Origin: a virus
Reading direction: 5' to 3' (one strand)
Virus record (IMG/VR): IMGVR_UViG_3300029993_000025
Location: 1 to 26,727 of that record
Length of the DNA stretch: 26,727 nt
Each line of letters begins with the position of its first letter. Positions within the stretch are counted from its first letter, which is position 1. Below, one piece after another: positions 1 through 26,727 of the stretch. The translations under genes and the position numbers were made by a program. The notes under the pieces were generated by a model. The model was not told the DNA's origin. It did no database searches and saw only the letters and a list, made by a program, of their open reading frames with translations.

Positions 1-48
1 TGCTACAACATCAAGTACAAGGATTGCATCCCGAGTCCTTTCTTCTAG
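1..48 (+). CDS. C-terminal end of an unknown gene (partial)
   Basis: The window opens inside a reading frame that runs to TAG at 46-48 and encodes the last 15 residues of a protein (ending KDCIPSPFF). It is followed 9 nt later by the next start codon, the spacing seen throughout this gene array. The fragment is too short to assign. A Lys-Asp-(Lys)-Cys-Ile-Pro-Ser stretch also occurs near the C-terminus of the cysteine-rich protein at 17542-18624, which may be chance. Confidence 0.5.
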   Translation, partial: CYNIKYKDCIPSPFF

Positions 49-57
49 GAGAAAATA

Positions 58-579
58 ATGGCATTCAGAGGTAATGTACTCGGCTACGAACGTTACACGA
101 CCGTATACAACTACACCAAGGAACATGGTGAGGTATCCATAGACCAAGTGGTCAAAGATACATCTATACCACGCAGCGTAGTGTGGAGGATACTGGTAAA
201 CGGCAAGGACTTCAAAGAATCAAGGCGGCAACCCAGAGGGGGTCATGGTCCGGCAGTACGGTACTTCGTCGCCCTCCCACCAATGGTGGCTGACGACCCT
301 CCAGTGTTTACCAAGGAAGAGCGCAGGCTTCTCAAGGTCAGGGAAGCATTTGAGAAACCAAAGGAACTCTGGGCCGACTATCGGGCACTCCACGCAATCG
401 ACGAGACACCGGGAATGAACACGGTAGAGGTACTCGCAGCTATGGGGTACAGTCCGGGGGTACACCCCGAGGTGCGTGCTAAGCTAAAGAACCTACCCGG
501 TGTCTTTATCCAGAGGAAGGGCAACAACTTGCTTTATTACACACAGGAAGATGCTGCGTATTTAGGCATTGACAAGTAG
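58..579 (+). CDS. Winged-helix DNA-binding protein, putative
   Basis: A 173-residue protein with a strong AGGAG ribosome site 8 nt before the ATG. Residues about 10-70 read as a helix-turn-helix of winged type: a helix with ERYTTVYNY, then a turn and recognition-helix-like segment (SIDQVVKDTSIPRSVVWRIL), then a basic Gly/Arg-rich hairpin and a beta strand (RYFVAL). A second helical segment with a similar hairpin follows at about 118-165 (VLAAMGYSPG, then VFIQRKGNNLLYYT). The likely role is DNA binding, possibly transcriptional regulation, as expected of a protein beside a recombinase gene, but I recognise no named family. A TTGACA-like element overlaps its last codons and points at the next gene. 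Confidence 0.55.
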   Translation: MAFRGNVLGYERYTTVYNYTKEHGEVSIDQVVKDTSIPRSVVWRILVNGKDFKESRRQPRGGHGPAVRYFVALPPMVADDPPVFTKEERRLLKVREAFEKPKELWADYRALHAIDETPGMNTVEVLAAMGYSPGVHPEVRAKLKNLPGVFIQRKGNNLLYYTQEDAAYLGIDK

Positions 580-597
580 ATCATCGTTTGCTAGTCT
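569..597 (+). promoter_or_regulatory. Putative sigma-70-type promoter before the recombinase
   Basis: TTGACA at 569-574 and TAGTCT at 592-597 are separated by exactly 17 nt, 19 nt before the chosen start at 616. The -35 hexamer is perfect, but the -10 is weak. The -35 overlaps the last sense codons and stop of the upstream gene, as at three other sites in the window. The short distance to the start leaves almost no leader. Confidence 0.4.
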
Positions 598-615
598 GTA
601 CTTGAGGTGAACGGA

Positions 616-1146
616 ATGAAGTATCTAAAGATTGACCAAGTGAAGGCGGTACTCAGGGAGATCGAGAGCGAGAAGGGTGAGAGGTTCAAGCTGGCCTACC
701 TCATCGGTTTCTGGCATGGCTTGCGGGCCTCCGAGATCACTGGTATCAAAGGGCGCGACCTTCGCCACGGATACGTGGACTGTAAGCGCCTGAAGGGATC
801 GCTGGCTACCTCGCAACGGTGGCAGAAGCATCCTGACCCGGAGCTGGACGAGTACGCAATGCTCGAACGGTTGGAGATCGCGGACGATGAGCTGCTGCTG
901 CCCATCGGTCGTGACTGGGTTCGCAAAGTATTCAAAGCCGCTGCACTGCGGGCTGGTATCAACCCACGGTTCGCGCACACGCACACGCTGAAGCACTCGA
1001 TTGCCATGCTCGTCATTGGGTCCGGTATTGAGAACGCTAAACAAAGACTTGGCCACAAGAGCTTGTCCTCGACTGGCTACTACCTGAGAGTGTCTGACGA
1101 TACTGCTTCAGATGCAATCAACTCCCATCTAGGAATCGAGGCATAA
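616..1146 (+). CDS. Minimal tyrosine recombinase/integrase catalytic domain
   Basis: Site-specific recombinase of the tyrosine (integrase/Xer) family, expected to cut and rejoin DNA through a phosphotyrosine. Numbering from the ATG at 616, which has GAGGTGA 5 nt upstream: R37 in HGLRASEI is box I, H123-T-L-K126 is box II, H147 lies in LGHKS, and Y155/Y156 are the nucleophile candidates in STGYYLRV. At 176 residues it is only the catalytic domain; the N-terminal core-binding domain of a typical 300-400 residue integrase is missing. The second catalytic arginine of box II (HxxR) is replaced by lysine. A GTG at 607 is in frame but lies inside the ribosome site. I see no flanking att duplication in the window. 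Confidence 0.8.
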   Translation: MKYLKIDQVKAVLREIESEKGERFKLAYLIGFWHGLRASEITGIKGRDLRHGYVDCKRLKGSLATSQRWQKHPDPELDEYAMLERLEIADDELLLPIGRDWVRKVFKAAALRAGINPRFAHTHTLKHSIAMLVIGSGIENAKQRLGHKSLSSTGYYLRVSDDTASDAINSHLGIEA

Positions 1147-1758
1147 GTGAATCCATCGAGCGCAATACTCTCCAAGTCTCTCGTCAACTGCCACTGCAAG
1201 GGCATGGACTCCTTACTCATCAAAGAAGGGCCGGGGATGGTCCGCATGTTCATCGCCCGCCCTGAACATGAGCTGTGGCGTAACAACCCCGGCACATTTG
1301 GTGTAACCTTCTCGATTGCCCTTCACCGGCATCGTACGGATGTCACACTCATGCCAGTGTTAGGTGAGCTATATAACGTCGAGGCAGCCATGGGCCAGAG
1401 TGATCCTCTCGTCAGCACAGTACCCATGCAGAGCTTTAGCTATGCGTCACCGATCCTTGAGAAGGATGGTAGGGGTGGCTTTGCGCCCTTGGATCGCGCC
1501 TACCTACCTCTGAGGCTCAGGGCGAGGCGTCTCTTGGAACCCACTCACCTCGCTGCGCAGGCTCTCCACTCGGTCTATGTCCCAAAGGGCAAACCGGCTG
1601 CGTGGTTCATCTTTGAAGGAGAGCCGAACCGCGAGTACAATTCCATCGTATACTCTAACGACTTCTCACTGGACAAGCTGGACCTGTCCCAGTACGACCA
1701 GCCGATGACATCTGATCGCCTACGCGAGGACTTGGAGCTGATAGGAGTTCGCTGCTAA
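1147..1758 (+). CDS. Hypothetical protein, 203 residues
   Basis: Starts with GTG directly after the recombinase stop, with GAGG 5 nt upstream, so the two genes are probably translationally coupled. No family recognised. The sequence is a mix of hydrophobic strands and charged turns with no membrane segment. It has two cysteines near the N-terminus (NCHCKG, C16 and C18) and ends in Cys. Its stop overlaps the next start by one base (TAATG). Confidence 0.6.
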   Translation: MNPSSAILSKSLVNCHCKGMDSLLIKEGPGMVRMFIARPEHELWRNNPGTFGVTFSIALHRHRTDVTLMPVLGELYNVEAAMGQSDPLVSTVPMQSFSYASPILEKDGRGGFAPLDRAYLPLRLRARRLLEPTHLAAQALHSVYVPKGKPAAWFIFEGEPNREYNSIVYSNDFSLDKLDLSQYDQPMTSDRLREDLELIGVRC

Positions 1759-2321
1759 TGGGCGTTCTCCCCGGCGTACCCGGTACGCCTAGCAAGTTCA
1801 CAATGAAGAAGGACTCATTCGGGGGAATCAACGTCTACGATGAGGACGGCTACCTCGTGGTGGGAACCGGCACTGTTGCTGAGGCGAAGGCGTCGGTAGC
1901 GAAGTACATGCCCCCGAAAGTGGACCCGTACACGGGTGGCCCGCTACCATCGATGATGTCTGTGGGTGCGCTATACTGGACGACCAAGGAGGGTAAGAAG
2001 GTACTACTCTCCGAGATGGAAGACTCGCACCTGATGAACGCGCTCTTTATGACTGAGCGCAACCTGAAGACTGCGAATGAGAAAATGGATGCACTGAGCG
2101 TAGAGATGACCGAGTTGCAGAACAAGCGCAACAAGCTCAGGGACTCCCTGAATATCTACGAAAAGAATCAGGAGAAGCTGAAGTTAGAAAAGAAGCGAAG
2201 ACAGAATGCGAAGCTGGCTGAGAAAGAAGCTGTGTTATTACAGATGCGTGAGGCCCAAGCGAAGCATAAGGTTGTGGTAGTAAAACCCGAGCATGTAGGC
2301 AGGAGGTTCCGTGATGAGTGA
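1758..2321 (+). CDS. Hypothetical coiled-coil protein with C-terminal GRRFRDE peptide
   Basis: A 187-residue protein. The N-terminal ~80 residues are Gly/Pro-rich and probably small folded or extended. Residues ~85-170 are almost entirely Lys, Glu, Gln, Leu and Ala with heptad-like spacing, typical of a long coiled coil. It ends exactly with GRRFRDE (181-187), a peptide also found in the nuclease at 5594-7108 and at the end of the protein at 17542-18624. The codons of this peptide also contain the AGGAGG ribosome site of the next gene. Function unknown; the coiled coil suggests oligomerisation or a scaffolding role. Confidence 0.65.
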   Translation: MGVLPGVPGTPSKFTMKKDSFGGINVYDEDGYLVVGTGTVAEAKASVAKYMPPKVDPYTGGPLPSMMSVGALYWTTKEGKKVLLSEMEDSHLMNALFMTERNLKTANEKMDALSVEMTELQNKRNKLRDSLNIYEKNQEKLKLEKKRRQNAKLAEKEAVLLQMREAQAKHKVVVVKPEHVGRRFRDE

Positions 2322-2622
2322 GGGGATGTGGATTCGATGTGAATGGTGCGGACTGACTGACTGCAATCATGCACCTGTCTATGATGCTCTTCTGGACGCA
2401 CTAGGGGCTGGCGAATCTATCCGCATCGAATTTCAAAACTATACACAGGGGCAGATCGATGAAATCTACGAAGTATGCGGAGAAGATGTAGACGCCTTCA
2501 TGTTTCCAGAAAATCAGACCAAGGGTGGGCTTCGACCGCTTAGAGAATGCCCTGCTTGCGGACTAGGTATGCCGGATTCTCATGTTTGCAGGGCCAAGGC
2601 GGGCACTACGCTAACTGCATAG
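2314..2622 (+). CDS. Small zinc-ribbon-like protein
   Basis: ATG at 2314 lies 7 nt after a perfect AGGAGG (2301-2306); the GTG at 2311 is too close to it. The 102-residue product has a CEWC pair near the start and a CPAC pair plus a later Cys and His near the end, so paired Cys-x-x-Cys knuckles could bind one zinc ion. The middle is acidic and helical. No named family recognised. It overlaps the upstream gene by 8 nt. Confidence 0.6.
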   Translation: MSEGMWIRCEWCGLTDCNHAPVYDALLDALGAGESIRIEFQNYTQGQIDEIYEVCGEDVDAFMFPENQTKGGLRPLRECPACGLGMPDSHVCRAKAGTTLTA

Positions 2623-2693
2623 GAAATCTCTGCACGGACACACTGAATAACAAGCCAAACTGCAAATTGAAACCCAAGGGAGGAAGTTTAGAG

Positions 2694-2996
2694 ATGAAGA
2701 TAATACTATTGCTAGTTCTACTGTCAAGTCAGACACGCCTGCCAGTACCGAAGCCGTCGACGCCATCGGAGGAGTCTTGCAGGGATCATCTATCCCGTCT
2801 GCAAACATCGTTGGCCCGTACAGCGTATCTTCTTGGTAAGGACAAGCGGGCGCACCAGATCGAGAAGGACAAGGAGCATCGGTTCCAACCTCTCGTGCTT
2901 CAGGGCCGTGACCAGTGCTCTGATATGTACCTTCATAACCTCGACATAGAGCTGTCCTATGAGCAGTACGCCGTCACGGGGGTGGTGATCGAATGA
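2694..2996 (+). CDS. Small protein with hydrophobic N-terminus, possibly secreted or membrane-anchored
   Basis: The frame is open further upstream, but ATG 2694 is the best start: GGGAGGA lies about 10 nt before it and the earlier part overlaps the previous gene. The 100-residue product opens MKIILLLVLLSSQ, a Lys followed by a run of hydrophobic residues, like a short signal peptide or anchor. The remainder is charged with two cysteines (ESCRDHL and DQCSDMY) that could form a disulfide. The stop overlaps the next start (ATGA), linking it to a tiny membrane protein. Function unknown. Confidence 0.55.
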   Translation: MKIILLLVLLSSQTRLPVPKPSTPSEESCRDHLSRLQTSLARTAYLLGKDKRAHQIEKDKEHRFQPLVLQGRDQCSDMYLHNLDIELSYEQYAVTGVVIE

Positions 2997-3124
2997 GCGA
3001 GATCATCATGGACTTTATAATCCGAGCTGGCCGCATTTATCTTGTGGGTATTGCTGTCGTGCTCGTTGTAGTAGCTGGTTACACGTTGAGACAAAGATGG
3101 CTTGACAGGAAGAGCCGACTGTAG
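2993..3124 (+). CDS. 43-residue single-pass membrane protein
   Basis: ATGA overlap with the preceding gene supports this short frame. The product has a few polar residues, then a hydrophobic stretch (about residues 14-30, YLVGIAVVLVVVAGYTL) and a basic tail (RQRWLDRKSRL), giving one predicted transmembrane helix with a cytoplasmic C-terminus. The tail codons contain the TTGACA of the next promoter. It could be a lysis accessory, superinfection-exclusion or membrane-anchoring peptide; nothing in the sequence decides. Confidence 0.5.
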   Translation: MSEIIMDFIIRAGRIYLVGIAVVLVVVAGYTLRQRWLDRKSRL

Positions 3125-3130
3125 TACTGT
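3102..3130 (+). promoter_or_regulatory. Putative sigma-70-type promoter for the RMF-like gene
   Basis: TTGACA at 3102-3107, 17 nt, then TACTGT at 3125-3130. It is followed by about 80 nt without a gene before the TTG start at 3209, so an untranslated leader of about 70 nt is likely. The -35 sits inside the upstream membrane-protein gene. I see nothing else convincing in 3125-3208 apart from weak short inverted repeats. Confidence 0.5.
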
Positions 3131-3208
3131 AAAGAAGTACCGCTTCACCCATCACGGTCTGGGGAACCACCCGGATGGTCGCACGACACTGTATTAGGAA
3201 TCACCCGT

Positions 3209-3673
3209 TTGTCAAACAAGAAGGCTTCACTCGGCGCACTCAAGGCCGGTTACGACGCATACTATGGTGCTTACAGCACTGGATACTTTGGAGCAGACCA
3301 CAAACCGCAACGCATCGACGTTCCGTACACTACCAACCCGCAGCGTGATCTATGGCTCAAAGGTTGGCGCTTCGCCCAGAAGACTCATGAGCGCGGTGGT
3401 CACTTCAGCCACACCCCGCAGTTCCCGCACTACTACCTAGGGCCGGACAAGGCGGCGATTCAAGCAGCAAAGCAGAAGGCTCAGGCCGCGTTCAAGGCCA
3501 AGCAGAAGTCGAAGGATGGATTCAAGACCTATCCTAAGAATGGACCCGCCACTGTGGTCCGTGTTAGGGTTCAACCTAACGGTACTGAGAAGCGTACAGT
3601 CGTTCAACGGGGCGATGTGAACCTCAACCGGCTGGAGAATCGCTTCAACAAGAAGAACAGGACGGTAGTATAG
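3209..3673 (+). CDS. RMF-like (ribosome modulation factor) domain protein
   Basis: Residues about 10-57 match the ribosome modulation factor pattern: L-K-A-G-Y-D-A near the start, then V-P-Y (CPY in RMF), then NPQRDLWLKGWRFA, which parallels RMF's N-Q-R-x-x-W-L-x-G-W-R-E-A. RMF in gammaproteobacteria is a ~55-residue protein that binds 30S subunits and drives ribosomes into inactive 100S dimers. Here the domain is followed by ~95 residues rich in Lys, Arg, Gln and Ala, consistent with RNA binding. The start is TTG (MSN...), with AGGAA 8 nt upstream, and it is the first gene after a promoter. The family match rests on motif recognition by eye, and ribosome targeting is inference. Confidence 0.55.
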   Translation: MSNKKASLGALKAGYDAYYGAYSTGYFGADHKPQRIDVPYTTNPQRDLWLKGWRFAQKTHERGGHFSHTPQFPHYYLGPDKAAIQAAKQKAQAAFKAKQKSKDGFKTYPKNGPATVVRVRVQPNGTEKRTVVQRGDVNLNRLENRFNKKNRTVV

Positions 3674-3885
3674 TGAAACCCCGCAGATGGAAACGGCCAT
3701 TTGATATCCGCAAAGCGTGTTTACTCGTGGCCGATTCCTTCGTGCGGTACTATGATGAGGGCTGGCGACACGGCTACGTTGAGAGCCTATCGTCGTCCAC
3801 CGTCCGAGTCAAGCCGTGGAAGACTTGCAACGCTACCGTGCAGCCGAGGAGCGTAACCGTTACGCTGGGAGATATCGAGATATGA
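3673..3885 (+). CDS. Small basic hypothetical protein
   Basis: GTG start overlapping the previous TAG by one base. The 70-residue product is basic at the N-terminus (MKPRRWKRPF), then has YYDEGWRHGYVESL followed by beta-rich TVRV/ATVQ/VTVTL segments, a composition like a small SH3-type or KOW-type barrel. No family recognised. Confidence 0.5.
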   Translation: MKPRRWKRPFDIRKACLLVADSFVRYYDEGWRHGYVESLSSSTVRVKPWKTCNATVQPRSVTVTLGDIEI

Positions 3886-3913
3886 CAGTAAGCTTAGAGA
3901 GGACGAGGACTAG

Positions 3914-5158
3914 ATGCTCATAGGGCTACCACCTGAGATGTTGAATCAGTTTACCGCCAGTGGAGCAATGCTTCTAGTTATGGGTGGTGTGATGGCCTAC
4001 ATGAAATCAGTGCCGCAGATGATTTGGCTCTGGTTCAAACGACAAGTACTCGTAAGCGTAACAGTGAAGGACGACGACCCTTCCTTTCTTTGGGTGAAGG
4101 AGTGGATCACCAAGCAGAAATTCATGCCGCGTGTACGCCGCGTCGATCTTGACTCGACCATCCGTGGCAAGCTCATCTCTCTGATGCCCGCGCCGGGGGA
4201 GCACTTCTTCTGGCACAAGCGTCTACCATTCTGGCTGAACTACACGCGGAGCGAGGATAAGAAGGGCGGCTGGGACGCGAAGAGGAGTGAGACAATCTCC
4301 TTCAGCACGATTGGCCGCAGGCAGGAACGCATCAAGCAGTTCGTTACCGAGATCATCGAGATTCACAAAGAGGCTGAGCGTAGTGAGAGCAAGCTGTATG
4401 TGTGGGACGAGTACTGGATAAAGCTGAGGAGCTATTCGCCGCGTACGTTTGAGTCCGTGGTGCTCGACGGGCAGGAGAAGGAGAAACTGCTGCAAGACGT
4501 AAACGAGTTCCTAGGCGACAAGGAACGCTATAGGGAGCTGGGTATCCCTTACCATCGTGGCTACGCCTTCTATGGGCCTCCGGGGACCGGCAAGACATCC
4601 TTGGCGTCAGGGTTAGCGTACCAACTGAGCCGGGACATTTACCTGATGAACCTTGGTGACCTGAGTGACAAGGGATTGAAGACTGCGATAAGCACTGTGC
4701 CCGAAGGTTCGATCATCATGTTCGAGGACATCGACGCATCTGGTGCTGGCAAGAAACGCAAGGCCACTAATGACGGCCCAAGGGATCAGGAGTGGAAGGA
4801 AGGCGTAACACCCGGACCCCACCCGAACAAAGTTGAAGATAGTGATGGACACGAGAAGCTGTTTGGTGTTACACTATCTGGGTTACTGAATGTTCTCGAT
4901 GGCTTTCATGCCCCTAGCGGCGTGATCTACATCATGACCACGAACCATCTCGACAATCTGGACCCGGCGTTGATTAGGCCCGGTCGGATCGATGTACTTC
5001 TGCACCTTGGTCAAGCGACCGACGATCAGAAGATCAAGCTGTACCAACGCTTTTACCCGGAGGATTCCCTAGCACAGGCGACCTCTTTTGTCAAGGGGCG
5101 GCCAGAAGGCGATACGATGGCTCAGTTCCAAGGCGCACTTCTAACGAAAAGGAGATAG
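3914..5158 (+). CDS. BCS1-like membrane-anchored AAA+ ATPase
   Basis: AAA+ ATPase of the BCS1 subfamily. Mitochondrial BCS1 moves the folded Rieske iron-sulfur protein across the inner membrane. Residues ~15-35 form a hydrophobic anchor, followed by a beta-rich BCS1_N-like region to ~180, then the signature SPRTFESVVLDG and GIPYHRGYAFYGPPGTGKTS. Walker A is 221-229 (K227), Walker B IIMFEDID (E271, D272), sensor-1 TTN 342-344, and the arginine finger is in RPGR 355-358. The core is complete. A charged insertion of about 40 residues follows Walker B, where family members usually have a shorter loop. The C-terminus is brief. The gene is 1 nt from a small membrane-protein gene. Family assignment is firm; substrate and role in a phage are unknown. 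Confidence 0.85.
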   Translation: MLIGLPPEMLNQFTASGAMLLVMGGVMAYMKSVPQMIWLWFKRQVLVSVTVKDDDPSFLWVKEWITKQKFMPRVRRVDLDSTIRGKLISLMPAPGEHFFWHKRLPFWLNYTRSEDKKGGWDAKRSETISFSTIGRRQERIKQFVTEIIEIHKEAERSESKLYVWDEYWIKLRSYSPRTFESVVLDGQEKEKLLQDVNEFLGDKERYRELGIPYHRGYAFYGPPGTGKTSLASGLAYQLSRDIYLMNLGDLSDKGLKTAISTVPEGSIIMFEDIDASGAGKKRKATNDGPRDQEWKEGVTPGPHPNKVEDSDGHEKLFGVTLSGLLNVLDGFHAPSGVIYIMTTNHLDNLDPALIRPGRIDVLLHLGQATDDQKIKLYQRFYPEDSLAQATSFVKGRPEGDTMAQFQGALLTKRR

Positions 5159-5159
5159 T

Positions 5160-5360
5160 ATGCACTTTCCGCATGTAAGGCCACCTCGGATTCACTGGCA
5201 GCACTACCTGACTCGCAAGGTTCTGATACTCGCCGGTCTGGTAGTCGTCACGTACTTCGTGGAGCAGCAGATGCACACGAGTGTCATCAACCACGTTCAC
5301 GAGCTGACCCTTGGCACGCTGTTCGAGCACGTGTTGTTTGGTATCCCGTTCGAGGAGTAA
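5160..5360 (+). CDS. Small single-pass membrane protein next to the BCS1-like ATPase
   Basis: ATG with AAGGAG immediately upstream, 1 nt after the ATPase stop. The 66-residue product has a His/Arg-rich N-terminus, a hydrophobic helix about 19-35 (RKVLILAGLVVVTYFVE) and an amphipathic tail with several His. One transmembrane helix, N-terminus inside, is likely. Position suggests a partner or substrate of the ATPase, but this is only inference. Confidence 0.6.
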   Translation: MHFPHVRPPRIHWQHYLTRKVLILAGLVVVTYFVEQQMHTSVINHVHELTLGTLFEHVLFGIPFEE

Positions 5361-5362
5361 TC

Positions 5363-5569
5363 ATGGATTCAATCTTAGGGCCGGTGAAAAGGTCAAAGCC
5401 TACCACCGGCATAGTAACAGAATGTGTGCAGAATCAAGACGGCTTCACCTACTTCGGTGAGGACGGTCTCATCGGCTTCTCAAAAGTGAGTTGCGCGAAA
5501 GCGGTTGTGGACTGGCAACAGAACCATAGCCACCCAGAGGAGAACGTGCCCATGCGGGCATTGATCTAA
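5363..5569 (+). CDS. Small hypothetical protein, 68 residues
   Basis: ATG preceded by GAGGAG (in the end of the previous gene), 2 nt after that gene's stop. No membrane segment. The central sequence TGIVTECVQNQDGFTYFG reads as paired beta strands, and two cysteines are present. Not recognised. Confidence 0.5.
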   Translation: MDSILGPVKRSKPTTGIVTECVQNQDGFTYFGEDGLIGFSKVSCAKAVVDWQQNHSHPEENVPMRALI

Positions 5570-5593
5570 CTGGTGAGTTGACGTAAGGGACGA

Positions 5594-7108
5594 GTGGCTT
5601 TAGAAGGATTCATCAAACAGTTTGGTGGCATCACCGAAGAGTATAAGTTTTACAATGGCGAGGTGACTATCAGGTACGATGTGGATGCCCACGTCTACCT
5701 GCTTGAAACAGAAACCGGGGAGCTGGAACCACAGGACGGTGTTACGACCGTCTGCCACATCATCGACAAGTCCGCTGCACTCGTGCCGTGGGGTTGCAAG
5801 ATGATGGCCCAAAAGCTCCTGAAGGATGTGCCGGGATCAGTAGTGGGCTTTCCCCCATGCCACGTCATCCCTGTGCCGGACCTTGAGAAGTGGGTCTTGG
5901 ACGCTAAGGGTGCCCACAAGGAGAAGCTTGAAGAGGCCGGTGCTATCGGTCACTCCGCGCATGACTGGATCGAGCAGTACATCAAGCTGAAGATTTGGCA
6001 GAAGGAGCTGAAGTCTGCCGAGGTGATGGACACCGAAGCATACGCATTGTTTACGCAGGCGGTGAAGGATCACATGGGCTGGAAGCGTGCCAAGCTCGAT
6101 GAGCGGGCGCTGAACGCAACCAAGGCCGCGCTCGACTGGATGCAGAAGCACAACGTCCGGTGGAGATTCACCGAGCGAAAGATTTACAGTCGCAAGCACA
6201 AGTATGCCGGTACACTGGACGGTTTGTGTGAAGTGGACTCGTGCGACAACCCGCGATGCTGCCCCCATCCGTTCAAGGACCGGCTGACGGTAGCGGACTG
6301 GAAGACATCGAACTACCTGTACTTGGAGTACTTGCTACAGACAGCGGCTTATGAGGCGGCCTATGAAGAAGAGACCGGCGAGGTGGTTGAGGATCGATGG
6401 ATCATCCGACTGGGTAAAGACGACGGCGAATTTGAAACATGGCACCTTGAATCGCATAACTTCGTGGATGACTTTGGTGGATTTATTGATGCTCTTGACC
6501 TTGTTCGTCGAGTCCGCAAGATCGAGTCCCGCATCCAAGAACGAAAACAGTCTTTGAGGGACGCCATCAAAGCGGAGAAGCAAGCCGCTAAGAAGGCCAA
6601 GGACGAATCGGAGGCACTGGCGAAGGCCGAGGCCAAGGCAAAGAAGAAGCAAGAGCAGGAAGAGGCCCTACAGCTCGAATGCAAGGCATTCAAGAACTAC
6701 AAGGGCAGCCGCAAACCGACCTGCAACGATGGGAAGGGATGCAAAGCCTGTAATGATCTGTTCGCGTCCAAGCATCCGATAGACCTGAGCTACAAAGCTC
6801 TGGGGTACAAGCGCGACGTAGATGGCGAACTTATCGAACCTAAGAACGTGGCCAGCCTGATGGACGTGCTGGGCCGGAAGTTCAGAGACGAGGAACCATG
6901 CAAGGACAAACCAGCCTCAACGAATGGGGCGACGACGAGTGGTATAGGCACTGGCAAGAAGCTGACCTCGTGTGTAGCTTCGGACCCGTGGACACCAATG
7001 GTGACCTGCGACGGGAACCACGGAGCGCCGAGGTGCTACAGTCCGACGTGTTGGCAACTGGATGTGTACCCGTGGCACCACCTGACGAAGGGAGCCGATA
7101 GTGAGTGA
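5594..7108 (+). CDS. PD-(D/E)XK (Cas4/RecB-type) nuclease
   Basis: GTG start after AAGGGA. The 504-residue protein carries the nuclease core of the PD-(D/E)XK superfamily: GHSAHDWIE at 119-127 (motif I, His/Glu), AGTLDG with D209, DWK with D235 and K237, and Q249 in YLLQTAAYEAAY. These are the metal ligands and catalytic lysine expected of a RecB/Cas4-like exonuclease acting in phage recombination. A coiled-coil stretch rich in Lys, Glu and Ala covers ~300-350, followed by a CNDGKGCKAC cysteine cluster, then GRKFRDE at 427-433, then a 71-residue Cys/His/Trp-rich tail. The cysteine cluster may bind zinc or an iron-sulfur centre; the spacing does not decide. The stop lies 8 nt inside the next gene. 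Confidence 0.8.
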   Translation: MALEGFIKQFGGITEEYKFYNGEVTIRYDVDAHVYLLETETGELEPQDGVTTVCHIIDKSAALVPWGCKMMAQKLLKDVPGSVVGFPPCHVIPVPDLEKWVLDAKGAHKEKLEEAGAIGHSAHDWIEQYIKLKIWQKELKSAEVMDTEAYALFTQAVKDHMGWKRAKLDERALNATKAALDWMQKHNVRWRFTERKIYSRKHKYAGTLDGLCEVDSCDNPRCCPHPFKDRLTVADWKTSNYLYLEYLLQTAAYEAAYEEETGEVVEDRWIIRLGKDDGEFETWHLESHNFVDDFGGFIDALDLVRRVRKIESRIQERKQSLRDAIKAEKQAAKKAKDESEALAKAEAKAKKKQEQEEALQLECKAFKNYKGSRKPTCNDGKGCKACNDLFASKHPIDLSYKALGYKRDVDGELIEPKNVASLMDVLGRKFRDEEPCKDKPASTNGATTSGIGTGKKLTSCVASDPWTPMVTCDGNHGAPRCYSPTCWQLDVYPWHHLTKGADSE

Positions 7109-7448
7109 GATTCGATACCCTGTAGTCCCGCCTTACGAACCAGAGCAGGGCGAAGTGCTGATGGAGCGACCGGGCCAGTCATGGCACCCAACGCTTTTCA
7201 CATGGGTTCCGTTAGGCGACCCTCGTCTACCGTTCCGGTTCCCCGGCACGCCTGCACAAGTCTACCGACAAGCTATGGATCAGATCGTGTCTGAGTCGGT
7301 CATGAAGGCCACCATTGGTCAGTGGGCCGACTACCTCTGGGAGTCAGACTTCGGAGACCCGCCTGAGGGCTGGGTAGAGGTTCGGTCTGGGATGCCGGGA
7401 GTGACCCGGCGCTTTATCCCTCCAGTGAGCGTAGAGCATCATGAATAG
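7101..7448 (+). CDS. Hypothetical protein, 115 residues
   Basis: GTG start with AAGGGAG 8 nt upstream, overlapping the nuclease stop by 8 nt. The product is rich in Pro, Trp and aromatic residues (for example VPPYEPEQGEV, WHPTLFTWVPLG) with no membrane segment. Such Pro/Trp-rich short proteins are common unknowns in phage. Function not recognised. Confidence 0.55.
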   Translation: MSEIRYPVVPPYEPEQGEVLMERPGQSWHPTLFTWVPLGDPRLPFRFPGTPAQVYRQAMDQIVSESVMKATIGQWADYLWESDFGDPPEGWVEVRSGMPGVTRRFIPPVSVEHHE

Positions 7449-7755
7449 ACGTGGCTTTCTAAAAGGCATTGCAGCATGGGCGGCGGCCCCGGTAATCATG
7501 CCGGTGCTTCCTAGCATATTCGTTGCTAACCCTGTGGTCAAAGCGGTCACAGGAGGTTATTCTCCTGCCAGCAACTTGAGCAACCCACAGGCGCTCACGG
7601 CAATCTACTACAACAAGAAGTTCATTGCCAACCTGAAGGCGCAGACACCCTTCATGAGAGTATCAGAGTTGCGCGACCTACCACCGGTCGATGAGTCTAA
7701 AAAGGTTCAGTTCTTCATGTATCAACCGTTGCACGCGGATTTGACAAACGTATAG
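7441..7755 (+). CDS. Tat-signal protein with capsid-arm-like (N4-gp56-type) mature part
   Basis: The N-terminus NRRGFLK is a twin-arginine (Tat) signal motif, followed by a hydrophobic region to about residue 29 and a V-K-A sequence at ~33-35 suited to signal peptidase. The mature ~70 residues (NPQALTAIYYNKKFIANLK, then F, LRDLPP, KKVQFFMYQPL) resemble the first ~65 residues of N4-gp56-family major capsid proteins. There the pattern is YY-x-K-x-F-x-x-N-L-K, then LP, then gK-x-v-x-F-x-x-y-x-P-L. A full capsid protein is about 300 residues or more, so this would be only its N-terminal arm. No continuing capsid frame follows the stop. The Tat motif is clear; the capsid resemblance is from memory of the family and less certain. 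Confidence 0.55.
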   Translation: MNRRGFLKGIAAWAAAPVIMPVLPSIFVANPVVKAVTGGYSPASNLSNPQALTAIYYNKKFIANLKAQTPFMRVSELRDLPPVDESKKVQFFMYQPLHADLTNV

Positions 7756-7769
7756 ATACGTGTTACATT
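7741..7769 (+). promoter_or_regulatory. Putative sigma-70-type promoter with palindromic spacer
   Basis: TTGACA at 7741-7746, 17 nt, TACATT at 7764-7769. The -35 overlaps the last codons of the Tat-signal gene. The spacer contains ACGTAT-AG-ATACGT, an inverted repeat with 6-nt arms. About 65 nt of untranslated leader precede the TTG start at 7835, and no gene is visible in 7756-7834. Confidence 0.55.
7748..7761. promoter_or_regulatory. Operator-like inverted repeat between -35 and -10
   Basis: ACGTAT and ATACGT are exact reverse complements separated by 2 nt, lying wholly within the 17-nt promoter spacer. A repressor bound here would block RNA polymerase. The half-site differs from the palindrome at 18629-18640, so two regulators, or one with loose specificity, would be needed. 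Confidence 0.4.
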
Positions 7770-7834
7770 AGTAAGTGAAGTGAGGGAGCACAGAACACCG
7801 TAGGGCTTCCAAGAAGTAGGCACCAAGGATTCAT

Positions 7835-8737
7835 TTGAGCAACGAGTTAGCGATTGTAGGGCAGGAGTCTGCGGCCCTTAGCGTACCCACCGGGGCGCAG
7901 TTCTTCGGGAAGAGCAAGCTGTTTGACCTCAAGCCCGCAACCCTTAGCATAGTGCAGCCGTCTAGTCAAGGCGATGGGAAGAAGGGCAACCTTATCATCC
8001 CAGAGACCGGTGACGAGTTCGAGACGATGCGCGTAACCCTCCTCGCAGAGCCGCAGGAACGACGTTCTTACTACGTCGGCAATGTCGGTGAGCTGAACCG
8101 TATACCCGAGAACCTGCATTGCTTCTCGCTCGACATGATTGAGCCAGACAAGCGTGCGAAGTACCCTCAGGCGATGACCTGTAAGACTTGTCCCAAGCAG
8201 GACTGGTCGGCCTTCCGTGCGAAGAAAGACAAGAACATTCCCACGACCAAGGACGACATCCCTCCTTGTGATGCGTTCTACTACGCCACACTGATCGACA
8301 CTGTGTACCAGATGCCTCTGCAACTGTACATTCGTTCGAAGAGCAAGCAGCCGTTTGAGAAGGGTATGAAGAACCTTGCGCGTAAGCTGGCGATGATCGC
8401 GGCAGCCAAGAAGATCAACCCCAACATCTACGACGTGAACTTCCGTATCAGTACGAAGAAGGTGCAGGACGGAAAGTACGCTTACTACATTCTGGAGTTC
8501 GATGACTTTCAGGCGAGTACCGCTGATGAGCAGGCGGCCTTCGGTGTAGTGTTTGAAAAGTTCCAAGAGCAGCAGACTGCGCGTGCGTTACAGTTCGAGC
8601 AGCAGGCTCTTGAAGGTGAGACGAAGCAGGCTGTGGCCTCCACCCAGACTGACATCGACTCCGCTGTAACCGCGACCACCTCTACCATCCTCGATGCAGA
8701 GTATGTCGAGGAAGCAAACGGCGACATCACCTTCTAA
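7835..8737 (+). CDS. Conserved-looking phage protein with a four-cysteine zinc site, possibly ssDNA-binding
   Basis: TTG start (MSNELAIV) with AAGGA 6 nt upstream, first gene behind a promoter. The 300-residue product has a beta-rich body, a probable zinc site formed by C96, C116, C119 and C145, and a low-complexity tail from ~235 rich in Gln, Ala, Thr, Glu and Asp that ends acidic. Beta-rich core plus zinc knuckle plus acidic tail is a layout seen in some phage single-stranded DNA-binding proteins, and the window otherwise lacks one among its replication genes. I do not recognise the family, so that role is only a suggestion. Confidence 0.55.
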   Translation: MSNELAIVGQESAALSVPTGAQFFGKSKLFDLKPATLSIVQPSSQGDGKKGNLIIPETGDEFETMRVTLLAEPQERRSYYVGNVGELNRIPENLHCFSLDMIEPDKRAKYPQAMTCKTCPKQDWSAFRAKKDKNIPTTKDDIPPCDAFYYATLIDTVYQMPLQLYIRSKSKQPFEKGMKNLARKLAMIAAAKKINPNIYDVNFRISTKKVQDGKYAYYILEFDDFQASTADEQAAFGVVFEKFQEQQTARALQFEQQALEGETKQAVASTQTDIDSAVTATTSTILDAEYVEEANGDITF

Positions 8738-8743
8738 TCTACT

Positions 8744-8836
8744 GGGGACGTGTAATCGAGTGGTTGAAGATACCGGCCTGTAAAGCCGGTACCCAAGTGG
8801 TAAACATCGGTGGTTCGAATCCATCCGGCCCCACCA
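8744..8836 (+). tRNA. tRNA-Tyr (anticodon GTA)
   Basis: Anticodon stem CCGGC/GCCGG closes the loop CTGTAAA, giving anticodon GTA. The T arm GGTGG-TTCGAAT-CCATC pairs (one G-U). A long variable arm lies between, as expected of bacterial tRNA-Tyr. Acceptor strands GGGGACG and CGGCCCC pair except for one A-G mismatch at position 5, followed by discriminator A and an encoded CCA (8834-8836). It lies 6 nt after the previous stop and 9 nt before the acetyltransferase start, so it must be processed from a messenger RNA. Confidence 0.9.
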
Positions 8837-8845
8837 GAGGAACTA

Positions 8846-9277
8846 ATGGCGAAGAAAAAGAAGATCGTCGTGAAGCACATTGACGCAGCCAAGAACACGC
8901 AGGTCATCAAGACTGCGTTTCTTGAAGCTGTGCCAGATATGATCGAGATCGGTGCAGTAGGCGGTATGTGGTCACCCATCCGTGGGGATCAGGCGTGCTT
9001 CTACGTGGAAGACAAGGGTAAGGTAGTTGGAATCCTCCAGTACTTCTTCGATGAGGATGACGATTCAGGCTGGGTTCAACTCGGCTGGGTCAACAAGGCG
9101 TATCGCGGGCGTGGTATCTACAAGGCCATGTGGAAGAAGTTTGAGAAAGCGACTTTGAAGCACGGCGGCAAGAAGGTCTGTGGTCTAGTCGTTCACGGTA
9201 ACGAGCCGATGGAGAAGGCCGCTGCTGCAATGGGGCGCAAGATAACCAGTAGTGTGTGGACCAAGGAGCTGAAGTAA
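8846..9277 (+). CDS. GNAT-family N-acetyltransferase
   Basis: GNAT enzymes transfer an acetyl group from acetyl-CoA to an amine. The 143-residue protein has the GNAT core: KVVGILQYFF (beta 3-4), SGWVQLGWVNKAYRGRGIYKAMWKKFE with the pyrophosphate-binding R/Q-x-x-G-x-G/A loop at about 86-91, and VCGLVVHGNEPMEKAAAAMGRK (beta 5 and following helix). The frame is open upstream through the tRNA, but ATG 8846 after AGAGGAAC is the sensible start. It lies between tRNA-Tyr and an RNA ligase and overlaps the ligase start (TAATG). The substrate could be a protein, a small molecule or an aminoacyl-tRNA. Confidence 0.8.
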   Translation: MAKKKKIVVKHIDAAKNTQVIKTAFLEAVPDMIEIGAVGGMWSPIRGDQACFYVEDKGKVVGILQYFFDEDDDSGWVQLGWVNKAYRGRGIYKAMWKKFEKATLKHGGKKVCGLVVHGNEPMEKAAAAMGRKITSSVWTKELK

Positions 9278-10458
9278 TGTTGCTAAAAGACTACCTCGAC
9301 GTAGACAAGCTTGAGCAGTATATCGCGGAGGGTCTAGTTACCCGTCGCGCTCACCCTGAGCTTCCGTTGTCGATCCTCTGCTATAGCAAGCAGGCGACCT
9401 TTGATAACGTCTGGGACGACATCACCATCAAGTGCCGTGGTCTCATCGTGGACGACAAGGGTGTCATCATCTCTCGTCCGTTCGAGAAGTTCTTCAACAT
9501 CGACACGCTGGACCGGCCTGAGACTCTGTTCACCAATCTGCCGGACCAACACCCTGCTGTCTTCGAGAAGCTGGATGGGTCACTCGGTATCTTCTACGAG
9601 TACAAGGTAGGGAACGATACGTTCTTCGGTGTCGCGTCCAAAGGATCATTCACGTCTGACCACTCCAAGTGGGCGACGTACTGGTTCAGTAAGCACTGCA
9701 AGAACCACCAGTGGCCTGCGGGCTACACACCAGTCTTTGAGATGATCGCGCAGGCAGTTCAACGCCACGTGGTTCATTACGAGATCGAAGATCAACTAGT
9801 CTTACTGGCGCTCATCAACAACGAGACCGGCGAAGAGATTAGCTACAACGAGCTGTACCACTACGCATTCCTGAACGGACTAAAGACCGTCGAGATTTTT
9901 GCTAAGACGGTGAGCACGGTTCTAGTAGAGGATCGACCGAACACGGAGGGCTACGTGCTGTCGTACTGGCGGCCCAACCTTCCGCCTTTGAAGATCAAGG
10001 TGAAGCATGAGACCTTCCTGAAGCTCCAGAAGATTGTTCACGCGGCGACCCCGAAGAACATCCTTGAGGCGCTGACGAACGGGGACTACGATATCATCGA
10101 GACATGGACGAAGGATGCTGGCCGACCGGAGCTTGTGAGCTTCGTTGAGGAGTGGCAGAAGACCTTCACCACTGCGTACGCTGGCATCATGCTTCAGACC
10201 AAGAAGATCGTAGACAATGCGCTTATCCGCAACTACGAGAGTCGCAAGTCTGTTGCTGAGTTCTTCCTAACCGAGAAGGACGGCAAGTACTCTGGCCTCT
10301 GCTTCATGGCCTACGATGGCAAAGACCCGTCGCAGGCTGCGTGGAAGATGGTGCGCGACGAGTACCGTGAAGAGTTGAACCGGCCCGTTATGGGTGACCC
10401 AGATGATGACGACAACAACGGCGTCAAGCTGGTGATGGAAGAGGAGAGTTATGCCTAA
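9277..10458 (+). CDS. T4 Rnl1-like RNA ligase
   Basis: ATP-dependent RNA ligase that joins 3'-OH and 5'-phosphate ends; T4 Rnl1 reseals tRNA cut in the anticodon loop. The nucleotidyltransferase motifs are in order: FEKLDGSLG with the AMP-accepting K98 (motif I), the upstream KCRGLIVDDKG and RPFEKFFN of the Rnl1 type, PVFEMI (motif III), NTEGYVLS (motif IV) and LKIKVK (motif V). After the ligase core come ~120 helical residues resembling the Rnl1 C-terminal domain, and then an acidic tail (DPDDDDNNG). At 393 residues it is close to T4 Rnl1 (374). The true start is the ATG overlapping the previous stop; the open frame upstream is inside the acetyltransferase gene. It overlaps the downstream phosphatase by 8 nt. 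Confidence 0.85.
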   Translation: MLLKDYLDVDKLEQYIAEGLVTRRAHPELPLSILCYSKQATFDNVWDDITIKCRGLIVDDKGVIISRPFEKFFNIDTLDRPETLFTNLPDQHPAVFEKLDGSLGIFYEYKVGNDTFFGVASKGSFTSDHSKWATYWFSKHCKNHQWPAGYTPVFEMIAQAVQRHVVHYEIEDQLVLLALINNETGEEISYNELYHYAFLNGLKTVEIFAKTVSTVLVEDRPNTEGYVLSYWRPNLPPLKIKVKHETFLKLQKIVHAATPKNILEALTNGDYDIIETWTKDAGRPELVSFVEEWQKTFTTAYAGIMLQTKKIVDNALIRNYESRKSVAEFFLTEKDGKYSGLCFMAYDGKDPSQAAWKMVRDEYREELNRPVMGDPDDDDNNGVKLVMEEESYA

Positions 10459-10978
10459 CAAAGCACCGAAGCGTATCGCCGTTGACTTCGACGGTACATT
10501 GTGTGACCATGCGTACCCCGAGATTGGCGCAGTAAAACCGGGTGCGAAGGCCGCGTTGGATATTTTCAAAGCCTTGGGCTACGAGATCATCATCTGGTCT
10601 TGCCGTAGCTGCCACTGGGACTACGACATCTATGGCGGAGACCCGGCGCAGCCAGTGCTTGAGCGTAAGCAAGTGAAGGCGATGGTTGACTTCCTGAAGG
10701 CCAACGACATCCCGTTCGATCACATCGACGATGGGTCCAAAGGCAAGCCGAGCGCGGACTTCTACATCGACGACAAGGCCATCCCGTATCAGAACAATTG
10801 GGATCAGATTGCATTCCTCATTCACCGCAAGGAGACTGAGGATAAGATCAGAGCGTTCGAGGCGATGAGAGCTGCGCAGGAACAGGCGGCGACGGCGCAA
10901 CCTCAGGGTTCTGTTTCTGGTGCTGCTACCCCCCAGTCCCGCCAACTCAAACCAGTGGTGCTTCCAGTAAAGGGATAA
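10451..10978 (+). CDS. HAD-family phosphatase (PNKP phosphatase-like)
   Basis: HAD phosphohydrolase with all four motifs: VDFDGT with nucleophile D12 and D14, W-S50 (motif II), Lys in SKGK at 97-99 (motif III) and YIDD with D107/D108 (motif IV). Small phage HAD enzymes of this shape include the 3'-phosphatase half of T4 polynucleotide kinase, which prepares cleaved tRNA ends for ligation. Overlap with the RNA ligase makes that role plausible here, but no kinase domain is attached. Residues ~140-175 are a low-complexity Ala/Gln/Pro tail. An alternative is a nucleotide phosphatase. Confidence 0.75.
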   Translation: MPNKAPKRIAVDFDGTLCDHAYPEIGAVKPGAKAALDIFKALGYEIIIWSCRSCHWDYDIYGGDPAQPVLERKQVKAMVDFLKANDIPFDHIDDGSKGKPSADFYIDDKAIPYQNNWDQIAFLIHRKETEDKIRAFEAMRAAQEQAATAQPQGSVSGAATPQSRQLKPVVLPVKG

Positions 10979-10980
10979 CT

Positions 10981-11268
10981 ATGGCGACTCGTACTCGCAA
11001 ACTAGTAGCAGCTTCATCCACGTACCTTGATCCGTTGCACTGTGACTCTACGATCAACTACAAGGTCATAGAAGGCTCTCGTGATCCTTACGGCATGATG
11101 CAACTGGCTGACTGCGAGGACAAGATCACATGGTACTTCTACAAGAAGTCCGGGCTGGCAAAGATCAAACGCGCAATAGCTGCGCTGCAAGACTTGGAAG
11201 CAACGTTAGAACTGACGTTCGCTAAGCCGAAGCCGGTACGCAAGAAGGTAACGAAGAAGGTCAAATGA
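10981..11268 (+). CDS. Small basic hypothetical protein
   Basis: ATG 2 nt after the phosphatase stop, with AAAGGGA upstream. The 95-residue product has a folded-looking middle (KITWYFYKKSGLAKIKRAIAAL) and a Lys/Pro-rich tail (KPKPVRKKVTKKVK) suited to nucleic-acid contact. It overlaps the next gene by 4 nt (ATGA). Not recognised. Confidence 0.55.
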   Translation: MATRTRKLVAASSTYLDPLHCDSTINYKVIEGSRDPYGMMQLADCEDKITWYFYKKSGLAKIKRAIAALQDLEATLELTFAKPKPVRKKVTKKVK

Positions 11269-12032
11269 GCAAGCCTTTGGCTCCTACAGTAATCGTCGGG
11301 GCGGTAGTGGCAGGAGAGGCGGCTGCAACACGGGCCGCCTTAGAGAAGGTCATCAATAGCGTCAACACAAGCAACTTCGACATTGCTGAGCTTTGTGCCA
11401 AGATCGAGTCGAAGGGCTTCTACGCACCGTTCAACACGTTTCAGGAGTTCACTAAGACTCTGAAGATCAAGCCTCGCAAGGTCCAGTACCTAACGCGCAT
11501 GGCGAAGATCATGAACGTGATGGGCATACCGCGTATCGAGTACGAGCCACTGGGCATCGCACGGCTGCGAGAGATCACATCTCTCGACCCGGCTGTCGAT
11601 TACGTGAACCCGGTGACCAACGCTCACACCCCTATGACGGAGTTCATCAAAGCTTTTATGGTGAAGGATGAAGCCACAGGGGACTACATCGATCTTGAAG
11701 ACCTGAAGCGACACGTGCGAACTCTCAAAGGGTTCGTCGGTGCCAACGACCTGACGTGGGTCAATCTTCAGATGACGCGCAGTGCTTTCGACAACACATG
11801 GAAGCCCGCGTTGGATTTAGTGAAGGCAAATGCCGGGTCCGCTGGTAAGGACGACGAGGGCATGAGTTACGACATCTCAGATGGGTCTGCTGCGGAGAAG
11901 ATGGCCGCCGACTACCTGAATGACCCCGCCAACCAACATGCGTTGCTGCTGGGCGTAGCAGATGAGGAAGAACAAAATGAAGTTGATTCAGGAATTGAAG
12001 ACACGTTTGATAAGGCTCCATCCTTCGGATGA
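11265..12032 (+). CDS. Hypothetical protein with helical, ParB/DUF3102-like N-terminal half
   Basis: A 255-residue protein. Residues ~25-110 are helical with a pattern common in phage and plasmid DNA-associated proteins: FDIAELCAKIESKGFY, then TFQEFTKTLKIKPRKVQYLTRM, then GIARLREITSL. This resembles helix-turn-helix segments of ParB-like or DUF3102-like proteins, but I cannot place it firmly. The C-terminal ~50 residues are acidic (ADEEEQNEVDSGIEDTF). It overlaps the membrane-protein gene downstream by 56 nt. Confidence 0.55.
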   Translation: MSKPLAPTVIVGAVVAGEAAATRAALEKVINSVNTSNFDIAELCAKIESKGFYAPFNTFQEFTKTLKIKPRKVQYLTRMAKIMNVMGIPRIEYEPLGIARLREITSLDPAVDYVNPVTNAHTPMTEFIKAFMVKDEATGDYIDLEDLKRHVRTLKGFVGANDLTWVNLQMTRSAFDNTWKPALDLVKANAGSAGKDDEGMSYDISDGSAAEKMAADYLNDPANQHALLLGVADEEEQNEVDSGIEDTFDKAPSFG

Positions 12033-12615
12033 GCTTAGGGATCAGATCACACACACATTGTTGGGCCTAGTAGGACTCGGCGTGCCTATGGTGCTCCTGA
12101 CTAATTACACGGGCAGTCACCCTATCACAATCGCGGCGATAGCGGTTGCGCTGGCCTCCTTCGGTGGAGTGTACGAAGGCTACCTCGTACGGCAGGATGC
12201 CTATGAGCGCAAGGTAGAGAACGTCTACGATATGTGGGACTCGGATTCAGGCCGCCTGCGGCAAGAGCTGAGAGACTGGAAGCTCCAGAACGTAATCGAT
12301 ACGGCCCGGTTGTGCGAACTACGCACTGAGCTGGAAGACGCACGCAGCAAGGTCATCCCCGGCAATGAGTTCGTACAGAAGCTAGATCGCAAGATTGTGC
12401 AAAATCTTTCGAGTGACATCTACAAATACCATCTCCTTCACACCGCTGGGTTCAAGCAGAGGGTCGATGAGCTGTTCCCTAACGAGGAGTACGTTCATCC
12501 TTTCGAACCGACTCACCCGGATGTACAAGTGGCCACGTTACTCTTCACAGGACCGGAGAAAGTCGAGTTGGCGATTCAACAGGTACCGGAAGGTATCTTG
12601 GAGGCAAAACTGTAA
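11977..12615 (+). CDS. Two-helix membrane protein with charged cytoplasmic domain
   Basis: ATG 11977 is preceded by GAGGAAG at 7 nt; ATG 11962 in the same frame lacks a ribosome site. The 212-residue product has a basic amphipathic start, two hydrophobic helices (about 25-38, HTLLGLVGLGVPMVLL, and 46-64, ITIAAIAVALASFGGVYEG) and then ~140 charged helical residues (YERKVENVYDMW, RLRQELRDWKL). Both ends are therefore probably cytoplasmic. Function unknown. The 56-nt overlap with the upstream gene means its start lies in that gene's acidic tail. It ends at TAATG of the second HAD gene. Confidence 0.6.
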   Translation: MKLIQELKTRLIRLHPSDELRDQITHTLLGLVGLGVPMVLLTNYTGSHPITIAAIAVALASFGGVYEGYLVRQDAYERKVENVYDMWDSDSGRLRQELRDWKLQNVIDTARLCELRTELEDARSKVIPGNEFVQKLDRKIVQNLSSDIYKYHLLHTAGFKQRVDELFPNEEYVHPFEPTHPDVQVATLLFTGPEKVELAIQQVPEGILEAKL

Positions 12616-13007
12616 TGAGACCTTGGATTGGGGTAGACTTGGACGGCACCTTGGCACGCTATGAGACGTTTGTTAGTCCTACACACATCGGTGAACCTAT
12701 ACCACTGATGGTTGAGCGTGTCAAGTCATGGTTGAGGTTCGGGTTTCAGGTAAAGATCATGACGGCCCGCGTGTACGCTCCCTCTCTCACCGACAACGTG
12801 AGCGAGAAAGAGTTCCACAAGCGCAACCTAGACGCCCGCCGCGCACGCAAGGCTATCGAGGAGTGGTGTGCCCTACACATCGGGTACACGCTCGAAGTCA
12901 CTTGCACGAAAGACTATGGGATGCTTGAGCTGTACGATGACCGTGCTGTGCAGGTCGAGAAGAACACTGGCCGGTTGGTAGGATACACTACACGTGCCAC
13001 TACCTAG
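12615..13007 (+). CDS. Second HAD-family phosphatase
   Basis: A 130-residue HAD enzyme: VDLDGTLA with D8 and D10, MT50AR (motif II), K99 in TCTKDYG (motif III) and LYDD with D108/D109 (motif IV). It lacks the low-complexity tail of the first HAD protein and the two are clearly different in sequence. Compact HAD proteins of this type are frequent in phage and are usually annotated only as phosphatases. Candidate substrates are nucleotides or 3'-phosphorylated RNA or DNA ends. It overlaps the HNH gene by 14 nt. Confidence 0.75.
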   Translation: MRPWIGVDLDGTLARYETFVSPTHIGEPIPLMVERVKSWLRFGFQVKIMTARVYAPSLTDNVSEKEFHKRNLDARRARKAIEEWCALHIGYTLEVTCTKDYGMLELYDDRAVQVEKNTGRLVGYTTRATT

Positions 13008-13266
13008 ACGCATATCAATAGCTTGCTTTCAAAGAGACGGGTGGAAGTGTCGTCACTGCAATAGCAGAAACGGCCTCCACCCGCATCATTTGATCTACCA
13101 GTCCCACGGCGGCCCGGACGATCTATGGAACCTGCTGACGCTCTGTGCGGGCTGCCACCGCGCTCACCATGACGGCTTCCTCGACATCGAGTGGACGATA
13201 CTTGACGCAGGCCCGAGGCCCGAGGTACAATTCATCAGGCGTAAAGGATGGAAACCAACATGGTAG
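12994..13266 (+). CDS. HNH endonuclease
   Basis: A 90-residue HNH nuclease, cutting DNA with a beta-beta-alpha metal site. C19-x-x-C22 and C51-x-x-C54 form the zinc-binding pair of cysteine knuckles. HPHH (29-32) supplies the catalytic histidine, N46 lies in DLWNLLTLC, and H58/H59 lie in CHRAHHD. GTG start inside the end of the phosphatase gene. It is short enough to be either a free-standing homing-type nuclease or part of DNA processing. I see no intron or intein disrupting its neighbours. Confidence 0.8.
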   Translation: MPLPRRISIACFQRDGWKCRHCNSRNGLHPHHLIYQSHGGPDDLWNLLTLCAGCHRAHHDGFLDIEWTILDAGPRPEVQFIRRKGWKPTW

Positions 13267-13276
13267 GTAATGACTA

Positions 13277-13600
13277 ATGAATCGACAGTACTGGGATACA
13301 ACTCTCCCCGTGGACCGAAGGACAACCGTTCTACTAACCAAGGGAGCAGTCCCAACTCTGACGCGAGAGAATAACCCGCGCTCCGTGCTCCTGCACACTC
13401 TCCTCGACATGGAGAAGCAGAAGGACCGGATAGACCTTGAAGAGAGACACTTCATGGTCGTCGCAGCCGGTGCGAAGGAACCCCAAGGCTACACGTACGT
13501 GGGTACCGCAGTTCCGAAGAACAGGAACAGCACTGTCTGGCTCGTCTTTGAGGACGCGAAGAACACCGGAGTAAATGCCGTACCGACCATACCAATCTGA
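13277..13600 (+). CDS. Hypothetical protein, 107 residues
   Basis: ATG with a weak GTAGGT upstream. Central region helical (RSVLLHTLLDMEKQKDRIDLEERHFMVVAAG), then beta strands. It overlaps the helicase start by 26 nt, and the GGAG ribosome site of the helicase is in its last codons. Not recognised. Confidence 0.5.
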   Translation: MNRQYWDTTLPVDRRTTVLLTKGAVPTLTRENNPRSVLLHTLLDMEKQKDRIDLEERHFMVVAAGAKEPQGYTYVGTAVPKNRNSTVWLVFEDAKNTGVNAVPTIPI

Positions 13601-15224
13601 GATGCACGAGGCCAGCATCAAGGCTTACGATGCTGGGATTCACTTACAACTCATCAGTGCGGCGACCGGGACTGGTAAGACGCAGACCTTCGCTGGCATC
13701 CCTGACGTATTTCGTTCGCGTCTCCCCGGCCAGATGCTTGTGCTGGCGCACCGCGAAGAGCTGATCGATCAGGGCATCAAGAAGATCAAAGAGGTGAACC
13801 CACACCTTACCGTTACGAAAGAGATGGCGGGCGACATAGGCGACGTGAATGCTGACGTGATCGTCGGATCGGTCGCTACACTGGGCAACAAGAACTCTGT
13901 CCGAGGGGAACGGTTCCCTTGGCACAACATCGACAAGATCATCACGGACGAGGCACACCATGCAACATCTGACACTTATCGGACAGTTTATTCTCTTGCT
14001 GATGTTCTTCGTCCTGATACACATAAACTCCATCTTGGAGTTACCGCGACTCCTCAGAGGGCTGACGGCAAAGCTCTCGCAGAGATTTTCAAGCGAATTA
14101 TTTACGAGTATTCCCTACGCAGGGCGGTTGAAGAGGGCTATCTCGTCGAGCCTCATGGCATCCGAATCAAGACGAACACAAGCCTCTCAGAAGCCAAGTC
14201 TTCCAATGGCGATTACTCTGCCAGCTCTCTCGCAGCCATCATCAACAACCCCGAGCGAAATCAACTCGTCGTCAAGGCATGGCTCGACCACGGTCAAAAC
14301 CGTAGGACAATTGGTTTCACTGCTGACATCCAGCACGCCTTGGATTTGGTGGCGATGTTCAAATACTATGGAGTCAAGGCTGAAGCTATCTGGGGGGATG
14401 ACCCGGAGAGAAAGGCTAAGATCGCTAGGCACCAGAGTGGCGAGACCACAATCCTTCTCAACTGTGGCGTGCTCACGGAGGGGTACGACGACCCGGCGAT
14501 TGGCTGCATTCTACTCGCTCGACCCACAAAATCGGGAGTACTCTACTGTCAAATGGTCGGTCGAGGGACGAGACTATTTATCGGGAAGACCGATTGCATC
14601 GTCATTGACGTGGTTGACTCGACGGCGAAGAACTCGCTTCTCACCCTACCGACACTTCTCGGTCTCTCCACCACACTTGACCTAAAGGGCAGAGGTGTGC
14701 TATGGGCCGCACGGCAATTGGAAGAGGCGGCGAAGGACTATCCACAGATCGACTTCTCGAAGCTCGTAGACATCGACTCCATAACATCTCATATCGAGTC
14801 TGTCAACCTGTTTGAAGTGAAGTTCCCTGAGGAGGTGCAGACCAACTCAGAGCTTACGTGGTACACGTCACCCACAGGTGGGTACATCCTGAAGCTGCCG
14901 GGTGAGTACTGGCAGAAAGATAAAGTCACCATCGATCAGAATCTACTTGACAAGTGGGAGGTCATCGGTGATATAAAGGGATTGCGTTACCGTGGTGAGC
15001 GCGACACAATGGAGGAAGCCTTCCGTGCCGCAGACAAGCTCATTGACGATAAGATACCTGAAGCGTTGAATCTCCTGAAGCAAAAGGCCGGGTGGCACGA
15101 CAGGCCCGCGACCGAGCCTCAGAAGAAAGCCATCAAGCGGTACTACCCCGGAAGGGCTATACCGCACGACCTAACTAACGGCGCGGCCTCCCGCCTGATT
15201 GGACTGGCCAAAGCGAGAAAGTAG
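13575..15224 (+). CDS. SF2 (DEAH-type) helicase
   Basis: Superfamily 2 DNA helicase of the type III restriction/UvrB-like kind. Motifs in order: Q-like YRPYQ at the N-terminus, SAATGTGKT with K35 (motif I), VLAHREEL (Ia), TDEAHH with DEAH 125-128 (motif II), GVTATPQR (motif III), a second RecA-like domain with TILLNCGVLTEGYDDP and QMVGRGTR (motif VI, arginine finger). About 170 C-terminal residues beyond motif VI are not recognised. At 549 residues both RecA folds are complete. It probably unwinds recombination or replication intermediates. The third-codon-position GC content drops in roughly 13970-14660 compared with the start of the gene. Confidence 0.85.
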   Translation: MPYRPYQSEMHEASIKAYDAGIHLQLISAATGTGKTQTFAGIPDVFRSRLPGQMLVLAHREELIDQGIKKIKEVNPHLTVTKEMAGDIGDVNADVIVGSVATLGNKNSVRGERFPWHNIDKIITDEAHHATSDTYRTVYSLADVLRPDTHKLHLGVTATPQRADGKALAEIFKRIIYEYSLRRAVEEGYLVEPHGIRIKTNTSLSEAKSSNGDYSASSLAAIINNPERNQLVVKAWLDHGQNRRTIGFTADIQHALDLVAMFKYYGVKAEAIWGDDPERKAKIARHQSGETTILLNCGVLTEGYDDPAIGCILLARPTKSGVLYCQMVGRGTRLFIGKTDCIVIDVVDSTAKNSLLTLPTLLGLSTTLDLKGRGVLWAARQLEEAAKDYPQIDFSKLVDIDSITSHIESVNLFEVKFPEEVQTNSELTWYTSPTGGYILKLPGEYWQKDKVTIDQNLLDKWEVIGDIKGLRYRGERDTMEEAFRAADKLIDDKIPEALNLLKQKAGWHDRPATEPQKKAIKRYYPGRAIPHDLTNGAASRLIGLAKARK

Positions 15225-15541
15225 TGTCAAAGCCCAAGATTTACGAACTCTCGAAAGAACAGAACGACGCGATGGGCAGTCTTGCTAACGGGAAGAGTCC
15301 GATCAAGATTGCCGTCGAGCCTAACCCTGAGGATGACCAAGAGACAAAAGATCGCTTGACAAAAGTACTCGGACAGTGCGACGATCTAGTCAAGCTTGGA
15401 TTCATCAAAGACATCACGAACAAGTACGCAGAGGACGTAGCGATATCGAAGCTCAAGACTGGGCGCGGCATCAAGATGTTCCTCATCACCGATGTGGGCT
15501 ACGATATGTTTCACGGCCCTAAGAACCCCACGATCCACTAA
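15224..15541 (+). CDS. Small protein, possibly winged-helix
   Basis: GTG overlapping the helicase TAG by one base. The 105-residue product has two helices around residues 45-65 (DRLTKVLGQCDDLVKLGFIKDIT) and then a hairpin GRGIKMFLITDVGYDMF resembling the wing of a winged-helix domain. DNA binding is therefore possible but not shown. Its stop codon lies in a 17-nt sequence repeated at 17339-17355. Confidence 0.5.
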   Translation: MSKPKIYELSKEQNDAMGSLANGKSPIKIAVEPNPEDDQETKDRLTKVLGQCDDLVKLGFIKDITNKYAEDVAISKLKTGRGIKMFLITDVGYDMFHGPKNPTIH

Positions 15542-15552
15542 CCTGCAAAGGA
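15536..15552 (+). repeat. Repeated leader/ribosome-site element, copy 1
   Basis: CACTAACCTGCAAAGGA occurs here and, identically, at 17339-17355. In both places it ends in an AAAGGA ribosome site 5 nt before an ATG. Here it includes the stop codon of the preceding gene. Confidence 0.6.
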
Positions 15553-15557
15553 CGCCC

Positions 15558-16838
15558 ATGATTACGAACCAGTCTGACCTCGACGCCGTACTTGGAGAAG
15601 GTGCATCCAATACCATTCTCGGGTACAACACTATCCTTGACCGCCGCGACATCCCCGAGCCGAAGAAGGCCAACCATCAGGCCAAGATCGTGAAGATCGA
15701 AGCCCTCCTGCCCCACACCAATGCCGACTCCCTCTCCCTCGTTCAGATCGATGGCTTCCAAGTCGTCGTGCGTAAGGGTCAGTTCCATCCGGGTGATCTG
15801 GGCGTCTACATCCAGCCAGACTCCATCGTGCCCCAAACCGAGGCGTTCAAGTTCATCTGGGAAGCGTACGTCGGCCTCGACGGTACGGTGCCTGAGAACA
15901 GACGGCGTATCACGGTACGCAAGTTCCGCAAGGAGTGGAGCGAAGGTCTCTTGCTTCCTCTCACTGACTTCACTGAGCTGACGGACGGCGCGACCGGCGC
16001 GGTCGATCCTTTCTGGAACGCACCGGGTCTGGACATCTCCGACATCATCGGTGTGACACACTACGATCCCGATGTCGTCGAGAACACACAGGGAGCCAAG
16101 GCGTCGAGTGCCAACTCACCGCGCCGAAAGTTCCGGTACCCACGTACTCTCCGTGGCTGGTTCCATCTCATCAAGCGTATCATCGCTGGGCGCTCGTTGC
16201 GTGAGACGACCAAAGACGTGTCGTTCAGCATCCCCGTCTTCGACGTGGAGGGCTTCAAGAACTACCCGAACACGTTCGAGGAGAACGAGCAGGTAGTTGT
16301 TACTGAGAAGGTCCACGGATCGAATGCGCGGTTCATCGCCATCGATGGTGAAATCTTCGTGGGTTCCCGTAACCAGTGGAAGGCCGACAACGGTTCGACC
16401 GTCTGGCACAAGGTTCTCAAACAGAACGAAGACCTGACGCGCTGGCTGCTTGAGCACCCCGGCCATGCAATCTACGGAGAGGTGACACCTACCCAGAAGA
16501 ACTTCCCGTACGGGCCGAAGGACGATGCTGTGGAGGGTGAGGTTCGGTTCTTTGCCTTCGACATCCTGACCCCGCAACGCGAGTGGATGGACTACGGTTC
16601 CTTTAGCTTCTCTCTGCTGTCGTACCCCGGCATCGAGATGGCACCCCTCCTGTACCTTGGGCCGTACAACAAAGACAAGATCATGACGCTGGTGGATGGA
16701 CCTTCATGGGTCTACCGTGCTAACCACATCCGCGAGGGTGTCGTCATCAAGGCCACCAAGGAGCGCACGGTTCGAGGACTGGGCCGAGCGATGCTAAAAA
16801 TCGTGTCGAACACTTTCTTAGAGGGTGACTCTAAGTAA
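15558..16838 (+). CDS. DraRnl/Rnl5-type RNA ligase with N-terminal OB fold
   Basis: A second RNA ligase, different from the Rnl1-like enzyme. Residues ~25-150 form an OB-like module (QAKIVKIEALLPHTNADSL, VVVRKGQFHPGDLGVYIQ). After a linker (GVTHYDP, RRKFRYP) comes the nucleotidyltransferase with TEKVHGSN (AMP-accepting K251, motif I), FFAFDIL (motif III), REGVVIKA (motif IV) and LKIVS (motif V). An OB fold placed in front of a K-x-H-G ligase core is the layout of Deinococcus radiodurans RNA ligase (Rnl5 family), which seals nicks with a 3'-OH RNA end. ATG 15558 follows AAAGGA; the frame is open 22 codons earlier without a ribosome site. It lies directly upstream of a hairpin and tRNA-Trp. Confidence 0.8.
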   Translation: MITNQSDLDAVLGEGASNTILGYNTILDRRDIPEPKKANHQAKIVKIEALLPHTNADSLSLVQIDGFQVVVRKGQFHPGDLGVYIQPDSIVPQTEAFKFIWEAYVGLDGTVPENRRRITVRKFRKEWSEGLLLPLTDFTELTDGATGAVDPFWNAPGLDISDIIGVTHYDPDVVENTQGAKASSANSPRRKFRYPRTLRGWFHLIKRIIAGRSLRETTKDVSFSIPVFDVEGFKNYPNTFEENEQVVVTEKVHGSNARFIAIDGEIFVGSRNQWKADNGSTVWHKVLKQNEDLTRWLLEHPGHAIYGEVTPTQKNFPYGPKDDAVEGEVRFFAFDILTPQREWMDYGSFSFSLLSYPGIEMAPLLYLGPYNKDKIMTLVDGPSWVYRANHIREGVVIKATKERTVRGLGRAMLKIVSNTFLEGDSK

Positions 16839-16910
16839 CGAGATCGTCCTCGGGGTAGCAGTCAATAAGCCTTATACAGAATGGATGAAGACTGCACCCC
16901 GCAGGCTCGA
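16839..16910 (+). ncRNA. Strong intergenic hairpin upstream of tRNA-Trp
   Basis: In the 73 nt between the RNA ligase stop and the tRNA, GGGGT (16852-16856) and GCAGTC (16858-16863), separated by one bulged A, pair with GACTGC (16890-16895) and ACCCC (16896-16900). This gives an 11-bp stem with a 26-nt loop. An outer CGAG (16839-16842)/CTCG (16906-16909) pair can extend it. The loop holds a small ATAAG-C-CTTAT inverted repeat. There is no U tract, so it is not a standard terminator. It may be a processing signal, a stability element or a tRNA relic. Confidence 0.45.
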
Positions 16911-16911
16911 T

Positions 16912-16986
16912 GGGCTGATAAGCTAATTGGTAAACTGTCTGCCTCCAAAGCAGAACTTCTTCGTTCGAGTCGAAGTCGGCCCGCCA
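16912..16986 (+). tRNA. tRNA-Trp (anticodon CCA)
   Basis: Acceptor GGGCTGA pairs fully with TCGGCCC (one G-U). Anticodon stem TCTGC/GCAGA closes the loop CTCCAAA, giving anticodon CCA. T arm CTTCG-TTCGAGT-CGAAG pairs perfectly. Discriminator G73 is the bacterial tRNA-Trp identity base, and CCA is encoded at 16984-16986. The D stem is imperfect (AGCT/AACT, one mismatch). The frame of the next protein is open through it, but its start is downstream. Confidence 0.9.
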
Positions 16987-17000
16987 TTAGAAAGGTTCCT

Positions 17001-17327
17001 ATGAGTAAAGCTGAGAGCATCGCCAATTTCGCGGTAGACACCGATGGCAAAGAAGTCCCCATCAGGTACAAGGCCGCCGAGCTTGTCAACCATCCTGCAC
17101 CTACGGGTTACATCTGGCAGCGTCGAAACACTTACGATGAAGGCGCTCAGGAGTACATCAACAAGATCGAGAATGAGAAGGACTTTGGAGAAGGCTTCAA
17201 CCCTGAGTCCATCCGCAAGTGGAAGGATCGCATCATTGCCAAACAGAGTAAGTCCTTAGAGGGTTTGAAGAGAGACGACCCGAACAAATACCACGCCAGT
17301 GATTACTACATCGCGGTGACTCACTAA
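17001..17327 (+). CDS. Hypothetical protein, 108 residues
   Basis: ATG 14 nt after the tRNA, with AAAGG upstream; open frame further upstream is the tRNA itself. The product is charged and helical in its second half (EYINKIENEKDFGEGFNPESIRKWKDRIIAKQSK) and ends beta-like. No family recognised. A short non-coding stretch follows (17328-17360) with a TACACT that has no convincing -35. Confidence 0.5.
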   Translation: MSKAESIANFAVDTDGKEVPIRYKAAELVNHPAPTGYIWQRRNTYDEGAQEYINKIENEKDFGEGFNPESIRKWKDRIIAKQSKSLEGLKRDDPNKYHASDYYIAVTH

Positions 17328-17338
17328 CAACTGTGATA

Positions 17339-17355
17339 CACTAACCTGCAAAGGA
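17339..17355 (+). repeat. Repeated leader/ribosome-site element, copy 2
   Basis: CACTAACCTGCAAAGGA, identical to 15536-15552, again 5 nt before an ATG. Here it lies in intergenic DNA rather than over a stop codon. Confidence 0.6.
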
Positions 17356-17360
17356 GTCAC

Positions 17361-17555
17361 ATGAACAACGTATCGTGTACGACCGCCCCCGCCGACCGTC
17401 AGGCCGGTAGCACCGACTGCCAATACATCGAAGAACTCAAAGAGCTGCTGGTCGAGCGTGGTAACTGGATTGCCCGCGCCAAGACGATCTTGCAGGCTGC
17501 CCGAGACAGCGATCTTGTCTGCGTTCCTCAGGGGTTTATCAATGAGTGTCAGTAA
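17361..17555 (+). CDS. Small hypothetical protein, 64 residues
   Basis: ATG 5 nt after AAAGGAG in the repeated leader. The product is one amphipathic helical segment (EELKELLVERGNWIARAKTILQAARDS) flanked by cysteine-containing ends. It overlaps the next gene by 14 nt. Not recognised. Confidence 0.55.
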   Translation: MNNVSCTTAPADRQAGSTDCQYIEELKELLVERGNWIARAKTILQAARDSDLVCVPQGFINECQ

Positions 17556-18624
17556 CCCGGCTACGAGCCTCTACGACCTTTGTGAGCACTGCGGTCACCT
17601 GTATAAGGTCCACTTCGACTCCAAGTGCGGACACCTTCACCATGACGCCGATGAAAACCTGCCCCTCGGCCAGTGTTCTTGCCCCGGCTTCTCCAAGAAG
17701 CAGGAGCTAATGCTGAACCCCTGCGCCGAGATTGACTTGGGTACTGGCTTACCGGTTGAGATAGATGTACCTGAGATGCCGTTTCCTGAGGCTCCAGAGG
17801 GGGTACAAGGCGTCGTTGACCCTGAGACGGGGGTTACCACTATCCCTTTCCCCACAGACGCTTCTATGACCTTTGAGCCTAAGGCCCTGTCTTGGGAGCA
17901 AGACCTTGCCCGGATGTGTATCTGCGGCCACACTAAGGGCAGGCACACTCAGATTTTGACCCACGAAGATGGAAAGGTGACCGGGGGCATCTGTTGTGCC
18001 ACAGCGTCCACTAAGGATTATTCTTACTGCCCGTCCAAGTGCCAGAAATTCACCGAAGTGGTCACGCTGGTTATCGAGACGGACCCTAATGGGGCTGCGA
18101 AGATGGCGGCACTGAAAGACAACGCTCCCATCGTGCTGATGAATCAAGGACCGAATGCAGGCAAGTACAAGCATCTCATCATGGACGACGTGGTGGGGTT
18201 CGGGAAGACGACCTCAGGGAAGCCACCGCTGACAAAGGACATACACAAGTCCGTGATGTTCGGTCTGGGCTATGGTAAGTCCTTGACAATGAGCGACCTA
18301 GATTACGGTATGTTTCACGACGAGATGTACCTCTACAACAAGAAGCCGAAGATATTAGAGCACTCCGAAGGACAGTTGGAGGGCGTGGCCAACTGGCTCT
18401 GGAAGGCCGGGGGTATCAAGAAGACTTTTATCCAAGGTCACGACCTACGGGATATATGTATCGCGTACGCTGCTGAGGCGATGCGGGAGATGACCGAGAA
18501 CTTCGACTCCAACGTGGAGAAGGCCGTGCAGAAGCGGATGGCCTTCGAGAAGAAACAACACAAAGACAAGTGCATCCCGTCGTACAAGAAGAATGGCCGT
18601 AAGTTCCGCGATGACAACGGTTGA
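17542..18624 (+). CDS. Cysteine-rich N-terminal protein with C-terminal GRKFRDDNG
   Basis: ATG 17542 (MSVSNPATS) follows AGGGG; the open frame upstream is a shadow of the preceding gene. The 360-residue protein has two Cys/His clusters: residues 14-47 (CEHCGHLYKVHF, CGHLHH, CSCPGF) and ~120-165 (CICGHTKGRH, GGICC, YCPSKCQKF), each able to bind zinc. The C-terminal half (about 185-330) holds a folded domain beginning IVLMNQGPNAGKYKHLIMDDVVGFGKT; the GPNAGK only loosely resembles a P-loop and there is no evidence for an ATPase. It ends with GRKFRDDNG, the peptide shared with two other proteins here. Its stop overlaps the TTGACA of the next promoter. Confidence 0.6.
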   Translation: MSVSNPATSLYDLCEHCGHLYKVHFDSKCGHLHHDADENLPLGQCSCPGFSKKQELMLNPCAEIDLGTGLPVEIDVPEMPFPEAPEGVQGVVDPETGVTTIPFPTDASMTFEPKALSWEQDLARMCICGHTKGRHTQILTHEDGKVTGGICCATASTKDYSYCPSKCQKFTEVVTLVIETDPNGAAKMAALKDNAPIVLMNQGPNAGKYKHLIMDDVVGFGKTTSGKPPLTKDIHKSVMFGLGYGKSLTMSDLDYGMFHDEMYLYNKKPKILEHSEGQLEGVANWLWKAGGIKKTFIQGHDLRDICIAYAAEAMREMTENFDSNVEKAVQKRMAFEKKQHKDKCIPSYKKNGRKFRDDNG

Positions 18625-18649
18625 CAACCTAAAGCTTTAGTGTTACACT
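18621..18649 (+). promoter_or_regulatory. Putative sigma-70-type promoter for the primase-helicase, palindromic spacer
   Basis: TTGACA at 18621-18626 (overlapping the upstream TGA), 17 nt, TACACT at 18644-18649. The spacer contains the perfect 12-nt palindrome CTAAAGCTTTAG. The rest of the 87-nt gap (18625-18711) is leader with a small CACCC/GGGTG hairpin at about 18675-18693 and AGGAG before the GTG start. Confidence 0.55.
18629..18640. promoter_or_regulatory. Operator-like perfect palindrome between -35 and -10
   Basis: CTAAAGCTTTAG is its own reverse complement, and it sits in the same place relative to -35 and -10 as the inverted repeat at 7748-7761. This placement would let a dimeric repressor exclude RNA polymerase. 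Confidence 0.45.
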
Positions 18650-18711
18650 AGGTTCATAAGTCATTGGAAGTAAACACCCGTAAGGCGTGGGTGAATATAT
18701 ACAGGAGTTGA

Positions 18712-20736
18712 GTGAAGATACCGGAAGCGTTCACTGGCTCACAGGCGATGCAGCTTGTGGTCAGTCAGGGTTGGAAGTACAGAGAAGTATCTAGTCCCAA
18801 GATCGAAATCGAGAGATGCCCGTATTGCAAGAAGGACGGGTTCCATTTAGGCATGGAGATTCATGGGGCCGGGAGTGGGCAGACAAACAGGGACGGTCTG
18901 CATGGGTGCGTACACTGTGGCAAGGGTGGTAACCTTTACACACTGAAGCAGCATTTAGGAATCGTACAGGCGAACATCGAGAGCCGCAGGGACTCGGGTA
19001 GTTCTGGGGAGAATAAGAAGCAAGAGGAGCTGCCGGATACGGAAGCGTGCCACGAAGCACTGCTGGCCGACGAAGCTGCTCTGGACTATCTGGTCAACGG
19101 TCGTGGCTTCTCGATGGACGTTATCGGGAAGATGAAGCTGGGCCTTGTGGAGAAGAGGTTCTTCCGAGGTGTAGGTGAAGTGCGGGCGCTCGTGTACCCG
19201 TACATGGTCAACGGCAACACAGTGTTCTGCCACTATCGAACGCTGCCGACGATGCCACTGTCTGAGAACTTGGTACCCAAGGCGTTCAGTTCGCCAACAG
19301 GATGGCCGGTTCCGTTGTACAATGGTGAAATCCTCAACGATCAGAATCTCACTGAGGCGACGTTCGTAGAGGGTGAGCCGGACGTAATCTGCGCGATTGA
19401 CCACGGCGTAAAGAACATCTGCGGCGTGCCGGGTGCAAACTTCAAGAAGGCCGAGTGGATCGATTCCCTCGACAGACTGGACAAGGTTTATGTCTGCTAC
19501 GACAAAGATGCGGTGGGCCAGAAGGCTGCGCAGGAACTCGCTAATCGCATTGGAATCGAGAAGTGCTGGAAGATTATTCTGCCGGACTTTCAGGTTACGA
19601 CCGAAAAGGGTGAGCAGCGAAATGGCAAAGACCTGAACGAGTGGTTCACACAAGGCGGAGGAACGCCTGAGGCATTCGAGAAGCTGAAGGAAGAAGCTCA
19701 GCTCTTCGACGTGGCCGGTGTAGCGTCCTCTAAAGACTCCATGCAGGAGTTCTACGACGAACTTGAGGGGAAGACAACATTAGAGCCAAAGTACAAGACG
19801 CAATGGCCATCGCTGAACAAGCTGGTAGGGTTCGAAGATGGGGACGTGATCGATATCCTAGCACCGGAGAAGATCGGAAAGACTACGTTCGCCTTGAATC
19901 TGATGGACCACATGGTTTCAGCATACGGCGAGGACGGGGTTTTTATCTGCTTGGAGATGACTCGCGCTCGTATGGCACGCAAGTGGGTCTCTTATCTTGG
20001 GCAGGTAGCTGACAACATTCCGAAGTCGGTGGAAGAGGGTGAAGCTCTCAAGGCCGCCTTCATGGAAGCGAGGTCAACTGTACAGGCTATCACAGCAGCA
20101 CGTGAGGGTGATCTGTACTTCTGCTATCCCAAGTACAAGTCGGTCGAGGACATCTATGGTCTGATCCGTGACGTGATCCGCCGCTATGGTGCGAAGTGGA
20201 TTTGTATCGACAACATTCATCGTCTGGCAGACTCAACACCCTACGACAACAGAACGCAGCACCTCTCACAGATATCGAAGATCACGAGTCAGATCGCCAA
20301 GGACTACGGTGTGAAGCTGGTACGCATTCTCCAGCCGAACCGTATCAAGGCCGGGGCAATCGTCTCATCGGATAACACGGATGGTTCGTCTCAGATCGCA
20401 AAGGACTGCGACTGCACGATCACCCTTCACCGTACGAAGCTGGGAGAGCTTAGTGCAGACGACTTCGAGAAGATCGGATATGTGGAACAGGAAGCTGCCT
20501 TCGGTGAGGATGTTCTTACTGGCGTGCCTCTATCACGCTATTCGAGTGGCGGCTACTGTACGCTTCACGTCAACGGGGAGACCAGTACGTTCATGGAGAA
20601 GAACGAAGGCCAGATCGCAAAGATGAAGGCTGACTCCAACAAGAACGTGGGTCACGAAAACCAGTTGGCTAATCTGGGCGTCGTCCTCAAGAAGGACTAC
20701 ACTGGCGAAGTTCCGATGGGAGATGTGGTCTTCTAA
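18712..20736 (+). CDS. T7 gp4-like primase-helicase
   Basis: Bifunctional replication protein of 674 residues: primes lagging-strand synthesis and unwinds DNA at the fork. Zinc-binding C36-x-x-C39 and C66-x-x-C69 form the template-recognition finger. The TOPRIM primase fold has E220 in VEGEPD and D264/D266 in YDKDAVG, then KDLNEWF. The DnaB/gp4-type helicase has Walker A APEKIGKTT (K390), FICLEMTRARM, Walker B WICIDNIHRL, then LQPNR and SSQIAKDCDCTITLHR (motifs H3-H4). GTG start after AGGAG. It is the first gene of a likely operon behind a promoter with a palindromic spacer; endonuclease VII follows with a TAATG overlap. Domains are complete. Confidence 0.9.
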   Translation: MKIPEAFTGSQAMQLVVSQGWKYREVSSPKIEIERCPYCKKDGFHLGMEIHGAGSGQTNRDGLHGCVHCGKGGNLYTLKQHLGIVQANIESRRDSGSSGENKKQEELPDTEACHEALLADEAALDYLVNGRGFSMDVIGKMKLGLVEKRFFRGVGEVRALVYPYMVNGNTVFCHYRTLPTMPLSENLVPKAFSSPTGWPVPLYNGEILNDQNLTEATFVEGEPDVICAIDHGVKNICGVPGANFKKAEWIDSLDRLDKVYVCYDKDAVGQKAAQELANRIGIEKCWKIILPDFQVTTEKGEQRNGKDLNEWFTQGGGTPEAFEKLKEEAQLFDVAGVASSKDSMQEFYDELEGKTTLEPKYKTQWPSLNKLVGFEDGDVIDILAPEKIGKTTFALNLMDHMVSAYGEDGVFICLEMTRARMARKWVSYLGQVADNIPKSVEEGEALKAAFMEARSTVQAITAAREGDLYFCYPKYKSVEDIYGLIRDVIRRYGAKWICIDNIHRLADSTPYDNRTQHLSQISKITSQIAKDYGVKLVRILQPNRIKAGAIVSSDNTDGSSQIAKDCDCTITLHRTKLGELSADDFEKIGYVEQEAAFGEDVLTGVPLSRYSSGGYCTLHVNGETSTFMEKNEGQIAKMKADSNKNVGHENQLANLGVVLKKDYTGEVPMGDVVF

Positions 20737-21173
20737 TGAAAGCGTACACTGCCCGAGAGAGGGCGAAGGATACCTACCTCCAGAAGCACTACTGCATCAC
20801 TCTGGCAGAGTACAAACGAATCTGGAATCATCAGGGCGGGAAGTGTGCCATGTGCCGCCGCCCTGAATCAGACTTCAGCAAGGGCTTCGCGGTCGATCAC
20901 GATCACAAGACCGGGTTGATCCGAGGACTCCTATGCTGGTTGTGCAACAAGAAGCTGGGCAAGTTCCAAGACGATGATGTGTTGGTTCGCTCCGCTGCTG
21001 AGTATGTGACATCGCCACCGGCCACCGCCGTACTGGGTACGCCAAGGCATAGTCATCCGGGCCGAGTAGGATCGGATAAACGAAACAAGCTGTGTGGGAT
21101 TACACCCCGCAAAAAGAAGACGAAAGGACGTAGTGGCAGCAAGGGACGAGCGACCAAAGCAGTCAGGAATTGA
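20736..21173 (+). CDS. Endonuclease VII-like Holliday junction resolvase
   Basis: Recombination endonuclease VII family, which cuts four-way and branched DNA before packaging in T4. C37-x-x-C40 and C67-x-x-C70 bind structural zinc, and VDHDHKTG with D54, H55, D56 and H57 is the catalytic His-Me segment, followed by LIRGLLCWLCN (N71) and LGKFQDD. The first 30 residues are a helical spacer, and the last ~35 a basic Lys/Arg/Gly-rich tail likely to bind DNA. The 145-residue length fits the family (T4: 157). Its end overlaps the next gene by 41 nt. Confidence 0.85.
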   Translation: MKAYTARERAKDTYLQKHYCITLAEYKRIWNHQGGKCAMCRRPESDFSKGFAVDHDHKTGLIRGLLCWLCNKKLGKFQDDDVLVRSAAEYVTSPPATAVLGTPRHSHPGRVGSDKRNKLCGITPRKKKTKGRSGSKGRATKAVRN

Positions 21174-21642
21174 GAAGTACAACGAGGAGTTTCGGTTCAA
21201 CAAGAACGCATTTGATGATGTCATGGGTGATCCCTATGCGCTTGAGCCGTCACTAGGCAACTACCAGAAGCTTCAACGGCGCAGCTCGATCCGAGTAGCC
21301 AACAACGAGTTCGACATGGGCAAGGCCACAAAGACACCGGGCCAGCCTAATGTTCAGGACTTCTACTGCGACGTTGACAGATGCATCACGGATGTGCTTA
21401 CGAAGGACGAACAGGTTAGGTTCACTGATACCTACATCTCCGAGTACGGCAACGTCTTCACCCCGAAGGAGCGCATGAGAATTGAGCAGAAGGTCGGAAA
21501 GCTTTTCCGTCTCCGCAAAATCTCACCCGTCTCAAAGTACTTCAACGGCGTCCGACGAGAGTCGGTTCGCGCACAAGAGAGGATGAAACGCAATGGCAGC
21601 AGCAACACTAGTCGAGCAGGACAACCAGCCCTTAGTCTCTGA
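21133..21642 (+). CDS. Hypothetical protein, 169 residues
   Basis: GTG 21133 with AAAGGA 6 nt upstream is preferred over the open frame further upstream. The C-terminal ~80 residues are helical and basic (DRCITDVLTKDEQVRFTDTYISEYG, PKERMRIEQKVGKLFRLRKISPVSKYFNGVRR), which could be a DNA-binding helical bundle with loose sigma-region flavour. I do not claim a family. It overlaps both neighbours (endonuclease VII by 41 nt, next gene by 50 nt). Confidence 0.5.
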   Translation: MAARDERPKQSGIEKYNEEFRFNKNAFDDVMGDPYALEPSLGNYQKLQRRSSIRVANNEFDMGKATKTPGQPNVQDFYCDVDRCITDVLTKDEQVRFTDTYISEYGNVFTPKERMRIEQKVGKLFRLRKISPVSKYFNGVRRESVRAQERMKRNGSSNTSRAGQPALSL

Positions 21643-21796
21643 GCTTCGCAGGCAGCTCCGGTACGAGATCAACGGTGAAGACATCACCAACCCAGAGAAG
21701 TTTGCTCTGGAGCAGAAGTTCGGGCTTACTGACCCTGTGTTACTCCAGCGGGAGCGTAACGCTATCTTCGCGGAGGAGGCTCTGGGCAATGACTGA
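21593..21796 (+). CDS. Small hypothetical protein, 67 residues
   Basis: ATG after GAGAGGATGA, starting inside the previous gene. The product is a short acidic helical protein (SELRRQLRYEI, PEKFALEQKFGL, QRERNAIFAEEAL) with no recognisable domain. It overlaps the next start by 8 nt. Confidence 0.5.
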   Translation: MAAATLVEQDNQPLVSELRRQLRYEINGEDITNPEKFALEQKFGLTDPVLLQRERNAIFAEEALGND

Positions 21797-22232
21797 AGCT
21801 CCTGAGGAGGTACGGTTCATCCCCACGCCGAAGCAGTACACGCGGGCCGAGGCCGGGAAGCTCAACCTGAAGAACTTCACCCACAAGCATCAGACTGTTC
21901 CGATGTGTGGGCACAAGTTCATCGCTCAGCGAGAGCCGCGTCACTCGAACTGCGAGGCTTGCTGGTTCGCGTTCTTCAACGTGCATGGTGAGTTTACCCA
22001 AGCCGTCGAGGATGCACACGCCAAGGGCGGCGACGATATGATTATCGCGCTCAAGGGCAGGAAGTTTCTCCAGAGGTTCCTTCGGTTCATGGGCAGTGTG
22101 GCCAAGCTGAAGATGGCACTGGAGGCAAAGGAAAAGAACAATGGGAGCACTCAACCAACTGAAGGGAGTATTAGGCACGGCGAAACCGTCACCCAAGGCG
22201 ACCTCTTCGGTACCACCGCCAGCGGCAGCTAA
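21789..22232 (+). CDS. Hypothetical protein with a Cys/His zinc-like site
   Basis: ATG 21789 with GGAGG upstream; the open frame before it is inside the preceding gene. The 147-residue product has MCGHKF, then CEACWFAF, giving Cys, His and Cys-x-x-Cys ligands for one zinc. Helical segments follow and the tail is low-complexity. The last 92 nt are shared, in another frame, with the start of recA. Confidence 0.55.
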   Translation: MTEAPEEVRFIPTPKQYTRAEAGKLNLKNFTHKHQTVPMCGHKFIAQREPRHSNCEACWFAFFNVHGEFTQAVEDAHAKGGDDMIIALKGRKFLQRFLRFMGSVAKLKMALEAKEKNNGSTQPTEGSIRHGETVTQGDLFGTTASGS

Positions 22233-23277
22233 GGGGCTAAGCAAGAAGGAACGCTTCGCCATGCTGGACGCAGTAGCGGTAACACTCAACAAGCAGTTCA
22301 GCACGGATGAGAACAAGGTCACCACGTCTCTCGTGCGCCTAGACAAAAAGCTGGGTGTACCAATGCCCAGCTTCTCTACCGGCATGATGTCGGTGGACTA
22401 CGGAGTCATCGGGTGCGGCGGCGTACCTAAGGGCCGCATCATCGAAATCTTCGGGCCTCCGTCAGCCGGTAAGACTACCATCACTCTGGAGATCATTGCC
22501 GATGTACAAGCACAGGGGGGAATTGCAGCGTTCGTGGATGCGGAGCACGCGCTCGATCCGAACTACGCTCAGGCGTTGGGAGTCAACGTCAAAGAACTCA
22601 TGGTCTCTCAGCCCGACTCAGGGGAACAGGCTCTCGAAACTGCGGAAGCACTTGCGCTATCTGGAGCGGTTGATATCGTCGTGGTAGACTCAGTGGCCGC
22701 GCTCACACCTCAGGCTGAGCTTGATGGTGAGATGGGCGACAGTCACATGGGCCTACAGGCCCGACTGATGTCACAGGCTATGCGTAAGCTGCGGGGCGCG
22801 TGCGCTCGTAACAACGTGACCATCATCTTCATCAACCAGATTCGTGAGAAGATCGGTGTGATGTTCGGCAGTCCTGAGACCACTACAGGAGGCAAGGCGT
22901 TGCCCTTCTACGCCTCTGTACGCCTCGACGTTCGTCGTCTGGGTGGGGATGGGTCAAAGATCACGAGCGGCGGCGTGGAGATCGGTGTAAAGACCAAGAT
23001 CAAAGCCGTGAAGAATAAAGCCGGTGCGCCGTTCCGCCAGACTGAAGTGAACCTCATCTACGGTAAGGGTATCGACAAGTTCGCAGACATGGTAAAATTT
23101 GCCAAGGACTGCGGCGTCATCACTGGTACGAGCTGGCTGAGCTTCAACGGAGAGCAGCTAGGTCAGGGTCTCGACAAAACGGTGTTGACACTTCGGGACA
23201 ATCCTGATACAGTGGAGAAGATCAAGAAGGAAATTGCTAAGGCTATACAGGCCCAGCAGGAAGCAGACGCGCAATGA
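22141..23277 (+). CDS. recA: RecA recombinase
   Basis: Strand-exchange recombinase that coats single-stranded DNA and pairs homologous duplexes. The core is canonical: FGPPSAGKTT with K111 (Walker A; bacterial RecA has GPESSGKT), FVDAEHALDP, SQPDSGEQALE, IVVVDSVAALTP (Walker B), GDSHMGLQARLMSQAMRKL (loop L1), IFINQIREKIGVMFGSPETTTGGKALPFYASVRLD (L2 region). The start follows AAGGA and adds ~35 Pro/Ala/Ser-rich residues before the usual N-terminal helix (SKKERFAMLDAVAVTLNKQF). The C-terminal acidic tail of E. coli RecA is absent. The first 92 nt overlap the previous gene, and a TTGACA-like element lies near its 3' end. Confidence 0.95.
   Translation: MGALNQLKGVLGTAKPSPKATSSVPPPAAAKGLSKKERFAMLDAVAVTLNKQFSTDENKVTTSLVRLDKKLGVPMPSFSTGMMSVDYGVIGCGGVPKGRIIEIFGPPSAGKTTITLEIIADVQAQGGIAAFVDAEHALDPNYAQALGVNVKELMVSQPDSGEQALETAEALALSGAVDIVVVDSVAALTPQAELDGEMGDSHMGLQARLMSQAMRKLRGACARNNVTIIFINQIREKIGVMFGSPETTTGGKALPFYASVRLDVRRLGGDGSKITSGGVEIGVKTKIKAVKNKAGAPFRQTEVNLIYGKGIDKFADMVKFAKDCGVITGTSWLSFNGEQLGQGLDKTVLTLRDNPDTVEKIKKEIAKAIQAQQEADAQ
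23185..23213 (+). promoter_or_regulatory. Possible internal promoter near the end of recA
   Basis: TTGACA 23185-23190, 17 nt, TACAGT 23208-23213, inside recA codons and ~60 nt before the next gene. Same geometry as the other promoters, but without a palindrome in the spacer, and coding constraint makes chance likely. Confidence 0.25.
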
Positions 23278-23426
23278 GTGAACCGGTAACCATCAAATGC
23301 GGTGAGGTATTCTGCGAACTATGTGGAGACTGCATCGCGTGCTACAGTGAAGACCCCTGCTATGGGGACATGGACGCTAATGGGAATCCGGGCACTCACT
23401 ACTATTCTGACCCGGAGGCGGTATGA
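23274..23426 (+). CDS. 50-residue cysteine-rich protein
   Basis: Short frame supported by ATGA overlaps at both ends (with recA and with the next gene). The cysteines are C9, C14, C17, C20, C23 and C29: four in a row at 3-residue spacing (CELCGDCIAC), then CYSEDPC. This can bind zinc, and loosely resembles a ferredoxin 4Fe-4S run without the usual following proline. No family recognised. Confidence 0.55.
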   Translation: MSEPVTIKCGEVFCELCGDCIACYSEDPCYGDMDANGNPGTHYYSDPEAV

Positions 23427-23656
23427 GTTATGCAGCACAGAAGTTTCTAGTGGTCTTTGGGTCCATCGCAATCTTGGCATTTGCTCTGTTCGCGGTGGTC
23501 TATGAGAACCAGCAGTGGCAGAAGTACGCCACCGATCACCACTGCGTATCGGTCGGCACCAAGGCTGGTCAGTACGTCTACACCGCCAAGGGCGGAGGGT
23601 GGACTGCGGATCAAACGATCTATCACTGTGACAACGGTGAGGAACAGATTAGGTAA
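23423..23656 (+). CDS. Small membrane protein with periplasmic cysteine pair
   Basis: ATG after GGAGG. The 77-residue product has one strong hydrophobic helix (residues ~7-26, KFLVVFGSIAILAFALFAVVY), then a polar domain with two cysteines (HHCVSV and YHCDNG) likely to form a disulfide outside the membrane. A lysis, exclusion or receptor-masking role is possible but unproven. Confidence 0.6.
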   Translation: MSYAAQKFLVVFGSIAILAFALFAVVYENQQWQKYATDHHCVSVGTKAGQYVYTAKGGGWTADQTIYHCDNGEEQIR

Positions 23657-23668
23657 CACGGAGGCGTA

Positions 23669-23974
23669 ATGGTCGAAGTAGCCATCAACATGATCCCCGG
23701 TAACGGAGCACAGCCGTACAAGCTGGGACTGATCCACATCGCCAATGACACAACCGGCGACATGGTAAACGACAACTACGACGTAGCTCTGCTCGAAGCC
23801 CACAAGGGCAAGACTTACGGGAGCGTCATCAACGGTCGCGTGGAGAACTTCTGCCGCCGCGATAAAGGCGTGATGGAGTTGCTGGCTGAAGCATTGAAGG
23901 CGACACTCGGAAGAGTGGAAGCTTGCCTTGCTGAGCAGAGCATCCATAGCACGGATGGTTACCCTCGATGCTAG
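23669..23974 (+). CDS. Hypothetical protein, 101 residues
   Basis: ATG after GGAGG. Compact alpha/beta-looking sequence (LGLIHIANDTTGDM, DVALLEAHKGKTYG, MELLAEALKATLGRVEACL) with no membrane segment. It overlaps the cupin gene by 7 nt. Not recognised. Confidence 0.5.
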   Translation: MVEVAINMIPGNGAQPYKLGLIHIANDTTGDMVNDNYDVALLEAHKGKTYGSVINGRVENFCRRDKGVMELLAEALKATLGRVEACLAEQSIHSTDGYPRC

Positions 23975-24642
23975 TCTTCATCTGGACGGCGCTCGTTTAC
24001 TTGGCGTTCTCTTTCGTGGCGGCGTATTCGATACTGACCGTCCGAGACTTCTTTCGGCGCTGGTACCAAGAAGGCCCGGAGTTCTTCCTCGTGAAGATGT
24101 TCAAGTACGTTGACATCTTCCGCGATGGCACGACCGACATCTACCTGAGACGGTTCTATATCTACCCGCGCACCGGTCCCACCGAGGACAACAAACTGGT
24201 ACCGCGCCTCTACCTGCACAAGTTCTATCGCGGGGACGAAGACCCACACATGCACGACCATCCGTGGCCGTTCACCAGTCTCATCCTGACCAAAGGGTAC
24301 TGGGAGGAGACACCGTGGGACGCGAAGGACGACAAGGACTGGGAGATCGGTGAGACCCGTTACCCATCGTGGGGGCCTGATGAAGGCGACTGGCGAGAGC
24401 GCAAGTTCTACCCTGCCTTGAGCATCCTCCGCCGACCGGCAACGTGGAAGCACCGTGTCATCCTTGAAAAGGGTGGGCAGGCGTGGACGCTTGTCAAGAC
24501 TGGTGTGAAGGAACGGAGCTGGGGCTTCTGGGTCAAGGACACTCTCTGCCCGTGGCGTCAGTACAACGACGGCGTTTGCTACTGCACCCCTGAAGAGAAG
24601 GTTGCGGCGACGAACGATCCCAACCACGAGGCGTCCTCATAG
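23968..24642 (+). CDS. Cupin-fold protein with N-terminal membrane anchor
   Basis: A 224-residue protein. One hydrophobic helix at about 3-22 (VFIWTALVYLAFSFVAAYSIL) precedes a domain seen in phage cupin-like proteins: RLYLHKFYRGDEDPHMHDHPWPFTSLILTKGYWEE (H-x-H-D-H metal motif), then TWKHRVILEK and WTLVKTGVKERSWGFWV. Cupins are beta-barrel metal enzymes or sugar-binding proteins; the substrate is unknown. Most phage relatives I know are soluble, so the membrane anchor is unusual. The start ATG has a poor ribosome site and may depend on coupling to the gene before it. Confidence 0.65.
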   Translation: MLVFIWTALVYLAFSFVAAYSILTVRDFFRRWYQEGPEFFLVKMFKYVDIFRDGTTDIYLRRFYIYPRTGPTEDNKLVPRLYLHKFYRGDEDPHMHDHPWPFTSLILTKGYWEETPWDAKDDKDWEIGETRYPSWGPDEGDWRERKFYPALSILRRPATWKHRVILEKGGQAWTLVKTGVKERSWGFWVKDTLCPWRQYNDGVCYCTPEEKVAATNDPNHEASS

Positions 24643-24670
24643 CGTTCGCTGGCATAGAGAAAGAGGTCAA

Positions 24671-24949
24671 ATGACGTTCAACATCACGCAGAAGCACATC
24701 GACGCGGGCGACACCTCTATGGGTTACTGTCCCATTGCTCTGGCAGTCACGGAGGCCCTAGGTGATAACGCCTACGTTCTCGTAGACTACAAGACAATCT
24801 ACATCGGAGATTACGGTGAGAGCACGGGACTGAAAAAGGGCAAGTCATACAACCTTCCCAGCTCCGCAATCGCGTGGATCGCAACACATGACGCCAAGTT
24901 CCCCGGCACCACACCTAAGCCATTCTCGTTCGAACTGGAGATCGCATGA
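24671..24949 (+). CDS. Small hypothetical protein, 92 residues
   Basis: ATG with GAGGT upstream; the open frame before it is a shadow of the cupin gene. Mixed alpha/beta sequence (AYVLVDYKTIYIGDYG) typical of small phage-encoded unknowns. It overlaps the next gene by 4 nt. Both this and the next product begin MTF. Confidence 0.5.
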   Translation: MTFNITQKHIDAGDTSMGYCPIALAVTEALGDNAYVLVDYKTIYIGDYGESTGLKKGKSYNLPSSAIAWIATHDAKFPGTTPKPFSFELEIA

Positions 24950-25176
24950 CATTCACACTCACTACAGAGAACGGATCGGTCTACACGATCAACGAAGAAG
25001 CGAAGACGTGGCACCGGCTGAAGGAGGCCTCGCACTCTGAGAGTCTGCGCACGATACACGGTACGTTCGACGAGTACTCCATAGAGGACGGTACCCTGAC
25101 GCTGCTGTCACCCGGCCTTGAGTTCGGCACGCGCCTTATACGGACGAGCCGGATCGTGAAGATGGAGACGGCGTAG
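24946..25176 (+). CDS. Small beta-rich hypothetical protein, 76 residues
   Basis: ATGA overlap with the previous stop. Strand-rich sequence (FTLTTENGSVYTINEE, TLTLLSPGLEFG, TRLIRTSRIVKM) with no cysteine and no membrane segment. Not recognised. Confidence 0.5.
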   Translation: MTFTLTTENGSVYTINEEAKTWHRLKEASHSESLRTIHGTFDEYSIEDGTLTLLSPGLEFGTRLIRTSRIVKMETA

Positions 25177-25188
25177 TAAAGGAGAATC

Positions 25189-25641
25189 ATGAACATTAGA
25201 ATGACCTACGACCCTCAGGGGTTGTACGCAACAGAACGACGCGAGGCACTGAAGCTCGTAGCGTATCAGGACCAAGGTAAGGTCTGGAGCATTGGGTACG
25301 GCCACACTGGGCAGGATGTCTACCCCGGTCAGGTCTGTACGAAGGAACAGGCGGAGAACTGGCTCAACCACGATACCCTAGTGGCCCAGAACGCAGTCAA
25401 CGATTACGTCAACGTACCGCTTACGCAATTACAGTTTGACGCTCTGGTCGATTTCGTGTACAACATAGGAGTAACTGCTTTTCGAACTTCCGAGATGCTG
25501 AAGGCGCTGAACCGTAAGGATTACGTCGAGGCTGATGCCCAGTTCAAACGCTGGGTGTTCGTGAAGGGACAAGTAAACCGTGGCCTTGAGAACCGACGCG
25601 AGGCTGAGTCAGAAGAGTTTGAAGGTAACCCGAACGCCTAG
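25189..25641 (+). CDS. GH24 phage lysozyme (T4/P22-type endolysin)
   Basis: Muramidase cutting the N-acetylmuramic acid-N-acetylglucosamine bond of peptidoglycan to release phage. The fold and active site follow T4-type lysozymes: E19 then 8 residues to D28 in YQDQG, 5 residues to S34 in WSIGYGHTG. The usual triad is Glu-8-Asp-5-Thr, so Ser stands for Thr here. Later LTQLQFDALVDFVYNIG and FKRWVFVKGQVNRGLENRREAE match the C-terminal lobe (Q-f-D-A-L-v-s-F-x-f-N-x-G, then G-L-x-x-R-R). ATG after AAGGAG; 150 residues, normal length. No signal peptide, so a holin is needed. Two genes downstream is a two-helix membrane protein. Confidence 0.9.
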   Translation: MNIRMTYDPQGLYATERREALKLVAYQDQGKVWSIGYGHTGQDVYPGQVCTKEQAENWLNHDTLVAQNAVNDYVNVPLTQLQFDALVDFVYNIGVTAFRTSEMLKALNRKDYVEADAQFKRWVFVKGQVNRGLENRREAESEEFEGNPNA

Positions 25642-25649
25642 GAGGGCGA

Positions 25650-25802
25650 TTGGAGAACGAGATCACAATCCGGTACAACACAACTACCGGACAATTTGAA
25701 GTCAACCTATTCCACGGTCATCGAGAGTTCGAGGCCGTGGCTTCTGTCCTTAGCGAAGCACTCACCGATCTAGCGGAGCAGCTAGAGTCCTACGGGTTCT
25801 AA
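25650..25802 (+). CDS. 50-residue acidic protein (TTG start)
   Basis: TTG start with GGAGGG 5 nt upstream, directly after lysozyme. Codes for MENEITIRYNTTTGQFEVNLF followed by a helical acidic segment (REFEAVASVLSEALTDLAEQLESYGF). No family recognised. It lies between lysozyme and the holin candidate. Confidence 0.5.
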   Translation: MENEITIRYNTTTGQFEVNLFHGHREFEAVASVLSEALTDLAEQLESYGF

Positions 25803-25811
25803 GAGGCTCAA

Positions 25812-25958
25812 ATGTCATTCACACGCATAGTCTGTATCGTTGTGGCCATTGTTCTGGCGGCACTCCTCGTGAGTCCTCAGACGGTGGTCATTTGTGTTGC
25901 AGCCTGCATCATAGCCGAGGGAGCGCACATCTACCTCGTGAAAGGTCACCGTGCCTGA
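25812..25958 (+). CDS. Two-helix membrane protein, holin candidate
   Basis: The 48-residue product has a short N-terminus (MSFTR), helix 1 about 6-20 (IVCIVVAIVLAALLV), a short SPQT turn, helix 2 about 25-42 (VVICVAACIIAEGAHIYLV) and a basic tail (KGHRA). Size, two helices and position 170 nt after lysozyme fit a small holin, the protein that permeabilises the inner membrane to release lysozyme. The helices are rather short and cysteine-containing, so other membrane roles are possible. It overlaps the next gene by 8 nt. Confidence 0.5.
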   Translation: MSFTRIVCIVVAIVLAALLVSPQTVVICVAACIIAEGAHIYLVKGHRA

Positions 25959-26118
25959 GTATCGAATCGAAGAAGGATGGGTCTTCCACCGGGAAGGCCC
26001 TAAGAACTGGTCGCGGCGTTACTACCAGAACTGGAGCTGTGTCTACTACCGCGAGGGCTACAAGACCATCTCCGCTGCGCAGAGGGGCACCCTGAGCGGA
26101 GAGCAGCTTGAAGCTTAG
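25951..26118 (+). CDS. 55-residue aromatic-rich hypothetical protein
   Basis: GTG start with AAAGGT upstream, overlapping the holin candidate. The sequence is unusually rich in Tyr, Trp and Arg (WVFHREGPKNWSRRYYQNW, CVYYREGYK), suggesting a small WW-like or carbohydrate- or nucleic-acid-binding fold, but no family is recognised. Confidence 0.45.
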   Translation: MPEYRIEEGWVFHREGPKNWSRRYYQNWSCVYYREGYKTISAAQRGTLSGEQLEA

Positions 26119-26584
26119 CGCCAAGTTCCTAGCCGCCTGCGACATCTACCTTGAGTGGGAGAAGTGCTCCTCGCCGTTAGGGGAGCACGCGTCCCGCAAG
26201 GTCAAAGCACCGTGGATGGCGGATTGTATGTCGAAAACGACCGCACAGGAGGCCCTATACGCCTTCGAGACGCATGGGGAGGTATTCTACGTCCACCCTT
26301 TAGAGCTTGAATTGGCGCAGCGTCTCTTCTATGGGAAGGCCAACCGGGACTGGTGGACGAAGGAGATCGGCTGGTGGACCAAGCACGCCGAGTTCTACCC
26401 GGAGGACTTTCTCGTACACCTGACGCCCGAGACCTTCAACCAGCTCTTCCGGCGTTACCCTCGTGTCGATCTAACCCGGCACGTCTACGACAACACCTAC
26501 ACCGATGAAGAGCTTGACAGAGACCTGAGGCGGTGGTACCTTGGAATGGAGACAGAACGAGATGACGTTAGGATTACCAGATAG
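26108..26584 (+). CDS. Hypothetical protein, 158 residues (TTG start)
   Basis: TTG start with GGAGAG upstream, 11-nt overlap with the previous gene. Rich in Trp, Tyr, Phe and charged residues (RDWWTKEIGWWTKHAEFYPEDF). No membrane segment and no recognised motif. Confidence 0.5.
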   Translation: MKLSAKFLAACDIYLEWEKCSSPLGEHASRKVKAPWMADCMSKTTAQEALYAFETHGEVFYVHPLELELAQRLFYGKANRDWWTKEIGWWTKHAEFYPEDFLVHLTPETFNQLFRRYPRVDLTRHVYDNTYTDEELDRDLRRWYLGMETERDDVRITR

Positions 26585-26727
26585 GATGACCAATCGGGAG
26601 TGGATCGCTAGGCGTCTGCTCTGGAGCTTTGGCATCCCGGCCAATCAAGGGCACAAGTTCTACAAGCGCCTGAAGCTGGTGGTTGTAGGCAAGCTCCACT
26701 TCGAGGTTCACAAGTATGACTTCCACA
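26562..26727 (+). CDS. Hypothetical protein, N-terminal part (runs off the window)
   Basis: A frame beginning at ATG 26562, inside the end of the previous gene, continues open to the window edge. ATG 26586 is an alternative start but its only AGG is too close. The visible ~55 residues are basic (NREWIARRLLWSFGIP, KFYKRLKLVVVGKL). Identity cannot be judged from the fragment. Confidence 0.4.
   Translation, partial: MTLGLPDRMTNREWIARRLLWSFGIPANQGHKFYKRLKLVVVGKLHFEVHKYDFH

Follow-up and report, generated by a model that had tools for sequence, protein, structure and literature searches.

The window analysed here, a stretch of 26,727 nucleotides from the IMG/VR virus record IMGVR_UViG_3300029993_000025, contains a gene for an AAA+ ATPase resembling BCS1, directly followed by a gene for a small protein with a single helix. 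In mitochondria, Bcs1 assembles into heptamers in which the middle domain provides a chamber at the membrane, and it moves the folded Rieske protein. The question raised by the locus is what such an ATPase does in a phage and whether the genes around it take part in its function.

The first-pass annotation, made from the DNA sequence only, had assigned the ATPase to a BCS1-like family and described all of its AAA+ residues as intact, and both statements were confirmed. The BCS1_N domain of Pfam was found over the complete profile (1-182 of 182) with an E-value of 1.9e-24 and 87.1 bits compared to a cut-off of 28.1, and the AAA domain was likewise above its cut-off (E 2.9e-18). The BCS1 ATPase lid (PF25426) showed 19.4 bits, which is below its cut-off of 27. 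In PHROGs, ORF 3914-5158 matched phrog_7485 with an E-value of 3.7e-88, a group annotated as of unknown function. The best solved relatives determined by phmmer were mouse and yeast Bcs1 (E 9.5e-49, aligned over residues 11-394). Walker A (GPPGTGKT at 221-228, with G221 to K227), Walker B (MFEDID at 269-274, with E271, D272 and D274), the sensor-1 residue N344 and the arginine fingers R355 and R358 are all intact, and two alignments showed these catalytic residues to be invariant or nearly so among the phage relatives.

The structure was predicted by AlphaFold2 with an input alignment of 16 sequences, comprising 15 viral relatives besides the window protein itself. The resulting model (pLDDT 79) consists of a helix, a Bcs1-type beta domain and an AAA domain. 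Compared to solved structures, Foldseek ranks 1 to 17 and VIA-align ranks 1 to 13 were all occupied by Bcs1, with a top Z of 27.6 over 352 residues (9gsn). Among the matches of VIA-align outside Bcs1, YjoB of B. subtilis reached a Z of 21.5, while other AAA families showed values of at most 18.8. Given the full BCS1_N domain, the intact motifs and the Bcs1-like predicted fold, the product of ORF 3914-5158 is a bona fide BCS1-type AAA+ ATPase.

For the N-terminal anchor proposed before, the model shows one long helix at residues 7-45, with a modest best 19-residue hydropathy of 1.33, which is about the value computed by hand for the corresponding stretch of mouse Bcs1. In contrast, the charged insertion after Walker B, previously regarded as unusual, proved to be a stretch that is variable throughout phage BCS1s: its length differs across 14 aligned phage sequences and exceeds 100 residues in PhiPA3 gp347. 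In the window protein it comprises about 45 residues, with a pLDDT below 50 at 284-306 and 313-315. The positions of all features are summarized in Table 1.

Table 1. Features around the ATPase gene, with positions in the window and basis of assignment.
Feature	Position	Strand	Description
Small ORF directly upstream of the ATPase	3673..3885	+	Tunturi_3 gp80 homologue, tblastn 32%, E 2e-6
BCS1-family AAA+ ATPase	3914..5158	+	414 aa, ATG start; Pfam, PHROGs, solved-structure and predicted-fold matches
Segments of the ATPase (residues)			N-terminal helix 7-45; Bcs1-specific beta domain ~46-175; AAA ~176-365; short C-terminal lid
Charged insertion after Walker B	4763..4858	+	residues ~284-315, mostly predicted disordered, family-variable
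One-helix protein	5160..5360	+	66 aa; Tunturi_3 gp79 homologue, 56% identity
Tat-like signal with capsid residues 2-64	7441..7755	+	104 aa stand-alone ORF; 48-50% identical to the capsid protein of the same phage

By tblastn, matches to the ATPase were found in 216 of 50,697 phage records, many of them jumbo phages, and 92 cover at least 80% of the protein. BCS1 orthologues are present in all three jumbo-phage groups of a comparative study from 2021, in which the movement of folded proteins during membrane-proximal assembly was proposed for them (PMC7824862). Both the occurrence of BCS1-like genes and the idea of folded-protein translocation are therefore already published for phages, and the window ATPase is an ordinary member of a known phage gene family. 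It shares family (phrog_7485) and domain order with the jumbo-phage orthologues, but is carried by a phage of about 97 kb instead of more than 200 kb and by one member of its group only.

Concerning the origin of the gene, the phylogeny suggested in the first-pass annotation was calculated as a BCS1 tree of 30 rows. No supported group was obtained for the window ATPase in this tree, so that the donor may have been a phage or a bacterium. By distance, the nearest sequences were those of two viral loci, L041 (35% identity) and L043, and of L174, the BCS1 gene of a planctomycete MAG in an apparently chromosomal setting. The GC3 of the ATPase gene (0.66) resembles that of its neighbours, so that no base composition of a recent transfer was seen. 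Most matches in a scan of bacterial genomes with the BCS1 alignment comprised the AAA domain only.

Three IMG/VR contigs of 58, 62 and 97 kb are near-identical to the window (99.8-99.99% over the shared stretch), and the closest isolate is Tunturi_3 (PP885686), with a capsid protein 95% identical and a common gene order around the locus. The carrier of the ATPase is a phage of about 97 kb from the Tunturi_3 group. Tunturi_3 itself is a 97.6-kb podovirus of the acidobacterium Tunturiibacter psychrotolerans (PMC11924767), and we infer that the window phage also infects a host from the Acidobacteriota. The ATPase extends the BCS1-carrying phages to this smaller phage of a soil-bacterium group.

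Among the 22 records with a common capsid protein, Tunturi_3 included, BCS1_N is present in one; many of these records are possibly fragments, which makes single absences weak, while the genome of Tunturi_3 is complete and contains no BCS1 gene anywhere. BCS1 was also absent from the more distant relatives picked up through the exonuclease. In the window the ATPase gene is placed between two small genes, of which ORF 3673-3885 marks the left edge of the insertion; in the syntenic place of Tunturi_3 their homologues gp80 and gp79 directly adjoin, with no ATPase between them. The ATPase is an accessory, strain-specific gene. Phages of the Tunturi_3 group can in general do without it, since it is missing from the relatives, and it probably tunes infection in particular hosts. 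The ATPase is lacking from the closest isolate at an otherwise matching locus, so that the window phage and Tunturi_3 constitute a natural comparison with and without the gene for the role of BCS1 in phages. Compared to Tunturi_3, the window phage additionally carries the fusion of a Tat-like signal with a capsid fragment, which Tunturi_3 also lacks.

Because the phage protein keeps all pieces of Bcs1, the likeliest mechanism is that of a ring anchored in the membrane and working on a folded client. By analogy, we assume with moderate confidence that the accessory ATPase forms a BCS1-type ring which uses ATP to act on a folded protein at the inner membrane of the host. The N-terminal helix would anchor the protein in this membrane, with the AAA ring presumably on the cytoplasmic side. 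A heptamer-like chamber under the membrane, as in the solved Bcs1 structures, could bind the folded protein, and the use of ATP might then carry it into or across the membrane, or pull it off. The likeness to mitochondrial BCS1 (mouse and yeast; PDB 6uko, 6sh3, 8tp1, 9gs2) comprises the N-terminal helix, the BCS1-specific domain, the AAA domain, Walker A and B, sensor 1 and the arginine fingers, at about 30% full-length identity and as the best structural match. In contrast to the mitochondrial protein, the window ATPase is borne by a phage, shows a longer charged insertion after Walker B and has no known Rieske-type client in the window phage. Against the membrane-anchored ring stand the modest N-terminal hydropathy and the BCS1 lid below its Pfam cut-off, as well as the ribosome data for PHIKZ286 and the presence of YjoB among the structural matches.

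A role at the ribosome is the main and strongest rival, because PHIKZ286 of phiKZ was cross-linked to the host ribosome. According to this tentative explanation, the phage ring, either tethered to the membrane or free, would remodel ribosome-bound factors and thereby favour phage translation or co-translational targeting. PHIKZ286 co-fractionated with the 70S ribosome and was cross-linked to rplL, rplK and rplJ, while PHIKZ285, the neighbour upstream of it, showed a cross-link to rpmC (PMC10449902); no other direct data on a phage BCS1 homologue were found. PHIKZ286 is 54% identical to PhiPA3 gp347, which in turn is a match of the window ATPase, and both are homologous BCS1-type ATPases with a predicted N-terminal anchor. 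They differ from the window protein by the insertion of more than 100 residues after Walker B and by the reported association with the ribosome (PMC10449902). Yet the finding comes from one proteomics study on a distant homologue (about 28% identical), and co-fractionation with ribosomes can also occur with large rings of the membrane. Furthermore, no neighbour of the PhiPA3 gene is common to the window, and the Bcs1 middle domain is kept in the window ATPase, which makes a ribosomal function possible but rather doubtful.

YjoB of B. subtilis is a soluble chaperone. The phage protein could likewise be a soluble or peripheral chaperone, shielding or remodelling a folded protein but not passing it across a membrane, since YjoB (7w42/7w46) is the best match outside Bcs1 and shares the Bcs1-like fold. 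The N-terminal hydropathy is weak in several phage relatives (for example 0.33 in NiceHouse and 0.50 at locus L056), which points in the same direction. Nonetheless, YjoB is only 15-17% identical to the window protein compared to about 30% for Bcs1 over the full length, the N-terminal helix included, and we regard a soluble function as unlikely.

The ATPase could furthermore dismantle or extract a membrane-associated defence complex of the host, or block other phages. Its patchy occurrence as an accessory single gene amid replication and recombination genes would fit, as is often the case with host-specific factors, while the wide distribution among jumbo phages points to a more general role. 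We consider a counter-defence or superinfection factor quite improbable.

The neighbouring genes give no pointer to the substrate of the ATPase. The one-helix gene begins 1 nt past the ATPase stop codon, and its product, with a best hydropathy of 1.71, is probably membrane-bound. Among the 22 capsid-sharing records, in which single absences are weak, the one-helix protein was found in five (E 6e-14 or better), compared to one each for the ATPase and the Tat fusion; four of the five lack the ATPase. A sixth match was marginal with 21 residues. Across 13 annotated phages as well as 18 loci from IMG/VR, a one-helix gene was not found regularly 3' of the ATPase. Clustering of the neighbours revealed no family common to more than two of 28 other BCS1 loci, and none of these loci carries a gene resembling the one-helix or the Tat ORF of the window beside its ATPase. 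The downstream genes had been suggested as possible partners, whereas the relatives at these 28 loci keep the ATPase without them as neighbours. Since the one-helix protein is kept without the ATPase and no such neighbour occurs at other BCS1 loci, it is best read as a bystander beside the ATPase gene and not as an obligate partner.

The third member of the proposed module is encoded 2.28 kb downstream of the ATPase gene and begins with MNRRGFLKG. It had been described as a Tat-signal protein, and its position and Tat-like start hold true: an RRGFLK motif followed by a hydrophobic stretch can be recognized by eye, with a Pfam TAT_signal score of 17.9 bits below the cut-off of 22.7. The remainder behind the signal is a fragment of the N-terminal arm of the major capsid protein of the phage itself, and tblastn revealed no capsid homology beyond the stop codon. 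The fusion is absent from the other 21 capsid-sharing records, and a scan of IMG/VR, within its sensitivity, revealed it in no other place. Neither co-occurrence nor the neighbours at BCS1 loci revealed a link to the ATPase.

The joint translocation of a protein, or remodelling of a membrane, by the ATPase, the one-helix protein and the Tat protein, for which the 1-nt spacing (suggesting co-translation in the window genome) and the probable membrane location of the one-helix protein speak, is hardly credible in view of the four of five genomes with the one-helix protein but no ATPase, the 28 other BCS1 loci without such a neighbour, and a Tat gene that is private and capsid-derived. It is likewise very improbable that the BCS1-type ring and the Tat-addressed fragment place material of the capsid N-arm at or across the inner membrane; if true, this would point to a membrane-sited assembly of heads or to a decoy for capsid-sensing immunity.

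Some further observations were made around the capsid fragment. The 3' end of ORF 7441-7755 overlaps a promoter-like TTGACA...TACATT ahead of the gene for a Cas4-type exonuclease. In IMGVR_UViG_3300028558_000022 (L099, G009:9501-9593), a weak match resembling the capsid N-arm lies in an open frame of 320 aa beside a normal capsid gene. ORF 7101-7448, the gene before ORF 7441-7755 in the window, was considered as a second capsid fragment, derived from the E-loop (blastp E 0.002, equalled by 3 of 2000 shuffles), and rejected: it shows no match to phrog_1357 and is related to an unrelated 88-aa ORF of Tunturi_3 (52% over 27 residues).

Elsewhere in the window, the gene at 58-579 encodes an HTH-type regulator, whose homologue gp78 in Tunturi_3 is flanked by the one-helix gene and the exonuclease; its position relative to the neighbours thus differs between the two phages. 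The region 8740-8846 varies among the near-identical genomes: the window and contig L001 carry a tRNA-Tyr (8744-8836), while L002 and L003 show an unrelated stretch of about 383 bases in its place. Two different RNA ligases, of the T4 Rnl1 type and the RNA_ligase/PHA02142 type, are encoded at 9256-10458 and 15492-16838. Tunturi_3 has both of them and additionally an annotated RNA 2'-phosphotransferase (gp90), which suggests a function in RNA repair. Finally, the gene at 22141-23277 encodes a full-length RecA including the RecA C-terminal domain (E 1.9e-111).

Follow-up and report, generated by a model that had tools for sequence, protein, structure and literature searches.

The window analysed here comprises 26,727 nucleotides (IMG/VR record IMGVR_UViG_3300029993_000025, positions 1 to 26,727) and, by comparison within IMG/VR, covers part of the genome of a soil phage of ~97 kb whose relatives include Tunturiibacter phage Tunturi_3 (PP885686). 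The locus under study carries two tRNA genes, two RNA ligases of different families and two putative HAD phosphatases:

8744..8836, + strand: tRNA-Tyr (GTA), found by ARAGORN and Rfam; strain-variable
8846..9277, + strand: GNAT acetyltransferase (Pfam 1e-8); accessory
9277..10458, + strand: Rnl1-family RNA ligase, 393 aa (PF09511 1e-19; PHROG 562 9e-55)
10451..10978, + strand: putative HAD phosphatase HAD1, overlapping the Rnl1 gene; DxD motif and HAD fold
10981..12615, + strand: orf95 and orf255 (small conserved proteins of the core block) and a 217-aa protein; no known domain
12615..13007, + strand: putative HAD phosphatase HAD2 (PHROG 415, PNK; phosphatase part only)
15558..16838, + strand: Rnl5/DraRnl-type RNA ligase (PF09414 8e-22; PHA02142 OB fold 1e-16)
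16912..16986, + strand: tRNA-Trp (CCA), found by ARAGORN and Rfam

Both tRNA genes have a complete fold, an anticodon and an encoded CCA, and score 44 bits (tRNA-Tyr) and 52 bits (tRNA-Trp) against an Rfam cut-off of 29. Chance or mis-annotated tRNAs and ligases are ruled out by the ARAGORN, Rfam, Pfam and PHROG matches, so that the gene content described in the original prediction is real. The coordinates likewise bear out the overlapping string formed by GNAT, Rnl1 and HAD1 and the position of tRNA-Trp behind Rnl5, from which it is separated by a 73-nt gap. The preferred start codons of Rnl1 and Rnl5 are the ATGs at 9277 and 15558, respectively.

Ligases and phosphatases of the replication block

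The first ligase belongs to the Rnl1 family, with an RNA_lig_T4_1 domain, the KxDG motif I in the form EKLDGSLG and intact downstream nucleotidyltransferase motifs; its profile matched T4 Rnl1 among solved structures (1e-17). The second has the architecture of the Rnl5/DraRnl family, an N-terminal PHA02142 OB fold followed by an RNA_ligase nucleotidyltransferase domain with intact motifs (motif I, EKVHGSNAR), and its profile matched the Naegleria RNA ligase (6e-22). The Deinococcus DraRnl and the Naegleria NgrRnl, which we take to be the Rnl5 family, share this combination of an N-terminal OB fold and an RNA_ligase domain. Among relatives the phage Rnl5 proteins are about 45-50% identical, and the catalytic motifs of both ligases are invariant. 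In one lineage Rnl5 contains an intein inserted exactly in motif I; our literature search found no publication evidently dealing with an RNA-ligase intein.

Four IMG/VR records belong to the same species as the window (G001, G002, G003 and G007, 99.8-99.99% identity), G003 being a near-complete contig of 96.7 kb. IMG/VR also contains about ten other lineages, several of them 91-99 kb long. Phage GenBank records contain no near-DNA match of the block. The best full-length relatives of both ligases are in Tunturi_3, a 97.6-kb podovirus of Acidobacteriota (PMC11924767). This isolate has the same gene order as the window, with Rnl1 (40%), HAD1 (57%), helicase, Rnl5 (49%) and primase, but it lacks GNAT, HAD2 and any tRNA near either ligase. 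A comparison of 12 related lineages shows the ligases to be core genes of a syntenic replication block, whose recurrent order is integrase, PDDEXK, ssb-like, Rnl1, HAD, orf255, HNH, helicase, Rnl5, primase/helicase, endonuclease VII and RecA. The core synteny holds in the nine lineages with Rnl1. GNAT was found in the window species only among the relatives examined, and the 217-aa protein is less conserved, with a weak partial match in Tunturi_3 only.

A HAD gene lies within about 200 nt of Rnl1 in all nine Rnl1 lineages and overlaps it in five (counts without phylogenetic correction), the HAD2 type occupying this slot in G008 and G009. Neither HAD1 nor HAD2 was detectable in the three lineages without Rnl1 (G011, G014/G012 and G015). 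In these same three lineages Rnl5 is nevertheless present, and in G006 it is truncated after the OB fold. Rnl5 thus varies independently of Rnl1, and the replication block contains two modules, Rnl1 with its HAD gene and Rnl5.

Both HADs match weakly in Pfam and PHROGs but show the DxD motif and HAD folds. HAD1 is not Pnkp-like, its closest solved folds being 2obb and 1xpj, HADs of unknown role, and the best folds of HAD2 are those of the T4 Pnkp 3'-phosphatase domain, with a weak E value of 0.01. Given the weakness of these matches and the likeness of HAD1 to HADs of unknown role, either protein may serve nucleotide metabolism. One could go further and suppose that the whole set takes no part in tRNA repair, with an Rnl1 homologue that serves nucleic-acid metabolism or the attachment of tail fibres and HADs that are nucleotide phosphatases. 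PHROG 562 is indeed named 'RNA ligase and tail fiber attachment catalyst', the genes lie inside a replication block and HAD1 is unlike Pnkp. However, the linkage of Rnl1 to a HAD gene, the presence in the block of a further RNA ligase from a different family and the podoviral nature of the nearest isolate, Tunturi_3, which sets it apart from T4 (PMC11924767), make this role improbable. Conserved co-occurrence of ligase and HAD is a trait of the RNA-repair sets described by Iyer et al. (2021) and is present here. RlaP, an RNA-ligase-associated nucleotidyltransferase, is encoded in the lineages G005 and G014, and the RNA 2'-phosphotransferase Tpt1 was not recovered as a general part of the system, two weak partial matches being the only ones in 16 records.

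tRNA genes and the ligases

The original prediction had joined tRNAs and ligases in a repair-and-replacement block and proposed a search of related phages for the same adjacency. That search went against it, as the tRNAs vary independently of the ligases. In G002 and G003, 382 unrelated bp stand in place of the 105 bp holding tRNA-Tyr, between flanks that are 99.8-99.9% identical and keep GNAT, Rnl1 and HAD1; no other tRNA-Tyr is found anywhere in G003. tRNA-Trp adjoins Rnl5 in one other relative only (G004), with poorly similar sequence. In the other relatives with both ligases the tRNAs lie more than 6 kb away, except in G013, where 286 nt separate Rnl1 from a tRNA-like element. Proximity was further assessed by random rotation in 12 lineages at distances of 200, 500 and 1000 nt. 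The numbers of ligases with a tRNA nearby, observed versus rotated, were 1 versus 1.5, 3 versus 2.0 and 3-4 versus 2.6-2.8, respectively, and this test gave no proximity above chance (P 0.29-0.81). On the strain comparison and the rotation test we reject a selected tRNA-ligase adjacency; the two tRNA genes seem to have come to lie next to the ligases by chance.

These data weigh on the possibility of two functional units, tRNA-Tyr with Rnl1 and HAD and tRNA-Trp with Rnl5, that would repair and replace tRNAs against defences cutting tRNA-Tyr and tRNA-Trp. The adjacency seen in the window, recurring for tRNA-Trp in G004, speaks for such units, and rescue of phages from retron-Eco7 by a phage tRNA-Tyr is documented (PMC11555353); yet same-species strains devoid of tRNA-Tyr still keep the GNAT-Rnl1-HAD string, and the distant tRNAs of other two-ligase relatives and the rotation result add to the case against them, so that we consider the idea unlikely. 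For defences aimed specifically at Tyr and Trp, the one support is the retron-Eco7 precedent. As in T5, whose tRNA-Tyr acts against retron-Eco7 (PMC11555353), the tRNA-Tyr gene of this phage is complete; it differs in being a single, strain-variable gene and not part of a tRNA array. What stands of the proposed RNA-repair set is the two intact ATP-dependent ligases, the Rnl1-linked HAD and the missing kinase; the coupling to tRNAs is unsupported, and the ligases themselves vary separately.

Absence of a polynucleotide kinase

No 5'-OH polynucleotide kinase (PNK) was found in the window, as had been noted before, nor in five near-complete genomes of ~91-99 kb (G003, G006, G008, G009 and Tunturi_3). 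The P-loop ORFs of these five genomes are helicase, RecA and AAA proteins. An AAA_33 search for a kinase gave nothing in 16 records, and Pfam and PHROG scans of 57 further proteins, covering the first 25 of 42 PHROG families, also revealed none. The gp59 of Tunturi_3, annotated as 'kinase', has neither a P-loop nor a Pfam match and by eye seems protein-kinase-like. In this clade the PNK profile matched no genes other than the HADs, and as a positive control it detected a full PNK in phage G016 (1.2e-26, a 325-aa frame with a P-loop). On sequence grounds, the phosphatase-like half of PNK is present in the clade without the kinase half.

The locus shares with the T4 system that repairs tRNA-Lys an Rnl1-family ligase and perhaps a Pnkp-like phosphatase, the fold of HAD2 matching the Pnkp phosphatase domain with modest scores; it differs in having no kinase domain or gene, in the phosphatase being a separate protein and in a second ligase that is of the Rnl5 type and not T4 Rnl2. 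T4-like repair of 2',3'-cyclic-phosphate/5'-OH breaks, of the kind left by PrrC, RloC or colicins, would call for a host-supplied 5' kinase. A host kinase could provide 5'-phosphates, and the T4 Rnl1 kind of ligase and the two HADs, one of them weakly Pnkp-like, agree with such a pathway. In contrast, phages with a full set pair PNK with Rnl1, as in G016 and in Streptomyces phages with a related Rnl1, which keep PNK three to four genes away, and the gene is absent from the five near-complete genomes examined here. We regard T4-like repair as a minority possibility, though the least improbable of the alternatives.

Interrupted tRNA-Asn and the proposed role of the block

In G002 and G003 a structured insert of 49 nt, placed between U35 and U36, splits the anticodon of a tRNA-Asn gene (U1-A72, G73). 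The same insert occurs in two unrelated phage contigs, bringing its distribution to three phage lineages, always between U35 and U36. It measures 46-50 nt, has conserved ends (GCGAGA...UCUCGAAAAG) and folds as a T-arm-like hairpin (CCAG-UUCAAAU-CUGG) stacked on a CGAGAU/AUCUCG stem. The pattern was absent from 84,980 bacterial and archaeal genomes (species set), and its matches in INPHARED were limited to the 5' halves of ordinary mycobacteriophage tRNA-Asn and to chance hits. Relaxed patterns returned extra matches, four in one search and further ones in another, that are not tRNAs.

The interrupted tRNA-Asn could be a ligase substrate. That the ligases serve to process the phage's own RNAs, notably this one, is suggested by the restriction of the insert to these phages among all genomes searched and by G016, an insert carrier with three RNA ligase genes and PNK. 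Other relatives in the clade, however, have both ligases without such a tRNA, so that this cannot be the ancestral function; as most two-ligase relatives are without the insert, it cannot explain the conservation of the ligases, and we hold this role to be doubtful. Still more speculative is a kinase-free ligation pathway whose substrates include the phage's own split tRNA-Asn, the insert of which itself adopts the fold of a tRNA acceptor/T-arm minihelix. Excision of the insert could be the work of the tRNA-processing nucleases RNase P and RNase Z, leaving 3'-OH and 5'-phosphate halves to be joined by the phage RNA ligases. If true, the split tRNA-Asn would reveal a kind of tRNA intron, and of tRNA splicing, that is new for bacteria.

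A role of the block in RNA repair is plausible, and at about even odds we propose that it serves RNA repair within a conserved replication region of these phages, is kinase-free and directed at 5'-phosphate/3'-OH breaks, and is not a tRNA-ligase unit. ATP-dependent RNA ligases require 5'-phosphate and 3'-OH ends (PMC7824862). With no polynucleotide kinase at hand, the ligases most likely seal RNAs cut by metal-dependent defence nucleases. Nucleases of this kind (Toprim, HNH and PIN types) would cut host or phage RNAs, tRNAs foremost, and leave 5'-phosphate and 3'-OH ends that need no 5' phosphorylation. This is the expected chemistry of the tRNA cuts made by the PARIS effector AriB, for which the 3'-OH has been confirmed (PMC12409363), and retron-Eco7, which depletes tRNA-Tyr, includes the HNH nuclease PtuB (PMC11555353). 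We infer that a kinase-free set of two ligases suits such metal-dependent damage better than PrrC- or colicin-type cuts. Rnl1 would seal breaks in single-stranded loops and Rnl5 those in duplex regions, and at least one HAD, HAD2 being the better candidate, may clean 3'-phosphates. A phosphatase would be needless if all breaks ended in 3'-OH, which implies that some 3'-phosphate substrates exist or that the HADs act otherwise. The tRNAs would be accessories, gained and lost independently, that may replace cut tRNAs.

Phage RNA repair with several ligases and stand-alone HADs has already been described for jumbo phages (Iyer et al. 2021, PMC7824862). Those sets likewise combine ATP-dependent ligases of different families, stand-alone HADs and phage tRNAs in one genome, and include RlaP, found here in some relatives. 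There the ligases are generally accompanied by end-healing enzymes, whereas the present phages have no polynucleotide kinase; their genomes are of ~97 kb, with a fixed pair of Rnl1 plus HAD and Rnl5 in the replication block.

The block is thus real and conserved and of a familiar RNA-repair kind, its lack of a kinase is unusual and its coupling to tRNAs is incidental. The usual picture of phage RNA repair is that of a kinase-phosphatase-ligase pathway acting against metal-independent anticodon nucleases. The retention of both ligases and of a phosphatase gene linked to one of them, with no kinase, predicts instead a counter-defence adapted to metal-dependent tRNases and their 5'-phosphate/3'-OH products, and Tunturi_3, an available isolate carrying both ligases, makes this prediction directly testable.

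The interrupted tRNA-Asn

A tRNA-Asn gene split by an insert within the anticodon, with CTGT on one side and TAA on the other, was found in three phage lineages that are unrelated to each other, one of them the species of the window, represented by contig G003:

L045:6897-7020 (G003 c86897-87020), interrupted tRNA-Asn
L107:2544-2668, interrupted tRNA-Asn
L109, about 690-820, interrupted tRNA-Asn

The insert, which is 46-50 nt long, conserved and structured with a T-arm-like hairpin, was not found in a search of a bacterial and archaeal genome set. Endonuclease-like genes adjoin the tRNA in two of the three lineages, that of L107 being HNH-like and that of L109 having been read by eye. G003 also carries a permuted tmRNA gene at L045:12022-12277 (Rfam RF04321, 71 bits against a cut-off of 47).

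The tRNA-Tyr position and other tRNA-like genes

Two elements bear on the position held by tRNA-Tyr in the window:

L042:7327-7709 (G003 27327-27709), 382-bp replacement segment
L097:16082-16175 (related lineage G013), tRNA-like element whose anticodon arm is abnormal

The former, which takes the place of tRNA-Tyr in G002 and G003, contains a 71-aa ORF and also encodes a small T-arm-like hairpin; the latter occupies the same ssb-Rnl1 gap as tRNA-Tyr. At 61174-62511 of the 127-kb contig G016 (L117-L123) lie another three tRNA-like genes, whose anticodon arms are enlarged (inserts of 27-42 nt by ARAGORN). Besides PNK and Rnl1, this contig has two more RNA ligase matches.

Interruption and truncation of Rnl5

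The Rnl5 gene is altered in related lineages:

L098:2922-3974 (G013), LAGLIDADG intein of about 351 aa
L058 (G006 41930-43300), shortened Rnl5

The intein (Pfam: LAGLIDADG_2, 4e-22; Intein_splicing, 2e-7) is inserted exactly in active-site motif I, between KIHG and SNAR, and was itself read in G013; in related contigs (L021-L024), the Rnl5 match stops at this same point. Since the G006 protein ends after its OB domain, at least one lineage can dispense with the Rnl5 ligase.
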